A DNA stretch of 64,000 nucleotides from Candidatus Schekmanbacteria bacterium (GTDB taxonomy: Bacteria; Schekmanbacteria; GWA2-38-11; J061). Each line of letters starts with the position of its first letter. Positions within the stretch are counted from its first letter, which is position 1. The translations under genes and the position numbers were made by a program. Where the stretch lies: contig JACRJM010000002.1 of NCBI GenBank assembly GCA_016219965.1, positions 112,233 to 176,232 of the forward strand. The letters run 5' to 3'. Under the pieces are notes generated by a model. It was given only the letters and a program-made list of their open reading frames with translations, did not search any database and was not told where the DNA came from. Below, one piece after another: positions 1-64,000 of this stretch.

Positions 1-1073
1 AGGATCTCAATTTTCGGTTTCAATGGACTTAACGGATTGATCTCAATTACCCTTCCTACCTTATTTGAATTTAAAAGTACGTAACTGCCGACCGGGAAAG
101 CTGAAAGTTCGCTTACCAGGGCTTTAAGTATCTCTCTCGGGAATGCTTTTTTAAAAGATGTGATTATTATCTTAACCGCATCAAAAGGTGTCATCCTCCC
201 TCTCTGGGGTCTTGGATGGGTAAGCGCTTCATATATATCACAGATGCCTATAATCTTTGCAAGCATATCAATCTTATTTCCTTGAAGCCCGAAAGGATAT
301 CCGCTTCCATCTTCTTTCTCATGTTCTCCGCACACAAGTGAAGAAAGCCATGCATATTTATCACCGAGGGCATTCTGAATGATATCGCGGCTGATAAGAG
401 GATGTTTTTTAATCTCTGTTTTTTCTTCGTTAGTCAAGTCGCCTGTTTTTGTGATGATAGACTCCGGTATTTTTAAAAACCCTATGTCATGAAGAAGCGC
501 TCCCATAATAAGCTTCTTTAGCCTGCCCTCATCGATTCCAAGGGACATCCCTATCTTAAGACAGAACACGGCAACATCAACCTGATGCTGAATAAGGTTA
601 AATTTTGCAGACATGAAAAAAAGTGCATTTACGAAAAGCGAGTTGTCTTCCCTGATACCCCTGATAAAATCATCAGCAATGGATGCAATTCCATCAATAT
701 CTATTTTCCCGCTGGTCATATAGAGATTTAACGATGAACCAAGAACATCCATTGCCCTGTTATATAGATCATCGTTGCTCGCAGGTTCCTTTTTTATTTT
801 TTCAAGGTCGGACATTTCTATGGAGTGGGTATTAAGGTGAACTTCATCGATGTTAGACTGGTCGGGATGGCCAGCAGGCTCCGTTGATTTTAGTTTTTTT
901 ATCACTAAAGGGTTTTCTTTTATCTTCGGAGGTGAGGCGGGGACTCTGTCGCATGATAAAAAAGAAGTATATTTACTCTCTATATCAGTCAAAGAGAGTT
1001 CTTTTTCTTCTTTTTTATCAATTTCTTTTTTGTTTGTTTTATCTGTGCTTATAAGGTCGCTTATTCTAACCAT
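1..1073 (-). CDS. HD-GYP domain phosphodiesterase-like protein (3' end outside window)
   Basis: Reading the minus strand from an ATG at 1073 gives an open frame to the window edge, so the C-terminus is missing. A purine-rich GGGAAGG lies just before the ATG. The first 110 residues or so are charged and low in complexity. An HD domain follows, with HDIG encoded near 495-535 and DGSGYP near 295-315. HD-GYP proteins usually hydrolyse cyclic di-GMP with a two- or three-metal centre. The usual HHExxDGxGYP motif reads EHEKEDGSGYP here, so the first of the paired histidines is glutamate. After the domain comes a short tail around a V-L-L-N-S-N-K-V-G-R-V-I segment, as in related proteins. The start lies 16 bases from the stop of the upstream ATPase gene, so the two are probably co-transcribed. 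The family is clear; catalytic activity is uncertain. Confidence 0.85.
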   Translation of the reverse strand, partial: MVRISDLISTDKTNKKEIDKKEEKELSLTDIESKYTSFLSCDRVPASPPKIKENPLVIKKLKSTEPAGHPDQSNIDEVHLNTHSIEMSDLEKIKKEPASNDDLYNRAMDVLGSSLNLYMTSGKIDIDGIASIADDFIRGIREDNSLFVNALFFMSAKFNLIQHQVDVAVFCLKIGMSLGIDEGRLKKLIMGALLHDIGFLKIPESIITKTGDLTNEEKTEIKKHPLISRDIIQNALGDKYAWLSSLVCGEHEKEDGSGYPFGLQGNKIDMLAKIIGICDIYEALTHPRPQRGRMTPFDAVKIIITSFKKAFPREILKALVSELSAFPVGSYVLLNSNKVGRVIEINPLSPLKPKIEI

Positions 1074-1088
1074 TTGACCTTCCCGGTT

Positions 1089-1880
1089 CTACAAATTAAG
1101 AATCTCGTTAATAATTGAGGAGCCAATTGTTTCCACCTTTTTTTCATAGCCCACCAGAAGAGCAAGATCGCAGATATTGTTTATGAGCCGTGGCACGCCG
1201 CAGCTTCTTTCATAGATAATGTCAATTGCCTCTTCTGTAAAAATGCCTCGTTGGGCGCCGCTCTTTTTCAGCCTGTATGAAACATATGCTATTGCCTCTT
1301 CCTCTGTCAGAGGTTTAAGCTCGCATTTTATTGAAATTCTCTGATCAAGCTGCCAAATATTTTTTATCTTCTCCTTAAGCTCCGGCTGTCCCAGAAGAAT
1401 AATGGTAAGGAGAAATCTTTCATTTAGCTGGAAGTTTAATAATAACCTTATTTCTTCGAATATGACAGAATCTTTTACTACATGTGCTTCATCAATGAAT
1501 ACAATCGTATCCTTTCCCATTTTGAAATTTTCGAGGAGATAATCATTGAGTGTGTGCAATATATCAAGTTTATTATCCGGTACATCATTTATCCCGAGCT
1601 GGTATAAAATCTCCCTGTGGAGCTCAACTCCTTCAAGCAAAGGATTGTTCACCATTCCTATTTCATATTTTCCCCTGTCCAGAGCCTGTATTATTGTTCT
1701 TGCAAGGAGTGTTTTCCCGCAGCCAGGTTCGCCGGTAAGCATCGCAGCTCCCTTATGGCTTTCTATTGCATAAAGAATCCGCTTGGCAGCTTCTTCATGG
1801 CCGGGCAATGGGAAATAATAATAAGGGTCAGGCACATTATCAAAGGGTGTATTCTTAAGATGGAAGTATTGTTCGTACAA
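1089..1880 (-). CDS. ExeA/GspA-type AAA ATPase
   Basis: This 263-residue protein has the N-terminal YFHLKNTPFDNVPDP signature of the ExeA family. It has a Walker A GEPGCGKT near residue 50, a Walker B IVFIDEAH near residue 128, and a sensor/arginine-finger region with QRISIKCELKPL. It ends soon after the ATPase lid, without the C-terminal peptidoglycan-binding part of true ExeA. Such short relatives sit with type II secretion, pilus or exopolysaccharide genes. The start is TTG (1880), chosen because GAGGA lies 8 bases upstream and the family N-terminus begins there. The HD-GYP gene follows on the same strand, which fits a cell-envelope or surface-regulation pair, though that role is inferred. 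No substrate or partner can be read from the sequence. Confidence 0.85.
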   Translation of the reverse strand: MYEQYFHLKNTPFDNVPDPYYYFPLPGHEEAAKRILYAIESHKGAAMLTGEPGCGKTLLARTIIQALDRGKYEIGMVNNPLLEGVELHREILYQLGINDVPDNKLDILHTLNDYLLENFKMGKDTIVFIDEAHVVKDSVIFEEIRLLLNFQLNERFLLTIILLGQPELKEKIKNIWQLDQRISIKCELKPLTEEEAIAYVSYRLKKSGAQRGIFTEEAIDIIYERSCGVPRLINNICDLALLVGYEKKVETIGSSIINEILNL

Positions 1881-2124
1881 GAGCCCAATCCTCTTTTAAA
1901 TATTTATCACGTATATTCTATTGTACTTTTTAAAATAAATTTTTTTGCTTTCCCGTATCTTAAGTTACTAAGGCATTTGTTTGGCTTAAATCGTTTTATT
2001 TTTCAAAATGTTGATTACTTATGGCATTGATATCTCATTTATTGGTTGCCTCATAAATTGGATTATACCGTTTAATGATTTTCACATGCAACATTTGTTT
2101 AAAAAATGAACATTTCAATTAATG

Positions 2125-2153
2125 TTGACTATCTCTGAGATTATTTCTAGATT
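2125..2153 (+). promoter_or_regulatory. Probable sigma-70 promoter for moeA
   Basis: TTGACT (2125-2130) is followed after 17 bases by TAGATT (2148-2153). Transcription would start near 2160, about 18-30 bases before the moeA start. The rest of the 297-base divergent gap from 1881 to 2177 is AT-rich, and I see no further gene or clear structure in it. Confidence 0.5.
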
Positions 2154-2189
2154 TGCTTATTCGAAAAATGTTTTTTAATGGTGCTAATT

Positions 2190-3404
2190 ATGATTTCCGT
2201 AGAAGAAGCATTAAATCAGGTACTTGAGGAAGCACTGCCTCTTCCTTCAGAAGAAGTTTCACTTATGGAATCTCTTGGAAGGGTTTGCGCAGAAGATGTT
2301 GTGGCGTCGATAACCGTTCCTCCATGGGATAATTCAGCAATGGATGGTTTTGCAGTTCATTTGTCTGATGTCCTGTCAGCCTCAGAGAAAGGTCCGGTAA
2401 AACTTAAAGTCATTGCGGATATTCCTGCAGGGAAACTCTACGGCGGTGCAGTAAAAGAGGGAGAATGCGTCCGTATTATGACAGGGGCGCCGGTACCTTC
2501 CGATTGCGATACAGTTATAATGAGAGAAGTAGCGGATGACAAAGGCGAATTTGTATTTATAAGGGAAACAGCGGAGAAAGGTGAGAATATAAGGGAGAAG
2601 GGTGAGGATATTAATGTCGGCGACATAGTTGTGCATTCTGGAAAAAGGATTGAGCCTGCTGATATAGGGGTTATGGCTTCTGTTCAGGTCGTTCGCGTCA
2701 AAGTTTACCGGCAGCCTGTTGTGGCAATTCTTTCAACCGGGGATGAACTGGTAGATATTAATGAGAAGATAACTCCGGGGAAAATTGTGACAAGCAATAA
2801 CTATGCGCTTGAAGCACAGGTTTTAGAATCAGGGGCAGTCCCATTACAGATTGGCATAGTAAAAGACAAGAAAGATGACATTGAATCTGCCCTTAAAAAA
2901 GCAATGGAGGCTGATATTATTTTAACTACCGGTGGTGTCTCAGTCGGCGATTACGACTTTGTGAAGGAGGTTCTTGACCGCCTTGGGTTTAAAAAGAAAT
3001 TCTGGCAGGTGGCCATGAAGCCCGGAAAACCGCTCACCTTTGGAACTCTCGGGAAATCAATAGTCTTTGGTCTGCCGGGAAATCCTACGGCCACTATGCT
3101 ATGCTTTGATCTGATCGTCAGGCCTGCAATTTTAAAAATGATGGGGCATACATCCATATTCAGAAAAAAGGTGAAGGCGGAGAGTCTTGAAGATATAAAA
3201 AAGAAAGCAGGAAGAAGACATTTCCTCCGGGTCATAACAAGGTTTGAAAATGGCAGATATGTTTTCATTACAACAGGCTCGCAGGGCTCGGGAGTGCTGA
3301 CATCAATGACTAAAGCAAACAGCATAGCCATAATGGATGAAAAGGCGACATTGCTTAAAAAAGGGGATGTGGCAGAAGTGATTTTATTAGATGAGAAAAT
3401 ATAA
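2190..3404 (+). CDS. moeA: Molybdopterin molybdenumtransferase MoeA
   Basis: MoeA inserts molybdate into adenylylated molybdopterin in the cytoplasm to make Mo-cofactor. The protein has the family landmarks in order: PPWDNSAMDGFAV near residue 45, RIMTGAPVP near 95, GGVSVGDYDF near 250, KPGKPLTFG near 278 and GLPGNPTATM near 295, then the C-terminal beta domain. At about 404 residues it has the usual length. The frame is open from an ATG at 2178, but the ATG at 2190 gives the typical N-terminus MISVEEAL and is preferred. Neither has a Shine-Dalgarno sequence. mobB and mobA follow with short gaps, forming a Mo-cofactor/MGD operon, so the host probably makes bis-MGD enzymes such as formate dehydrogenases. 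Confidence 0.95.
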   Translation: MISVEEALNQVLEEALPLPSEEVSLMESLGRVCAEDVVASITVPPWDNSAMDGFAVHLSDVLSASEKGPVKLKVIADIPAGKLYGGAVKEGECVRIMTGAPVPSDCDTVIMREVADDKGEFVFIRETAEKGENIREKGEDINVGDIVVHSGKRIEPADIGVMASVQVVRVKVYRQPVVAILSTGDELVDINEKITPGKIVTSNNYALEAQVLESGAVPLQIGIVKDKKDDIESALKKAMEADIILTTGGVSVGDYDFVKEVLDRLGFKKKFWQVAMKPGKPLTFGTLGKSIVFGLPGNPTATMLCFDLIVRPAILKMMGHTSIFRKKVKAESLEDIKKKAGRRHFLRVITRFENGRYVFITTGSQGSGVLTSMTKANSIAIMDEKATLLKKGDVAEVILLDEKI

Positions 3405-3429
3405 TTAACGGTCAGGGAGATATACATAA

Positions 3430-4101
3430 ATGTTACCACCTATTGTATCAATCGTAGGAAAATCGAATTCCGGAAAGACAACCCTTGTTGAGAAACTCCT
3501 CCCTGAGCTTGTGCAGCGCGGCTATAAGGTGGGCACTATCAAACACCATTTCCATCCTGATTTTGATTTTGATATTGAAGGCAAAGACAGTTGGCGGCAC
3601 AAGGAGGCCGGAGCATATCAGGTTATAGTTTCATCTCCCAACAAAATGGCGCTTGTACGTAATGCTGAATATGATGCCCCGGTGTCAGAGATAAGGGAAA
3701 AATATGGCCGCGACCTGGACATCATCATGACTGAGGGGTACAAGAGGGAGAGCTTCCCAAAGATAGAAATATTCAGGAAGGGTGTCCACGAGACCATGCT
3801 CTGTGAGAATGACGACAAGCTTGTCGCCCTTGTGACGGATGCAGATTTGAATGTTGATGTTCCGAAATTCGGCCTTGATGATGCAAAGGAAATAATAGAT
3901 TTCGTTGAAGAGAAATTTTTAAAGAAGAAAAAAACTTCTAAAGAGAGCTCTGTTAAACTCTATGTTGACGGGAAAGATGTTACGTTGAAGCCTTTTATAC
4001 AGAAGACGCTTAAAGGGATGATAAAGGGTTATCTTGAAGGGTTAAGAGACGTGGAAAATGCCGGTCACATCAAGGTTGAGATAACAGATGAAACTGATTA
4101 G
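3430..4101 (+). CDS. mobB: MobB, molybdopterin-guanine dinucleotide biosynthesis GTPase-like protein, with C-terminal extension
   Basis: The first 160 residues or so are a MobB P-loop domain: GKSNSGKTT near residue 10, GTIKHHFH near 36, and TEGYKRESFPKIEIFR near 100. MobB assists MobA in attaching GMP to molybdopterin. A lysine-rich linker (KKKKTSKESS, about 162-171) leads to an extra domain of about 50 residues beginning VKLYVDGKDVTLKPFIQ and ending near HIKVEI. I recall similar tails on MobB-like proteins of anaerobic bacteria, but I cannot name the domain or its role. A GGGAGA sequence precedes the ATG. It sits between moeA and mobA, which fits its pathway. Confidence 0.9.
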   Translation: MLPPIVSIVGKSNSGKTTLVEKLLPELVQRGYKVGTIKHHFHPDFDFDIEGKDSWRHKEAGAYQVIVSSPNKMALVRNAEYDAPVSEIREKYGRDLDIIMTEGYKRESFPKIEIFRKGVHETMLCENDDKLVALVTDADLNVDVPKFGLDDAKEIIDFVEEKFLKKKKTSKESSVKLYVDGKDVTLKPFIQKTLKGMIKGYLEGLRDVENAGHIKVEITDETD

Positions 4102-4138
4102 TCTTTAATGTAGATAATGAAATGAAAGGAAAGTAATT

Positions 4139-4762
4139 TTGGATTTTAAAATTCCAAGCGAATGGGATTACAAGAATGTTTACTGTTTCATACTTGCAGG
4201 TGGGAAAAGCACAAGGCTTGGTTTTGACAAGGCAAGTGCCCGCATAGGAAATGAATCACTCATTGAACTAGTGATAAGAAAAATAAGCCCTATTTTTGAA
4301 AATATAACTGTTATTACAAGGAAGGATAGCCAGATTCCTGATATGGGATATAAGGTTTTGTACGACCTCATGCCAGGTTCAGGTTCCCTTGGCGGCATCT
4401 ATACAGGGCTTGTGAGATCTCCTTCATATTATAATTTTTTCTTCTCCTGTGATATGCCTTTCATTGAACCTGAATTCATCAAAAGCATGCTTGATGAACC
4501 AAAGAATTATGACATACTCATGCCGCGCTCAGGGAAAAACTTCGAGCCTCTTCATGCAATATATGCAAAGGGATGTCTTCCTGTAGTAAGGCAGCTTCTC
4601 GCATCAGGGGTATTGCGGATAATAGACCTCTTCTCCAAAGTCAATGTAAAATACATAGAAGAGTCGCAGTGGAAGAAGTTTGATAAGAACGGGAAGATGT
4701 TCCATAACATCAACACACCTGACGACTTAAAACTCGCTCAGGAACAATGCCTCAGGAAATGA
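4139..4762 (+). CDS. mobA: MobA, molybdenum cofactor guanylyltransferase
   Basis: MobA transfers GMP from GTP to molybdopterin to form MGD. The nucleotidyltransferase signature LAGGKSTRLGFDKA is at residues 19-32 and the metal-binding CDMPFIEPEF is near residue 104. The NTPDD motif near the C-terminus is also typical. At 207 residues the length is normal. The start codon is TTG at 4139, supported by AAAGGA 8 bases upstream; no ATG lies closer to the conserved N-terminus. The 3' end overlaps the start of the next gene by 16 bases, so translation of the exported YidD-like gene is probably coupled to it. Confidence 0.93.
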   Translation: MDFKIPSEWDYKNVYCFILAGGKSTRLGFDKASARIGNESLIELVIRKISPIFENITVITRKDSQIPDMGYKVLYDLMPGSGSLGGIYTGLVRSPSYYNFFFSCDMPFIEPEFIKSMLDEPKNYDILMPRSGKNFEPLHAIYAKGCLPVVRQLLASGVLRIIDLFSKVNVKYIEESQWKKFDKNGKMFHNINTPDDLKLAQEQCLRK

Positions 4763-5223
4763 CCAGAAAACCATACTTTCTTTTTTGGGTAGCAGTTATT
4801 TCGCTTGTCCTGATTATCTTTTCCATAACTTCAACTTCAGCTCAGGCTTCGGGACTTAACAGCCCCGATGAGTTTAATTCAAAAAGTAATGGATCAACAG
4901 CAAACAAAGATGATTTTACAATTTCAGAAATAGTAACATCTCCTCTTCGCTCCCTTTTTCTTGGAGGGCTGAAGATATACCAGTTAGGAGTTGCGGATAT
5001 CGGTGGCTCGCGCTGCGGGATGTATCCTAGCTGTTCATCCTATGGAGTTCTGGCTGTTAAAAAGCATGGAGGGCTGATTGGACTTGCAATGACTGCTGAC
5101 AGGCTTATCCATGAGGCAGAGGAACTTCAAACCGGAGCTCTTGTAAATAAGGGAGGAAAAGTTCTTGTCTATGACCCGCTGGAATATAATGATTTCTGGT
5201 GGCATAAAGGAAAAAATGAATGA
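4747..5223 (+). CDS. Exported YidD-like protein (membrane protein insertion efficiency factor domain)
   Basis: The protein has 158 residues. Residues 8-34 form a signal peptide or membrane anchor ending in TSAQASG. A YidD/DUF37 core follows from about residue 62 to 125: SPLRSLFLGGLKIYQ, the cysteine segment RCGMYPSCSSYG and VKKHGGLIGLAMTADRLIH. Classical YidD is a short cytoplasmic-face protein of 70-90 residues that helps YidC-dependent insertion. Here the same fold has an N-terminal export signal, a linker and a tail with YDPLEYNDFWWHK. It may therefore act on the other side of the membrane, and its function should not be assumed equal to YidD. It overlaps mobA upstream and shares an ATGA overlap with the next gene, so the two downstream genes form a translational pair. 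Confidence 0.75.
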   Translation: MPQEMTRKPYFLFWVAVISLVLIIFSITSTSAQASGLNSPDEFNSKSNGSTANKDDFTISEIVTSPLRSLFLGGLKIYQLGVADIGGSRCGMYPSCSSYGVLAVKKHGGLIGLAMTADRLIHEAEELQTGALVNKGGKVLVYDPLEYNDFWWHKGKNE

Positions 5224-6158
5224 GAGTATTATTCCATTATAGAGTTCTGCTCATTGCACTTCTATTTTTTCTAAGTTCCTTCTCTGCATGGGCAGAAGAT
5301 GTGCCGCCGGCAGATGAAGCTTCAAGACTGCTTAACTTTGCCGGTGAGCTTTCCAAATCAGGAGATTATTACCGTGCTATCACAGAGTTTAAACGCTTCA
5401 TTTCATATTATCCTGAAGATACCCGCATAAAAGATGCGAAGCTTGGAATTGGAAGCTCTTATTTCAAAGCAGAAAAATGGAATGAGGCAGTAGAGGCTTA
5501 TCGGGACTTCCTGAAAAATTATCCTGATGGGAAAGAGGCTGACGATGCAATTTATAATATGGCTGTATCTTTTATAAAGATGAAGCAGATGGAAAAAGTA
5601 AAAAAGCTTATTTCCGAGGTGGAAGAAAAATCCCCAGAAGGCGAGCTTTTAAACAGGCTTAAACTGCTAATGGGAAAGTCGCTTGTTCAGGAAGGGTATC
5701 TTGATGAGGCTGAGCGGGAACTTGCAAAGGTGGGAAGTGAAAGTGAATTGCGGGGTGAATCTGAAAGGCTTGCGGCAGGTATAAAGGGAGCAGAAAATCT
5801 AAAATTGAAATCACCTGTTCTTGCAGGAGTGATGTCAGCAGTTTTCCCGGGAGCAGGTCAGCTTTATGCCGGAAGAAAAAAAGATGCCGCATTCTCACTT
5901 ATACTTAACGGGCTTTTCACATGGGGGGCAATAGAATCATTTAACCGCGATATTTATGTTGCAGGAGCAATCCTTTCATTTTTTGAGCTTGGCTGGTATT
6001 CAGGAAACATTTACAATGCCATATCTGATACTTACAAATACAATAACAATGTAAGAGAGAACTATTTCAAAGAGCTTTCCATGAAAGACCGTGAATCTTC
6101 CGTCACAAACTTTTCCCGCCTTGACACTTCTGGCATATTACTGCAGGTGAAATTTTAA
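5220..6158 (+). CDS. TPR-repeat protein with C-terminal DUF5683-like membrane domain
   Basis: The 312-residue protein begins with a signal peptide (residues 1-25, ending SAWAED). TPR-like repeats of the YbgF/BamD kind run from about 33 to 185, with YYRAITEFKRFISYYP and WNEAVEAYRDFLKNYP as two clear units. From about residue 197 a hydrophobic region starts SPVLAGVMSAVFPGAGQLYAGRKKDA, the typical entry of DUF5683-like domains, followed by two or three membrane segments. This points to an envelope protein with a periplasmic TPR scaffold. Its start overlaps the stop of the YidD-like gene (ATGA, 5220-5223), so the two probably work together. The substrate is unknown. Confidence 0.75.
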   Translation: MRVLFHYRVLLIALLFFLSSFSAWAEDVPPADEASRLLNFAGELSKSGDYYRAITEFKRFISYYPEDTRIKDAKLGIGSSYFKAEKWNEAVEAYRDFLKNYPDGKEADDAIYNMAVSFIKMKQMEKVKKLISEVEEKSPEGELLNRLKLLMGKSLVQEGYLDEAERELAKVGSESELRGESERLAAGIKGAENLKLKSPVLAGVMSAVFPGAGQLYAGRKKDAAFSLILNGLFTWGAIESFNRDIYVAGAILSFFELGWYSGNIYNAISDTYKYNNNVRENYFKELSMKDRESSVTNFSRLDTSGILLQVKF

Positions 6159-6234
6159 ATTTTGCAATAATATTTGTCTAAGTTAAATTTCTTTTTCTGT
6201 TCTCCTGCAAAGTAATAAATTCGAATGCGGCTAT

Positions 6235-6282
6235 GCAGTTCCGCTCAGGCTTAAAACTTTATGCGCCTTCTGCGGAATCTGC
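6235..6282 (+). repeat. Large imperfect hairpin in intergenic region
   Basis: Arms GCAGTTCCGC (6235-6244) and AGGC (6247-6250) face GCCT (6265-6268), GCGGAA (6272-6277) and CTGC (6279-6282). Together they can form about 14 base pairs with one internal loop and one bulge. There is no T-run directly after it, so it is not a classical terminator. It lies between the TPR gene and the LVIVD gene (gap 6159-6381) and could be a palindromic repeat relic or part of a leader RNA. Confidence 0.5.
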
Positions 6283-6381
6283 CAAGACGATTAAAAAAGA
6301 CAAAAATAAATTGCGTTTTTTCCACTGCACCACTAATATCTAAAAAAATTATAGATAATAATCTAAAATATAAATAACAAT

Positions 6382-9300
6382 ATGTTTCATTCCAATAATT
6401 TAAAAATAACAGCATTTCTTGCTATTGTTTTTTCATTTCTTCTTGCCTTCAATTTATCTGCTTTTGATATTAAGCCACTTGGTTCTTTTGGCGGGGAATT
6501 CTATGATGTTGCTGTAAGTGGAAAGTATGCCTATGTTGGCACTGCCAATGGGCTATTAGTATTTAATGTATCAGATCTCTCTTCTCCGGAATTAATCAGC
6601 TCCTATAAAACATCTCACAAAATACGGCATGTTCAGGTTTCAGGGAAAAGAGCCTATATCGCGGATGGAAAAATATTTAAAATAATAGATGTAAGTAAAC
6701 CATCTTCTCCCAAACTGACCGTTTCATATGAGGCTTCAGGAAGAATAGCAGATTTTTCAGTGTCCGGTGAGAATGCCTATCTTGCCGTTAAGAAGAAAAA
6801 AGTTAGCTTAAAGATAGTAGATATCAGCAACCCATCAATGCCTCTGCTCCTTGGTTCCTATGATGATATTAATATTAGAGGCGGTATTTCTGTTTCAGGA
6901 AATGAAGTTTATGCTGCAGATTATAAGAGTCTCAAGATAATAGATGTAAGCAATCCTGCTTTTCCAAAACTTGCCGGTTCATATGATTCAGATTACTATT
7001 TCACTGCTCTCGCTGTTTCGGAAAATATTGTTTACGCAGGTACAAATATTGGTTTTGAAACCATAGATGTAGAGGAGCCATCTTTACCCAAACTGCTCGG
7101 ATCTTTTGATACATATGGAAAGGTGAGAGGGCTCCATATCTCTGGCAATAAGGTATGTGTTACTGATAAGGGAGGGCTTAAGGTAATAGATGTAACTGAC
7201 CCTTCCTCACCTAAATCATTTTGCTCATATACTGAAATAACTTCTGCGCGCGGTGTTTATATGTCAGGCAATTCAATCTATATTGCTGATAGACAGGAAG
7301 GGTTAGTGTTGTTGGAAGTTGGAAACATTTTGTTCCCGTTGATTGGCTCTAATAAAATGTATTCAGATGAATACGCTTTGGATCTGTTTGTCTCAGATTC
7401 TACAGCCTATGTATTAGTTGCTCCCTATGGTAAGGTTTCTCAGACAACTCTTGAAATAATAGATATAAGCGATCCATCAGCCCCTGCATTTCTTGGCTCA
7501 TGTATTATAAATGGTAAGGCTGCAAAGGTTGTTGCATCTGACGGAAAAGCCTATGTATTGGTTAACAGCCTGGACTCTTATTCTACTGATTGTAATCCAG
7601 AAGGAGACTATTCCTGGAGTTTAACTATAATAGATGTAAGTGATCCTTCATCACTATTGCCTATTGGTAACTATGATTCTGGATGCCAAATAAATGATAT
7701 ATTTGTTGAAGGAGTAAATGTCTATCTTGCAGCAGATTACGCAGGACTTTTGATAGTTGATGTAAGCACACCAGATTCACCTGTTCTTCTTGGCTCATAC
7801 AATACTGGTGAGTATGTTTATGGAGTTTATTTATCAGATGGAAATGCGTATCTTACAGATGATGGCGGTCTAAAAATAGTAGATGTCAATAATCCTTCTT
7901 CGCCGGAGCTTCTGGGGTCTTATGATAATTATGGAGGATTCCAGGAAGTCTTTATTTCAGGAACGGCTGCGATTATTGGTTATTATAATGGTATGGCGAT
8001 AATAAACGTAAGTGATCCATCATTGCCAAAACTGATTGGGTCATATAGTCCAAATACTGATATTAGCGATATTCATGTTTCCGGAAATAGAGCGTATGTT
8101 ATCAATAAGCGCTCTCTTTTAGTAATAGATTTAAGTGACAGTTCTTCTCCTGTTTCATTGGGTTCTTTTTACCAACCCGGAAGTATTAGAGAATCTTTTA
8201 TTTCAGGTTCAACAGCCTATGCAGTCACCTATTTGGGAGATTTCCTGACAATAGATATTGCTAAAATTTCTTCTCCGACGTTGTCAGGAAGATATAAAAC
8301 AATAAGCGAAATGTTGGAGTGTTATGTTTCAGATGATAAAGCATATATAGCTGCAGGCGGAAAAGGTTTACTAATACTTGATATTTCCAAACCGGTTTCA
8401 CCGAAATTGCTTGGTTTGTATGATACAGACTCTGCGCGTGATGTTTATGTGTTAGATAATAAGGCATATATTCTCTACAACAATGGACTAAAAATAATAG
8501 ATGTGAGCAAGCCTTCTGCACCCAAGCTCATTGGTTCGTATGAATCTCCTGATTATTATTTTCGTAAAGTCCGCGTTATTAAAGAAATAGCTTATCTTGC
8601 TTATACTAATGGGGTTGCCATAATAGATGTGAAAGACCCTTCATCACCGAATTTCCTTTCAAGGGTTAACACCCTTAATGGCGATGATGCTGACTACGAT
8701 CTCCGTGATATTTATTTTTCAGACAATAAGATATTTGTAGCCCATTCTTTTATGGGAGTAAAAATAATAGATGTATCAAACCCTGCATCACCGAAAAAAA
8801 TAAATACATACCACACTTCATCCTATGTCTCAGATATTTATGTTGAAGGGAAAACAGCTTATGTTGCCAGTTCTGATGGACTTTCAATTATAGATGTCAG
8901 TAATCCATCCAAGCCTAAAAGCCTATCTGTATTTGAGCCTGAAAATTCTAGGGAATATAGTGAAATATATGTTTCAGGATCGACTGTATATGCCGGTGGA
9001 GCTACACGCATTAAAAATAGATGGAAACATATGGTTGATATAATAGATGTTAGTAATTCATTTACTCCGAAGTTGCTTGGTTCATATGATACAACTGACC
9101 ATATTAGCTCTCTCTTTGTTTCCGGAAATAAAATGTATATTTCTGAAGGAGATAAAGGAATTCAAATCATCAAAGTTCCCGCAGTGCCCGGGATAAAGTC
9201 TGTTCATCAGGCTGATGATTTATATAAAAACGAATTGCTTATAAAAGGGGAAGGCTTCGGAAATAAGAAGGGGGCTGTTTGGATAAACAAGAATGGTGCA

Positions 9301-9450
9301 GAATTTAAATGCGAAGTTATTTTCTGGAACAGTAAGAAAATAAAAGTGACTATACCTAACATGGTACTTTATGGCACTCAGGAAGTGATAGTTCAAAATA
9401 AAGATGGCTTAAAGTCAAACGGCTTCTCATTTAAGAGACGTTTTAATTAG
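6382..9450 (+). CDS. Large secreted LVIVD-repeat (beta-propeller) protein with C-terminal IPT/TIG domain
   Basis: A signal peptide occupies about residues 1-28 (hydrophobic FLAIVFSFLLAFNLSA). The rest to about residue 930 is a series of some 20 repeats of about 45 residues. Each carries a version of IIDVSNPSSPKLLGSYD followed by VSGNKAYVA. These LVIVD repeats are predicted to fold as beta-propeller blades, so two to three propellers are likely. The last 85 residues or so (PGIKSVHQADDLYKNELLIKG onward) look like an IPT/TIG immunoglobulin-like domain. No cell-wall anchor or lipobox is visible. The protein is probably periplasmic or on the surface, binding a ligand or partner that cannot be read from the sequence. 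A TPP enzyme with a Tat-like leader follows 113 bases downstream. Confidence 0.85.
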   Translation: MFHSNNLKITAFLAIVFSFLLAFNLSAFDIKPLGSFGGEFYDVAVSGKYAYVGTANGLLVFNVSDLSSPELISSYKTSHKIRHVQVSGKRAYIADGKIFKIIDVSKPSSPKLTVSYEASGRIADFSVSGENAYLAVKKKKVSLKIVDISNPSMPLLLGSYDDINIRGGISVSGNEVYAADYKSLKIIDVSNPAFPKLAGSYDSDYYFTALAVSENIVYAGTNIGFETIDVEEPSLPKLLGSFDTYGKVRGLHISGNKVCVTDKGGLKVIDVTDPSSPKSFCSYTEITSARGVYMSGNSIYIADRQEGLVLLEVGNILFPLIGSNKMYSDEYALDLFVSDSTAYVLVAPYGKVSQTTLEIIDISDPSAPAFLGSCIINGKAAKVVASDGKAYVLVNSLDSYSTDCNPEGDYSWSLTIIDVSDPSSLLPIGNYDSGCQINDIFVEGVNVYLAADYAGLLIVDVSTPDSPVLLGSYNTGEYVYGVYLSDGNAYLTDDGGLKIVDVNNPSSPELLGSYDNYGGFQEVFISGTAAIIGYYNGMAIINVSDPSLPKLIGSYSPNTDISDIHVSGNRAYVINKRSLLVIDLSDSSSPVSLGSFYQPGSIRESFISGSTAYAVTYLGDFLTIDIAKISSPTLSGRYKTISEMLECYVSDDKAYIAAGGKGLLILDISKPVSPKLLGLYDTDSARDVYVLDNKAYILYNNGLKIIDVSKPSAPKLIGSYESPDYYFRKVRVIKEIAYLAYTNGVAIIDVKDPSSPNFLSRVNTLNGDDADYDLRDIYFSDNKIFVAHSFMGVKIIDVSNPASPKKINTYHTSSYVSDIYVEGKTAYVASSDGLSIIDVSNPSKPKSLSVFEPENSREYSEIYVSGSTVYAGGATRIKNRWKHMVDIIDVSNSFTPKLLGSYDTTDHISSLFVSGNKMYISEGDKGIQIIKVPAVPGIKSVHQADDLYKNELLIKGEGFGNKKGAVWINKNGAEFKCEVIFWNSKKIKVTIPNMVLYGTQEVIVQNKDGLKSNGFSFKRRFN

Positions 9451-9563
9451 AAACTCTTCGTAGTTTCATTCAGTTTTTTATTATCAGTTGTTCCTCTCAT
9501 TCTTTCATGATAGATTTTTTTTAATAGATGTTAATGGTATTTATAATATTGGAGGAACTATGC

Positions 9564-11462
9564 ATGAAGGAGCTGGTAAAAGAGTATCTTGACGGCAAAG
9601 TGACAAGGCGCAGCTTCATGCAGGGGCTTCTTGCAGTAGGCTTCAGCTTTCAGGGGAGCAATGCTTTGCTCAATTCAGTTGCAAGTGCGGCTGAAACTCC
9701 TATCCAGAAAAAAAGCGTTACCGGCACAGGAGGTGAGATAGCTATTGAAACAGTTCTTGCCGGCGGGGTTGAGTATATGTTTGCATCAAATGGCACAGGG
9801 CTTTACCCGATTTATGATGCCCTTGTTGACCGGCTCAAGCCGCGCTTTATACTTGGCACGGAAGAGGGTCAGGTAGTTGCAATGGCTGAAGGTTATCACC
9901 TTGCCACAGGCAAAACTGCTTTCGTTAATATGTCACGCATCGGGCTTCCTCATGCTTCCAACAATCTCTACAATGCATGGAAAGACCAGTCATCTATTGT
10001 CGTAATAACCGATGCACCTGACAGCAGGTTTGACGGAAGGAATGGGTTCGAGGACGTTGATGACTGGCTTGAAGCCGTTGGGCAGTTCACGAAATGGCGA
10101 TTCATGGTAAAACATCCTGAAAGGATTCCAGAGCTAGTGCGGCGCGCCTTCCAGCTTTCTTCGATGCCGCCCGGAGGTCCTTCCTATCTGATGATTCCCA
10201 CTGATGTGCTTACGCGCGAGGGTTTGACCGCTGAAATTCCTGTTTCTCATTATCCTGAGTTTTCAACAAAAATAGAGCCTGATAAAAAAGAGATAGAGCG
10301 CGTTGCAAAGATGCTTCTTGAATCCAAATCACCGCTCCTCCATGTTGGGCACGAAGTTACAAGAGCCGGAGCAGTAAAAGACCTGATTGAACTTGCCGAA
10401 CTTTTAAACATACCGGTAACACAGGGGTTGAGCTGCTACAAAGATTTTCCAACTAACCACTTTCTCTTTAATGGAGGATTCATCACAGGACTTACCTATG
10501 ATGTGAACATAGACCTGTTCATGAATATTGGAGGGCAGATGCCTGACATGAGCCTTATGGCACGCGGGATTCCGGGACCTTTGCCCTTTGGAGCGAAGAT
10601 AATTCATGCACGTATAGACTCATCAGACATTGCACGGGTAAATCCTGTAGATGTGGGGATTGTGGCTGATGTGGGAGAAACAATAAAAGGGATAAGGGAT
10701 GCTGTAAAAAGCATGGCTACGGCTGAACAGCTTGAGAAAATAAAAAAGGGAAGGGAAGGAAAAATACTTTCATTTACCGCAAAGCTTAAGGCAATGAAAG
10801 AGCAGAGGATAAAGAAGAACTGGGACAAGTCAGTCATATCCTGGGAAAGGCTCACAGGCGAGATTAACAGTATAATAGAGAATGATGCTGTAATAGTCCC
10901 TGAAGTTGAAAATCCCGCAGGCTCAACGGATATCATGGAATTTTCCCCAGACGGAAAAGCTTGCATCGGGTGGACTATGGGGTCTGCTCTTGGCTGGGGG
11001 CATGGTGCTGCAGCAGGTGTAAAGATTGCGATGCCTGACAGGCAGGTCATATCGCTAATCGGGGACGGTGGGCTTATGTTCTGCGGTTGTTCCGCTCTCT
11101 GGAGTATGGCAAGATATGAGATCCCTGTTATCACTGTTGTCTATAACAACCGCAGTTATGACGGACCAAGACACAGGATGTTCGGCATGGGAAGAAGGCA
11201 GGGGCAGGAAGGAAAAGATATGGCTTGTTATCTTGGCAACCCTGACGTTGACTATGCGGGGTTTGCGAAAAGTTTTGGTGTACAGGGGGAGAAGGTGGAA
11301 ACACCAGCCCAGATAAAGCCTGCCCTGGAGCGTGCTGTGGCTGCGACAAAAAGAGGCGAGCCCTATCTTATTGATGCAGTAATCGAAAGACTTGGTCCGG
11401 GTGCTTCATCCACATGGTATCCTAAAACATCCATTAAAGATATGCGGACAAGGCAGGTTTAA
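9564..11462 (+). CDS. TPP-dependent acetolactate synthase-like enzyme with Tat-type leader
   Basis: This roughly 632-residue protein is built like acetolactate synthase/benzoylformate decarboxylase enzymes. The N-terminal PYR domain has the conserved glutamate in LGTEEGQVVAMAEGY near residue 98. A middle domain follows, and then a PP domain with the TPP/Mg motif starting GDGGLMF near 498 and ending VVYNNRSYD. The N-terminus carries TRRSFMQGLLAVGF (residues 14-27) and ASAAE, a twin-arginine signal pattern that TPP enzymes of this class normally lack. I therefore infer export of the folded holoenzyme. The frame is open from 9528, but the ATG at 9564 is chosen because GGAGG (9551-9555) lies 8 bases upstream and the Tat leader then has normal length. 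The substrate is not predictable; a 2-oxoacid decarboxylation or ligation is likely from the family. Confidence 0.8.
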   Translation: MKELVKEYLDGKVTRRSFMQGLLAVGFSFQGSNALLNSVASAAETPIQKKSVTGTGGEIAIETVLAGGVEYMFASNGTGLYPIYDALVDRLKPRFILGTEEGQVVAMAEGYHLATGKTAFVNMSRIGLPHASNNLYNAWKDQSSIVVITDAPDSRFDGRNGFEDVDDWLEAVGQFTKWRFMVKHPERIPELVRRAFQLSSMPPGGPSYLMIPTDVLTREGLTAEIPVSHYPEFSTKIEPDKKEIERVAKMLLESKSPLLHVGHEVTRAGAVKDLIELAELLNIPVTQGLSCYKDFPTNHFLFNGGFITGLTYDVNIDLFMNIGGQMPDMSLMARGIPGPLPFGAKIIHARIDSSDIARVNPVDVGIVADVGETIKGIRDAVKSMATAEQLEKIKKGREGKILSFTAKLKAMKEQRIKKNWDKSVISWERLTGEINSIIENDAVIVPEVENPAGSTDIMEFSPDGKACIGWTMGSALGWGHGAAAGVKIAMPDRQVISLIGDGGLMFCGCSALWSMARYEIPVITVVYNNRSYDGPRHRMFGMGRRQGQEGKDMACYLGNPDVDYAGFAKSFGVQGEKVETPAQIKPALERAVAATKRGEPYLIDAVIERLGPGASSTWYPKTSIKDMRTRQV

Positions 11463-11481
11463 ATCAAAAGGTATTATTTAA

Positions 11482-12210
11482 ATGACCCTTTCATCCAATA
11501 TCACTTTTCTCCTTGTTGAACCAAAGAGCGCAGGGAATGTCGGCTCTGCTGCGAGGGCAATCAACAATATGGGATTTAAGAATCTTGCATTGGTGAATTC
11601 AAAGGCACATCTGGAAAAGGAAGCTGAGATTTTTGCCTGCAGCGGTGCGGCGGTTCTTAAAAAAGTTCGCTCCTTTTCGGAAATCAGGGAAGCCATTGCT
11701 GATGCTGCCATTGTGGCAGGTACATCGAGGAGGAAAGGGAAAAAAAGAGGAAAGTTTATTGACTTCGAAGAAGGAATAAAGCTGATTAAAAAGACAGCAA
11801 AGAAGAACAAGGTTGTCATAGTCTTCGGAAGAGAGGATTCAGGCCTTTCAAATGAGGAAACTGAAGCCTGCTCTCTTCTTATGACAATCCCTACGGGGAA
11901 AAAGTCTTCGTCTTTAAACCTTGCGCAGGCAGTGATGCTTACTGCTTACGAGCTTGCAAGAGAGAATAAGAGCGCTCATAAAGAAGATACTTTAAAACTT
12001 TCAGATCAGGAAAGGATTGAGGTTATGTTCCGTGAGCTTTATAATGTCTTAACCCTTCTTGGTTATTCATCTGCCGGCAATAGGGATCTCCGCAGAAGCA
12101 TCCTTCGCACCATGAAGGATCTTTTTACCAGAAGCGGGCTTACGGCTTATGAAGTAAATATGTTCCTTGGTTTGTGCAGGCAGATAACTGAAAAGTTTGA
12201 AAGGAGATGA
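11482..12210 (+). CDS. trmJ: tRNA (cytidine/uridine-2'-O)-methyltransferase TrmJ-like
   Basis: This 242-residue SPOUT enzyme has the three TrmH/TrmJ motifs: FLLVEPKSAGNVGSAARA near residue 10, VFGREDSGLSNEE near 113, and IPTGKKSSSLNLAQAV near 137. These form the trefoil knot that binds S-adenosylmethionine. A C-terminal helical extension (about 180-242) is typical of TrmJ, which 2'-O-methylates position 32 in the anticodon loop of tRNAs. AAAGG lies about 10 bases before the ATG. mscS follows after 3 bases, so the pair is an operon. TrmJ is preferred over other TrmH-type enzymes because of the extension and the LNLAQAV wording. Confidence 0.88.
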   Translation: MTLSSNITFLLVEPKSAGNVGSAARAINNMGFKNLALVNSKAHLEKEAEIFACSGAAVLKKVRSFSEIREAIADAAIVAGTSRRKGKKRGKFIDFEEGIKLIKKTAKKNKVVIVFGREDSGLSNEETEACSLLMTIPTGKKSSSLNLAQAVMLTAYELARENKSAHKEDTLKLSDQERIEVMFRELYNVLTLLGYSSAGNRDLRRSILRTMKDLFTRSGLTAYEVNMFLGLCRQITEKFERR

Positions 12211-12213
12211 GAT

Positions 12214-13272
12214 ATGTTGTTAGACAGGATTTACTACGGTAACTCTCTCCAGGCATGGTTCATAGCCCTGCTTTTAGTCTTTGTCTCAATGGTGATGTTC
12301 CGGATATTCAGGGGTGTAATTTTATCCCGCCTTACAGCTTATGCAAAATCTACGGAAACTCAACTTGATGATATGGCAGTAGATATCCTCAAGAAAACAA
12401 AGTTTTTCATATTCATCTTTATTTCCATATATATTGCATCACTTGTTGTTGTCCTCCCGCCAGGCGTGTCAAAGCTTATTAAAAGTATTGCTGTTACTGC
12501 ATTTCTTATCCAGGTAGCCGTATGGGGTAATGCAGTCATTACTTATGGATTATCTCATTATCTAAAAACCAAAATGGGTGATGATCCGGCGGTGATGACA
12601 TCCTTTGGTGCCATAGGATTCATAGCGAGATTGTTCATGTGGGGAATCATTGTCCTTATGGTCCTTGAGAATCTGGGAGTTAATATTACTGCTCTTATTG
12701 CCGGTGTCGGAGTAGGCGGAATTGCCATAGCTCTGGCTGCTCAGAATATCCTGGCAGATCTTTTTGCCTCACTTTCCATAATGTTTGACCGTCCATTTTT
12801 AGTCGGTGATTCCATAATGGTTGGTGAACATACCGGAACAGTAGAACATGTGGGGCTTAAGACAACAAAAATAAGAAGCCTTTCAGGAGAGCAGATTATT
12901 ATATCCAATACAGACCTTCTTAAAAGCCATATCAGGAATTACAAGAGGATGTTTGAGCGACGCATTAGTTTCCACCTAGGAGTTAAATATGAAACACCAT
13001 ACGAAAAGCTGGAAAAAATTCCATCATTAATAGAGGGGATTATTTCAAAATATGAAAACGCACGTTTTGACAGGGCGCATTTTAAAAGTTACGGCGATTA
13101 TGCGCTTATATTTGAGATTGTATATTATGTGACAGACCCTGATTACAACAAATATATGGATGTTCAGCAAAACATCAACCTTGCAATTTTCAGTGTTTTC
13201 TCTCAGAACGGGATAGAGTTTGCCTATCCTACACAGACTATATATATGGAAGGAAAGAAAAAAGAGGTTTGA
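12214..13272 (+). CDS. MscS-family mechanosensitive channel
   Basis: The 352-residue protein has about four to five membrane segments: near residues 12-32, 60-82, 88-110, 130-148 and the pore helix. The pore helix has the glycine/alanine pattern GVGVGGIAIALAAQNILADL (about 165-184), followed by SIMFDRPFLVGDSI, the start of the cytoplasmic beta domain. The MscS family releases solutes during osmotic downshock. The C-terminal alpha/beta domain ends at about residue 345. GGAG precedes the ATG, and the gene starts 3 bases after trmJ ends. Confidence 0.9.
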   Translation: MLLDRIYYGNSLQAWFIALLLVFVSMVMFRIFRGVILSRLTAYAKSTETQLDDMAVDILKKTKFFIFIFISIYIASLVVVLPPGVSKLIKSIAVTAFLIQVAVWGNAVITYGLSHYLKTKMGDDPAVMTSFGAIGFIARLFMWGIIVLMVLENLGVNITALIAGVGVGGIAIALAAQNILADLFASLSIMFDRPFLVGDSIMVGEHTGTVEHVGLKTTKIRSLSGEQIIISNTDLLKSHIRNYKRMFERRISFHLGVKYETPYEKLEKIPSLIEGIISKYENARFDRAHFKSYGDYALIFEIVYYVTDPDYNKYMDVQQNINLAIFSVFSQNGIEFAYPTQTIYMEGKKKEV

Positions 13273-13287
13273 AAAAAGTGATGTATT

Positions 13288-15924
13288 CTATTTCACATCA
13301 AGTATCGCTCTCACCTTTAATGCAAGACTAGCTGTTGTAAATGGCTTTTGTATGAATGGGATATTCCCTTTTATTATTCCATTTCTGATAATTCCTTTGT
13401 CTGTGTATCCTGACATCAATATTTTTTTCAATGATGGTTTTTGGGCTTTTAATTTTTCATAAAGCTCTTCACCGTTACATCCCGGCATTATCATATCTGT
13501 GAGTAACAGCTTTATTTGATCCTTGTTTTCTTTAAAAATATTTTCTGCTTCTGAAGGATCTGATGCACATAAAACATTATATCCAAGCTCTGAGAGAATC
13601 ATTTTGACAAGGTTTCTTACGGCATCGTCATCTTCAGCAACAAGTATGGTCTCATTCCCACGCGGTAGTTCCATCTCGTCATTTTTTGTTTTAGTTTCTT
13701 TTACCGCTTCCTCTACTCTTGGAATGTATATTTTAAATGTTGTTCCTTTGTTTTTCTCGCTGTAAACATAGATGCTTCCTCCATGTTGTTTTACTATTCC
13801 ATAAACTGTAGCAAGGCCCAATCCAGTTCCTTTTCCAGACTCTTTTGTAGTGAAAAATGGTTCAAATATGCGTTTTTGAGTTTGTTCATCCATTCCGCAA
13901 CCGGTATCACTTAGTGCCATCATGATATGAGGGCCGCTTTTTGCACCTGGGTGACTGTTTACATATTCTTTGTCTATGTTCACGTTAGCTGTTTCTATCG
14001 TAAGTTTACCGCCATTAGGCATTGCATCGCGTGCATTAACTGCAAGGTTCATTAAAACCTGTTCCATCTGTCCTATGTCAGCACGGGCATTTCCTAAATC
14101 TGGAGTCGGTATGAATTTTAGATCAATATCTTCACCAATGAGTCTTTGCAGCATTTTCGAAGTATTATCGATGAGAGAATTAATGTTGACTATGGTCGGT
14201 TGAAGAGTTTGCTTGCGACTGAAAGCAAGAAGCTGCCTTGTTAATCCAGTTGCACGGGTTATTGATTTCTTAATTTCCTCGAGATACCGTTGTGCCTTGG
14301 GAACTTCCGGAATTTGTCTGGAAAGCAGGTCTGCGTAACCTGTCATCCCTGTGAGGATATTGTTGAAGTCATGGGCAACTCCGCCAGCCAGTAGTCCGAT
14401 GCTCTCCATTTTCTGAGTCTGACGGAGCTGTTCTTCTAACTTCTTGCGTTCTGTTATGTCAGTTGAGATGCCGCAAACCGCATAGGTATTACCGGAAGTA
14501 TCAAGCAAAGGAAACTTAACTGATATGTATGTATGAATTATGTCGTCCTGCGGAACTGTTTCTTCCATCTCAAGCGGAACACCTGTCTCAATAACTGTTC
14601 TGTCGTTTTCCTTTAATTTGTCAGCAGTATCTTTAGGGAAAAAGTCATAATCAGTTTTTCCTTTTATGTTTTTATTATCTAGATGAAAGAAATCTTCAAA
14701 CTGGCGGTTGATCATAATATAGTGCCCGTTGATGTCTTTTACAAAAATGATGGCAGGTGAATTGTTAATTATTGATTGAAGGCGCTCCTCGCTTTCTGCA
14801 AGGTTCTGAAACGAATTGTGTAATGTTTTAATCATCATATTAACGGAGTTAGCAAGTCTTACAATCTCTCCATTTTTTTCTTTTACTGTAACCATCTCAT
14901 TCCAATTGCCATTGGTAATACGTTCTGTGGTGTTCACCATGTCAATGATTGGAGTTGAAATATTTTTTGCAAGAACAAGAGTCAGCAAAATTACCATTAT
15001 CCCTGTGGCAGTGGTCAGAGGAAAGACTTTCAAGAACAATTCCCGCAAAGGTCTCAATGCCTCATCTTTAACGACAGAAACAACTATTAAACCTTCTGTT
15101 TCTGCAACAAATGAAGAAGCACATAGAAATTTTTTCCCATTGATTCCAGTGAACTCTCCCACATAATTTTTGCGGGAGGTGTATGATCGGGTTAAAGGTG
15201 CAATATTGATTTTCTTAGAAAGAAGTTCAGGATCACCCGCAACAACTGTCAGGTTCTTATTTAAGATAAATATATTATCTCCCTTATGTAAATTCTTATT
15301 AATAGTTATGTCCGCATTACCTAAAACTGGTGAGTCTCCGGTTAGCATACTATCCATTCTTTCTGCTTTGAAACGAACAGTAATTACACCTAAAAATTGA
15401 TGCGTATAAGAATCAGTAACCGGTGCAGAAATACTAAAATGGCGTATTGCTGAAACATCCTCAATAGGCTCAACGCTTATTCCTTTTTTACCTTCAAGAA
15501 AATATTCAGGTTCAATTTCCTTAGAACTTATATGTGCCTCATCTGTTACGAGAACAATATTACCTTTGCTGTCGAAAATAAGTATGTCGTAAATATCAGG
15601 GTCTATGGGTATTTTCTTTTTAACCAGATTCTGTCTTAAATTATTTATATCTTCAGAATAATCTCTATTATTGTTATTTACTTCACGAAGGCAGTTTTGA
15701 AGAGTACTAGATATGCTGAAATCAAGAGTCCTTGATTTCTTGTTTTCTATAAAAAGAAGAAGCTGGGTTTTTCCATTATCTGCTTCTATCTCTAGGTTGC
15801 TGTAAATCTGGTCTGTGATTATTTTCTTTCCGTATTCGTAGATACGGTAACTTACAAAACCTAATGGGATTATTACAAAGATGAAAACCCACAATAACAT
15901 TTTCTTCCCAGTGTAACTCAGCAT
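13288..15924 (-). CDS. Hybrid sensor histidine kinase (dCache-like sensor, HAMP, PAS, HisKA, HATPase, REC)
   Basis: The 878-residue protein has one membrane helix near residues 9-28, a periplasmic sensor of about 270 residues, and a second helix near 300-320. Then come a HAMP segment (starting ISTPIIDMVNTTERI), a PAS domain (ESEERLQSIINNSPAIIF) and the HisKA box GGVAHDFNNIL with phospho-acceptor His near residue 519. The ATP-binding domain has NLAVNARDAMPNGG, SDTGCGMD and GKGTGLGLATVYG. The receiver domain has phospho-acceptor Asp near 808 (LLTDMIMPGCNG). No HPt or output domain is present. The cheW gene lies directly upstream on the same strand, 45 bases away, an unusual partner for a non-CheA kinase. 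The signal is unknown; the sensor looks like a small-molecule-binding Cache fold. Confidence 0.92.
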   Translation of the reverse strand: MLSYTGKKMLLWVFIFVIIPLGFVSYRIYEYGKKIITDQIYSNLEIEADNGKTQLLLFIENKKSRTLDFSISSTLQNCLREVNNNNRDYSEDINNLRQNLVKKKIPIDPDIYDILIFDSKGNIVLVTDEAHISSKEIEPEYFLEGKKGISVEPIEDVSAIRHFSISAPVTDSYTHQFLGVITVRFKAERMDSMLTGDSPVLGNADITINKNLHKGDNIFILNKNLTVVAGDPELLSKKINIAPLTRSYTSRKNYVGEFTGINGKKFLCASSFVAETEGLIVVSVVKDEALRPLRELFLKVFPLTTATGIMVILLTLVLAKNISTPIIDMVNTTERITNGNWNEMVTVKEKNGEIVRLANSVNMMIKTLHNSFQNLAESEERLQSIINNSPAIIFVKDINGHYIMINRQFEDFFHLDNKNIKGKTDYDFFPKDTADKLKENDRTVIETGVPLEMEETVPQDDIIHTYISVKFPLLDTSGNTYAVCGISTDITERKKLEEQLRQTQKMESIGLLAGGVAHDFNNILTGMTGYADLLSRQIPEVPKAQRYLEEIKKSITRATGLTRQLLAFSRKQTLQPTIVNINSLIDNTSKMLQRLIGEDIDLKFIPTPDLGNARADIGQMEQVLMNLAVNARDAMPNGGKLTIETANVNIDKEYVNSHPGAKSGPHIMMALSDTGCGMDEQTQKRIFEPFFTTKESGKGTGLGLATVYGIVKQHGGSIYVYSEKNKGTTFKIYIPRVEEAVKETKTKNDEMELPRGNETILVAEDDDAVRNLVKMILSELGYNVLCASDPSEAENIFKENKDQIKLLLTDMIMPGCNGEELYEKLKAQKPSLKKILMSGYTDKGIIRNGIIKGNIPFIQKPFTTASLALKVRAILDVK

Positions 15925-15969
15925 ATTGATTCCTTACAAAGCGGGAAAAGTAAAGTTTAAGGTTATGGG

Positions 15970-16482
15970 TTAAGCGGCTTTATCCCTTATCTTGTGTTCT
16001 TCCTGAAACTCGGAAAGATTCAGATGTGTAATGTCATTGTCTGTGATTATTTTATCTAAATCCAATAATAATTTTATTTTTCCATCAGATTTTCCAATTC
16101 CAAGAATATATTCAGTGTTCACTCCCGCACCGAAAGATGGTGGATTTTCAATATGCTCAGAAACAATATTCAGAACTTCTGAAACTCTGTCTACAATGAT
16201 TCCTGCCTGTATTCCTTGAGCTTGAACAATTATAATACACGTTTGCTCGGTCTGTTTGACCTTAGTCATTTCGAATTTCGAACGAATATCCATAACAGGG
16301 ATTATTTTCCCTCTTAGATTGATTATGCCTGGCAAATATGCAGGTGTGCGCGGTACAGCTGTAATCGGTACAATCCCTATAATCTCATGGACTTTAAGTA
16401 TTTCAAGCCCGTATTCCTCTTTACCAAGAAAAAAAGTAAGAAATTTCCCTCCAGCAGTTTTTTTCTTTTCAATATCTTCCAT
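15970..16482 (-). CDS. cheW: CheW-like adaptor protein
   Basis: This 170-residue protein consists of a single CheW domain: FLTFFLGKEEYGLEILKVHEI near residue 13, AYLPGIINLRGKIIPVMDIR near residue 46, and VDRVSEVLNI near residue 97. CheW couples chemoreceptors to the CheA kinase. AAGGAAGG lies a short distance before the ATG. No receptor or cheA is in the window. The next gene on the strand is a hybrid kinase with its own sensor, so this CheW may serve a chemosensory array encoded elsewhere or a pathway that includes the hybrid kinase. The domain call is firm; the pathway is inferred. Confidence 0.9.
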   Translation of the reverse strand: MEDIEKKKTAGGKFLTFFLGKEEYGLEILKVHEIIGIVPITAVPRTPAYLPGIINLRGKIIPVMDIRSKFEMTKVKQTEQTCIIIVQAQGIQAGIIVDRVSEVLNIVSEHIENPPSFGAGVNTEYILGIGKSDGKIKLLLDLDKIITDNDITHLNLSEFQEEHKIRDKAA

Positions 16483-16624
16483 CCGGTTTTCCTTCCTTGG
16501 AATTTGTTTAGCTCTTCACCCTGTAAATATCCATGTTTTGTAATTAAAGTGAACTTTTTCTCGGAATAAATTGTATCAAAGTTAGATGTGGCGTTAATTT
16601 AGTTTGAAGTATTTAATAAAAAAG

Positions 16625-16977
16625 TGGAGGCGGGGGGAATCGAACCCCCGTCCGAGAATAAAGAACCCAAAGGCGGCTACATGTTTAGCCAGTATATTGA
16701 ATTTAAGTTTTGTATGCTCCTATTGGCAGGATCATACAACTCCGAGCCGCCTTTGATTTCATCTTTCTCCCAGCGACGAAAGAAAAAGACTATCCTGTGT
16801 AAATGGCGTTCCTTCCAGCCCCACAGGCGTGACAGGGGGAACGTGGCTACTTATTAAGCAGCCAGTGGCAGAGTATAATTGTCTGCGTCTATCTTTTTCC
16901 GATTGTTTAACGAGCCACCGGAACCTCGACATGCTCCTCTGGATCCTACCTATTCCCGTCGAACCCATATCGCCCCC
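16625..16977 (-). ncRNA. ssrA: tmRNA (SsrA RNA)
   Basis: The minus strand reads GGGGGCG at the 5' end (16977-16971), then GGTTCGACGGG, a tag-coding region, pseudoknot-rich sequence, and GGGGGTTCGATTCC plus CGCCTCC at the 3' end. The two ends pair as a 7-bp acceptor stem with one G-U pair. The resume codon GCA is at 16886-16884, preceded by ATAGAC. The tag reads ADNYTLPLAA followed by two TAA stops (16856-16851), the usual LAA degradation signal. The base after the stem is A (16625), then C and T, so the CCA end is not encoded and must be added. T-rich sequence follows. tmRNA rescues stalled ribosomes with SmpB. It lies 110 bases downstream of pfkA on the same strand. A protein-like frame on this strand is a by-product. 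Confidence 0.96.
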
Positions 16978-17012
16978 TTGGATGCGATATTTGGCGTAAA
17001 TCTCGCATCCAA
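16978..17012 (-). repeat. Perfect 10-bp inverted repeat abutting the tmRNA 5' end
   Basis: TTGGATGCGA (16978-16987) and TCGCATCCAA (17003-17012) are exact complements separated by 15 bases. The inner edge is directly next to the first base of the predicted mature tmRNA. It would form a strong hairpin in the 5' leader of the precursor. It lacks a T-run on the transcript side, so it is not a classical terminator for pfkA. Confidence 0.7.
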
Positions 17013-17024
17013 ATTTACATTTCA

Positions 17025-17053
17025 CTTATAGAATTTTTTTTTAAAGAACACAA
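17025..17053 (-). promoter_or_regulatory. Possible tmRNA promoter
   Basis: On the minus strand TTGTGT (17053-17048) and TATAAG (17030-17025) are 17 bases apart. Transcription would start near 17018, giving a leader of about 40 bases that contains the perfect hairpin. The -10 is good and the -35 is weak. Confidence 0.35.
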
Positions 17054-17086
17054 CGCAGAGAATAACCTTATGCTGTATTTCATATA

Positions 17087-18118
17087 TTACCCGAAAAATA
17101 CTTTTGCTATATCGTATAAATCAAGATCAACAGTTTTAAGTTTGGCTACAACTTCTTCAAGTCCTATGGCTTCCATCCTGTTACAGTGAAAGGAAACCAT
17201 CATGCCAAAATTTTCATCTTTGATCAGATCCACTGCGGCAATACCGTATCTTGTTGCCAGCACCCGATCATAGGCGGTTGGTGTTCCGCCGCGCTGCACA
17301 TGACCCAGCACAGTTACACGGGTATCATATCCTGTCCTTTTTTCTATCTGTGCGGCAAGGTAGCTTCCTATACCTCCAAGCTTTACATGTCCAAAATCAT
17401 CTACCTGCTCACTTGTTGTCAGCGCTTCATTCATAGTATTTTCTCTTGATCCTTCTGCAACAACTATTATGCTGAAATTTTTTCCACGGGCATGTCTCTG
17501 CTGTAAAGTTTTGCAGACTTCGTCGATATCGAACGGGACTTCAGGAATAAGAATCGTATCTGCGCCGCCTGCGATTCCTCCAAAAGTGGCTATCCATCCG
17601 GTATGTCGTCCCATTACTTCCAATACCATTATCCTGTCATGAGATTCTGCAGTTGAGTGAAGCCTGTCTATGGCTTCTGTTACTACAGATACAGCTGTAT
17701 CAAAACCAAAAGTAAAATCTGTTCCGCTCAAATCATTGTCTATTGTTTTTGGTACTCCTACTATTTTTAAGCCTTCTTTTGAAAGTTTGCATGCAACGCC
17801 CAGAGTATCTTCGCCGCCTATTGCTATGATTGCATCAAGTCCAAACTTCTTATAATTATTGTGCAGCATCTGAAGCTGCTCATTATTCTTGTAGGGGTTT
17901 GTTCTTGATGTTCCAATTATAGTTCCGCCGCGGGGCAATATCCCTGAAACAGAAAAATTTGTAAGCGGTTCAGTTTCTCCAAATATCAATCCCTGCCAGC
18001 CGCGTTTTATTCCGATAATCTGATAGCCGTACTGAGAGCTTCGCCTTACTACAGCTCTTAACACAGCGTTTAATCCGGGACAATCACCGCCACCAGTAAG
18101 TACTCCTATTTTTTTCAT
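17087..18118 (-). CDS. pfkA: 6-phosphofructokinase, probably pyrophosphate-dependent
   Basis: This 343-residue enzyme phosphorylates fructose 6-phosphate. It has the phosphofructokinase landmarks GVLTGGGDCPGLNA at the N-terminus, GGEDTLG at 101-107, PKTIDND at 123-129, EVMGRHTGW near 168 and GHVQRGGTPTAYDR near 277. Residues 104 and 124, which are glycine in ATP-using E. coli PfkA, are aspartate and lysine here. That pair is the established signature of pyrophosphate-dependent enzymes, and GGED fits the Amycolatopsis-type group. I therefore predict a reversible PPi-dependent reaction. AGGAG lies a little upstream of the ATG. The gene is read away from the dcw cluster, toward tmRNA. Confidence 0.92.
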   Translation of the reverse strand: MKKIGVLTGGGDCPGLNAVLRAVVRRSSQYGYQIIGIKRGWQGLIFGETEPLTNFSVSGILPRGGTIIGTSRTNPYKNNEQLQMLHNNYKKFGLDAIIAIGGEDTLGVACKLSKEGLKIVGVPKTIDNDLSGTDFTFGFDTAVSVVTEAIDRLHSTAESHDRIMVLEVMGRHTGWIATFGGIAGGADTILIPEVPFDIDEVCKTLQQRHARGKNFSIIVVAEGSRENTMNEALTTSEQVDDFGHVKLGGIGSYLAAQIEKRTGYDTRVTVLGHVQRGGTPTAYDRVLATRYGIAAVDLIKDENFGMMVSFHCNRMEAIGLEEVVAKLKTVDLDLYDIAKVFFG

Positions 18119-18394
18119 TGTTTAATATTTCTCCTGAAAAATGGTTCTTCTGAAGTATCAGGGCTCAATTAATAAAATACAGTGTTTCATAACACAGATT
18201 AACTACAAATAGGCAGATTATCAATCTAAATTCCACCATACATTGATGCCAAAAAATTAGGCTTTTAAAAAAATAAAATTGATATTTGGCCTTAATATTG
18301 AGGTTAGTGAAATTTTTGACGCGACACATAGGTAATAGGGGAGAACTATTTGTTTTTTTTTTAAAAAAATAGAGGGGAAGTATTTCAATTTTTC

Positions 18395-18423
18395 TTGACA
18401 AGGGATGCCTATGGGGTTATCTT
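18395..18423 (+). promoter_or_regulatory. Promoter of the dcw cluster (PmraZ)
   Basis: TTGACA (18395-18400) and TATCTT (18418-18423) are separated by 17 bases. The predicted start is near 18430, just before the MraZ-box repeats. The rest of the 366-base gap 18119-18484 is AT-rich and holds nothing else I can name. Confidence 0.65.
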
Positions 18424-18434
18424 AAAGCCATATT

Positions 18435-18454
18435 GTGGGATAAGGTGGGATAAG
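18435..18454 (+). promoter_or_regulatory. MraZ operator: two perfect tandem GTGGGATAAG boxes
   Basis: GTGGGATAAG occurs twice in direct succession (18435-18444 and 18445-18454). This gives TGGGA cores spaced exactly 10 bases apart. MraZ in E. coli binds direct repeats of TGGGN separated by 5 bases upstream of its own gene, and this matches that description. The site lies between the predicted transcription start and the mraZ start codon. Confidence 0.75.
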
Positions 18455-18484
18455 TAATATTACATTTTAAAACTTGTTATAATA

Positions 18485-18961
18485 ATGCAGCTTTCTTCCA
18501 ATACTTCATTTACAGGTACATATTCTCACACTATTGATTCAAAGGGAAGGCTTAGTATCCCTTCTGAATTCAGAGAGATATTAAAAAACAAATATACTGA
18601 AGAAATCCAGTTATTTAAAAGCCCCATAAACCGCTGTATTGTTGCCTATCCGATGTCTGAATGGGAGATATTTCAATCCCGTCTCGACAAGCTCAGCAAG
18701 TATAACCCGCAGGAATGGAAAATCAGGGCGTTTATTCTATCGAGCACCCGTCCATGCATAATTGATAAGGCAGGCAGGATATTAATTCCAACAGATCTGA
18801 GAAACTATTCCGGTCTTGATAAGGATGTTGTCCTTTGGGGAGATATAACGAGTTTTGAGATATGGAACACGGAACGCTGGAATAAGGTCTATGATGATAC
18901 CCGCGAAAATCCTGATGTAGCAGATTTCATCGGCGAGATATTTGCAAAAAAGGGACTGTGA
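18485..18961 (+). CDS. mraZ: Transcriptional regulator MraZ
   Basis: The 158-residue protein has the two AbrB-like MraZ repeats: SHTIDSKGRLSIPSEFRE near residue 14 and IIDKAGRILIPTDLRNY near residue 93. MraZ forms ring-shaped oligomers and controls the dcw operon by binding tandem TGGGN boxes, which are present just upstream. The ATG at 18485 has no Shine-Dalgarno sequence and gives an N-terminus about eight residues longer than usual; no alternative ATG, GTG or TTG exists before the conserved region. It is the first gene of the cluster, with rsmH 14 bases downstream. Confidence 0.93.
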   Translation: MQLSSNTSFTGTYSHTIDSKGRLSIPSEFREILKNKYTEEIQLFKSPINRCIVAYPMSEWEIFQSRLDKLSKYNPQEWKIRAFILSSTRPCIIDKAGRILIPTDLRNYSGLDKDVVLWGDITSFEIWNTERWNKVYDDTRENPDVADFIGEIFAKKGL

Positions 18962-18975
18962 TACATGTATGAGAT

Positions 18976-19914
18976 ATGGTGAGATTTCACAAACCGGTAA
19001 TGTTGAATGAGGTGGTTCAATGTTTTTCTGCAATCACTGATGACGTGATTGTTGATGGAACTTTAGGGGGAGGCGGACATAGCGAGGAGATCCTGAAAAA
19101 CCTATCGGACAAAGGAAAGCTTATAGGGATTGATCTTGATCAAGAAGCGCTTGCGGAATCGGCAAACAAGCTTTCCTCATTCGGTTCTAAAGTGAAACTT
19201 GTCCGGGGAAACTTTAGCGATTTGGGGCAGATTCTTAAAGATCTTAAGATTGAAAAAGTAGGAGGAGTCCTTTTTGACCTTGGTGTTTCAAGCCATCAGT
19301 TTGACAGTAATGTGAGAGGGTTCAGTTTTGTTCGGGATGGAGCGTTAGACATGAGGATGGATACCAGAAGCGAGTTGAATGCATTTCGCCTGGTTAATGA
19401 ATGTTCCGCGCACGAATTGAAAAGAATAATAAAAGAATACGGGGAGGAGAGGTGGTCTGGAAAGATTGCTGCGGCTATAGTTCAAAGCAGGAAAAAAGAA
19501 GAAATTTCATCCACTCATCAGCTGGCAGATATTATTTCTAATTCTATTCCAAGAAAATTTTGGCCCAGCCGCATTCATCCCGCCACAAAAACCTTCCAGG
19601 CTTTGAGGATTGCAGTTAACAGTGAGCTTGAAAATCTCAAACAGGGTCTCAAGGCTGCGTGCAGCATGCTTAGAAAGGGAGGGAGAATCTGCATTATATC
19701 CTATCACTCTCTGGAGGACAGGATAGTAAAAAAATTTATAGCGCAGGAAGAAAAAGGATGTATATGCCCGCCTGAATTTATCAAGTGTGTCTGCGGGAAA
19801 GAGCAGACTTTGAAGAGGATTAACAGAAAACCATTAAGGCCGTCGCCTGAAGAGGTAGCTCAAAACCCGAGAGCAAGAAGCGCTCTTTTAAGAATGGCAG
19901 AAAAAGTAAGCTGA
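18976..19914 (+). CDS. rsmH: 16S rRNA (cytosine1402-N4)-methyltransferase RsmH (MraW)
   Basis: RsmH methylates C1402 of 16S rRNA using S-adenosylmethionine. The protein of 312 residues has the SAM motif DGTLGGGGHSEEIL near residue 30, LFDLGVSSHQFD near 95, and the C-terminal PATKTFQALRIAVNSEL near 200, followed by ISYHSLEDRIVKKF. It starts HKPVMLNEVV, typical for the family. It is in the usual position between mraZ and ftsL. Confidence 0.95.
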   Translation: MVRFHKPVMLNEVVQCFSAITDDVIVDGTLGGGGHSEEILKNLSDKGKLIGIDLDQEALAESANKLSSFGSKVKLVRGNFSDLGQILKDLKIEKVGGVLFDLGVSSHQFDSNVRGFSFVRDGALDMRMDTRSELNAFRLVNECSAHELKRIIKEYGEERWSGKIAAAIVQSRKKEEISSTHQLADIISNSIPRKFWPSRIHPATKTFQALRIAVNSELENLKQGLKAACSMLRKGGRICIISYHSLEDRIVKKFIAQEEKGCICPPEFIKCVCGKEQTLKRINRKPLRPSPEEVAQNPRARSALLRMAEKVS

Positions 19915-19943
19915 GTTTTAATATTAAGTTGGGGGGAATAATA

Positions 19944-20282
19944 ATGGGAGTAAATATCTATGTGGCAGGCTCCATGCTTGGCGAAAAGGCAGCGCATAAA
20001 CCAAGAGATGAGAGCAAGACAAGAAGCTTTCTTTACTATTTTTTTATCATAGTTGTGATTGGTGCAGGAATATTCCTTCTTACATGGAAAGAAATTTACG
20101 GGATGAAACTTGGATATGACATCCAGCAGAAAGAGGATGTGATTAAGGAACTCACAGTAGAAAACAGAGCGATGAAAATGAATCTCATGAGGCTTGCATC
20201 GCTTGACAAAGTTGAAAAGGAAGCCCTGGAGAACATGGAATTCAAAAAACCATTAATTTCTCAGATCAAGATAATGGAGTAA
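19944..20282 (+). CDS. ftsL: Cell division protein FtsL-like
   Basis: This small protein of 112 residues has one transmembrane helix (about residues 31-52, with FIIVVIGAGIFLLTW) and a short coiled-coil (IQQKEDVIKELTVENRAMKMN). That is the plan of FtsL, which bridges FtsB and FtsQ in the divisome. Sequence identity to FtsL is always low, so the call rests on topology and position between rsmH and ftsI. The ATG at 19944 is preferred over an upstream TTG at 19929 because GGGGGGA lies just before it. Confidence 0.8.
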   Translation: MGVNIYVAGSMLGEKAAHKPRDESKTRSFLYYFFIIVVIGAGIFLLTWKEIYGMKLGYDIQQKEDVIKELTVENRAMKMNLMRLASLDKVEKEALENMEFKKPLISQIKIME

Positions 20283-20301
20283 TTATGAGGTTATTTTCTA
20301 A

Positions 20302-22137
20302 GTGAAAGCACGCTCAATTGAAAGCATGAAGTCCAATACGGGCTTTGGAGATGCGAGACGGAGACTTAAGCTTATCCTCTACTGCCTTAGTTCTCTTTTT
20401 GCGCTGGCACTTATTAAGGATTTTTATCTTCAGGTCATAGCAAGCAGTACGCTTTCCGCAAAAGCTGCAAACCAGTTTCAGCGTGCTATAGAGATTAAAC
20501 CCAGGCGGGGTGCGATATTTGACAGGAACCGCTGCAGCCTTGCTGAAAGCATTGAAGTGAATTCCGTGTTTGCGATTCCAAGGGGGATATCAGATGCAAG
20601 AAAGACCGCATCTGTGCTGGCTAGGGTTTTAACGCTCAATGAATCTGAAGTTATTAAAAAACTTTCTGTTAACAAAGCATTCGTCTGGATAAAACGTCTC
20701 ATATCTGATGATGAATATAAAAAACTTTGCGAACTGAATCTTGAAGGGGTTGGATTTATAGAAGAGAACAAAAGAATTTACCCTCAGGATTCTTTAGGCG
20801 GTCAGATGTTAGGCTTTACGGGAATTGATAATGAGGGACTTGAGGGGGTTGAGCGTCAGTTTGAAAAGCATATAGCGGGTCTATCAGGTATTAAAGTTAT
20901 CACAGAACATGATGCGCGCGGCAAAAGTCCTTTTGTTTATGAAAAACCTGTGACTGACGGAGACAATATAGTTCTTACCCTTGATAAAAATATTCAGCAC
21001 ATAGTTCAGACCGAGCTTGCAAAAGGGGTAATTGAAGCTAATGCAAAAGGGGGAACTGCCATTGTAATAGACCCGTCCAACGGCGATATTATCGCCATAG
21101 CAAACTATCCGGAGTTTAATCCTAACGAGAGGAAAAGCTATAAACCGTCAGCCTGGAGAAACAAGGCAATCAGCGATTTCTTTGAACCAGGTTCACTTTT
21201 CAAAGTTGTCATGGCATCGGCGGCGCTGGAGAACAAGATAGTATCACCCTATACCATGATCGATTGCAGTCCCGGATATATCACTGTGGGAAACAGGAGA
21301 ATCAAAGATGCCCATCCACACGGCGTTCTTTCATTTAAAGAAGTGATAGGAAAATCAAGCAATGTAGGTTCGATAAAAGTATCTTTAAAGATGGGCAAGG
21401 ACCTCCTTTACAAATACATAAAACTTTACGGGTTTGGGGACAAAACAGGGGTAGGTCTTCAGGGCGAATCATCAGGGATGCTGAGAGATCCTTCAAAATG
21501 GTCAGGTGTGTCCATAGGTTCAATCACAATAGGTCAGGAAATAGCTGTCACACCGCTTCAGCTTACCATGGCTTATGCAGTCATTGCCAACGGCGGAGTG
21601 TTATACAAACCGCGGCTTTTGAAAAGAATCGAAGGCTGGGATGGGACATTGAAGGATAGCTTTGAACCGGTTCCTGTAAGAAGGGTTATGTCAAAAGAAA
21701 CTGCATTCACACTAAGGGATATCCTGAAAACAGTTGTTGAAGATGGCGGGACTGCGACTCTTGCCGGGATTGACGGTTTTACTGTGGCAGGGAAAACAGG
21801 CACTGCGCAGAAAGCCGGGAACGGAGGTTATTTGAGCGGTAAGTTTTTTTCTTCTTTTGTTGGTTTCCTTCCTGCTGACAATCCCAAAATTGTTATCAGT
21901 GTCATAATAGATGAGCCTGTCGGTGCTTATTACGGAGGAGTAGTTGCAGCACCTATTTTCAGGAGCATAGCTGAACGTTCAATGCTTTATCTTGGAGTTA
22001 AACCTGACGTGGAAACTGATAAGCCTCTTCTTGCTGAGGAAAATAACAAAGAGGCATCTGAGCCTCCAAAGATAAAAAAGGTTAATGCAAGTTCTCCTGT
22101 TGTAAAAGTATCTCCTCCCAACAAGAGAAAAAGCTGA
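20302..22137 (+). CDS. ftsI: Peptidoglycan D,D-transpeptidase FtsI (PBP3-type)
   Basis: The 611-residue protein has an N-terminal membrane anchor (about 22-42), a PBP dimerisation domain (about 55-215) and a transpeptidase domain. The catalytic SxxK is in PGSLFK near residue 298, SSN is near 352 and KTGTAQ near 498. It cross-links septal peptidoglycan together with FtsW. I see no PASTA domain; the tail after 575 is charged and low-complexity. The start is GTG at 20302, with no strong ribosome site. An ATG at 20326 would also fit and removes 8 residues, so the exact start is open. It is followed by murE with a 4-base gap. Confidence 0.93.
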   Translation: MKARSIESMKSNTGFGDARRRLKLILYCLSSLFALALIKDFYLQVIASSTLSAKAANQFQRAIEIKPRRGAIFDRNRCSLAESIEVNSVFAIPRGISDARKTASVLARVLTLNESEVIKKLSVNKAFVWIKRLISDDEYKKLCELNLEGVGFIEENKRIYPQDSLGGQMLGFTGIDNEGLEGVERQFEKHIAGLSGIKVITEHDARGKSPFVYEKPVTDGDNIVLTLDKNIQHIVQTELAKGVIEANAKGGTAIVIDPSNGDIIAIANYPEFNPNERKSYKPSAWRNKAISDFFEPGSLFKVVMASAALENKIVSPYTMIDCSPGYITVGNRRIKDAHPHGVLSFKEVIGKSSNVGSIKVSLKMGKDLLYKYIKLYGFGDKTGVGLQGESSGMLRDPSKWSGVSIGSITIGQEIAVTPLQLTMAYAVIANGGVLYKPRLLKRIEGWDGTLKDSFEPVPVRRVMSKETAFTLRDILKTVVEDGGTATLAGIDGFTVAGKTGTAQKAGNGGYLSGKFFSSFVGFLPADNPKIVISVIIDEPVGAYYGGVVAAPIFRSIAERSMLYLGVKPDVETDKPLLAEENNKEASEPPKIKKVNASSPVVKVSPPNKRKS

Positions 22138-22141
22138 AATT

Positions 22142-23650
22142 ATGAATCTGGATGAACTATTGACTAATATTGACTGCAAAAAAATTACATCTGCCGGGCT
22201 GGATATGGAAATAAGCGGAATCAGCTGCGATTCACGTGAGTGCGCCCCGGGATTTTTATTTGCCGCCATGAACGGTGCCAAAAGCGACGGCCATGGTTAC
22301 ATATTAGATGCGCTCAACAGAGGTGCATCTGTCTTCATGGTAGATGAAGGATTTGAATATGAAAAGCTGGGAAGTAAAAATCCATCCGCAGTTTTTTTAA
22401 CGTGCAGTGATACGAGAAAGAGCTTCGGTATGGCTGCAGCTAATTTTTACGGCAACCCTTCTTCAAAGATAAAACTCGTAGGTGTTACAGGAACAAACGG
22501 AAAAACAACTATCACTTATCTGATTAATTCCATACTTGAAAAAGCAGGAAGGAATACAGGCCTTATAGGCACAATAATATACAAAATAGGTCCTGAGGTT
22601 TTTCCTTCTTCCCTGACCACCCCTGACTCCGGGAAACTACAGAGATTTTTCAGTCAGATGATAGATGCAGGTGTGGACAGCGCTGTAATAGAGGTTTCAT
22701 CTCATGCTGTTCACATGAAGAGAATTGCAGGCTGCGAGTTTGATGTCGGAATATTTACCAACCTTACATCAGAACACATGGATTTTCACACAAGCATGGA
22801 AGACTATTATCTCTGCAAAAAAGACTTCTTTACAAACATGCTCAGCCAGGACGGAAAGAAATCAAAAAGTTTTGTCATAAATATTGATGACCCATGGGGG
22901 AAAAGGCTTGTTAAAGAACTGGGAGTCGAAACTGTTACTTACAGCATGAGTGAACCGGAAGCCACAGTTAGTCTGGTGTCAGTTATTTCAGACAGCTGGG
23001 GTATTGATGCAAAAATATCAATCAAAGGGAATATTCTGAATATATGTTCTCCGCTTTCAGGAAGATTTAATATCTACAACATAATGGCTGCTGCCGGGGC
23101 GTGCTGGTCGCTGGGTGTTGAGGCTGCCGCAATTGAAGCCGGGATAGAGGAATTGCAGGTTGTTCCGGGAAGGTTTCAGCGGATTGAGAACAACCAGGGG
23201 ATCGATGTGATAGTCGATTATGCTCATACCCCTGATGCCATTGAAAAACTCCTGACAGAGGCGAGACGTATCTGTGAGTGCCGTCTTATAACCGTATTTG
23301 GCTGCGGCGGCGACCGTGACAGAAGCAAACGGCCGCTTATGGGAGAGCTTGCAGGAAGGTTAAGCGACCTTGTATTTGTTACATCAGACAACCCGCGAAG
23401 TGAAGACCCTCAGTCCATTATATCGGAGATTCTTTCAGGTATGACCGGCGGCATGACCGGACGGGTTGCAGTGGTTGAGGACAGAAGCATTGCAATAGAA
23501 TCTGCGATAATGGAGGCGGAAAAAGGGGATATGGTGATTATAGCTGGAAAGGGACATGAGGATTACCAGCTAATTGGCGGGAAGATTATCAATTTTGATG
23601 ACAGAGAAGAAGCAGGCAAAGCGCTTGAGAAGAAAAAAGGGAAGATGTGA
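22142..23650 (+). CDS. murE: UDP-N-acetylmuramoyl-L-alanyl-D-glutamate--2,6-diaminopimelate ligase
   Basis: MurE adds the third residue to the peptidoglycan stem peptide. The 502-residue protein has the ATP loop GTNGKTT near residue 116, the carbamoylated-lysine region TPDSGKLQ near 160, and DNPRSEDP near 416. DNPR is the established signature for meso-diaminopimelate rather than lysine, so the wall is predicted to be of DAP type. The ATG lies 4 bases after ftsI, with weak ribosome-binding sequence. The stop overlaps the murF start (GTGA). Confidence 0.95.
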   Translation: MNLDELLTNIDCKKITSAGLDMEISGISCDSRECAPGFLFAAMNGAKSDGHGYILDALNRGASVFMVDEGFEYEKLGSKNPSAVFLTCSDTRKSFGMAAANFYGNPSSKIKLVGVTGTNGKTTITYLINSILEKAGRNTGLIGTIIYKIGPEVFPSSLTTPDSGKLQRFFSQMIDAGVDSAVIEVSSHAVHMKRIAGCEFDVGIFTNLTSEHMDFHTSMEDYYLCKKDFFTNMLSQDGKKSKSFVINIDDPWGKRLVKELGVETVTYSMSEPEATVSLVSVISDSWGIDAKISIKGNILNICSPLSGRFNIYNIMAAAGACWSLGVEAAAIEAGIEELQVVPGRFQRIENNQGIDVIVDYAHTPDAIEKLLTEARRICECRLITVFGCGGDRDRSKRPLMGELAGRLSDLVFVTSDNPRSEDPQSIISEILSGMTGGMTGRVAVVEDRSIAIESAIMEAEKGDMVIIAGKGHEDYQLIGGKIINFDDREEAGKALEKKKGKM

Positions 23651-25071
23651 AAAGATATTTTCTGGAAGAAATTATTGAGGCAACCGGGGCTCAATGTTTC
23701 GGGAACAAAAAAAAAGTTTTTTTCTCAAAGGTGTCAATAGATTCAAGGAAGTGTGCGGCAGACGAGGTTTTCTTTGCAATAACAGGAGATAAGTTTGACG
23801 GGCATAACTTTATCAGGGTGGCTTTGGAAAACGGGGCAGGAGGCGCTGTTTTTTCAGACAGGAATAAAGTGGAAGGAATTATTGAAAAAAATCCTGATGT
23901 CAGCCTGCTTGAAGTTAAGGACACGCTTTCAGCGCTCCAGTCTCTTGCAAGATATTACAGGAGAAAGGTAAATCCGTTGGTTATAGGGATAACAGGAAGT
24001 AACGGCAAATCGACGACAAAGGAGATACTCTCATCTGTGCTGGGCATGAATGGGGAAGTTCTTAAAAACCCGGGAAATTTCAACAACCTTGTCGGGCTTC
24101 CGCTCAGCATATTGCCTGTTGAGGAAGGGTGCCGTTATGCAGTTCTCGAGATGGGAATGAGCGCGGCGGGCGAGATAAAAAAACTTTGCGATATAGCAGA
24201 ACCGGTTGTCGGGATAATTACAAACGTCGGACTTTCACATTCTGAGAATTTTTCCGGCATAGAAGGAATAGGAATGGCTAAGGCTGAGATGGCATCATTC
24301 ATCCATGAAAACGGAGGGACATTACTCTATAACGGTGATGATCCGGTGCTTGAAAAAATACCACAGATAACCGCAGGAAAGACAGTTACCTTCGGGACGG
24401 GAAAAGATTGCGATGTAAGAATGTATGACCTTGAGACTTACGAAAATGGGAGTGCATTTAAGTTTGCTTCCGGAGACATCAATGAAGAGATACACGTAGG
24501 TATGCCTGGGATTCACAATGCTTATAACTGTCTTGCGGCAATAGCATGTGCACTCCATCTCGGTATGAGCTCCGATGAGATAAAAAAGGGAGTTTCTGAA
24601 GCCAGATCGCTTCCCGGCAGAACCACACTTTTTGAACTTGCCGGCGGGATCTGCCTTGTTGATGATACATATAATGCGAATCCATTATCCTTTGGGAGAG
24701 CCATCGAATATTTTGCAACTCTGAAAAAGAGCGGACGCAAGGTGATTGTCATGGGGGATATGTTCGAACTTGGAAAATTCTCTGATGAATCGCACAGGCA
24801 GATCGGCAGGCTTTCCGCAGAGAAGGGAATTACTATTCTTATTACAGTCGGCACCCTTTCTCTGGCAGCAGCAGAGGAGGCGGTAAAAAGCGGAATGAAT
24901 AAAGAAATGGTTTTTTCTTTTTCCGGTGCGGAAGAAGCTGGAAGGGCCCTTGTGGATATGCTTTCCAGCGGAGATTCTGTTCTCGTAAAAGGATCAAGGG
25001 GAGTGCATCTTGAGACTGTTGTAGCAATGCTTAAGGAAAAATTCGGCGGGGCAAACGGGGATAAGGAATAA
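23647..25071 (+). CDS. murF: UDP-N-acetylmuramoyl-tripeptide--D-alanyl-D-alanine ligase
   Basis: MurF adds D-Ala-D-Ala to complete the stem peptide. Landmarks are IDSRKCAADEVFFA near residue 31, the ATP loop GSNGKSTTKE near 116, NNLVGLPLSILP near 142, and VDDTYNANPLS near 338. Length of 474 residues is normal. The start is GTG overlapping the murE stop. The next gene, murD, begins 8 bases after the stop, where mraY stands in most dcw clusters. Confidence 0.95.
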   Translation: MKRYFLEEIIEATGAQCFGNKKKVFFSKVSIDSRKCAADEVFFAITGDKFDGHNFIRVALENGAGGAVFSDRNKVEGIIEKNPDVSLLEVKDTLSALQSLARYYRRKVNPLVIGITGSNGKSTTKEILSSVLGMNGEVLKNPGNFNNLVGLPLSILPVEEGCRYAVLEMGMSAAGEIKKLCDIAEPVVGIITNVGLSHSENFSGIEGIGMAKAEMASFIHENGGTLLYNGDDPVLEKIPQITAGKTVTFGTGKDCDVRMYDLETYENGSAFKFASGDINEEIHVGMPGIHNAYNCLAAIACALHLGMSSDEIKKGVSEARSLPGRTTLFELAGGICLVDDTYNANPLSFGRAIEYFATLKKSGRKVIVMGDMFELGKFSDESHRQIGRLSAEKGITILITVGTLSLAAAEEAVKSGMNKEMVFSFSGAEEAGRALVDMLSSGDSVLVKGSRGVHLETVVAMLKEKFGGANGDKE

Positions 25072-25079
25072 AAAGAGTA

Positions 25080-26435
25080 ATGGGAGAAATTAAAAACATA
25101 CTTGTAGCAGGACTGGGAAGGAGCGGAATTTCGGCAAGCAGGCTTGCGTATCAAAAGGGAATGAAAGTTTATGCCTGCGACCGGAAGAAAAAATCCGAGC
25201 TTGAATCCTCCCGGGAAGCCGCATTTCCTGAATGGCTTGAAGTTGCAACAGAAAGCGATGGACTTGAATTTATTGACAGGATTGATACCGTGGTTTTAAG
25301 CCCCGGCATTCCTGCAGGATGCGAGCTTGTAAGGGAGGCAAAAAAGAAAGGCAAAAAAGTAATTGCAGAGATAGAGTTTGCAAGTCTTTTTATAGATACT
25401 CCAATTATTGCAGTTACAGGAACAAACGGGAAGACCACGGTCACCACTCTGATCGGTGATATTTTAGCTGAAGCCGGGGAAAATGCACCTGTAGCCGGCA
25501 ACATAGGAGTAGCGCTTTCTGATTTTGCCTTACAGAAGTTCAAGGGAGATTTCCTTGTCGTTGAACTTTCGAGTTTCCAGCTTGAGCTTATAGAATCCTT
25601 CAGGCCCTCTATCGCTGTAATACTTAATGTCACTCCCGACCATCTCGACCGTTATAAATCCATTGATGATTATGGGAAAGCCAAGATGAACGTTTTTATG
25701 AACCAGAGGGAGAAAGATGTTCTTGTCCTTAACAGCGATGACGAGTTTACGCAAAGCAAAATTGCTCCACTCAAGCCCCGTTCCTTTTTCTTCAGCAAAA
25801 AAGAGATGAATGAAAACGGTGTTTTTGTGAAGGACGGAATGATCATGTTCAGGAACGGGAAATCTGCGGTTCCTGTATTTGCTGTTTCAGAAATAAGAAT
25901 GATGGGAGTTCACAACCTTGAAAACGCCCTTGCTTCCATCTGCTGTGCTTTTGCCGCAGGGGTTGAAACAGATGCTATTAAAAGAGTCCTTGCGAGGTTC
26001 ACTCCTCCTCCGCACAGGATGGAAGAGGTTGACACAATAGATGGAGTTAAATTTATCAATGATTCAAAAGCCACGAATGTTGATGCTATGAAGCGGGCTC
26101 TTGAAAGCTTTGAAAAGCAGGTTGTACTTATAGCCGGAGGACGCGACAAGAAGGGAGATTTTAAATCATTGCGACATATAGTTTCAGAAAAAGTGCGCAT
26201 ACTCATACTTATTGGAGAGGCAAGCCAGAAGCTTGAAGATGCTTTCAGCGGGTTAGTGAAAATGCAAAAAGAGAGCAGTATGGAAGATGCTGTTAAGTAC
26301 GCTTTCAAATGTGCAGGCAATGGGGACGTGGTGATACTTTCTCCCGGATGCGCCAGCTTCGATATGTACCGCAATTTCGAGGAGAGGGGAGACGATTTTA
26401 AAAATCAGGTGAGGGCTCTTAAAGGAAATGCCTAA
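25080..26435 (+). CDS. murD: UDP-N-acetylmuramoylalanine--D-glutamate ligase
   Basis: MurD adds D-glutamate to UDP-MurNAc-L-Ala. The 451-residue protein has the N-terminal UDP-binding GLGRSGISASRLA, the ATP loop GTNGKTT near residue 114, LSSFQLELIE near 163, NVTPDHLDRY near 182 and FINDSKATNVDA near 325. The ATG follows murF by 8 bases; the end overlaps ftsW by 8 bases. All expected domains are present. Confidence 0.95.
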   Translation: MGEIKNILVAGLGRSGISASRLAYQKGMKVYACDRKKKSELESSREAAFPEWLEVATESDGLEFIDRIDTVVLSPGIPAGCELVREAKKKGKKVIAEIEFASLFIDTPIIAVTGTNGKTTVTTLIGDILAEAGENAPVAGNIGVALSDFALQKFKGDFLVVELSSFQLELIESFRPSIAVILNVTPDHLDRYKSIDDYGKAKMNVFMNQREKDVLVLNSDDEFTQSKIAPLKPRSFFFSKKEMNENGVFVKDGMIMFRNGKSAVPVFAVSEIRMMGVHNLENALASICCAFAAGVETDAIKRVLARFTPPPHRMEEVDTIDGVKFINDSKATNVDAMKRALESFEKQVVLIAGGRDKKGDFKSLRHIVSEKVRILILIGEASQKLEDAFSGLVKMQKESSMEDAVKYAFKCAGNGDVVILSPGCASFDMYRNFEERGDDFKNQVRALKGNA

Positions 26436-27519
26436 ACAGTCAGGGAGTGACAAACTAATATTGCTTTCAGCTCTCGTGCTTTCAGGGATGGGCTCAATAA
26501 TGGTCTACAGCGCAAGCGCAATAATGTCCATGGAAAGATATTCTGACCCTTATTACTTTTTCAAAAGACAGATAATGTACATAGGTGTGGGTCTTGTTTT
26601 AATGATTATAGCAATGAACATTGATTATCACAATTACAGAAATTTAACTATTCCTCTGCTTGGCGCTGCCTTTGTGCTTATGGTCCTTGTGTTTATCCCT
26701 CCTATAGGGAAAGCGGTTAATGGTGCGGCACGGTGGATACAGTTTAAAATGATAAGGCTTCAGCCTTCGGAGATAGCGAAATTTGCACTCATCGTTTATG
26801 CATCGCATTATATTTCGAAAAAAAGGGAAAGGATGAAGGATTTTAAGAAAGGGCTTATGCCTCTTCTTATAGTGATAGGATTATTTTTTATCCTTCTTAT
26901 GAAGCAACCTGACTTTGGCACTGTCGTGACCATAGCGGCTGTGATCACGATACTTCTTTTTGTAGGCGGCATGAGCATAAAATATGTTTTTGCTGTTATT
27001 CTCTTCGCTGTGCCTGCGATTGTCATGGCCGTTGTTCTTGCTCCTTACAGGATGAAAAGATGGACGGCTTTCATGGATCCATGGGCCGATGCCCAGGGGT
27101 CCGGTTTCCAGATAATCCAGTCCATGTATGCCTTCGCCAGAGGAGGGTTCTGGGGACTTGGATTTGGTGAAGGGAGGGAAAAGCTGTTTTATCTTCCGGC
27201 GCCTCATAATGATTTCATTCTTGCTGTCATAGGAGAAGAGATAGGAATGATAGGTGTTGTTACGGTTATAGGACTTCTTTTCCTTTATATGTACAGGGGA
27301 GTCATGGTTGCCATGAGAAGCAATGACATGTTCGGGATGCTCCTTGCAGTAGGAATAGCAGCACTGATAGGTTTTCAGGGAGTAGTAAACATTGCAGTGA
27401 ATGTAGGGTTAATGCCTACAAAAGGCATCCCTCTTCCATTTGTAAGTTACGGTGGTTCATCCATATTGTTCTCTCTTTTTTCTACGGGTGTACTGCTAAA
27501 CATATCAGAACATGCCTGA
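26428..27519 (+). CDS. ftsW: Peptidoglycan glycosyltransferase FtsW (SEDS family)
   Basis: This 363-residue protein has nine to ten membrane segments. SEDS-family landmarks include KAVNGAARWIQFKMIRLQPSE near residue 90, RGGFWGLGFGEG near 237, and PLPFVSYGGSSI near 339. FtsW polymerises septal glycan strands from lipid II with FtsI. RodA is the alternative, but position between murD and murG favours FtsW. The ATG overlaps the murD 3' end, and the stop overlaps murG by 8 bases. Confidence 0.94.
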   Translation: MPKQSGSDKLILLSALVLSGMGSIMVYSASAIMSMERYSDPYYFFKRQIMYIGVGLVLMIIAMNIDYHNYRNLTIPLLGAAFVLMVLVFIPPIGKAVNGAARWIQFKMIRLQPSEIAKFALIVYASHYISKKRERMKDFKKGLMPLLIVIGLFFILLMKQPDFGTVVTIAAVITILLFVGGMSIKYVFAVILFAVPAIVMAVVLAPYRMKRWTAFMDPWADAQGSGFQIIQSMYAFARGGFWGLGFGEGREKLFYLPAPHNDFILAVIGEEIGMIGVVTVIGLLFLYMYRGVMVAMRSNDMFGMLLAVGIAALIGFQGVVNIAVNVGLMPTKGIPLPFVSYGGSSILFSLFSTGVLLNISEHA

Positions 27520-28618
27520 AAATGAGAGGAGAGCAGTAATCGCAGGAGGAGGAACAGGCGGGCATATATATGCCGGTTTGAGCATTGCTGAAGAGATGAA
27601 AAAAAGGTGGGGTGATGGAACAAAGATTCTTTACGTCGGAGCAGCAGGAGGGCTTGAGGCAAAGATACTTCCTTCATCCGGGATTGAATTTAAGCTTATA
27701 GAATCTATGGGAATAAAAGGGAAAAAAATTTCCAGTATGCTGAAAGGGATTATGGCCATACCGCAGAGCCTTGTGCAGTCTTCAAGGATACTTAATTCAT
27801 TTAAGCCTCATATAGCAGTGGGCGTTGGAGGCTACAGCTCAGGGCCTGTAATACTTTCAGCATGGCTTCGGGGAGTTCCTTCTCTGATATTAGAGCAGAA
27901 TCTTTATCCGGGAGCAACGAACAGGATACTTTCCGTGTTTGCAAAGAAGATAGCGGTGAACTTCAGAGGTTCCATGGAAGCCTTTCCCGCAAAAAAGGTT
28001 TTCTGGTCAGGAAATCCTGTAAGGGATTCTGTCCGGAAGGGGTCACGGGAGAAGGCCATTCAGCAATGGGGGCTTGCAGAAGGAAAATTTACTCTCCTTG
28101 TGTTTGGAGGAAGCCAGGGCGCCAGAAGAATAAACGAGCTTGTTCCTGAAGCGGCAGTTCTCCTTAAAAAAAGAGGATGCAGCTTCCAGCTCATACACCA
28201 GACAGGGGAGCGCGATTTCGAAAAAGTGAGAGAAAAATATAAAAATGAAGGCATTGAGGGATTTACTGCATCTTTTATCTTAAACATGGAAGATGCTTAT
28301 GCTGCGGCTGATATGGTTGTATCAAGAGCCGGAGCAACAACATTGAGCGAGCTGCAGGCATGCAGAAAGGCATCGATTCTCATTCCCTTCCCCTATGCTA
28401 CCAATAACCATCAGGAGCATAATGCGAGGAGCATGGAGAAAGAGGGAGCGGCGCTGATGATGAGAGAAAGCGAGATAACCGGAGAAAGTCTTGCAGATGC
28501 GATTGAAAATTTTATCAGTGACAGGGGGAAGCTTGAGCTATTTTCTGACAAGGCAGGACAGCTCAGCAAAATCAATGCGGCTGAAGAAATAGTAAAGCAG
28601 TGTGAAATGCTGTTTTAA
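27512..28618 (+). CDS. murG: UDP-N-acetylglucosamine--lipid I N-acetylglucosaminyltransferase
   Basis: MurG converts lipid I to lipid II at the cytoplasmic face. The 368-residue protein has the GT28 glycine loop AGGGTGGHIYAGL near residue 10, VGVGGYSSGP near 107, FGGSQGARRIN near 195, and the C-terminal donor site SRAGATTLSELQA near 271 and PYATNNHQEHNA near 294. Its substrate lipid I requires MraY, whose gene is absent from this cluster. Confidence 0.95.
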   Translation: MPENERRAVIAGGGTGGHIYAGLSIAEEMKKRWGDGTKILYVGAAGGLEAKILPSSGIEFKLIESMGIKGKKISSMLKGIMAIPQSLVQSSRILNSFKPHIAVGVGGYSSGPVILSAWLRGVPSLILEQNLYPGATNRILSVFAKKIAVNFRGSMEAFPAKKVFWSGNPVRDSVRKGSREKAIQQWGLAEGKFTLLVFGGSQGARRINELVPEAAVLLKKRGCSFQLIHQTGERDFEKVREKYKNEGIEGFTASFILNMEDAYAAADMVVSRAGATTLSELQACRKASILIPFPYATNNHQEHNARSMEKEGAALMMRESEITGESLADAIENFISDRGKLELFSDKAGQLSKINAAEEIVKQCEMLF

Positions 28619-28630
28619 GTGAGATAGAAA

Positions 28631-29989
28631 TTGTACAGAAAAAATCTAAAGATACATTTTGTTGGTATAGGCGGAATAGGGATGAGCGGCATTGCCGAAG
28701 TGCTGTTAAACCTCGGCTATAAAGTTTCCGGCTCTGACATGAAAAAGAGCCAGATAACGGAACGGCTTAAATCCCTGGGAGCGGAAATATATTATGGCCA
28801 CAGTGCCGGCAACGTAAATGGCAGCGATGTTGTGGTTGTCAGCTCTGCCGTAACTGCGGATAATATTGAAGCAAAAAGCGCTCTGGAACAGAAGATAGCG
28901 GTGCTTCGCAGGGCGGAGATGCTCTCAGAACTGATGAGAATGAAATACGGCATTGCAATCGCAGGTTCCCACGGCAAGACTACTACGACATCTCTCATTG
29001 CATCTGTTCTCGCCAAAGGAGGACTCGACCCTACGGCGGTCATCGGAGGAAGGTTAAACAGCACCGGCACTAATGCCAAGCTTGGACAGGGAGAATTCCT
29101 TGTCGCAGAGGCGGATGAGAGTGACGGGTCGTTCATGACACTAAATCCCTGTATTGCTGTAGCCACTAATATTGACAAAGAGCATATGGATTTTTACGGC
29201 GACATGAAGAAGCTGAAAGAAACATTCTCTGCTTTCCTGAACAAAGTCCCATTTTACGGGACTTCCGTTATCTGCACAGATGATGAAAACATACAGGACA
29301 TAATCCCGTTGCTTGAGAAGAGGACAATAACTTACGGGTTCAATTCGCAGGCTGACTATACAGCTGATAATCTTACGTTCGCTGGTTTTGAAAGCGGATT
29401 TGATGCCTATTTTAAAAAAGAGAAGCTGGGACATGTAAAAGTGAAATTGACAGGAAGACATAATGTGCTCAATTCACTTGCGGCAATTGCAGTGGGACAG
29501 GAGCTTTCGATCCCTGTTGATACAATAATATCTGCCATTGGCGAGTTTGAAGGAATACAACGAAGGCTTCAGCACAAGGGTGAAAAAGACGGGATCACAG
29601 TTGTTGATGACTACGGTCATCATCCAAGCGAGATACGCGCAACACTTCAGGCTGCGAGAAGCATATGGTCAGGGAAAATCATAGTTTTGTTCCAGCCGCA
29701 CCGCTACTCAAGGACACAGTCCCTTCTGGAAGAGTTCTACAGGTCTTTTTATGACTGCGACACATTGGTTGTAACTGACATTTATCCTGCCGGTGAAAAA
29801 CCAATAGAAGGCATTGATTCAGATCTCCTGAGCAAAGGAATAAAAGCACATGGGCATAAGGATGTGCACCACATAAGCGAAAAAAAAGAGATATTGAAAT
29901 TTCTAAGCCTCAACCTTGCAAAGGGAGACATGCTGATAACTCTTGGCGCCGGCAATGTCTATGAGATTGGAGAGGAGTTTTTAAAATAA
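28631..29989 (+). CDS. murC: UDP-N-acetylmuramate--L-alanine ligase
   Basis: MurC adds L-alanine to UDP-MurNAc, the first step of stem-peptide synthesis. The 452-residue protein has HFVGIGGIGMSGIAE near residue 9, the ATP loop GSHGKTTTT near 112, EADESDGSF near 160, and DDYGHHPSEI near 325. The start is TTG at 28631, giving the normal family N-terminus; a weak GAGA lies upstream. murB follows after 3 bases. Confidence 0.95.
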   Translation: MYRKNLKIHFVGIGGIGMSGIAEVLLNLGYKVSGSDMKKSQITERLKSLGAEIYYGHSAGNVNGSDVVVVSSAVTADNIEAKSALEQKIAVLRRAEMLSELMRMKYGIAIAGSHGKTTTTSLIASVLAKGGLDPTAVIGGRLNSTGTNAKLGQGEFLVAEADESDGSFMTLNPCIAVATNIDKEHMDFYGDMKKLKETFSAFLNKVPFYGTSVICTDDENIQDIIPLLEKRTITYGFNSQADYTADNLTFAGFESGFDAYFKKEKLGHVKVKLTGRHNVLNSLAAIAVGQELSIPVDTIISAIGEFEGIQRRLQHKGEKDGITVVDDYGHHPSEIRATLQAARSIWSGKIIVLFQPHRYSRTQSLLEEFYRSFYDCDTLVVTDIYPAGEKPIEGIDSDLLSKGIKAHGHKDVHHISEKKEILKFLSLNLAKGDMLITLGAGNVYEIGEEFLK

Positions 29990-29992
29990 AAA

Positions 29993-30928
29993 ATGGCAGT
30001 GACAATTATGACTAATAATTGGCAGCAGGAATTTGCTGAGACATTTGGGGAAAAGGTGAAGTTCAATGTTCCCATGAAGGAACACACGACTTTTCATGCC
30101 GGAGGCAATGCATGGGGAATGCTATTCCCTGCCGGGATCGAGGAAATAAAAAAAGCGGCAGCGCTTTGCAGGAAATGGAAGATGGATTTTATTCCAATAG
30201 GTCATGGTTCAAACATCCTCTGCCTTGATAGCGGATACAAGGGGATAATCATAAATCTTGCGAAAGATTACAGGGGATTCAGATGGGAAGAAAGAGAAGG
30301 AAGATATATTGTCCGAGCTGAAGCAGGAGCGGCACTTACGCAAATGATAAGGGTGATAGGCGCAGAAGGAATAGGCGGACTTGAATTTGCATGCGGCATT
30401 CCAGGGACAATGGGCGGCGCAGTGTCAGGAAACGCCGGTGCTTTCGGAGATTCCATAATGGAACATGTATCTTCTCTTGAGATCCTTAAAAAAACTGGTG
30501 AGGTGGTCTCTCTGGATAAAGGCTCAATGAGATATGGCTACAGATATACGGAGCTTAAAAAAGGCGCTGTTGTCATCAGAGCTGAGATGATTCTGGATGC
30601 TGTAGACCCAGAAGAATTTAACAGGAAGTCGGAGATATATATAAAAGAGCGCCGCATGAAGCAACCTTCCGAGCCGTACACTGCGGGATCAATATTCAAG
30701 AACCCTGAAGGTGATTCAGCCGGAAGACTTATAGATGCTGCGGGATTAAAAGGAGAGAGCGTAGGAGGTGCCGTTGTTTCCGCGAAACATGCGAACTTTA
30801 TTGTAAACCGTGGGAATGCTTCTGCGCGCGACATATTGGAGCTGATAAATATTATGCATGATAAGGTGTTTGCTAAGACCGGTGTATCACTCGATCCGGA
30901 GATAAAAATTATCGGGAAAGGATTATAA
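29993..30928 (+). CDS. murB: UDP-N-acetylenolpyruvoylglucosamine reductase
   Basis: MurB is the FAD-dependent reductase that forms UDP-MurNAc. Landmarks are KEHTTFHAGGNAW near residue 29, GHGSNILCLDSGYKGIIINL near 72, IPGTMGGAVSGNAGAFG near 133, and GSIFKNPEGDSAGRLIDAAG near 231. The tyrosine-loop region YRYTELK is short, as in type II enzymes. Length of 311 residues is normal. The ATG at 29993 has poor ribosome-binding sequence and an ATG at 30008 is a possible alternative. Confidence 0.94.
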   Translation: MAVTIMTNNWQQEFAETFGEKVKFNVPMKEHTTFHAGGNAWGMLFPAGIEEIKKAAALCRKWKMDFIPIGHGSNILCLDSGYKGIIINLAKDYRGFRWEEREGRYIVRAEAGAALTQMIRVIGAEGIGGLEFACGIPGTMGGAVSGNAGAFGDSIMEHVSSLEILKKTGEVVSLDKGSMRYGYRYTELKKGAVVIRAEMILDAVDPEEFNRKSEIYIKERRMKQPSEPYTAGSIFKNPEGDSAGRLIDAAGLKGESVGGAVVSAKHANFIVNRGNASARDILELINIMHDKVFAKTGVSLDPEIKIIGKGL

Positions 30929-31872
30929 TGAAGCCTCTTTTACAAAAAAAGATAGGGGTTCTGATGGGGGGCACTTCATCTGAGAGAGATATTTCTTTAA
31001 AGACAGGGAGTGCAGTTCTGACCTCTCTTCTGAGACAGAAATTTAATGCAGTCGAAATAGACCCGGCTGGAGGTATTTTAAAAAAGCTTGAGAAGGAGAA
31101 GATAGACATCGCATTTATCTCTCTTCACGGTCCGGGCGGGGAAGATGGAACGGTGCAGGGACTTCTTGAGATAGAGGGGATTCCATATACGGGAAGCAAC
31201 GTGCTTGCAAGCGCCATTTCTATGGATAAGGAGCTTTCAAAAATAATATTCCTGCACAACGATATTCCTACGCCTAATTTTATAGTTGCACGTCTGGATG
31301 CAGGAGATGATGCAGAAAAATGTATCAATATGCTCGCAGAAAATGAAATCCCTTATCCTGTTGTATGCAAGCCTGCCTGCGGAGGTTCAACCATAGGGAT
31401 AACGATTGTGAAAGATGAGAAAGAGATGGCAGAGGCATTTGCTCTTGCAGGTAAATATGACGGAAAGCTCATAATCGAAGAATTCATTAAGGGACGGGAT
31501 CTCACTGTGGGAGTTTTAAGAGGAGAAGCACTGCCTGTGATAGAGATGAGCGCAAAGAGCGGTTTTTATGATTTCGATGCAAAGTATAAGAAAGGCATGA
31601 CAACCTATATATGCCCTGCAAAGATTTCTGAAGATGAGGAGATGCAGTGCAGACAATATTCACTCATGGCATCCAAGGCATTGGGATGCAGCGGTTCCCC
31701 CCGGGTTGACATAAGGATGGATGCTGAAGGGAATGTCTATGTGCTCGAAGTGAATACCATCCCCGGGATGACGGAGACAAGTCTTCTGCCCATGGCGGCA
31801 GCTAAGGTTGGTATAAGTTTCGATAAACTTGTCTACAGCATATTAGAGGAAGCCTATGAAAAGAAGAGGTAG
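30928..31872 (+). CDS. ddl: D-alanine--D-alanine ligase
   Basis: Ddl makes the D-Ala-D-Ala dipeptide used by MurF. The 314-residue ATP-grasp enzyme has GVLMGGTSSERDISLKTG near residue 9, HGPGGEDGTVQG near 66, KPACGGSTIGI near 147, and EVNTIPGMTETSLLPMAA near 273. The start shares one base with the murB stop (TAATG). The ftsQ start overlaps its 3' end by 17 bases. Confidence 0.95.
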   Translation: MKPLLQKKIGVLMGGTSSERDISLKTGSAVLTSLLRQKFNAVEIDPAGGILKKLEKEKIDIAFISLHGPGGEDGTVQGLLEIEGIPYTGSNVLASAISMDKELSKIIFLHNDIPTPNFIVARLDAGDDAEKCINMLAENEIPYPVVCKPACGGSTIGITIVKDEKEMAEAFALAGKYDGKLIIEEFIKGRDLTVGVLRGEALPVIEMSAKSGFYDFDAKYKKGMTTYICPAKISEDEEMQCRQYSLMASKALGCSGSPRVDIRMDAEGNVYVLEVNTIPGMTETSLLPMAAAKVGISFDKLVYSILEEAYEKKR

Positions 31873-32725
31873 AACAACAGTACTGCGTGATCAGAGGGTC
31901 TCAAGGAAAAAGAAGGGAGGAAAATCTTCTTCAGGGAAGAGAAGTATCGCATTTCTTCCGGCAAATTTTTTGACATATGCGACAGTGATTATTTCCATTC
32001 TTCTAGTCGCGGTATTTGTGAAGACTTATATCTCAAGCCTCGCCTTCCTCGGTCTGCCACGTATAAACATTGAAGGGAATGAATTGCTTCCTGAGCAGAA
32101 GATCATTACTGCCGGAGGTTTTTCAGGGTGCAGTATATTTTCTTTCAGCGCCTCTGATGCGGTAGAAGAGCTTAAAAAAATTCCATGGATAAAGTCAGTG
32201 AGTGTGAGAAAGAAACTTCCCAATTCGGTCTATATAAACATCGAAGAACGAAAACCTTTTGCATGGCTCGATAATAATGGTTTAAAATTAGTAGATGAAT
32301 GCGGTGTTGTTCTTGATTCGATGCCGCAGGTTAAGACAGAAGGGCTTCTCACAATAAAAGGGATAGGCAATTTAAAGACATACAGGCCGGGAGAAAAGGT
32401 TGAAGGGAAAGGGATGGAAGAAGCAGTGGCCGTGATAAAGCAGATAAGTACGGGAGCTTCGTGGATTAAGGACAAGGTTGCAGAGATAGACGTTAAAGAC
32501 TCGAACAACCCGGTCCTTGTAATGTCCTCTTATTCTTTCCAGGTATATCTTGGCGACGGAATGATAACGGAGAAAATGGATAACCTGAAAAAAGTTTTTT
32601 ACTCTTTCAAAGATGAAGAACTGATACGGATATCCCTCTTTGACTTAAGATTCAAAGACAGGGTTATAATACGGACTGACAACAAATCAGAACCTGAAGA
32701 AAAGAATGTGGTCAAAGAAACGTGA
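31856..32725 (+). CDS. ftsQ: Cell division protein FtsQ
   Basis: The 289-residue protein has a basic cytoplasmic N-terminus (about 1-38), one membrane helix (about 41-62), and a POTRA domain beginning LPRINIEGNELLPEQKII. This is followed by the FtsQ-type beta domain (YINIEERKPFAWL, LVDECGVVLDS). FtsQ/DivIB recruits the FtsLB complex in the divisome. Its position between ddl and ftsA is canonical. The tail after about 275 is acidic and variable. Confidence 0.93.
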   Translation: MKRRGRTTVLRDQRVSRKKKGGKSSSGKRSIAFLPANFLTYATVIISILLVAVFVKTYISSLAFLGLPRINIEGNELLPEQKIITAGGFSGCSIFSFSASDAVEELKKIPWIKSVSVRKKLPNSVYINIEERKPFAWLDNNGLKLVDECGVVLDSMPQVKTEGLLTIKGIGNLKTYRPGEKVEGKGMEEAVAVIKQISTGASWIKDKVAEIDVKDSNNPVLVMSSYSFQVYLGDGMITEKMDNLKKVFYSFKDEELIRISLFDLRFKDRVIIRTDNKSEPEEKNVVKET

Positions 32726-32760
32726 AAAAAATTTACTCTTTTAACATATGGAGGCCATAG

Positions 32761-33981
32761 ATGGCTAAGAGCAACCTTATAGTCGGATTGGACATCGGAT
32801 CAACGAAAGTGTGCTGCCTTGTAGCGCAACCTAAGGAGAATGAGAGCCTTGAAATAATAGGTCTTGGGATGGCCCCTTCGGAGGGGTTGAAAAGCGGTGT
32901 AGTCGTAAACATTGAAAGCACCGTTGAATCAATACAAAAAGCCGTGGAAGAAGCGGAGCTTATGGCGGGGATTGAGATAAGCAGGGTCTTCACGGGAATA
33001 GCCGGCAACCATATCAAAGGGTTTAACAGCCACGGGCTTATAATAATAAATGATAAGGAAGTTAAAAAGAAAGACGTCCAGCGCGTCATAGACAATGCAA
33101 CGGCAGTCGCCATGCCGCGGGACAGGGAAATAATACATGTCATCCCGCAGGAATATATAATAGATGACCAGGGAGGTATAAAGGAACCGGTGGGAATGGC
33201 CGGTGTCAGGCTTGAAGCAAAGGTGCACATAGTGACTGGCGCCGTAACCTCCATTCAGAATGTTGTGAAAAGCTGCAACAAGGCAGGGCTCGAGATAGAA
33301 GATGTAGTCCTCCAGCAGTTTGCGTCAGGAGAAGCAGTGCTTTCCTCAGATGAGAAAGAGCTTGGAGTGGCACTTTTAGATATCGGCGGAGGCTCAACGG
33401 ACATAGCGATATACTATAACGGATGTATCAAGTTCACGTCCATGATAGATCTCGGGGGAAACCATGTAACGAACGACATAGCTGTGGGCCTTCGCGCATC
33501 GCGGAAAGAGGCTGAGAAAATAAAAACCAGATACGGATGTGCTTATTCGGCCCTTGTAAAACCGGATGAGAAGATAGAAGTGGACAGGATCAGCGGGAAG
33601 GAACCAACAATACTTTCGCGAAAGATTTTAAGCGAGATAATCCAACCCCGCGTTGAAGAAATATTTTCCATTGCAAGGCAGGAGATAAGGAAGTCAGGTA
33701 TTGAAGACCTTATCGCATCAGGCATTGTGTTGACTGGAGGTGCGTCACTTCTGCCCGGAACACAGGAAGTGGCAGAGCAGGTGTTTGAGCTTCCTGTAAG
33801 GATAGGCTCCCCATCTGAAATGGACGGAGGTCTTGTTGAAAAGGTAAAGAACCCCATGTACTCGACTGCAGTAGGTCTTATTCTTTACGGAAGCAAATCA
33901 ATGGGTGATTCCATGCCTGATACTCAGGGGATGGGAGGACTTTTTAAGAAGGCAATGGGATGGTTCCAGGAATTCGTATGA
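32761..33981 (+). CDS. ftsA: Cell division protein FtsA
   Basis: FtsA is the actin-like protein that tethers FtsZ to the membrane. The 406-residue protein has the ATPase motifs VGLDIGSTKVC at the start, LLDIGGGSTDIAIY near 204 and VLTGGASLLPG near 324. The C-terminal segment FKKAMGWFQEFV is an amphipathic membrane-targeting helix as expected. GGAGG lies a few bases before the ATG. Confidence 0.96.
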   Translation: MAKSNLIVGLDIGSTKVCCLVAQPKENESLEIIGLGMAPSEGLKSGVVVNIESTVESIQKAVEEAELMAGIEISRVFTGIAGNHIKGFNSHGLIIINDKEVKKKDVQRVIDNATAVAMPRDREIIHVIPQEYIIDDQGGIKEPVGMAGVRLEAKVHIVTGAVTSIQNVVKSCNKAGLEIEDVVLQQFASGEAVLSSDEKELGVALLDIGGGSTDIAIYYNGCIKFTSMIDLGGNHVTNDIAVGLRASRKEAEKIKTRYGCAYSALVKPDEKIEVDRISGKEPTILSRKILSEIIQPRVEEIFSIARQEIRKSGIEDLIASGIVLTGGASLLPGTQEVAEQVFELPVRIGSPSEMDGGLVEKVKNPMYSTAVGLILYGSKSMGDSMPDTQGMGGLFKKAMGWFQEFV

Positions 33982-34053
33982 AAATAAGTTTTGTAAAAAT
34001 TTTAAATAAAATTTTTTTATAAGAAAACAACTTAATACTTTGGAGGTGGATGG

Positions 34054-35247
34054 ATGATAGAATTTGCCAGTGAGTCAAAGAGAGCAAGGATAAAAGTAGT
34101 CGGTATCGGAGGAGGAGGCGGCAATGCAGTAAATTCCATGGTTAAGTGTCAGCAGATAGGCGGAGTTGATTTTATTGTCGCTAACACTGATGTTCAGTCG
34201 CTCGGAAGATCACAGGCGGACTGCAGAGTTCAGATAGGTGAGAGTTTAACGCGTGGGCTCGGCGCAGGAGCTGACCCTGAAAAAGGGAAGATGGCTGCAA
34301 CAGACGACATAGAAAAAGTAAAGGCCTACTTAATAGATTCAGACATGATATTCATAACTGCCGGCATGGGCGGAGGGACAGGTACGGGCGCTGCACCTGT
34401 CATAGCAAAGGCAGCAAAGGATTCCGGCGCTTTGACTGTGGGAATAGTTACAAAGCCTTTTCTCTTCGAAGGGAAAAGAAGAATGAAGATTGCCGATCAG
34501 GGAATCGAGGAACTTAAAGATGCAGTTGACAGCCTTATAGTGATTCCAAATCAGAGGCTGCTTGGCATTTCAGGGAGAGATATCGCTCTTCTTGATGCTT
34601 TCAAGATGGCTGATGATGTTCTGCGCCAGGCAGTGCAGGGTTTATCTGATATAATAATGAAGTCCGGCTATATCAATGTTGATTTTGCTGACGTACGGAC
34701 TGTGATGAGCAACATGGGAAGGGCGATAATGGGGACCGGAATGGCAAGCGGAGAAGGAAAAACCATTATGGCCATACAAAGTGCAATTTCAAGTCCACTC
34801 CTTGAGGAAGGTTCCATAGAGGGCGCAAGAGGTGTGCTTGTGAACATCACCGGCGGACCTGACCTTTCGCTCCATGAGATAAATGAAGCATCGAGCATAA
34901 TAAATGAGAATGTAACCGAAGACGCTCTTCTTATTATTGGTCATGTTGTTGATAATGACATGGAGGATGAAGTAAAGGTTACTGTCATTGCAACAGGCTT
35001 TGAGAAAGAGCGCCAGCAGAGTACATCGGGTTTTGATATCAGGCCTGAGCTTCTCGATATGTCTATGTCTGGCTCTGATGAAGGTAATGTTACACCCATC
35101 GACGGGGATAATAGGAATATTCCTGCTTTCATAAGATTGAAGAACCAGAAGAGGGAAGTGCCATCGAGAAGCGAGGTGAAGTCGTCGCTGTCGTTTAGGA
35201 AGGATGATCTCGACGTGCCGGCGTTCCTTCGCCGCAAAGCCGACTAA
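34054..35247 (+). CDS. ftsZ: Cell division protein FtsZ
   Basis: FtsZ is the tubulin-like GTPase that forms the division ring. The 397-residue protein has [13 protein letters not shown] near residue 17, the tubulin signature [15 protein letters not shown] near 105, and the T7 loop [11 protein letters not shown] near 208. The conserved C-terminal peptide is present and ends [12 protein letters not shown], the FtsA/ZipA-binding motif. GGAGGTGG lies just before the ATG. The AT-rich gap after ftsA (33982-34053) contains a 10-bp all-A/T inverted repeat, 33995-34016. Confidence 0.97.
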
Positions 35248-35265
35248 TCGGCGAAGGCAATTTTT
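35226..35265 (+). terminator. Hairpin spanning the ftsZ stop codon, likely terminator of the dcw cluster
   Basis: CCTTCGCCG (35226-35234) and CGGCGAAGG (35249-35257) form a perfect 9-bp stem across the ftsZ stop, with further pairing possible inside. A run of T follows at 35261-35265. The stem starts inside the coding sequence, which is unusual but consistent with a compact intrinsic terminator. Confidence 0.55.
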
Positions 35266-35286
35266 GGCAGCATACGGCGTCACTGC

Positions 35287-35339
35287 CCTGCTCGTAAATA
35301 CTCACATACAAACAAAGTATGCTCCGTTTTACTCGCAGG
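35287..35339. repeat. Palindromic intergenic element 1
   Basis: CCTGCTCGTAAA (35287-35298) faces TTTACTCGCAGG (35328-35339) with ten of twelve pairs. An inner ATAC/GTAT pair lies in the loop. The element lies in the 440-base gap 35248-35687, which otherwise holds the ftsZ terminator and two more repeats and no credible gene. Confidence 0.5.
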
Positions 35340-35438
35340 ACATTTCCTTGTCTTCTGCTCAAAACTTGCTTTCGCAAAAAAATAATTACAAATTACTTCC
35401 TCGTCTCTTGCGCGAATCTCGCATTTGCAAACTACTGT

Positions 35439-35459
35439 CATTCCGGGCTTGACCCGGAA
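35439..35459. repeat. Palindromic repeat ATTCCGGG-N5-CCCGGAAT
   Basis: ATTCCGGG and CCCGGAAT are perfect 8-bp arms around a CTTGA loop. The wording TCATTCCGGGCTTGACCCGG is a widespread intergenic repeat motif that I recognise from many bacterial genomes. Protein-like frames across it are artefacts. Confidence 0.7.
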
Positions 35460-35496
35460 TCCAGATTTTTCCACTTCTGTGCTTTTACTCAATCTC

Positions 35497-35533
35497 GTCA
35501 TCGCGAGCGACCGTAAGGAGCGTGGCGATCTCA
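35497..35533. repeat. Palindromic repeat CGTCATCGCGAGCGACC...GGAGCGTGGCGATC
   Basis: The sequence has CGCGAGCG-type and CGTGGCGATC-type arms that pair around CCGTAAGG. It resembles the common CGTCATTGCGAGCGA repeat family of bacterial intergenic DNA. It follows the ATTCCGGG element by about 40 bases. Confidence 0.6.
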
Positions 35534-35687
35534 TCCGTCAAATCTATTTTATTAAGTTTTTGAGGTAGAAAAATACAGATATAGCCAAAAAAAGATTGCT
35601 GATGGTATTTCTTTCTATTATTCTATGATTTACAGATTATTGAAATGGAATGAATCCTAAAATATAAAACCAGACCTTGGATACTGT

Positions 35688-36542
35688 ATGAAAAATCAGA
35701 TAACTATACTTGCCCCACGACGACTTTCAACCTGGATAGCACCACTTCAAGGTACAGGAATAATGGGTTTGCTGACATTAATTGCTTCAATTATATTTCA
35801 CATTATCAAAAATGGGGGAATTGATATTATAATAATTATAACTACAATATTTATTTCACCATTTATCATAATGTGCTTTCTTATGATTTGTCTCCCACAA
35901 AAATATATTTCTAGAGTACTAGTTGATAAAGAATCAGGGACTTTGAAATTAATAAAGAAGAAGCAAGTCTTACAGGAGGCTCTTTTAAGTGAAATTAAAT
36001 GCCTTAAAGCAAAATATTGTTTATTCCGTCCTGCCTCAACAAAATATGAACTGATTATAGAAAAATATGATGGGAGTATGGTTTCTTTAATAAAAGGAGA
36101 TGAACTAATTGGGGGAAGCTGGTTACAATTTTGCGAAAAAGTTTCATCAATTATTGAAAAACCAATAGAGGAAGAATATTTTGAAGAAAATTATAATGGG
36201 GAACTCATAAAGAAATCTCCCCGTCAGTTAAATCCCATTCGTAAAAAGAATTTTGCATTTGTTGTTTTAGTTTTATTAATTACACTTCTGGCAGCAGTTG
36301 TTTATATGATTTATCCAAGTGGTAGAGTATTTTTTATTAGCGGTATTGCAGCGGTGTTGACAGATCTTTCTCTGTTCTTTTGTTTTATTTTTAAGTCTAG
36401 AGAAAACTTAGATAAGTTGCCATCCAATAAATTTATCCTTGTCGCAAGTACTTTAGCATCAGTAGTTTCCCTTTTTATGTTGTATTTATCTTTCGTGTTT
36501 ACACTAATGGGATTTAAACTGTTTGTTAAATTATTAAAATAA
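35688..36542 (+). CDS. Unknown multi-pass membrane protein
   Basis: I do not recognise this 284-residue protein. It has two N-terminal membrane segments (about 24-41 and 47-70), and then a soluble region of about 110 residues with a beta-rich pattern (SRVLVDKESGTLKLIKKKQV, KYELIIEKYDGS). Three C-terminal membrane segments follow (about 187-208, 211-230 and 247-275). The soluble part could be a PH-like domain, but that is a guess. It stands alone between the intergenic repeats and an AbrB-type gene, and its AT-rich codon use suggests an accessory gene. Confidence 0.6.
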   Translation: MKNQITILAPRRLSTWIAPLQGTGIMGLLTLIASIIFHIIKNGGIDIIIIITTIFISPFIIMCFLMICLPQKYISRVLVDKESGTLKLIKKKQVLQEALLSEIKCLKAKYCLFRPASTKYELIIEKYDGSMVSLIKGDELIGGSWLQFCEKVSSIIEKPIEEEYFEENYNGELIKKSPRQLNPIRKKNFAFVVLVLLITLLAAVVYMIYPSGRVFFISGIAAVLTDLSLFFCFIFKSRENLDKLPSNKFILVASTLASVVSLFMLYLSFVFTLMGFKLFVKLLK

Positions 36543-36578
36543 CTTCCGGGACACCTCTCTCTTTTCCAACAATAAGAC

Positions 36579-36607
36579 TTGAAAATGTTATCCGGGTAAA
36601 ATATCCT
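36579..36607 (+). promoter_or_regulatory. Possible promoter of the AbrB-type gene
   Basis: TTGAAA (36579-36584) and TATCCT (36602-36607) are 17 bases apart, placing a start near 36614, just before the AbrB-type gene at 36630. Confidence 0.4.
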
Positions 36608-36629
36608 TACAGTAAAGAGGTAAGGAATT

Positions 36630-36878
36630 ATGCTTGTGAAGAAAACATCAAAAAATCAGCTTACTCTTCCCAAGGAGATTGTTAAGTCTTTCCCTGACAC
36701 TGACTATTTTGATATCTCTGTGAGAGATAGAAAGATTGTTCTGGTGCCGGTCAGGATAACCTCAGAGAATACCGCACTGGAAGGCATCAGGGAAAAACTC
36801 GCAAAACTTAGCATCACTGTTAGTGAAGTACCGAAGGCTGTCAGATGGGCAAGGAAGAATAAATCCCGCCATATATAA
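36630..36878 (+). CDS. AbrB/MazE/SpoVT-type DNA-binding protein, orphan antitoxin-like
   Basis: The 82-residue protein starts MLVKKTSKNQLTLPKEIV, a swapped-hairpin AbrB domain as in antitoxins. The C-terminal part (about 48-82) is helical and basic (VPKAVRWARKNKSRHI), where many such antitoxins bind their toxin. AAGGA precedes the ATG. No toxin gene follows: the next 200 bases hold only a degenerate repeat and a Phd-like antitoxin gene. It may be a remnant of a toxin-antitoxin pair or an independent repressor. Confidence 0.75.
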   Translation: MLVKKTSKNQLTLPKEIVKSFPDTDYFDISVRDRKIVLVPVRITSENTALEGIREKLAKLSITVSEVPKAVRWARKNKSRHI

Positions 36879-36920
36879 TTATTGAGTAACCCTTTTAATA
36901 GTTAACTTACTTTTATTAAT

Positions 36921-36982
36921 TCCTTTTTTGACAAAGGTGATTGAGACTGTTATTTTTAATTCATAAGTGGGCTTGTGCAAGT
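36921..36982 (+). repeat. Degenerate copy of the radical-SAM promoter and gene start (copy 1)
   Basis: These 62 bases match 38555-38616 at roughly 77% without gaps until the last few bases. They include TTGACAAAGG, GAGACTGTTA and AATTCAT. The start codon of the downstream gene (ATGAGTAAACTTGC) reads ATAAGTGGGCTTGT here, so this copy is dead. Confidence 0.65.
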
Positions 36983-37082
36983 TGGAATGAAAAATTTGTT
37001 CTCGTTTGAAAAATGTAGAAATACTGGCAATAATCTCAAAATCAAAAGCAGCTCAATGGCTTGAAAAAGCAGGAGATAAAAC

Positions 37083-37322
37083 ATGAAAAAAGCGGCATTA
37101 TCTGAAGTAAAGGATGATCTTTCGAGGTTTTTACGATTAGCGGAGAAGGAGGAAGTCGTAATAACACGTCATGGGAAACCTGCGGGGATTTTAATCGGAT
37201 TTGAAGATGAAGAAGGTTGGTTTGATTATCTTTTAGAGAACGACCCGCGATTTCTAAAGAAGATCGAACAAGCCCGCCATAACCTCAAATCAGGCATGGG
37301 GACAAAAATAGAAGATCTTTAG
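37083..37322 (+). CDS. Phd/YefM-family antitoxin, no adjacent toxin
   Basis: The 79-residue protein has the Phd/YefM N-terminus (ALSEVKDDLSRFLRLAEKEEVVITRHGKPAGILIGF), which binds DNA and represses its operon. The C-terminal segment (about 48-79, DPRFLKKIEQARHNL) is the toxin-binding part of such proteins. AGGAG lies 8 bases before the ATG. A PIN or RelE toxin gene is expected next, but the following gene is a convergent deacetylase whose stop overlaps this one by 4 bases, so the toxin has been lost or replaced. Confidence 0.8.
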   Translation: MKKAALSEVKDDLSRFLRLAEKEEVVITRHGKPAGILIGFEDEEGWFDYLLENDPRFLKKIEQARHNLKSGMGTKIEDL

Positions 37323-38485
37323 TGAAAGAGCTTTTTAAGAAAAAATAATGTTTTGTCTTTTAAGGAGAGTTTTTCAAAAATAGGGAAGTCTGTATCGATT
37401 TCTAATGGCAGATCCCACCATTCCTCTCTGTCTTTAACGTATTGGTGCATCCAAAGAACCTCTGTATTCCTATTGCATGGCGGCTGCAATATCTTTTTTC
37501 TTGGATATTGAGTGGAATAATAATCAATTATTTCATGTTTTAGTTTTTTGAAATCTGAATCTAATTGAATTGAACCATTAGGGGCCATACCTATCTTTGT
37601 ATCCTCCCATTTGACGGCTTCACAATTCTTATCATTTCTCAACCCTAGTTTTGGATTGTTTGGATCAGGATAACTGATATTATTGCCACTAAAGTGAATC
37701 AAATATCTGTGAAGCCTTACATTAAAGGCAAATTCTTCTTTTGAATCTTTTAACTCCTGCAAAGCTACCCTTATGAAAATCGTTGTGCTTTTATGATTAG
37801 AATTATCATCAAATTCTATCGGGGCATATATATCTGTTGGCTTAAAGTTTCTGAAAATATCTTTCAAGTCATTGATAATATAACTTCTTGAATGAACTGT
37901 GGGGTTGTTACTATTGGTTAATGAATGGTATGCGTTTTTATATGGTGATACGAATCCGGTCCCGGGATTTAATGCAAAAGCTGTATCAAAAGGATGTCCA
38001 ATATCAAAGGATATACCATTGTATCCAAAGTTATAAAGCCTCCATAAATTTCCTCCGGGATAGCCTAAAAATATAATATCCTTTGCATCCAATCCTAATT
38101 TTATGTCTGCTTTAATTGTTTCCTCCTGTCTTTGGTAGCAATAATCTACATTATCGATATAGCCGTTTTCATTTACATCATGCACTCCTGTGTTCGTGAT
38201 GAATCCTTTATAAGGGTTCTTAGATGTTGGAAATTGAGGAATATCTCCATTTGTCATCAGCAAGACCTTAATTTTTTCACCATTGTTTAATGCTTCTGAT
38301 ATTACTTTTGCACAGCTTAGAATTTCATCATCCGGATGTGGGGCTATTACAAGTATTCTTCTTCGATGCGGGTTTTCTGGCTGGCTAACTGCTTTTGCAA
38401 TTTTTAAAGTGATATTACTAACAGAGAAAACTATTACTAAAAGTATAATTAGTGTCCAATATAAGTTGTCCTTTTTATTAAACAT
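37319..38485 (-). CDS. PIG-L/LmbE-family deacetylase, membrane-anchored or exported
   Basis: The 388-residue protein has an N-terminal hydrophobic segment (about 9-31), then the zinc-site motif APHPDDEIL (His50, Asp53) and, further on, IEFDDNSNHKST with the third ligand region. PIG-L enzymes remove N-acetyl groups from sugars such as GlcNAc. An insert contains DVNENGYIDNVDY, similar to a calcium-binding EF-hand/dockerin loop. The last 120 residues or so are not recognisable. The gene is convergent with the Phd-like gene and divergent from the radical-SAM gene, and it lies between the two copies of a degenerate repeat, which suggests insertion. Confidence 0.8.
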   Translation of the reverse strand: MFNKKDNLYWTLIILLVIVFSVSNITLKIAKAVSQPENPHRRRILVIAPHPDDEILSCAKVISEALNNGEKIKVLLMTNGDIPQFPTSKNPYKGFITNTGVHDVNENGYIDNVDYCYQRQEETIKADIKLGLDAKDIIFLGYPGGNLWRLYNFGYNGISFDIGHPFDTAFALNPGTGFVSPYKNAYHSLTNSNNPTVHSRSYIINDLKDIFRNFKPTDIYAPIEFDDNSNHKSTTIFIRVALQELKDSKEEFAFNVRLHRYLIHFSGNNISYPDPNNPKLGLRNDKNCEAVKWEDTKIGMAPNGSIQLDSDFKKLKHEIIDYYSTQYPRKKILQPPCNRNTEVLWMHQYVKDREEWWDLPLEIDTDFPIFEKLSLKDKTLFFLKKLFH

Positions 38486-38554
38486 TCTCGTGAAAATGGT
38501 TAATTTTTATTTTGCGCAATCATATCACATCTCTTTTTATAAATCATTTCTCAT

Positions 38555-38616
38555 TCCTCTTTTGACAAAGGTAGCTTAGACTGTTACTTATAATTCATGA
38601 GTAAACTTGCGCAAAG
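38555..38616 (+). promoter_or_regulatory. Upstream region and start of the radical-SAM gene, duplicated at 36921-36982 (copy 2)
   Basis: TTGACA lies at 38562-38567 and TATAAT at 38589-38594, directly before the ATG at 38597. The 21-base spacing is too long for a standard promoter, so the exact elements are uncertain. The whole block has a degenerate twin 1.6 kb upstream. Confidence 0.5.
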
Positions 38617-40246
38617 TACAAGGGAAGGTCTTCTCTCCCTTGAGAAGGGGACTTTATCTCTAAACCCCGAAGGGAAGATCCGGGCGGTCATTATCTACCC
38701 CAATGTTTACAGGGTCGCCTTGTCAAACTTAGGCTTCCAGTCTGTCTATGGGATGCTGAATGAAATCTATAATATATCCTGCGAAAGGGCATTTTTGCCT
38801 GAGCCGGACGAAGAGGCAAGATTTCTAAGAACCAATAGCCGGCTATGTTCTTTTGAAAGTTCCACACCACTTTCCGAATTTGACATCATTATCTTTTCAG
38901 TTTCCTTTGAGAATGATTATTTAAATGTGCTTAAAATTTTAAGCCTTTCCGGTATTCCGCTCCTTTCATCGGAAAGAGATGACAATGCCCCGCTCATCAT
39001 TGCAGGGGGGATTGCACTGTCATCTAATCCTGAACCGATTTCCATGTTCATAGATCTTTTTCTGCTTGGTGAAGCTGAGCCCATAATCAGTTCAGCCAAA
39101 GAAAAACTAAATGGCGCTTCAGGGGGAGAAAGCAAGGAAGCAATACTTTCAGCGCTTTCCGATGTTGAAGGAGCATATTTGCCGCAGCTTACAGCTCGCA
39201 ATGAAAACAGAGAAGTTAAAATCTCAAGGCTTACCGATATGGAGATTTCATCAACATATTCAAGGATAGTGACTCCCGAATCTGAGTTCTCTTCAATGCA
39301 TCTTGTAGAGGTATCTAGAGGATGCCCGGCCAGGTGCAGGTTCTGTTTGCTTGGAAATTTTGGAGGAAAGCTCCGGTTTAAAAGCGCTAAGAAACTCCTC
39401 TCTCATATTGACAATGGACTTAGCTCAACATCAAAGGTCGGACTTATAACTTCATCAATGGCAGAGCACAAAGAGTTTTCCACCATTGCATCCGAGATTC
39501 TAAAACGAAGAATAGAAGTATCTTTTTCATCCATCAGATTCGCTGATCTTAAAGAGGAGTTTGTAGATTTCCTCATTAAGTGCGGGCAGAAGACAGTAAC
39601 TCTTGCCCCGGAATGCGGCACAGACAGGATGAGGCAGATAGCCGGCAAAGAACTTGATGAAGATGAGATGATAGAAAAAATATGTATGCTGGGAAAGAGG
39701 GGGATAAAAAATATTAAGCTCTATTTCCTTGTCGGGTTGCCGGGAGAAACTGAAGAAGATGTCAGTGCCATAGTTTCCCTTGTTAAGAAGATAAGACATA
39801 ATGGTGCAAAGCACTCAATAAGCTTAAACCTTTCCGTTAGTGCAAGCTCTTTTGTCCCAAAGCCTTTTACTCCTTTTCAATGGGCGCCAATGGATGATGT
39901 AAAAAGTCTTAAGGAAAAGCTCGGGTTTCTCACCCGCTCATTCGGTAAACTTGATGGTGTTGGATTTAGTTGCGACCTTCCCAAGTTTGCCCGCATACAG
40001 GGGATACTTTCAAGGGCTGACAGACGTGCAGGTCAGCTCCTGATTGATGTTTTAAAGCATGGCGGTGACTGGAACAGGGCATTGAGGGAATCGGAGGTTA
40101 ACCCTGATTATTATGTAATGAGGGAACGCGATGAAGATGAGAAATTCCCCTGGGATTTTATAAACGCAGGAGTAAGCAGACGCGCGCTTTATATGAAGTA
40201 TAAATCTGTGAAAAAAGATTTTTCTGCTACTTCAGATATTCGTTGA
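38597..40246 (+). CDS. B12-binding-type radical SAM protein
   Basis: The 549-residue protein has an N-terminal B12-binding-like region (about 20-195, with SNLGFQSVYGMLNE and IIIFSVSFENDY). A radical SAM domain follows, with the cluster motif RGCPARCRFCLLG near residue 243, then YFLVGLPGETEEDV near 378. The C-terminal part has WNRALRESEVNPDYY, as in the uncharacterised fused radical-SAM group found in anaerobes. The substrate is unknown; related proteins are sometimes annotated as tRNA- or tetrapyrrole-modifying, which I cannot support here. The gene's 3' end overlaps the convergent nfnB by 20 bases. Confidence 0.82.
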   Translation: MSKLAQSTREGLLSLEKGTLSLNPEGKIRAVIIYPNVYRVALSNLGFQSVYGMLNEIYNISCERAFLPEPDEEARFLRTNSRLCSFESSTPLSEFDIIIFSVSFENDYLNVLKILSLSGIPLLSSERDDNAPLIIAGGIALSSNPEPISMFIDLFLLGEAEPIISSAKEKLNGASGGESKEAILSALSDVEGAYLPQLTARNENREVKISRLTDMEISSTYSRIVTPESEFSSMHLVEVSRGCPARCRFCLLGNFGGKLRFKSAKKLLSHIDNGLSSTSKVGLITSSMAEHKEFSTIASEILKRRIEVSFSSIRFADLKEEFVDFLIKCGQKTVTLAPECGTDRMRQIAGKELDEDEMIEKICMLGKRGIKNIKLYFLVGLPGETEEDVSAIVSLVKKIRHNGAKHSISLNLSVSASSFVPKPFTPFQWAPMDDVKSLKEKLGFLTRSFGKLDGVGFSCDLPKFARIQGILSRADRRAGQLLIDVLKHGGDWNRALRESEVNPDYYVMRERDEDEKFPWDFINAGVSRRALYMKYKSVKKDFSATSDIR

Positions 40247-41639
40247 TCGACTGTGCTGCTATCTTTCCGTCACCCATTGCGAGTATGACGGTAGCTCCGC
40301 CTCGCACTATGTCGCCTCCGGCAAAAACTCCGGGCTTGCTTGTGGCCTGACTTTTGGGATCTGCTGTTATGTTGCCGTAGCGGTTAGTGTCAATCCCTTT
40401 GGTTGTCATCGGTATTAACGGGTTTGCGCCGTTGCCGATTGCTATTATAACTATATCAACATCTATTATGAATTCAGAACCCTTGACCGGAACCGGCTTT
40501 CTTCTTCCCGACGCATCAGGCTCGCCAAGCTCCATCTTGAGGCATTCAATCCCGTTTACCCATCCCTTTTCATCTCCGATTACTTTTGTAGGATTGGTAA
40601 GAAGCCTAAACTCTATCCCTTCCTCTTCAGCATGCTTTACCTCTTCGAGTCTTGCCGGCATTTCAGCCTGCGAACGCCTGTAAATTATATATGAGTGAGC
40701 AGCACCGAGCCTCTTTGAGGTCCTCACTGCATCCATTGCCGTGTTTCCTCCGCCTACTACTGCTACATTTCTTCCTTTGAATATGGGGGTGTCGTATTCA
40801 GGGAAGAGATATGCCTTCATCAGGTTTACTCTTGTCAGATATTCATTGGCGGAATAAACGCCGTTTAAATTCTCCCCCGGAATGTTCATGAAATAAGGAA
40901 GTCCTGCGCCTGTTCCAATGAAGGCTGCATGATAGCCGCTGCTTAAAAGACCGTCCAGAGTCTCAGTTTTCCCGACAACATAATTATTTACTATCTCTAC
41001 GCCAAGTTTTTTTACGTAATCAACTTCAACATTGAGTATTTTCTTTGGAAGCCTGAACTCAGGGATTCCGTAGATGAGAACTCCTCCTGATTTATGAAGA
41101 GCTTCAAATATTGTGACTCCGTGCCCTAACTTGGCAAGCTCACCTGCCGCTGTTAAGCCAGAAGGTCCTGAGCCGACTATGGCAACCCTTTTACCTGTGG
41201 ATTTTGGCAGAGGCGGGACCTTTGCAACTCCCATTGCAATTTCGAAGTCTGCCGCGAAGCGTTCAAGGTTTCCAATGCCTACTGGCTTTCCTTTCTTGCC
41301 GAGGATGCAGGGTTTTTCGCACTGCTCTTCCTGCGGACATACTCGACCGCACACTGCGGGGAGAGAATTTTTCTCCTTTAATTTCTGTGCAGCCTCAAGA
41401 AGTCTTCCTTCTGCGATAAGCTTTATAAATTCAGGTATATTTACTCCTACGGGGCATCCTGTCACACATAATGGATTTTTGCATTGAAGACACCTCTTTG
41501 CCTCCATTATTGCTATCTCTTCTGCTAATCCAAGGTTTACCTGTTCAAAGTTTTTATTTCTTGCAAGCGGATCCTGCTCAGGCATGTGCTGCCTCTGGAT
41601 CTGCATTCTTTCTTTAGGTGTAAGATTGTTACCGCTCAT
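40227..41639 (-). CDS. nfnB: Nfn large subunit (NADPH-binding, glutamate synthase beta-like)
   Basis: This is the larger subunit of NADH-dependent reduced ferredoxin:NADP oxidoreductase, an electron-bifurcating transhydrogenase. The N-terminal cysteines CLQCKNPLCVTGCPVG and CGRVCPQEEQCEKPC hold two iron-sulfur clusters. VGSGPSGLTAAGELAKLGH near 157 binds FAD and VGGGNTAMDAVR near 288 binds NADP(H). The frame is open further upstream, but the ATG at 41639 shares ATGA with the stop of the small-subunit gene and gives the family start MSGNNLTPKERM, so about 470 residues are expected. A glutamate synthase small chain is the alternative; the adjacent FNR-like gene decides for Nfn. The 3' end overlaps the radical-SAM gene. 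Confidence 0.9.
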   Translation of the reverse strand: MSGNNLTPKERMQIQRQHMPEQDPLARNKNFEQVNLGLAEEIAIMEAKRCLQCKNPLCVTGCPVGVNIPEFIKLIAEGRLLEAAQKLKEKNSLPAVCGRVCPQEEQCEKPCILGKKGKPVGIGNLERFAADFEIAMGVAKVPPLPKSTGKRVAIVGSGPSGLTAAGELAKLGHGVTIFEALHKSGGVLIYGIPEFRLPKKILNVEVDYVKKLGVEIVNNYVVGKTETLDGLLSSGYHAAFIGTGAGLPYFMNIPGENLNGVYSANEYLTRVNLMKAYLFPEYDTPIFKGRNVAVVGGGNTAMDAVRTSKRLGAAHSYIIYRRSQAEMPARLEEVKHAEEEGIEFRLLTNPTKVIGDEKGWVNGIECLKMELGEPDASGRRKPVPVKGSEFIIDVDIVIIAIGNGANPLIPMTTKGIDTNRYGNITADPKSQATSKPGVFAGGDIVRGGATVILAMGDGKIAAQSINEYLK

Positions 41640-42493
41640 TTCACTTTTGCCTCGCTTTCCCAGCACTTCTTATGTTCATTAAATTTATCCAGCGATATCT
41701 TCTCTTCTGTTCTATAAAAATTCTGCCTTTTTGCAAGCTCTGCAAAGTCAATCTGATGGCCGTCAAACTCAGGTCCGTCAACGCAGACAAATTTGGTTGC
41801 TCCTCCGATGGTTACCCTACATGCACCGCACATCCCTGTGCCGTCAACCATTACCGGATTTAAGCTCACCACAGTATTTATTTTGTGGTTTCTTGTAAGC
41901 TCGCAGACCGCTCTCATCATGGGTACCGGGCCTACCGCAAATACGGAATCTATCTTTTCTCCCTTTTCTATAAGCTCTTTTAAAACATCTGTCACAAGAC
42001 CCTGTCTGACGTAGCTTCCGTCGTCGGTTGTGATATAAAGTTCATCGGAGATTTTTTTAAGCTCATCCTCCATGAACATGAGCTCCTTTGAGCGGAAGCC
42101 CATGATGGAGAGAACGCGGTTTCCCGCTTCCTTCAATGCCTTGGCAAGAGGATAGACAACTGCAATTCCGAGCCCTCCACCGACACAGACTGTGGTTCCG
42201 AATTTTTCTATATGGGAGGGTTTGCCCAGAGGTCCTACAAGGCTCATTATACTTTCACCCTTCTCAAGGGAGTTGAACTTGAGGGTAGATTTTCCTACAC
42301 CCTGACAGATTAACGTTACTGTCCCCTCGTCAGGATCTGAGTCGGCTATGGTAAGAGGGATTCTTTCCCCAGTCTCGTCTATCTGGAAAATTATAAACTG
42401 ACCGGCTTTCCTTGTTTTGGCAATCTGAGGAGCTTTGAATTTAAGAAGACTTACCTGCGGAGATAACACTTTTTTTTCAATGACTTCAAACAT
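41636..42493 (-). CDS. nfnA: Nfn small subunit (ferredoxin-NADP reductase-like)
   Basis: The 285-residue protein has an FNR-type FAD domain (AGQFIIFQIDETGERIPLTI), an NAD-binding part (VCVGGGLGIAVVYPLAKAL), and a C-terminal 2Fe-2S site (GTGMCGACRV and KFVCVDGPEFDGHQ). This is the known layout of NfnA (NfnS). With NfnB it moves electrons between NADH, NADPH and ferredoxin, which fits anaerobic metabolism. The frame is open to 42538, but the ATG at 42493 with GAAGGGAT upstream gives the usual N-terminus MFEVIEKKVLSP. It overlaps nfnB by ATGA. A hairpin leader lies just upstream. Confidence 0.92.
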   Translation of the reverse strand: MFEVIEKKVLSPQVSLLKFKAPQIAKTRKAGQFIIFQIDETGERIPLTIADSDPDEGTVTLICQGVGKSTLKFNSLEKGESIMSLVGPLGKPSHIEKFGTTVCVGGGLGIAVVYPLAKALKEAGNRVLSIMGFRSKELMFMEDELKKISDELYITTDDGSYVRQGLVTDVLKELIEKGEKIDSVFAVGPVPMMRAVCELTRNHKINTVVSLNPVMVDGTGMCGACRVTIGGATKFVCVDGPEFDGHQIDFAELAKRQNFYRTEEKISLDKFNEHKKCWESEAKVK

Positions 42494-42517
42494 CTGTGAT
42501 CCCTTCAAAATAAAAAT

Positions 42518-42538
42518 GTGCGGCACTAAAGTCCGCAC
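42518..42538 (-). promoter_or_regulatory. Leader hairpin of nfnAB
   Basis: GTGCGG (42518-42523) and CCGCAC (42533-42538) form a 6-bp G/C-rich stem around a 9-base loop, 25 bases before the nfnA start. It would lie in the 5' untranslated RNA. No T-run follows. Confidence 0.45.
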
Positions 42539-42567
42539 CTTCTAAAATACCTGTAACTGCGCGCTCT

Positions 42568-42594
42568 TTAATAAGAAAAAAGCCCTTTTGTCAA
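42568..42594 (-). promoter_or_regulatory. Possible nfnAB promoter
   Basis: On the minus strand TTGACA (42594-42589) is followed after 15 bases by TATTAA (42573-42568). The -35 is perfect, but the spacing is short. The start would be near 42561, upstream of the leader hairpin. Confidence 0.35.
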
Positions 42595-42596
42595 CC

Positions 42597-42617
42597 TCAA
42601 AATGGGGCGCATTTTGA
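42597..42617. repeat. Inverted repeat TCAAAATG-GGGCG-CATTTTGA
   Basis: Perfect 8-bp arms (42597-42604 and 42610-42617) around a 5-base loop lie directly next to the possible nfnAB -35 box. The symmetry and position suit a regulator binding site. Confidence 0.5.
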
Positions 42618-42633
42618 CACAGAAGGCTGTATT

Positions 42634-42653
42634 CTGGTTAATACTGGTTAATA
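42634..42653. repeat. Perfect tandem repeat CTGGTTAATA x2
   Basis: CTGGTTAATA occurs twice without a gap in the divergent region between nfnA and the AddB-like gene. A 10-base period places both copies on the same helix face, as in operator sites. No regulator can be assigned. Confidence 0.5.
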
Positions 42654-42787
42654 AAATAAAAAATATTTTCAATAGCAGAGACACCCCCCTGTCACTGAGG
42701 TGTTGCATATTGCATCAAAGGGAATAATGTGCAATTTTACATAGAAAATGTTTTGCAGGCTGATATACTTTTCACGAGGTATTTTTT

Positions 42788-45706
42788 TTGAAGTACATAG
42801 ATATCAATACGCCTTTTCTTCCGTCTCTTTCTCAATATATCCTCAAAGAGCATGGCAGTGAACTGCCGGACCTTTCCAGCGTTCTCATGGTTTTCCCTAC
42901 CGGCAGAAGTGGGCTCTATTTCAGGAGACTCCTACTTCAAAAATCAGGGAGTGACGCAATGTTCCCTCCTGCCATAGAGGATATAAATAGTTTCATCTCA
43001 TCTCTTTACATGGAGCGCGGCGAGAAACTAGAAGCCGGAAAGCTGAGGAGACTCCTTATTCTCAAAGAGGCTGTAAGCATGGTTAAAGATGAGGCTTCAG
43101 GGCTTTTCAGGGGAAGAGAAGGAGAGCTTTTAAGAAATTTCATTGATTTTGCTGGCTATGGGATGAAGTTGTTGCGGTTCTTCGATGAGCTTAAAGAAGA
43201 AGGTGTGAGATTCGAGCTTCTTTCCCGTCGGGGGCTCTATACTGACTACGAGGGGCATATACAAGTTCTAAAGAAGATTTATGATTCCTATAATATGCTC
43301 CTTGCGAAAGAGGGGCTTATAGACAGACCGGAAATGCTTAACTTTGCAGTGGAAAATTTCAATGAGACATGGCTCTCATCTTACCAAAAAGTTTATTTCT
43401 GCGGATTCTTTGCTTTAACTCAACTTCAAACAGGGCTTTTAAAGAAAGTAATAGAGTCCGGGAAGGGCGAGCTTATTCTTCATACTGATTTGGCAGAATT
43501 GAAAAAAAATTCCGGAGAATCAGTCTTTATCCATCACAAGCATATCATTGACAGCCTTTATCCTGATGGCTTGAATAATAGCTTGAATAATGATGATTTG
43601 ATTGATGGAGAACGTACGGAACGATTTATCGAGCCTCAGGTCAAATGTCTTCGCAATGACATTGAACAGGTTTCATTCATACTTGAATCAATCTCCGAAG
43701 CCTGTAAAGCAAATATAAAACCAAACAGGATTGCCGTGATAATGCCTGATGAGAATCTTTCACGGCTTCTTGTAGAAGCTCTGGATAATCGGAATATTAA
43801 ATATAACCTTACTGTCGGTTATCCTCTGCGTGAGACAGCTCTTTACAGTTTCTTTTCCATACTTTCAGATCTTATCTCAGGAGGCTTCTATTACAGGGAT
43901 TTTATTTCACTCCTAAGCCATCCATTTATCAAGGGAGGAAACTTCAATGGCATCAGCGGGCAGGAAATCGTCTATCCTGTAATGGAGACAGTAAGAAAAA
44001 GAAACTATGTTTATATTGATGTTGATGGAATGGAGTTTAAGAATGACTGCGACATCTATGCGTCAAAGCGCGAGGGCGGCTCAGCAAATGCTGTGGAAGG
44101 ATTGCTCCGGTTCATCTCGGAAATAAAAAAGGAATTCAATGCCGTCAATACTATTGAAGAGCTGGCAGGATATTTTACTTTTCTCATAAAGAATATATTT
44201 TTCAAATATGGAATTGATGGACGTGCACAGCATCCTTTCTTCAGAGAGAGCATAGAAAAAACAGAGGAATCCATTGGAGAGCTTCTCACTCTTTCCGCAT
44301 TTATAAAAGAATTCTCTTCATCTTATGAAAAAACTGATGAGAAGAGAGATGAAAAGACAGGGTTTGTGAGACTTTTTCTAAAAGACCTTGCAGCGCGTCA
44401 CATCACAGTTACTGCCGGAAGCCCATTTTCAGGTGTGCAGATAATGGGTGTCATTGAATCTATGAATCTTGATTTTGATGCCATAATAATGCCCTCCATG
44501 AATGAAGGAGTATTTCCTGCGGCAAGCTCTAAGGACCTTTTCCTCAACACTGTTATCAGAGATGAAGTAGGACTTCCAACCTACAGGGAGAGGGAATCGC
44601 TCTATGGGCTCTACTTTAAGAGCGCAGTAAGTTCGGCACGAGGGATTTTTATCTCCTATCTCAGGGAAGAGGAAGAGTCAAAGAACCTTCCGAGCCGCTT
44701 CATAGAGAAAGAGAAGTTCAGGACCGGTGTGCTTGGAATGAATGAACCAGACCAGCAGTTTAACTTTTTTTTCAATCAGTCAGAGATAAAGCGGAAAAAT
44801 CTGCCTGAAAGGGAAATCAGGAAGACGCCTCAAATCATGAGAATAATGCTGGAGACCGCCATAACTCAGGGTGTTTTGAAGGATTATATAGAGTGCCCCT
44901 ACCGGTTTTATCTCAGGCGGGTTCTGAGGATAAAGGAGAGGGATGCGGTTAGCGAAGAATTTGAGGGATTGAAGATAGGCACGATAGTCCACAGTGCTCT
45001 TCGTGATTTTGTAAAAGAGATGTATAGGCTCGAGAATCTGAAGCGAGGCGAAGATGAACTCTGGAAGATTTTTGAAAGCAAACTTAACGATGCTTTCATT
45101 AAAGAGCATCCGTCCGGGTTTGATGAGATTTTAGGATTCAGGGCTCTCAAGGATTCATTGTCGTATTTTCTGGATAATGAAATCACAAGAAGAGATGAAG
45201 GGTGGAGAACTGAGGAAAAATACCTTGAGATGAAATGCGACACGCTTTTCAATCTTGGCGATGGAAGAAAGGTAAAGCTTGCCGGCACCATAGACAGGAT
45301 AGATGTTAAGGATGATAGATTTTTAATCATTGACTACAAGACAGGGAAAACACCGACTTCTGCGAACATATTTAAATTTGAGAAGAACCCGTCGGAGCTT
45401 CAATTGCCGCTTTACACATTCATATTCTCTGACAAGAACTCTATTCCGTTGAGCGCTATTGCGGGAATGGCTTACTATGATTTGAAGGAGAGCTTTGATC
45501 TGAAGCTCATACTAAGCCGGGATAATGTGAAGGATAAAATGGATGATAAGATGGAGGGTTTCATAAATTACCTAAGGGGGAAACTTGGTGAGATGTTTGA
45601 TGACGAGCGCCCGTTTGTCCACACTACAGATTACAGCAACTGCGAATACTGTCCATTTCCGTCAGTCTGCCGCATAGAAGAAATAACAAGGCGGGGAGTT
45701 AAATAA
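42788..45706 (+). CDS. AddB-like nuclease subunit (PD-(D/E)XK, Fe-S type)
   Basis: The 972-residue protein has an inactivated helicase region starting VFPTGRSGLYFRRLLLQ and containing PFSGVQIMGVIESMNLDFDA (about 547-566). A C-terminal nuclease domain has IIDYKTGK near residue 847. Cysteines at CPYRFYLRR near 702 and NCEYCPFPSVC near 950 match the iron-sulfur-cluster cysteines of AddB. AddAB processes double-strand ends and makes recombination-ready 3' tails. The N-terminal wording resembles the divergent AddB-like group more than Bacillus AddB. The start is TTG at 42788, with GAGG upstream. The AddA-like gene starts one base after the stop, so this is a two-gene operon. Confidence 0.82.
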   Translation: MKYIDINTPFLPSLSQYILKEHGSELPDLSSVLMVFPTGRSGLYFRRLLLQKSGSDAMFPPAIEDINSFISSLYMERGEKLEAGKLRRLLILKEAVSMVKDEASGLFRGREGELLRNFIDFAGYGMKLLRFFDELKEEGVRFELLSRRGLYTDYEGHIQVLKKIYDSYNMLLAKEGLIDRPEMLNFAVENFNETWLSSYQKVYFCGFFALTQLQTGLLKKVIESGKGELILHTDLAELKKNSGESVFIHHKHIIDSLYPDGLNNSLNNDDLIDGERTERFIEPQVKCLRNDIEQVSFILESISEACKANIKPNRIAVIMPDENLSRLLVEALDNRNIKYNLTVGYPLRETALYSFFSILSDLISGGFYYRDFISLLSHPFIKGGNFNGISGQEIVYPVMETVRKRNYVYIDVDGMEFKNDCDIYASKREGGSANAVEGLLRFISEIKKEFNAVNTIEELAGYFTFLIKNIFFKYGIDGRAQHPFFRESIEKTEESIGELLTLSAFIKEFSSSYEKTDEKRDEKTGFVRLFLKDLAARHITVTAGSPFSGVQIMGVIESMNLDFDAIIMPSMNEGVFPAASSKDLFLNTVIRDEVGLPTYRERESLYGLYFKSAVSSARGIFISYLREEEESKNLPSRFIEKEKFRTGVLGMNEPDQQFNFFFNQSEIKRKNLPEREIRKTPQIMRIMLETAITQGVLKDYIECPYRFYLRRVLRIKERDAVSEEFEGLKIGTIVHSALRDFVKEMYRLENLKRGEDELWKIFESKLNDAFIKEHPSGFDEILGFRALKDSLSYFLDNEITRRDEGWRTEEKYLEMKCDTLFNLGDGRKVKLAGTIDRIDVKDDRFLIIDYKTGKTPTSANIFKFEKNPSELQLPLYTFIFSDKNSIPLSAIAGMAYYDLKESFDLKLILSRDNVKDKMDDKMEGFINYLRGKLGEMFDDERPFVHTTDYSNCEYCPFPSVCRIEEITRRGVK

Positions 45707-45707
45707 A

Positions 45708-48700
45708 ATGAGAATTGAAGAATCATGGAAGCCTTCAGTTAACGCCGCACTTTCAGCCTCGGCTGGTGCAGGGAAAACGTATAATCTTACAGCGCGTCTT
45801 ATAGTTATACTTTTAAAAGAGATAAACAATGACCTGAGGAGCGTCTTCGCAGTCACATTTACCAATAAAGCCACCCTTGAGATGAAGGAAAAACTCTTAA
45901 AGAGATTAAGGGGGCTTGCCAATCTAAATACAATGAGCGCTGAAGATGAGAAGAATGAGAAGATAGATGAACTTGCCGGCATAGTTTCCGGGGGAGACAG
46001 AAGGAAACTTCAGGAGCTTGCCGGGAAAGCCTATGACAGGTTAGTCGCAAATCTTTCAGACCTCAATGTAAGCACGATCCATAGTTTTCTTTCAGGCATA
46101 GTTTCTCTTTTCCCATTCGAGATAGGGATTGACCCTGATACATCGGTGATTGATGAGGCAGAGGCTAAATACCTTCAACAACTTGCACTCGATGAGTTCT
46201 TTGAGAAAGCAAAAAATGATGAAGAGCATTGCCGGAATATAATGGATGCCTATTACGAACTCCACACCGGAAGTCTGGATGTAAGGAAAATAATCTCCGG
46301 CAATATGCTGGAATTCCTTGAGAAGTCCTGCGAGATTGGAAATACTTTCCGCTGTGATGAGCTTAAAAAGAAACTTTTAGAAGAGAGGGCAGGTTTTAAA
46401 AAGCTTGAATCCACTTTCATGGCTGTCATGAATAAAAATCTCGGGGAGATTTGCAGGATTATCAAGGAGCATGAGGAGGAAAACAACAACATATTAAGTT
46501 CACTCAGGAAATTTGAAAGCTTTCTCAACAGACCTAATATCAGAAATTTTAATAAGTATGTGGGTGAAGTACTTTCAAAATATGAGTCTTTAGAAGACCA
46601 CAGGTATTTTAAATCATTCTTCAAAAAAATTGGCGGGCTGGATTGCACAGATGCCAGACAAATGGAAATCTCCTATGGCAATATTCAAAAATATTTCAGG
46701 AATGAATTTAAAGCTCTTGCAGAGTCCTACAATAGTATCATTGTAAACGCCTTTCTTTCACTCTTCCTAGATTATGTAAGCATCTATTCTGAAATCAAAA
46801 GAAGGGAAGGGTGTCTTGATTTCTCTGACCTTGAACGGCATGCCTTCAGTCTTCTTTCAGGCAATGCTTTTGATACAGAATATTTCTATTACAGGATAGA
46901 CACGCGCATAAAGCATCTTCTCATCGATGAGTTTCAGGATACGAACGTAATACAGTGGAAAGTATTAAAACCACTTGTTGAAGAGATTGTTGCAGGCTGC
47001 GGTGTGCACGACAGCCCGGGAAGTTTCTTTTATGTAGGAGACAAGAAACAGGCAATATACAGGTTCCGCGGGGGAGAAAGCGGGCTCTTTGATTTGGCTA
47101 TGAGCGAGATAAGGGATGTCCATCCTTTTCTGTTAGATGAGAACAGGCGGAGCGGACATGAAATAGTAGAATGGGTAAACCGTATCTTCAAAGAGATAAT
47201 GCCTCAATATCAAAGACAGGTGCCTGTGCCTGAAGGAGGCTATGTTGAGCTTGACCTGATAGAAAAAAAAGAAGGAAGCAATAATAACAATGATAAGTTA
47301 TTTTGCACGAGAACCTCGGAAATAGTTAAATCCCTTGCTGATAGAGGATTAAGTTACTCGAATATCGCAGTTCTTGGCAGAACAAAAAAGCATTTAACAA
47401 GCATAGAAGAAGAGTTTAAAAAAGAGAATATTCCCTATAGAAGCGAGACAAGCTCCAGACTGCTTAAAGCTTTTGAAGTAAGCGATGTAGTTAATCTCCT
47501 CCATTTTCTAAATGACCCTGAAGACGACATAGCCCTTGCATCAGCACTTAAGTCTCCACTTTTCAGATTAACGGCAGAGAAGATAAACATTGCCGCCATG
47601 CACGCGGGGAAAACGCTTTATCTTAAATTCAAAAATAGCGGTAAAAGCGAAGCTGCCGAAAAGCTCGGCAATCTTCTTTCTAAGGTAGGATTCCTCACTC
47701 CTCTTTCACTTTTAAACCGCATTTATGTAGAATTCTCCCTACCATATTTATACGCCGATGTTCCCGGAGCTTCCGAGAACCTCCTGCGTCTGCTCGATGA
47801 ATCACATGTTTTTCAGAAAGAACATAACGGGGACATCTCCTGTTTTATCGAGTATCTTGAAAGACGTGATGAAGCTTTAAAGCAGGAAGCTGCAGAGGGG
47901 GAGGGGGAAGGGAAAGTTAACATTCTTACCGTACATAAATCAAAGGGGCTTGAGTATCATACTGTCATCATTCCTTTTGCTGATGATGACATTAATCTTT
48001 CTATCAACAAAACTCCTTTCATATTTGTAAATGATGAAGATTTTTCACTTAGAAGTATTGTGAAAACTCCTACCAAAATAGAAATAGATGCTTCGCAAAG
48101 CCTTAAAGAAGTTTTCAATGATGAGTCTGCAAAGGTTATAAAAGATGAGCTTAACCTTCTGTATGTGGCATTGACCAGGGCAAAGAAAAATCTTTATGTT
48201 ATGGGAAGCATTAAAATAGCCTCGAAAGATAGCAACACACATGAAAAAGGAGAATTAAAGGACACATGGTTTAACTGGATTGCGAAAGGGCTTGGATTGG
48301 AGGCTTCTGAATCTACAGGCAATGGAGAAAGTTTTATTCCTCTTTACCAAAGCGGCAAGGAAAACCTTGAAGGAGAAGATAGCGGGAGTAAAGCAAATAG
48401 CAGAAAAACTAAGATATTACCTGAGCTTCAATTTCCTTCGGGGGAAGAATACGGGCAGGGGGATGACATCTCACCATCAAAACCCTCAAACGACGAAGAG
48501 CAAGATTTTGACTGGAATGAATACCACTTCTCCGGCAGGCGAAAGAAGCAGGCGATGGGAGAGCTGATTCATCTGGCTTTAAGCAGGATTGGACTTCTGT
48601 CTCACGGCGCAGATATTGAGAAAGTTGTAGAAGACGCTGTGAGCTTTACAATGAGAGGTTCTACTAAATTAGGTGGCATAACCGGTTTTTCTTTTGATGA

Positions 48701-49088
48701 TATTTCAAAGGAGATGTCCCGGAGTATAAAGGAGCTTCTTCTTGACAGAGAGCTTGAAGGGATATTTTATACTTCCCGCGGCAGGATAGCTAAACTTGAA
48801 GCTCCGGTATATTCGAAATCTAAGGGTAAGGATTTTGTAGGCGGCATAATGGACAGGGTCATCATAGAGCCTGATGAGATTAAAGTCATAGATTACAAAT
48901 GGACCCAGCCTGACTTGAATAACTTGAATAAAATGACTGACAGCGCAATTGCTGAGATAATTGAAAGATACAGAAAACAGCTTGACTATTACAGGAAATC
49001 GCTTGAAAGTATTTTCAGCAGAAAGAGAGTAAAATCATATCTTCTTCTAATTGGTGCACCGCAAGGGAGAAGACTTGTTGAGGTATGA
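45708..49088 (+). CDS. AddA-like UvrD/REP helicase with C-terminal nuclease domain
   Basis: The 1126-residue protein has the superfamily-1 motifs: Walker A SASAGAGKTYNL near residue 18, motif Ia AVTFTNKATLEMKEK near 47, motif II LLIDEFQDTN near 403, motif III FYVGDKKQAIYRFRGG near 445, and motif VI LLYVALTRAKKNL near 818. A nuclease domain follows with GGIMDRVI and VIDYKW near 1045-1063. Together with the AddB-like partner it should unwind and trim DNA ends for recombination. The linker between helicase and nuclease (about 865-935) is acidic and low in complexity. Confidence 0.85.
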   Translation: MRIEESWKPSVNAALSASAGAGKTYNLTARLIVILLKEINNDLRSVFAVTFTNKATLEMKEKLLKRLRGLANLNTMSAEDEKNEKIDELAGIVSGGDRRKLQELAGKAYDRLVANLSDLNVSTIHSFLSGIVSLFPFEIGIDPDTSVIDEAEAKYLQQLALDEFFEKAKNDEEHCRNIMDAYYELHTGSLDVRKIISGNMLEFLEKSCEIGNTFRCDELKKKLLEERAGFKKLESTFMAVMNKNLGEICRIIKEHEEENNNILSSLRKFESFLNRPNIRNFNKYVGEVLSKYESLEDHRYFKSFFKKIGGLDCTDARQMEISYGNIQKYFRNEFKALAESYNSIIVNAFLSLFLDYVSIYSEIKRREGCLDFSDLERHAFSLLSGNAFDTEYFYYRIDTRIKHLLIDEFQDTNVIQWKVLKPLVEEIVAGCGVHDSPGSFFYVGDKKQAIYRFRGGESGLFDLAMSEIRDVHPFLLDENRRSGHEIVEWVNRIFKEIMPQYQRQVPVPEGGYVELDLIEKKEGSNNNNDKLFCTRTSEIVKSLADRGLSYSNIAVLGRTKKHLTSIEEEFKKENIPYRSETSSRLLKAFEVSDVVNLLHFLNDPEDDIALASALKSPLFRLTAEKINIAAMHAGKTLYLKFKNSGKSEAAEKLGNLLSKVGFLTPLSLLNRIYVEFSLPYLYADVPGASENLLRLLDESHVFQKEHNGDISCFIEYLERRDEALKQEAAEGEGEGKVNILTVHKSKGLEYHTVIIPFADDDINLSINKTPFIFVNDEDFSLRSIVKTPTKIEIDASQSLKEVFNDESAKVIKDELNLLYVALTRAKKNLYVMGSIKIASKDSNTHEKGELKDTWFNWIAKGLGLEASESTGNGESFIPLYQSGKENLEGEDSGSKANSRKTKILPELQFPSGEEYGQGDDISPSKPSNDEEQDFDWNEYHFSGRRKKQAMGELIHLALSRIGLLSHGADIEKVVEDAVSFTMRGSTKLGGITGFSFDDISKEMSRSIKELLLDRELEGIFYTSRGRIAKLEAPVYSKSKGKDFVGGIMDRVIIEPDEIKVIDYKWTQPDLNNLNKMTDSAIAEIIERYRKQLDYYRKSLESIFSRKRVKSYLLLIGAPQGRRLVEV

Positions 49089-49132
49089 ATTTCTGAAAAT
49101 AAAAACCTTAAATAAATAAGGAGTAGAAAATC

Positions 49133-49654
49133 ATGGCTGATGATTTACAGGATCAAATGGAAAAAGATTTCGACAAAGTGCTTAAGCAGAAGGCAAAGAG
49201 ACTTAACAAGGAAGAGCTTGAGGCAGCTATCACTGATTTTCTTGCAAAGCATATTCTCTGCACGCTCGCCACTTGCGACAATAATGAGCCGCGTGCCACT
49301 CCAATAAGATATAGGAGCGAAGGAATGAATATATTTTTTCTCACAGAAGGAGGAGGAAAGGTCAAGAACATGCTTTCCAATCCTAAAGTGTCTGTCGGGA
49401 TACACGGCGAATACAGCGGATTTGACAGCGTCAAGGGTTTGCAGCTCTGGGGAACAGCGGAAGTGATAGAGCCCGGCGATACCGAGCGGTATAAAGCAGC
49501 ACGAAAGGCAATAAGGTCTGAGGAAAGAGAAGACCTGAAAAAACTCGGAGACCTTCCAATAAGAGACAAGCTTAAAGCTGTCAAGATAACAGTAACAAAG
49601 GCAAGGTATCTGAATATTCCGGAAGGGATACTGAATCAGGTCTGGGAAGCGTAA
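49133..49654 (+). CDS. Pyridoxamine 5'-phosphate oxidase-fold flavoprotein
   Basis: The 173-residue protein has the split-barrel FMN fold: FLAKHILCTLATCDNNEPRA near residue 38, IRYRSEGMNIFFLTEGGGK near 64, NPKVSVGIHGEY near 83 and GLQLWGTAEVIEPGD near 101. Such proteins reduce F420, heme or flavin substrates, or are uncharacterised, so the true reaction is unknown. AGGAG lies upstream of the ATG. It follows the AddA-like gene by 44 bases, but nothing shows a functional link. Confidence 0.8.
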   Translation: MADDLQDQMEKDFDKVLKQKAKRLNKEELEAAITDFLAKHILCTLATCDNNEPRATPIRYRSEGMNIFFLTEGGGKVKNMLSNPKVSVGIHGEYSGFDSVKGLQLWGTAEVIEPGDTERYKAARKAIRSEEREDLKKLGDLPIRDKLKAVKITVTKARYLNIPEGILNQVWEA

Positions 49655-49716
49655 AACTTTCCGCTATCACGTCATTTAATTATTTTATTGCGCTTCTTTT
49701 CCACCCTGTGTAAAAT

Positions 49717-49735
49717 ATGGAAATGATAATTCCAT
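49717..49735. promoter_or_regulatory. Small inverted repeat before the DUF4143 ATPase gene
   Basis: ATGGAA (49717-49722) and TTCCAT (49730-49735) are perfect arms around 7 bases. ATGGAAAT recurs at the gene start (49749), forming a direct repeat. This could be an operator or a by-product of AT-rich sequence. Confidence 0.3.
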
Positions 49736-49748
49736 TTTTGGACTTAAT

Positions 49749-50882
49749 ATGGAAATAATAAAGCGAATTTTCAAACCCGGGAAACAGAGTTTTTTTCTCC
49801 TTGGCCCAAGAGGTACAGGGAAGTCCACTCTGATAAAAAACATTTTCCCCAACACCCTTTATATAGATTTGCTCCTTCCTGATATTTTCAGAAGTTATAG
49901 TGCTCGCCCCGAAAGGCTCATAGAGATAGTTCATGCTAATACGGATAAAAAAGTTGTAGTCATAGATGAAATCCAGAAAGCCCCGCAGTTACTTGAAGTT
50001 GTGCATAGCCTGATTGAAGAGAAAAAGGATCGCCAGTTTATACTTACCGGCTCAAGCGCAAGAAAATTAAAAAAGACAGGCGTGAATCTCCTTGCCGGGC
50101 GTGTCATAATGAAACACATGCATCCGTTTGTTGCAGCGGAACTGTCAGGGAAGTTTAATCTGAACGCCGCTCTGCAAAATGGCATGATACCGGTAGTCTT
50201 AGACAGTATCAATCCCGTTGATTCTTTACATGCCTATGTTGACCTCTATATAAGGGAAGAAGTTCAGATGGAGGGGCTGACCAGGAATATAGGGAACTTT
50301 TCAAGGTTTCTGGAGGCAGTGAGTTTTTCTCACGGCTCAGTATTAAATATCAGTAATATTTCAAGAGAGTGCCATATTGAAAGGAAGGTGGTAGAAGGCT
50401 ACGTCAATATTCTGGAAGATCTGCTCCTGTCTTTCAGAATACCTGTATTTACAAGAAGAGCAAAGCGCACTGTGTCGCAGCATCCTAAATTTTATTTTTT
50501 TGATGCTGGTATCTATAACTGCCTGCGTCCGTCAGGCCCGCTTGACCGTCCGCAGGAAAAAAGCGGCGTTGCGCTTGAGGGGCTTGTCGCCCAGCATTTA
50601 AAGGCATGGATTGATTATAATCATCCCGACTGCCGGCTGTTTTTCTGGAGAACCAGTTCCGGCACGGAAATAGATTTCATCGTCTATGGCAAAGGAATAT
50701 TCTGGGCAATTGAGGTAAAGAACACAACAACTGTGCGACCAGAAGACATAAGGTCTTTAAAAACATTCGGTGATGACTATCCTGAAGCAAAAAAATTCTT
50801 TATATATCACGGCAAAGAAAAACTTAAGCGTGATGGCATTCTCATTATGCCTTGCACTGAATTCCTGATGACACTTTCGTGA
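49749..50882 (+). CDS. AAA ATPase with DUF4143 domain
   Basis: The 377-residue protein has a P-loop GPRGTGKST near residue 20, Walker B VVVIDEIQKAPQLL near 67, and FILTGSSARKLK near 100. A C-terminal DUF4143 region has FYFFDAGIYNCL near 250 and RTSSGTEIDFIV near 303, including nuclease-like acidic residues and FWAIEVKNTT. This widespread family is common in genome islands; its function is unknown. The gene looks intact. The following bases hold fragments of another family in decay. Confidence 0.88.
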   Translation: MEIIKRIFKPGKQSFFLLGPRGTGKSTLIKNIFPNTLYIDLLLPDIFRSYSARPERLIEIVHANTDKKVVVIDEIQKAPQLLEVVHSLIEEKKDRQFILTGSSARKLKKTGVNLLAGRVIMKHMHPFVAAELSGKFNLNAALQNGMIPVVLDSINPVDSLHAYVDLYIREEVQMEGLTRNIGNFSRFLEAVSFSHGSVLNISNISRECHIERKVVEGYVNILEDLLLSFRIPVFTRRAKRTVSQHPKFYFFDAGIYNCLRPSGPLDRPQEKSGVALEGLVAQHLKAWIDYNHPDCRLFFWRTSSGTEIDFIVYGKGIFWAIEVKNTTTVRPEDIRSLKTFGDDYPEAKKFFIYHGKEKLKRDGILIMPCTEFLMTLS

Positions 50883-51013
50883 TTGCTTTTTCCATTTTTG
50901 AAACAGATGACGACCGCGGGTATTTCATGGTAATGATTAGAATTCATAAGAAGGCAAATATTTCAGCACAAGCTTTGGCTGAGATAATTGGGATATCCTC
51001 AATGGATAAGTAA
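50883..51013 (+). pseudogene. Fragment of AlbA_2/RecG-like ATP-binding protein (piece 1)
   Basis: Directly after the DUF4143 stop the sequence reads IFETDDDRGYFMVMIRIHKK and then a short segment ending in a stop near 51013, with no start codon. FETDDDR-x-YF is the typical C-terminal wording of AlbA_2-domain (RecG-like) proteins. Only about 43 codons remain, so this is a relic. Confidence 0.6.
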
Positions 51014-51041
51014 GGGTTTAATAGAATAGGTTTGGATCATT

Positions 51042-51437
51042 ATGACTCAAGAAGAAATCTTTGCGGCATTATCGTGGGCTGATGAACTGGGATCAGGAGT
51101 TCGCAATATAACAAAATATATACCGCATTACGTTCATTCTTTGGCAACTCCTATTTTTCAAGAAGATGAACATTTTATGACAGAAATTCCTTTGCGTATT
51201 TTTATTTGGGGTGTCGCAGCAGACCAATTCATTATTACATACTTTAATCATATCCCTCATGAAATCGGGGCTGATTTGACGGCAAAAATGAAAAATATTC
51301 CGGTAGATTATGATATTGAATCTATGGGATACAATGTGTTTATAGAACACATTGTATTGCGCTGGATCGAAATGGGGGGTAAGTTGCCGAACTCAAGAGT
51401 CTTTGAAAATAAAGGACTTAAAGAAATAATTTCTTAA
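51042..51437 (+). pseudogene. Fragment of AlbA_2/RecG-like protein joined to unknown sequence (piece 2)
   Basis: The frame encodes 131 residues. Residues 10-50 (LSWADELGSGVRNITKYIPH, later FQEDEHFMTEIPL) match the ELGSG...KY segment and following region of AlbA_2-domain proteins. After residue 50 the sequence (RIFIWGVAADQFIITYFNHI onward) is unrelated to that family as far as I can tell. The piece is out of order with its neighbours. I call it a pseudogene, but a short expressed fusion cannot be excluded. Confidence 0.55.
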
Positions 51438-51471
51438 AAAGGGGTAAGTGCACTTCAAAAAAGGGGTAAGT
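51436..51471 (+). repeat. 14-bp direct repeats around a palindrome
   Basis: AAAAAGGGGTAAGT occurs at 51436-51449 and 51458-51471. Between and overlapping them is the palindrome AAGTGCACTT (51446-51455). Similar AAAAAGGGGT wording accompanies REP-associated transposase genes in other bacteria, from memory, but no transposase is present here. Confidence 0.5.
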
Positions 51472-51517
51472 TGTTTGATAAGCGGACAGAGTATTTTTTT
51501 CAGTTTTACTAAGTGTT

Positions 51518-51715
51518 TTGGATGCTATTTTTCTTTCGGATTTGGCCAAAAATCTTGATTACAGTAAGCGTGATAAATTTAAAGAAATGTATATCGATCC
51601 TTTGATGAAAGATGGATTACTGGCATATACTATTCCTGATAAACCAACATCATCCAAGCAGCAATATGTCATCACAGAAAAGGGGAAACGCTTTCTGGGG
51701 GGCTTTGAGATATAA
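51518..51715 (+). pseudogene. Fragment of AlbA_2/RecG-like protein, C-terminal winged helix (piece 3)
   Basis: The 65-residue frame reads LAKNLDYSKRDKFKEMYIDP, then GLLAYTIPDKPTSSKQQYVI and TEKGKRFLGG. This is the C-terminal winged-helix end of AlbA_2/RecG-like proteins. It lacks everything upstream and has no ribosome-binding site. With pieces 1 and 2 it marks one or more decayed copies of this family. Confidence 0.6.
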
Positions 51716-51772
51716 CATGAAGAAAAAAAGCAAACTCAAAATATACTTACTCGCGGAGAGATATAAAAACCT

Positions 51773-51883
51773 ATGGCAAGGATGATTCCGGCAACTATAT
51801 CGCTTCGCACAGAAAGTAAAGCTGAAGAACTGCTTTATTATTCAATGCGGGATTCCCTTCACTATCAATCCAATAAATCATGA
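51773..51883 (+). pseudogene. N-terminal fragment of a NERD-domain protein
   Basis: Thirty-six codons start MARMIPATISLRTESKAEEL, the characteristic N-terminus of NERD-type nuclease/helicase proteins, and then stop at TGA (51881-51883). The stop overlaps the start of the HNH gene (ATGA at 51880-51883). The rest of the NERD gene is missing, which suggests replacement of its body by the HNH gene. Only the first 20 residues or so are recognisable. Confidence 0.55.
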
Positions 51884-52851
51884 TACAAGATTACATAAAA
51901 TCCTTTTCCAAGCTTAACCGTGCACCGGGGAAGGTATGGGGTTCTGCGACAAAAAACCGTGCGCCGCACAAGCCTATTTTCCTCCTTGCATTGCTGGATT
52001 TATTCTCAAGAAAATCAATTCAACGTAATTTCATTGAATTGACTCCGGAGTTCAATGATCTTTTCTTAAGCTACTGGCAGAAGGTTGTCTCTCTGGGACA
52101 ACGAAGTAGTATTGCTTTCCCGTTTTTTCACATGAAGGGCGAAAAATTTTGGCATCTTATAGCTGTACCGGGTAAAGAATCTTCTTTAGCTCACACAAAC
52201 AGAATTTCAACAATGGCACAGCTAAAGGAGCTTGTTCTTGGTGCGAGCATAGATGAAGAATTGTTTGCGAATTTACAATCTGAGGAAAATCGTAACATTC
52301 TGCGGGGAATACTTATACATACATATTTTTCAGATGAAGTTCAGCAATCCCTTAAAGAGCAGTGCGTGATTAATAATGAAGCATTTAATTACAGCCTGAA
52401 TATCCTGAATAAATCTCATCAGGAATTTATAAAAGAACAGCCAATTGAAGATAACTATCAATCAGCCGTTCGTGATCAGGGGTTTCGTCGTATTGTGGTC
52501 ATGACTTACAATCACAGATGCGCCCTCTGCGGTGTGCGGATAATAACTGTTGACGGTCACACCGTTGTTGAAGCCGCTCATATCATTCCGTGGAGTATCA
52601 GCCATAACGACGACATACGGAACGGGCTGGCATTGTGCAGGCTTTGCCACTGGGCATTTGACGAAGGAATGCTCGGGGTTTCAGAGAATTATGAAGTTAT
52701 CACTGACAAACTTATCACCAACAGAGACAACTATCCTGGTTTTCTGTTAAATCTTTCTGATAGGGGGATTATTGGACCTGAGGATAAGACTCTCTGGCCC
52801 TCGCAGGAGTCGCTTTCGTGGCATAGGAAAACCTTCGCATTGAAACGCTGA
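51880..52851 (+). CDS. HNH endonuclease (HNH_2-type, restriction-like)
   Basis: The 323-residue protein has an N-terminal DNA-recognition-like region (GSATKNRAPHKPIFLLALLD near residue 21, as in many HNH_2 proteins). A C-terminal HNH domain has CALCGVRI near 213, EAAHIIPWS near 230, and NGLALCRLCHWAFDEGMLGV near 247. Two Cys pairs bind zinc and AAHI-x-PW carries the catalytic histidine. Relatives are annotated as restriction endonucleases, some modification-dependent; the target here is unknown. Its start overlaps the stop of a truncated NERD frame. A damaged copy of its last 21 codons lies 1.6 kb downstream. Confidence 0.85.
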   Translation: MIQDYIKSFSKLNRAPGKVWGSATKNRAPHKPIFLLALLDLFSRKSIQRNFIELTPEFNDLFLSYWQKVVSLGQRSSIAFPFFHMKGEKFWHLIAVPGKESSLAHTNRISTMAQLKELVLGASIDEELFANLQSEENRNILRGILIHTYFSDEVQQSLKEQCVINNEAFNYSLNILNKSHQEFIKEQPIEDNYQSAVRDQGFRRIVVMTYNHRCALCGVRIITVDGHTVVEAAHIIPWSISHNDDIRNGLALCRLCHWAFDEGMLGVSENYEVITDKLITNRDNYPGFLLNLSDRGIIGPEDKTLWPSQESLSWHRKTFALKR

Positions 52852-52971
52852 AAAATACTACTTTAAAAGTTATAGAATAATACTTTAGGGCAGATTAAAA
52901 AATCCAAGATTGCAACAATTATTAAAACAAGTAATCTTTACAATTATTCAATTAAGATAGTTAGCCTAACA

Positions 52972-53559
52972 ATGGAAATAAAAAACAGATACGAAGAACT
53001 AAAAAATAAGGTTTCAGATCGCAAAGAGCCATTCAATGAAATTATAAATTTCTTGGAGAATAAAACTAATTGGCTGACCAGTCCTGCAAGTACGAGGTTC
53101 CATCTTGCGAAAAAAAGGGGGCTCTTAGAGCATAGCGTTGGTGTAGCTGAAACTACTTTAAAGTTCAGAAGCGCACTTGCGCCGGAAATTTCTGAAGAAA
53201 GCTGTATCATTGTAGGTCTTTTTCATGATGTTGGAAAAATAGGAATGCCCGGGAAACCTCTTTATCTGCCAAATGATAGTGAATGGGAAATAAAAAAAAG
53301 AGGTATTTATTACAAGATAAATCCGGATGTTGTCCCAATGGGGCTTGCTTTAAGAAGTCTGTATATAGTGAGCAAATATATGCCGCTGTCTGATGCTGAA
53401 GCGCAGGCTATTGCTTATCATGACGGGCAGTATATCGAAGATAATAAAATAATAGCGCATAAAGAGGAACCTCTGACACTTCTGCTTCATTGGGCTGACT
53501 ATTGGACAGCGCATATATATGAAGATGGCAGAAAATATTTCTCTTTGTTATCTTTTTAA
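52972..53559 (+). CDS. HD-domain hydrolase
   Basis: The 195-residue protein has the HD metal site: LLEHSVGV near residue 53, IIVGLFHDVGKIG near 81, YHDGQ near 149 and LLLHWADYWTAH near 167. It resembles small HD hydrolases common in mobile or defence regions, acting on nucleotides or phosphodiesters. No other domain is present. The ATG lacks a clear ribosome-binding site. It sits between the HNH gene and an MNT/HEPN pair, within the segment bounded by two copies of the HNH 3' end. Confidence 0.8.
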   Translation: MEIKNRYEELKNKVSDRKEPFNEIINFLENKTNWLTSPASTRFHLAKKRGLLEHSVGVAETTLKFRSALAPEISEESCIIVGLFHDVGKIGMPGKPLYLPNDSEWEIKKRGIYYKINPDVVPMGLALRSLYIVSKYMPLSDAEAQAIAYHDGQYIEDNKIIAHKEEPLTLLLHWADYWTAHIYEDGRKYFSLLSF

Positions 53560-53604
53560 GATAATATAATAATTGATATGGCCCTACAAATTAAATGAAA
53601 AATC

Positions 53605-53952
53605 ATGAAACAACTAAAGGATTATAAAATTCTGAGTAAATCAGAAAAAAGTATGCTGGAAAGATGTTGCGAAGCTATTAAAGCAATTGACCCTTCTGCA
53701 GAAGTTATCCTTTTTGGTTCAAGAGCCAGAGGTGATGCTGAATCAGAATCAGACTATGATTTACTTATATTAACAGACGATGAAGCATCGCTTAAAAAAG
53801 AAGATACCTTCCTTGAGCAGCTATTCCCTATAGAGCTTGATACTGGCGCAGTATTCACGGTTATTCTAACAAATAGGAAAGATTGGAGTTCCTCATTGTA
53901 TGAGGCAATGCCGCTGTATCAGAATATCAGAAGGGAAGGCGTTGTTTTATGA
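53605..53952 (+). CDS. MNT-type nucleotidyltransferase (antitoxin-like)
   Basis: The 115-residue protein has the minimal nucleotidyltransferase core GSRARGDAESESDYDLLI near residue 36, in which the two aspartates of SDYD bind metal. In MNT/HEPN modules the MNT partner blocks the HEPN toxin, often by adding AMP to it. The gene overlaps the HEPN gene by 4 bases (ATGA), the normal arrangement of such pairs. Confidence 0.88.
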   Translation: MKQLKDYKILSKSEKSMLERCCEAIKAIDPSAEVILFGSRARGDAESESDYDLLILTDDEASLKKEDTFLEQLFPIELDTGAVFTVILTNRKDWSSSLYEAMPLYQNIRREGVVL

Positions 53953-54347
53953 AGGAAGAAGTTAAGGCTTTAATAAAATATCGTCTTGAGCGAGCTTATG
54001 AATCCCTTGATGAAGCTAAACTTCTTCTGGAACAAGAGCATGCCAATACCTTTGTTAACCGTCTTTATTATGCCTGCTTTTATGCTGTTTCTGCCTTGTT
54101 TGTTATGAATGGGCTTTCTTCTTCAAAGCACAGTGGAGTTAGGTCTCTTTTTCATAAAAACTTCGTCAAATCTGCTTTGATAGAACAAGAATTGGGGAAG
54201 TTTTATGACAGGTTATTCAACAGAAGACAGAAGGGTGACTACGCCGATTTTGTTCGCTTTGACGTGAGCGAGGTCAGCGATTGGTATGAAAAGGCAAAAG
54301 AATTTGTTGAAACGATAGAACTGCTCATTAAAAAAAATAGCCAATAA
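53949..54347 (+). CDS. HEPN-domain protein (toxin-like, UPF0332 type)
   Basis: The 132-residue helical protein has the pattern YRLERAYESLDEAKLLLEQ, NRLYYACFYAVSALF and HSGVRSLFHKNFV. The canonical R-x4-6-H RNase motif is not seen in the usual C-terminal place, where RRQKGDYADF stands. It therefore belongs to the UPF0332-like branch, and RNase activity is not certain. It is translationally coupled to the MNT gene, so a toxin-antitoxin role is probable. Confidence 0.82.
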   Translation: MKEEVKALIKYRLERAYESLDEAKLLLEQEHANTFVNRLYYACFYAVSALFVMNGLSSSKHSGVRSLFHKNFVKSALIEQELGKFYDRLFNRRQKGDYADFVRFDVSEVSDWYEKAKEFVETIELLIKKNSQ

Positions 54348-54384
54348 ATAAACTTTAAAAGAGTTTCTAAAAGCGAACCATAAT

Positions 54385-54447
54385 AAAACTATCTGGTCTT
54401 TGCAGGACTTTCTTTTGTGACACCGGGTAGCCTTCGCATTGAAAGTT
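54385..54447 (+). pseudogene. 21-codon relic of a second HNH endonuclease 3' end
   Basis: In one frame this reads KTIWSLQDFLL, a TGA stop, then HRVAFALKV. The intact HNH gene ends KTLWPSQESLSWHRKTFALK (from 52786). About 11 of 21 positions are identical without gaps, and the TGA replaces the TGG for tryptophan. CCTTCGCATTGAAA is identical in both (52832-52845 and 54431-54444). Confidence 0.65.
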
Positions 54448-54455
54448 AAAGCAAC

Positions 54456-55013
54456 CTATTGAGAATCTGCTGACTTCTTCCTGAACATTGCAAGCCTGTC
54501 AATTGCTGTTACGCAGAGGAATGTGATGGTGCTGCCTGTCAATGCGCCTGCAATGACATCTGAAGGATAATGAACTCCCAGATACATTCGCGATATTGCT
54601 ACTAACACAGCAAGGCTTATGAAGAATGCTTTGTACCGCGGAAACTTCATGGAGAAGAAAATCCCCATTGCAAAGGCTGCTGTTGCGTGTCCTGAAGGGA
54701 AAGAGCGGTCGTAAAGATATGAACCTATCACATTAACCCAGTCGAGTGAAGTTGCAGGCCTCGGGCGGTTAAAAAATACTTTGAGTTGATGAGATGCAAT
54801 CTGCGAAAAATACATGCTTACAAGAAATGAGAATGTGTAATAGAGTTTTTGTTCCCTTGCAAAATAAATACTTATAAGCCCTGCAATAAGGACCACCGGG
54901 AAGAGAGCCCCTGCATTGGTTATGATTGGCATGAGAAAATCTAATACAGGATTACTGATGCTTATGTTGAAAAAAAATAATATTGCTGAGTCTATTTTAA
55001 ATAGCAATTCCAT
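54456..55013 (-). CDS. PAP2-family membrane phosphatase
   Basis: The 185-residue protein has about five membrane segments and the three phosphatase motifs: KVFFNRPRP near residue 73, PSGHATAAF near 105, and SRMYLGVHYPSD near 140. These form the catalytic centre with its His and Arg residues. The family includes lipid phosphatases that act on phosphatidic acid or undecaprenyl pyrophosphate; the latter would fit peptidoglycan recycling but cannot be told from sequence. It is convergent with the MNT/HEPN side and lies 16 bases after uvrA on the same strand. Confidence 0.88.
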   Translation of the reverse strand: MELLFKIDSAILFFFNISISNPVLDFLMPIITNAGALFPVVLIAGLISIYFAREQKLYYTFSFLVSMYFSQIASHQLKVFFNRPRPATSLDWVNVIGSYLYDRSFPSGHATAAFAMGIFFSMKFPRYKAFFISLAVLVAISRMYLGVHYPSDVIAGALTGSTITFLCVTAIDRLAMFRKKSADSQ

Positions 55014-55029
55014 TTCAGCCTTTTAGACA

Positions 55030-57858
55030 TTATATCACTAAATGTTTTTTCAACGCGATACCTGTGTAAGATGACCGGCAAGCCATTATCTCTTCTGGCG
55101 TTCCTGTCGCAACTATGAGCCCTCCGCCTTCGCCACCCTGAGGTCCAAGGTCTATTATGTGGTCTGCTGACTTTATCACGTCAAGATTATGCTCAATGAC
55201 TATGACAGTATTCCCGTTTTCAGTGAGCCTGTTGAGTATGCTTAGAAGTTTATTTATATCATCGAAATGAAGCCCTGTTGTCGGTTCGTCAAGTATATAG
55301 AGAGTCTGACCTGTGCCTGACCTTGAAAGCTCCTTTGAGAGTTTTACCCTCTGTGCTTCCCCTCCTGAAAGGGTTGTGGCAGGCTGTCCGAGTTTGATAT
55401 ACCCCAATCCTACATCATTCAGGGTTTTAAGCTTTCTATGTGCAGATGGAATGTTTTCAAAAACATTCATTGCTTCGTTTACAGGCATGTCCAGTGTCTC
55501 GGCAATGTTTTTCCCTTTGTATCTTACATCGAGGGTCTCCCGGTTGTAACGCTTCCCTTCGCATATCTCGCAGGTCACAAAGATGTCGGGGAGAAAATGC
55601 ATCTCTATTTTTTTCACCCCATCACCCTCGCAGGCTTCGCATCTTCCCCCTTTGACATTGAAGCTGAATCTTCCGGGCTGATAACCCCTTATGCGTGATT
55701 CAGGTACCATTGAATAAAGAAGCCTGATATCTGAGAAGAGCCCTGTATATGTTGCAGGGTTGGAGCGTGGTGTCCTCCCTATGGGCGACTGGTCGATGTT
55801 GATTACCTTGTCTATATATTCTATTCCCTTGATCTCCTTGTGACGGCAAGGGTCATCTTTTGCCTTGTAAAAGTTTTTGGCAAGCGCTTTGTAAAGTGTT
55901 TCTATAATTAGAGTGCTTTTGCCTGAGCCGGAAACGCCTGTAACGCAGATGAAAGTGCCTAAAGGTATTTTGACTGTTAGGTTTTTAAGATTGTTCCCCG
56001 TTGCCCCTGCAATGAAAATATTTTTTGAATTTCCTTTCCGGCGTAATTTTGGGACCGGTATGCTAAGGGTGCCGGAGAGGTATTTTCCTGTAAGAGAGGC
56101 AGATGATTTTTTAATTTCGGAAGGTGTTCCCGATGCAACAATTTCCCCGCCATGAAGCCCTGCACCGGGACCCAAGTCTATAATGTGGTCTGCGGCGAGC
56201 ATAGTGTCCGCATCATGCTCCACTATTATAACAGTGTTCCCCATGTCTTTTAGTTTTCTGAGAGTATCAAGAAGCTTTGCATGATCCCTGTTATGTAGCC
56301 CGATGCTCGGCTCATCAAGTATGTATAAAACTCCCATGAGCGAAGAGCCTATCTGTGTTGCAAGCCTTATCCTCTGTGCCTCTCCTCCTGAGAGAGTGCC
56401 TGCCTGCCTGTCGATTGAGAGATAATCAAGCCCTACGGAAACTAAAAATAAGAGACGCTCTTTTATCTCTTTTGTTATCCTTCTGGATATTTCTTCATCT
56501 CTTCGTGAGAGCTTCAGACTGTCAAACCATTTATAAGCTTCGGCAATGGACTTTGATGTAACCTGCGTTATGTTGAGCCCCTTCAACTTTACTGAAAGAT
56601 ATTCTTTTTTGAGCCTTCCCCCTTTGCATTCAGGACAGAGCATAATCCTCATGTACTGCTCTATTTCCTCTCTTACCTTGTCTGACTCTGTTTCCTTATA
56701 TCTTTCTTCAAGCCCATGGATTACTCCGTCATAATCTCTTTTGAAGTGATAACTGTTTTTCTTGCTTTCATAGATGAATTCGATCTCAAGCCCCGGGACT
56801 CCGCAGAGGATGTCTTCCTGTATCTTTTTTGGAAGTTTATTAAATGGCACATCAAGTCTGAATTTTAAAATCTCAGAGAGAGTTTTTAGAGTCCTTTGAT
56901 GATAATCAGCAAATTTAGTATGCCATGGGAGTATTGCCCCTTCTTTTAGGGATTTTGTTTTATCAGGCACAACAAGGTCAGGATCAATGGACATAATTGT
57001 CCCCAGCCCACTGCAATGTGGGCAGGCTCCGTAAGGGCTGTTGAATGAAAAAACACGGGGCGTAAGCTCCGGGAAACTTATGCCGCACTCAATGCAGGCG
57101 AAATTTTCCGAATATGTAGATTCCTCTCCGCCTTCCCGCCCCACGGTTACTATTCCGGCGGAGAGTTTAAGCGCAGTTTCGACTGATTCAGCTATTCTTT
57201 TTTGCACCTCTTTTTTTATTACTAGCCTGTCTATTACTATTTCAATGTTGTGCTTCTTTTTTTTATCAATATCTATTTCATCATCAAGGTCTAAGATTTG
57301 TCCGTCAACCCTCACCCTTACGAATCCCTGATTTTTTATGTCGAAGAAGAGCTTTTTGTATTCCCCTTTTTTCCCGCGCACCACCGGAGAAAAAATAGTT
57401 ATCCTGCTTCCTTCAGGCAACTCAGAAATCCTGTCTGTTATTTCCTTTACTGTCTGGGCGCTTATTTCCTTGCCGCACTGGTAGCAGTGAGCTTTTCCGA
57501 TACGGGCATAGAGGAGACGCAGATAATCGTAGATTTCAGTTACAGTGCCCACTGTGGAGCGCGGATTCTTTGATGTAGTCTTCTGCTCTATGGAGATTGC
57601 AGGCGACAACCCTTCGATGCGGTCAACATCAGGCTTTTCCATAAGTTCAAGGAACTGCCTTGCGTAGGCGGAGAGAGATTCAACATAACGTCTTTGCCCT
57701 TCAGCGTAGATGGTGTCAAAAGCAAGCGATGATTTCCCTGAACCTGACGGCCCGGTTATTACCGTAATTTTATCCCTTGGTATCTCAAGGCTCAGGTTTT
57801 TGAGATTATGTTCCCTTGCGCCTTCAATGTGGATTTTTGATATGTTGTATTTGTCCAT
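55030..57858 (-). CDS. uvrA: UvrABC system protein A
   Basis: UvrA finds bulky DNA damage for excision repair. The 942-residue protein has two ABC ATPase units: GPSGSGKSS near residue 35, [12 protein letters not shown] near 488, GVSGSGKST near 641 and [12 protein letters not shown] near 832. Zinc-finger cysteines occur at [14 protein letters not shown]...CPHCSG, and CEACEGDG...CEICEGKRY. Length and order are normal. The ATG at 57858 has no Shine-Dalgarno site, and the predicted transcription start lies only about 5 bases upstream, so the mRNA may be nearly leaderless. Confidence 0.97.
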
Positions 57859-57869
57859 AACTTAAGGGA

Positions 57870-57898
57870 ACTATTGAAAATGTTTCGTTGTTTGTCAA
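57870..57898 (-). promoter_or_regulatory. uvrA promoter
   Basis: On the minus strand TTGACA (57898-57893) is followed after 17 bases by AATAGT (57875-57870). The predicted start near 57863 is about 5 bases from the ATG. I see no clear LexA box. Confidence 0.55.
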
Positions 57899-57989
57899 TA
57901 TAACTTCAAGGTTGTAATACACAGGCAGGAAGCTTTAAAAAAATATACCGGGAAAAAAGGAGATTTATGATATGCCTGCTGCTCGTGGT

Positions 57990-58469
57990 TTACCCTTCAA
58001 AAGTACTTAGCGAAACTATTGCATATGCTGTCATTCCTTCTATTCTTCCAATAAATCCTAATTTCTCATTTGTCTTTGCTTTGATATTTATCTGTGAAGG
58101 ATCAATATCGAGAGCATCTGCTAAGTTTTCTCTAATTCTTCCCTTGTAGTCTGCAAGACGAGGTTCCTCTGTAACAATTATAGTATCAATGTTGTTTATT
58201 AAGTATCCATTCTCCTCAACCATTTGTTTGACTTTCTTTAGCAGTATGAGGCTTGAAATATCGCGCAGGCTTTCATCTGTATCCGGGAAGTGAGTTCCTA
58301 TGTCATCATTTGCTATTGCGCCTATAAGTGCATCGCAGATTGCGTGGCTCAAAACATCTGCATCAGAATGACCGCCCAACCCTTTATCATAGGGGATTTC
58401 AATTCCGCCAAGGATCAACTTCCGTCCTTCCTCAAATGGATGGACATCGTATCCAATTCCGATTCTCAT
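57990..58469 (-). CDS. ispF: 2-C-methyl-D-erythritol 2,4-cyclodiphosphate synthase
   Basis: IspF makes the cyclic diphosphate of the MEP isoprenoid pathway. Landmarks are GIGYDVHPFEEGRKLILGG at the N-terminus (Asp and His metal ligands), GHSDADVLSHAICDA near 33, and KTNEKLGFIGRIEGM near 133. The frame is open from 58493, but the ATG at 58469 with GGAGG a few bases upstream gives the usual start, so 159 residues. ispD lies directly upstream on the same strand. Isoprenoids feed undecaprenyl phosphate for cell wall synthesis. Confidence 0.95.
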   Translation of the reverse strand: MRIGIGYDVHPFEEGRKLILGGIEIPYDKGLGGHSDADVLSHAICDALIGAIANDDIGTHFPDTDESLRDISSLILLKKVKQMVEENGYLINNIDTIIVTEEPRLADYKGRIRENLADALDIDPSQINIKAKTNEKLGFIGRIEGMTAYAIVSLSTFEG

Positions 58470-58530
58470 ATTGAATCCTCCGTTCTTGAACAACTTTTCA
58501 GCATATATTGTCTCATGAAAATTATTTTAT

Positions 58531-59229
58531 TTAAATGAGATTCTCTTTTAATAAATATTCAGCAATCTTCAAATCTTTTTCTGAGGTGATTTTAATATTT
58601 GTTTCAGAACCTTCTATTATTCTTATTTTTCCTTTGATTGCCTCAATCATGGCTGCATCATCGGTGAAATATAGCTTTTTTGAATAAGCGTTTTTAAATG
58701 CTTTGTCCAATATTGATTTTTTAAAAATCTGAGGCGTCTGAGCTCTGAAGAGGTTTTCTCTTTCTACTGTTCTTATGATGGATGCATTTTTATCTGTTAA
58801 CTTGATTGTGTCTGTGACAGGGATGGTATAGATGACACCATCGCAGATGTTTTTTTTAATCATTGCTACGCCGTCATTAATAGTTTTAGGATTAAAGAAT
58901 GGCCTTACTGCATCGTGGATTATGATGATTGATGACGTAGCACTGCATGATTTAAAGCCGTTCAGAACGGAGTCCTGTCTTTCTTTCCCTCCCTTTACTA
59001 TGGCTTTAAAGGAAACGCGGGGGAGTGTTTTTTTTAGTTCATGAGACCATAGCTCAAAATCTGTTTCAGGGAGCACTGCGATAATCTCATCTATAAGGGG
59101 AATGGATGCGATCTTTTCAATGGTGTGCGTTATTATGGGTTTATTACCGAGTTTGAGGAACTGCTTGGGGATGCTGTTTTTCATCCTCCGGCCAAGTCCC
59201 CCCGCAACTACTACTGCCGAGATTGTCAT
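58531..59229 (-). CDS. ispD: 2-C-methyl-D-erythritol 4-phosphate cytidylyltransferase
   Basis: IspD couples CTP to methylerythritol phosphate. The 232-residue protein has VVVAGGLGRRMKNSIPKQFL at the N-terminus, VKGGKERQDSVLNG near 79, IHDAVRPFF near 104 and AQTPQIFK near 163, all family motifs. The gene is followed by ispF after 61 bases; ispD and ispF often occur together or fused. Confidence 0.94.
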   Translation of the reverse strand: MTISAVVVAGGLGRRMKNSIPKQFLKLGNKPIITHTIEKIASIPLIDEIIAVLPETDFELWSHELKKTLPRVSFKAIVKGGKERQDSVLNGFKSCSATSSIIIIHDAVRPFFNPKTINDGVAMIKKNICDGVIYTIPVTDTIKLTDKNASIIRTVERENLFRAQTPQIFKKSILDKAFKNAYSKKLYFTDDAAMIEAIKGKIRIIEGSETNIKITSEKDLKIAEYLLKENLI

Positions 59230-59248
59230 GTATAGGGAGCCTGGTTAT

Positions 59249-60280
59249 TTATACCTGTATTCCTGTGTCCGAATGCCCCTCTGAATCCTTTATCTTGCCG
59301 AATATCATTCTCCCGGCAGTAGTCTGGAGGACGCTCGTTACAGTGACATCAATGTTTGAACCAAGGTAGTCTCGCGCATTATCGACAACGACCATTGTCC
59401 CATCATCAAGATAAGCTACAGCCTGGCCTGACTCCTTGCCTTCCTTGATGAGATAGACCTTAATTATTTCGCCGGGCAGAACAACCGGTTTTAGGGCATT
59501 TGCCAGAAGGTTTATGTTTAATACTATTATCCCCTGAAGCTCTGCGACTTTGTTCAGGTTAAAATCATTTGTCAGTATCTTTGCCCCGATTTCCCTTGCA
59601 AGAGCCACAAGCTTTGAATCTACTTCGGGGATCTTGGGAAAATCATTGTCAACCACCCTCACTTCAATCTGGCTGAGTTTTTGAAGTTTGTTAAGAACAT
59701 CCAGTCCACGTCTTCCGCGATTTCGTTTAAGGCTGTCAGAGGAATCAGCAATGTGCTGCAATTCTCTAAGGACAAACTGCGGGACTATCAGGACTCCTTC
59801 GAGGAAATCTGTTTCGCATATATCATAGATTCTGCCGTCGATTATGACGCTTGTATCTAAGATTTTGAAACTTTCCTTTTCCTGCTTCCCGCCAAGAAAA
59901 GGAAGAATGCGGGAAAATTCAGTATTAGATGCCTTCCTCGCAGCAAGTGCTGCACCGAGATAGCCAAGGATGCAGTAAATTATTGGATAAATGCCATCTA
60001 ATAAAATTTGTAACTCTGTATTGCGCAGTAAAGTTCTTATGATAATGTTGCTTACTACGAGCCCTGATATAAGACCAAACGTTCCAAAGCAGACTATTTT
60101 TATCGGGATTCTCGAAAGCTTTAATTCTAAACCAACAGCTAAAAGACCTATTATTGCTCCTGCTATAAGTCCAAAAATAAAGTTGCTGCCGAAATCCGGA
60201 AAAAATAAAGTATGCCTTCCAAAAAATAAAGCACCAAAATATGAGGATAGAGCAATTGCTATTATCCTTAGCACTAACAT
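59249..60280 (-). CDS. PIN/TRAM-domain integral membrane protein (YacL-type)
   Basis: The 343-residue protein has four membrane segments in the first 125 residues or so. A PIN domain follows from about 145 ([20 protein letters not shown], then [20 protein letters not shown] and [17 protein letters not shown]), and a TRAM domain comes near the end ([20 protein letters not shown]). PIN domains are metal-dependent RNases, so it may be a membrane-bound RNase. It sits just downstream of carD and upstream of ispD on the same strand, the same order known for Bacillus yacL-ispD-ispF. Confidence 0.9.
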
Positions 60281-60325
60281 TGTAGAGCCTCCTAACTGGA
60301 GATTGTATTATGGAATAAATCAATT

Positions 60326-60817
60326 CTATTTTTCCGCGAAGATATTATTAAGCATTTCTTCTGCTTTTTCCTCAGCGATATTTTTAGCGAAGGATATTTC
60401 CGTTACTAATAGCTTTTTGGTAGTATCAAGAATCTTCTTCTCTCCGAAAGAAAGTTCTTTTTCGTTTTTGGCATACATCAGGTCCCTGTAAACTTCTGAT
60501 GCTTTTTCAATGGAACCGGTTTTTAATTTTTCCAGATATTCTGTGTGCCTGCGGTTCCAGTTAGGATCGCCTTCCTCAGGCGCGCTACGCAATATCTTGA
60601 AGATTTTTTTTACTTCTGAATCTGATATTATGTTGCGGAGGCCTACTTTTGTTGAATTTTTTACCGGAAGAAGAATTCTCATTTTATTTTCAATGAGTTC
60701 AAGGATGTAATACTTTTCCGAATTGGTGCCAATTTTCTTTTCTTCTATAGCTCTTACAACAGCTACGCCATGCCCGGGATAAACTACATGAGTATTAATT
60801 TTAAATGACTGGTTCAT
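60326..60817 (-). CDS. carD: CarD-family transcription regulator
   Basis: The 163-residue protein starts FKINTHVVYPGHGVAVVRAI, the CarD RNA polymerase-interacting domain that contacts the beta subunit. A helical DNA-binding part follows (WNRRHTEYLEKLKTGSIEKA). CarD stabilises open promoter complexes, especially at rRNA promoters. carD-yacL-ispD-ispF is a common order in bacteria. GGGGAAG lies a short distance before the ATG. Confidence 0.93.
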   Translation of the reverse strand: MNQSFKINTHVVYPGHGVAVVRAIEEKKIGTNSEKYYILELIENKMRILLPVKNSTKVGLRNIISDSEVKKIFKILRSAPEEGDPNWNRRHTEYLEKLKTGSIEKASEVYRDLMYAKNEKELSFGEKKILDTTKKLLVTEISFAKNIAEEKAEEMLNNIFAEK

Positions 60818-60850
60818 ACTTATAGACTTCCCCTAATTTAACATTTACGT

Positions 60851-60880
60851 ATTATTTTCTATAAGGTTTACAAAAGTCAA
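60851..60880 (-). promoter_or_regulatory. carD promoter
   Basis: On the minus strand TTGACT (60880-60875) is followed after 18 bases by AATAAT (60856-60851). The start would lie near 60844. This promoter probably serves carD, the PIN/TRAM gene, ispD and ispF. Confidence 0.5.
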
Positions 60881-61017
60881 GCTAATTTTCTTTTGAGAAA
60901 AAGAAGCAATTGAGTTCTTATCTGGTTTAAAAAAATAAAAAATACAGAAAACTATATTAAAAGGCCTTTGCCTGGGGAATTATAGAAACCTATGCATATG
61001 TTTTTACAAAATTTCAA

Positions 61018-61665
61018 TTAAGAGGGAAAAGATTTTATTTCATCTTCTATACTTTTGATCAGTTCTGAACGTCCCTCGCCTGTGACAGAAGAGTAGAGAA
61101 TCGGTTTGATTTCCGGACTTTTTAAAAGCCTTAACGCTCTGCAGATTTCTGTTTGCATGGTCAATCTTTTACTGCGGGGCAACTTATCAGACTTGGTAAG
61201 AACATAGATAACCGGTACATAGTTTGCATCTGCCCATTCTTTTAATTCTATGTCATCCTTAGACGGGATTACCCTTATATCGAGAAGACTCACAATTATA
61301 ATGCTTTCTGAATTTGAAGTCAGAAAGCCGTCTACATTTTTGGATATAGATTGCTTTACAGACATGGATGCTTTTGAATAACCGTAACCCGGAAGGTCTG
61401 CAAAAATAATCTTATTTTCTATCAGGAAAAAGTTTATTGTCCTTGTCCTTCCCGGGGTGGAACTCACTCTTGCAAGTTTAATATCTCCGGTAAGGTGGTT
61501 AAGGAGAGAAGATTTCCCGCAATTTGATCTTCCTGCAAACACGATAAAAGGATAATCGCTTTTTATCAGATCTGAATTGCAGGGGTATGACCCGATAAAT
61601 TTGGATTCTAATTTTCCTTTTGTGCTTATTTTAATGTTTGGTCGTGGTTGAAGCTGGTGTTTCAC
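61018..61665 (-). CDS. engB: Ribosome biogenesis GTPase EngB (YsxC)
   Basis: The protein has the GTPase motifs [16 protein letters not shown] (G1), [11 protein letters not shown] (G2), [13 protein letters not shown] (G3) and VLTKSDK (G4), all typical of EngB, which assists 50S ribosome assembly. The start is uncertain: the frame is open to an ATG at 61686, a GTG at 61665 has GGAG upstream, and the conserved region begins after the end of lon. I use the GTG at 61665, giving about 215 residues. The gene overlaps the lon 3' end in every case. Confidence 0.88.
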
Positions 61666-64000
61666 TGGCAAGCGGCTCCGCTGCATAATCCTTATCGCTC
61701 AGAAAATCATCAAGTATTGATTCTCCCGGGAGCTCTTTTACAAGCGCTGTTTTTAAAACTTCATCAACATTATTTACAAAGATAAAGTTTATATCTTTCT
61801 TTATATTGTCTGGAATCTCTTTTATGTCTTTTTTATTTTCTTCAGGAATTATAATTGTTGAGATGCCTCCCCTATGCGCAGCCAGCACTTTTTCCTTAAG
61901 ACCGCCTATTGGAAGCACACGTCCGCGCAGAGTTATCTCGCCTGTCATTGCTATGTCATTCTTTACAGGTATTCTCGTTAATGCTGAAGCAAGAGCTGTC
62001 GCCATCGCAATACCTGCAGAAGGGCCGTCTTTCGGGATGGCTCCTTCCGGAACATGTATATGGATGTCTATTTTTGAGAAGAATGCTCTATTAAGTCCTA
62101 ACATCTTTGAACGAGACCTTAAATAGCTGAAGGCAGCTTGAGCAGATTCCTGCATTACATCTCCAAGTTTCCCTGTAAGGGTTAAACTCCCTTTCCCAGC
62201 CATTATGGTAGCTTCGGTAATCAGAAGCTCTCCGCCAAACTCTGTCCATGCAAGCCCCGTTGTTTGTCCTACAAGAAACTCTTTTTCTTTTACACCATAA
62301 CGGTATTTCTTGATGCCGAGATATTCCTCTAGATTTTCATCATTAATAGAGAGTTTGACATCTTTTCCCTCTTTGACTATCTTCTTTGCTGTCTTTCTGC
62401 ATATCGAGCTTATCTCTCTTTCAAGATTTCTTACCCCGGCTTCTTTTGTATAATGTCTGATTACCCCAAGAATTGCTTCATCTGTGAACTCAAGGTTCTT
62501 CCCGGTAAAACCATGCTGATCTAACTGCTTGGTCAAAAGGTATTTCTTGGCAATATTGAGCTTTTCATCTTCTGTATAGCCTGGGATTCTTATAATCTCC
62601 ATTCTGTCCTGAAGAGGCTGAGGAATAGCTGTAAGAACATTGGCAGTTGTAATGAACAGTACCTGTGACAGGTCAAAATCAACATCCAGATAGTGATCGT
62701 TAAATGTGTCATTCTGCTCCGGATCAAGCACTTCAAGTAATGCTGCTGATGGGTCTCCTCTGAAATCCATAGACATCTTATCTATTTCGTCCATAAGGAA
62801 TACGGGATTTTTCGTTCCAGCCTTTTTCATGGACTGGATTATCTTTCCCGGAAGTGCTCCTATGTATGTTCTCCTGTGTCCCCTGATTTCAGCCTCATCA
62901 CGCACTCCGCCAAGAGAAATCCTTACGAACTTCCTGTTAAGTGAACGTGCGATTGATTTGGCAAGAGATGTTTTACCAACACCCGGAGGACCTACGAAGC
63001 AGAGAATCGGGCCTTTAAGCTTTTTTACAAGCTTTCTTACGGCTAAAAACTCTATTATTCTTTCTTTTGCCTTTTCAAGGCCATAGTGGTCTTCGTCAAG
63101 AATTATTTCGGCTTTTTCAAGGTCTAAGCGGTCAGGAGTTTTTTTGCTCCAGGGCAGGGATACCAGCCAGTCGAGATAGTTTCTTACTACAGTTCCTTCA
63201 GCCGACATGGGCGGCATCATCTCAAGTTTTTTGAGCTCTCTTGCGGCCTTAGTTTCAACTTCCTGCGGCATCTTCGCTTTTTTGATTTTTTCCCTGAATT
63301 CATCTATCTCAGACTTTCCATCTTCCTGCTGTCCAAGTTCATTTTTTATCGCTCTCATCTGTTCGTTTAACAGATATTCGCGGTTTTTCTTCTGGTCTTT
63401 CGGTTTACTGTGTGCTTTCTTTTCAGAGATCAGTATCTCCATCTCCCGTTCAATAAAATAACAAAGCTTCTGGAGGCGGATAGTCACATCATTGGTCTCA
63501 AGCAGTGTCTGTTTGTCTTTAACTTTAAGAATGGTATGAGCAGCAATTGTGTCAGATAACCTGCCAGCATCCTCTATATTTACTATTGAGGCAAGTGCAT
63601 CAGTAGAAATATGCTTTCTTAATTTTACATATTCTTCAAAAAGCGGGATTACTTTTCTTATCAGGTTTTCCTGTTCGTATGAATAAGTCCCTTCATCAGG
63701 TATGTCGTCTGCAAGTACCTGAAAATAATCTTCACTAGGAATAAATTCTTTTATTCTTACCCTTTTTATTCCTTCAACCAGGATCTTAATGGTTCCATCG
63801 TGAAGTTTTAAGAGCTGGAGGATTTCCCCCTTTGTTCCTATAAGAGAGATGTCAGTTTCTTTTGGTTCATTGACGCTTGCCTGTTTTTGCGTTGAAAGGA
63901 TAATCTGTTTGTTCCTGTTCATCGCTTCATCCAGTGCCTTTACCGATTTTTTTCTCCCCACAAACAGCGGTATTATCATGTGGGGGATGAGCACAACATC
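61631..64000 (-). CDS. lon: ATP-dependent protease La (5' end outside window)
   Basis: Lon degrades misfolded and regulatory proteins. The frame is open to the window edge, reading [20 protein letters not shown], so the first residues lie outside. In order it has the N-terminal substrate domain, the AAA domain ([24 protein letters not shown]) and the Ser-Lys protease domain with [10 protein letters not shown] (catalytic Ser) and [16 protein letters not shown] (catalytic Lys). The tail ends in a threonine-rich stretch. engB overlaps the 3' end. Confidence 0.97.

Follow-up and report, generated by a model that had tools for sequence, protein, structure and literature searches.

Proteins of the AlbA_2/Schlafen type are ATP-binding proteins (PF04326 + PF13749 + PF21247) in which, in five of five full-length references, a SLFN_AlbA_2 domain is followed by HATPase_c_4 and then by Fic-like_C. 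The SBD-HNH phosphorothioate-dependent endonucleases (EcoWI, SprMcrA; NF045808) carry a sulfur-binding domain at the N terminus and an HNH domain at the C terminus. The parts of the literature seen describe the sulfur pocket (PMC6224610) and a motif of EcoWI and its homologs that comprises KP-LL, PF and W together with an HR/HK and a YP motif, with fewer than 3.6% of the predicted enzymes near dnd clusters (PMC7461809). A third described group, the NERD-domain helicases, has nuclease and helicase parts in one protein. Accessory or defence islands in which whole and broken accessory genes adjoin, and which correspond to an empty site in a relative, are a matter of general knowledge. The portions of the literature seen on decayed AlbA_2 genes, on decayed defence islands and on DUF4143 held nothing relevant to the present case.

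The locus described here lies in a 64,000-nucleotide stretch of DNA (the window) from a Candidatus Schekmanbacteria bacterium. The kilobase at 50883-51883 is very probably decayed coding DNA within a 4.8-kb accessory block, which separates two genes that adjoin in a related genome (G001); its pieces are those identified below, and it would have been formed by arrivals and then by deletions that joined what was left. The likeness to accessory and defence islands as generally known lies in the mixture of whole and broken accessory genes at a spot empty in the relative; the block differs from them in its small size (4.8 kb) and in that no mobility gene was seen. An initial annotation of this kilobase had described broken pieces beside an intact DUF4143 ATPase and an HNH gene, and we recovered all of these in the same places, with both neighbours whole by profile. 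The features are as follows.

49655..54455, no strand: accessory block of 4,801 bp, flanked by the PNPOx-like gene and PAP2; G001 is without it
49749..50882, + strand: DUF4143 ATPase, intact (Pfam: DUF4143 6.1e-31, AAA_14 6.6e-24)
50885..51040, + strand: piece 1, probable AlbA_2-type scrap in which the FETDDDRGYF strand is followed by part of a helix-turn-helix; it has one stop (51011-51013)
51054..51197, + strand: piece 2, assigned by alignment to the HATPase_c_4 end (GSG to IPL) of an AlbA_2 protein (E 3.7e-8, 48% identity)
51198..51499, + strand: segment X, unrelated to AlbA_2, coding-like as far as 51434 in the frame of piece 2; right edge approximate, ~300 bp
51329..51357, no strand: perfect palindrome in X with arms of 12 bp and a loop of 5 nt
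51500..51715, + strand: piece 3, assigned by profile to the C-terminal winged helix (Fic-like_C, 1.9e-12) of an AlbA_2 protein, with its stop
51773..51883, + strand: piece 4, the beginning of a NERD-helicase gene, with a stop that lies over the HNH start
51880..52851, + strand: putative SBD-HNH-like endonuclease gene, intact (HNH_2 1.4e-12 in Pfam; SBDHga1 7.7e-13; nine relatives aligned)
52972..53559, + strand: HD-domain protein (Pfam HD 1.4e-5)
53605..53952, + strand: MNT-like nucleotidyltransferase (Pfam NTP_transf_2 3.8e-12)
53949..54347, + strand: HEPN protein (Pfam HEPN 7e-19)
54383..54444, + strand: remnant of the end of a second HNH gene (76% identity to 52784-52845), with an in-frame TGA

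G001 was the sole other genome of the same family to be compared, and the sample of the phylum comprised four genomes, our own included. In G001 the stop codons of the PNPOx-like gene and of PAP2 abut with 0 bases between them, where the window has 4,801 bp, and the order of genes runs from the end of an AddA-like gene through the PNPOx-like gene (66%) and PAP2 (44%) to uvrA (77%). A second UvrA-like gene of our own genome (G000:C14:126510-129248) reads with one TGA inside the frame. Since both PNPOx and PAP2 are missing next to uvrA in the stretches from G002 and G003, these genomes do not polarise gain here against loss in G001, and a gain here would rest on parsimony. The initial annotation had proposed to reconstruct the history from close relatives, an approach that yielded the empty site in G001 and, given these two genomes, not the direction of the change. 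It had also called the region a graveyard of phage-defence or mobile-type genes: the decayed pieces do lie in a block that G001 is without, and a phage-defence role of the lost genes and their carriage by a mobile element are conjectural. The Pfam scan found no integrase or transposase family among the nine island proteins and pieces covered, and no flanking repeats of at least 14 bp were found around the block. Rfam families were likewise absent from 49600-54700. Several abrupt junctions within 1 kb might suggest that the mosaic is an error of assembly; this stretch, however, lies inside the contig, is present in a single copy in the genome and is made of pieces with in-frame codon usage, and we regard such an error as extremely improbable.

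The pieces most readily recognised are the third and the second. Piece 3 scored 47.3 bits against Fic-like_C, for which the Pfam cut-off is 27, and judged by this profile it is certainly the Fic-like_C end of an AlbA_2-type protein. A tblastn search with it returned 20 plasmid records, annotated there as Fic family (9), RNA-binding-domain (4) and ATP-binding (2) genes or left unannotated (5). Piece 2 aligns with AlbA_2-type proteins over residues 5-53 (best foreign match E 3.7e-8, 48% identity) and the homology ends there, in agreement with the earlier remark that this piece turns into unrelated sequence. Its match to the Pfam family HATPase_c_4 is below the cut-off (E 0.14), with only the end of the domain present; from the alignments, its first part is certainly of AlbA_2 type and would correspond to the HATPase_c_4 end. 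The piece 2 ORF matched 27 of 386 genomes at E <= 0.1, our own among them, and the AlbA_2 comparison took in 9 (L038-L046) of 20 loci listed among these matches, the nine having AlbA_2-type open frames of 250-524 codons. No small-protein relative of piece 2 was found in genome contigs, and plasmids gave one AlbA_2 match (E 0.08), which speaks against this piece being a small protein conserved as such, a possibility that the initial annotation had itself raised for the pieces. AlbA_2 relatives in viral contigs amounted to one locus in one search and to 0 in another. The family DUF302 was considered for piece 2 (Pfam E 0.0012, below the cut-off) and rejected: the match spans the junction, and neither side gives it in a separate scan. 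DUF302 genes were absent at E <= 0.001 from all four genomes of the phylum.

When 20 AlbA_2-like proteins were searched against the 1783 stop-to-stop fragments of the window (E <= 0.05), 17 matched piece 2 and/or piece 3 (11 matched piece 2, 14 piece 3 and eight both), while three matched none. The eight with both have piece 2 followed by piece 3 in the normal order, and no further window fragment was matched. The order of domains in the references, taken with these 8 of 20 double matches, indicates that piece 3 directly continues piece 2 in a single type of protein, with X now between them. The SLFN_AlbA_2 domain is absent from the pieces; since our own genome has none at E <= 0.001 (5 of 14 controls were positive), the front of the AlbA_2 genes is gone. 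Pieces 2 and 3 resemble AlbA_2/Schlafen-type proteins in matching the HATPase_c_4 end and Fic-like_C in the right order, and differ from them in being without the front two thirds, in the interruption by X and in making no working gene. Stops and frame changes lie between pieces 1, 2 and 3, leaving no single uninterrupted frame. Elsewhere in our own genome, an intact frame of 540 codons (L034 1381-3000, on contig C4) has DUF4062, HATPase_c_4 and Fic-like_C, with an end 49% identical to piece 3.

Piece 1 was harder to place. With a profile of four AlbA_2 sequences, which has the strand FETDED, it ranked second among the 1783 fragments (E 0.0056), after piece 3 (1.4e-10). Among 21 single-protein queries (the 20 AlbA_2-like proteins and L037), 14 listed the fragment, of which one ranked it second (E 0.2) and 13 ranked it 39th or worse; L037 is one of the four sequences in the profile, yet alone it ranks piece 1 39th or worse. 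The match to HTH_24 is below the Pfam cut-off (E 0.038), and tblastn of piece 1 in plasmids gave no match. We consider piece 1 a probable scrap of an AlbA_2-type gene, so that of the three AlbA_2/RecG-like pieces first proposed, the searches confirm pieces 2 and 3 and leave piece 1 weaker, with its profile match and its poor showing against single proteins. Piece 1 fits the end of the ATPase domain, which piece 2 also covers, and two AlbA_2 genes are therefore likely to have left pieces. Most likely there are two AlbA_2 gene tails in a row, with piece 1 from the second gene. The initial annotation had held that the AlbA_2 pieces are not in a simple order; this can be set aside, as pieces 2 and 3 stand in the order normal for one gene and piece 1 duplicates the position of piece 2.

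Piece 4 had been read as a 36-codon NERD N-terminus whose stop lies over the HNH start, and the comparison with G001 agrees. Over residues 1-26 it shares 50% identity with the beginning of a G001 frame of 555 codons (E 0.0042), the protein of which has NERD at 1.2e-17 and helicase-type domains, and the PADLOC NERD-helicase model aligns residues 1-25 on 1-25 (E 0.017). Its stop codon (51881-51883) and the start of the HNH gene (51880) overlap. No Pfam family was found in the 36 codons, so there is no NERD nuclease or helicase domain, and searches in plasmids gave no match. The likeness to the NERD-domain helicases consists of the match between these first 26 residues and the start of the G001 protein; unlike them, piece 4 is cut after 36 codons, with the nuclease and helicase parts gone.

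Segment X has no Pfam match at E <= 10, no PDB match at E <= 10, no phage match at E <= 1 and no relative in viral contigs, genome contigs, plasmids or the 386 genomes; the best PHROGs matches reached only E 0.06-0.08. Nine loci inspected among the rows over X in the 386 genomes (E 0.01-0.1; L055 and rows without a locus were left out) look like chance. The first 79 codons of X are open in the frame of piece 2, which was the case in 10 of 3000 dinucleotide shuffles, and its codon score of 0.17 exceeds the 99th percentile for off-frame windows (0.02) and falls slightly short of the 5th percentile for in-frame windows (0.186). X is likely to be the end of some gene. As a consequence of this open stretch, the ORF at 51042-51437 runs for 131 codons across the junction of piece 2 and X, and it might be read as a young chimeric gene, expressed, in which the end of an AlbA_2 ATPase continues, in frame, into the C-terminal part of some unknown protein. 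The length of the ORF, the rarity of shuffles in which the X part stays open and the codon score all favour such a fusion. It has, however, no relative in genome contigs, plasmids or the 386 genomes, its ATPase domain is reduced to the last 48 residues, and X may merely retain the codon usage of its source gene; an AlphaFold model of the 131 amino acids from the single sequence had a mean pLDDT of 37 with no confident fold, which is weak evidence. We therefore judge an expressed chimeric gene to be highly improbable, and give as little credence to the stronger form of the idea, namely a new small protein made of an AlbA_2 ATPase end and an undescribed family X that is under selection in a working island with the downstream SBD-HNH nuclease. 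Annotators should be warned that debris is a likelier reading of this ORF, and of the other short ORFs in the region, than new small proteins.

The palindrome within X is the only perfect hairpin with 12-bp arms and a loop of 3-8 nt in the window. As RNA, X has a more stable predicted fold than any of 100 shuffles (z -3.46), and the palindrome is among the predicted pairs. Our guess would be that it was made by a template switch during decay. Two exact copies of AAAAAGGGGTAAGT stand at 51436-51449 and 51458-51471, 22 bp apart. We considered a REP or transposon family as their source and rejected it, as the 13-base core occurs twice in the genome, each time at this locus, compared to three occurrences of the reversed pattern. 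A longer, 19-base form of the pattern was matched once in genome contigs, where it falls within an ORF of 298 codons on a WOR-3 contig, and viral contigs gave 0 matches.

A fifth relic, which the initial annotation overlooked, closes the block on its far side, with 11 bp separating it from the stop codon of PAP2. This tail of 62 bp matches 52784-52845, close to where the HNH gene ends, with an E value of 1e-6, and 47 of the 62 positions agree compared to at most 32 in 300 shuffles. The relic bears on how the block came about. The mosaic could have resulted from one arrival of a cluster of several genes (AlbA_2 genes, NERD-helicase and HNH) that was then eroded by deletions, rather than from repeated insertions. 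This would account for all of the recognised pieces being on the + strand and for each AlbA_2 tail being in the normal order, but X and the second HNH tail, with its divergence of 24% from the first, are at least equally compatible with repeated arrivals. Furthermore, no related cluster was found, and eight surroundings of HNH relatives had no annotated AlbA_2 (RNA-binding-domain) gene alongside. We consider a single arrival possible, if somewhat doubtful. The claim that genes were inserted and deleted in succession stands with respect to gene loss by pieces; the insertions may have been repeated, or may have been a single arrival with later deletions.

In the explanation that we prefer, arrivals followed by joining deletions, accessory genes of the kinds that serve in defence or conflict would have arrived at one spot, and deletions would have partly removed them, joining the ends of different genes. 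The genes lost would be the AlbA_2 genes, one unknown gene (X), the NERD-helicase and the second HNH gene, and those for DUF4143, SBD-HNH, HD and MNT-HEPN would have survived whole. What the data show directly is the homology of the pieces and the empty site in G001; the number, order and direction of these events, and a defence role for the lost genes, are what we infer. Standing against this explanation are the ORF that is open over the junction, the codon-like character of X, the weak match of piece 1 and the failure to find a mark of insertion. The gene fragments most likely do nothing. The mosaic is ordinary in kind and nothing categorically new; its interest is as a small, readable case of the turnover of defence-type accessory genes, in which less than 5 kb brings together whole genes and the joined ends of others, with the corresponding site empty in a relative.

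The HNH gene that follows piece 4 likely encodes a predicted DNA-cutting enzyme resembling the SBD-HNH phosphorothioate-dependent restriction enzymes. Its protein aligns over 98% with the best relative, and residues 7-152, the first half, align with the sulfur-binding domain SBDHga1 (8h0l; E 7.7e-13), on which a literature search found nothing. It carries H30-K31-P32, L35-L36, F80-P81-F82 and W91, which by eye fit the motif as given in the part of PMC7461809 that was seen, with M85 in place of a motif L and F in place of the Y of YP. In an alignment with nine relatives, taken from 92 matching plasmid records, H234, N248 and H257 are invariant in 10 of 10 sequences. Since the protein scored 130.7 bits against the curated model NF045808 and did not reach its cut-off of 180, we refer to it as SBD-HNH-like. 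It thus shares with EcoWI and SprMcrA the N-terminal SBDHga1 match, the C-terminal HNH and the motif, and differs from them in falling below that cut-off and in being known here from its sequence. The gene is absent from the three other genomes of the phylum, and DndC was found in none of the four, our own included, where 0 of 14 controls passed the family cut-off either. Of the nine HNH relatives whose surroundings were read, two have dnd genes nearby. The nearest relative (43%) is one that lies beside dnd genes, on a Chlorohelix plasmid (L021, 5992-12957), where it adjoins dndB, a DndE-family gene, dndD and dndC, a rare neighbourhood.
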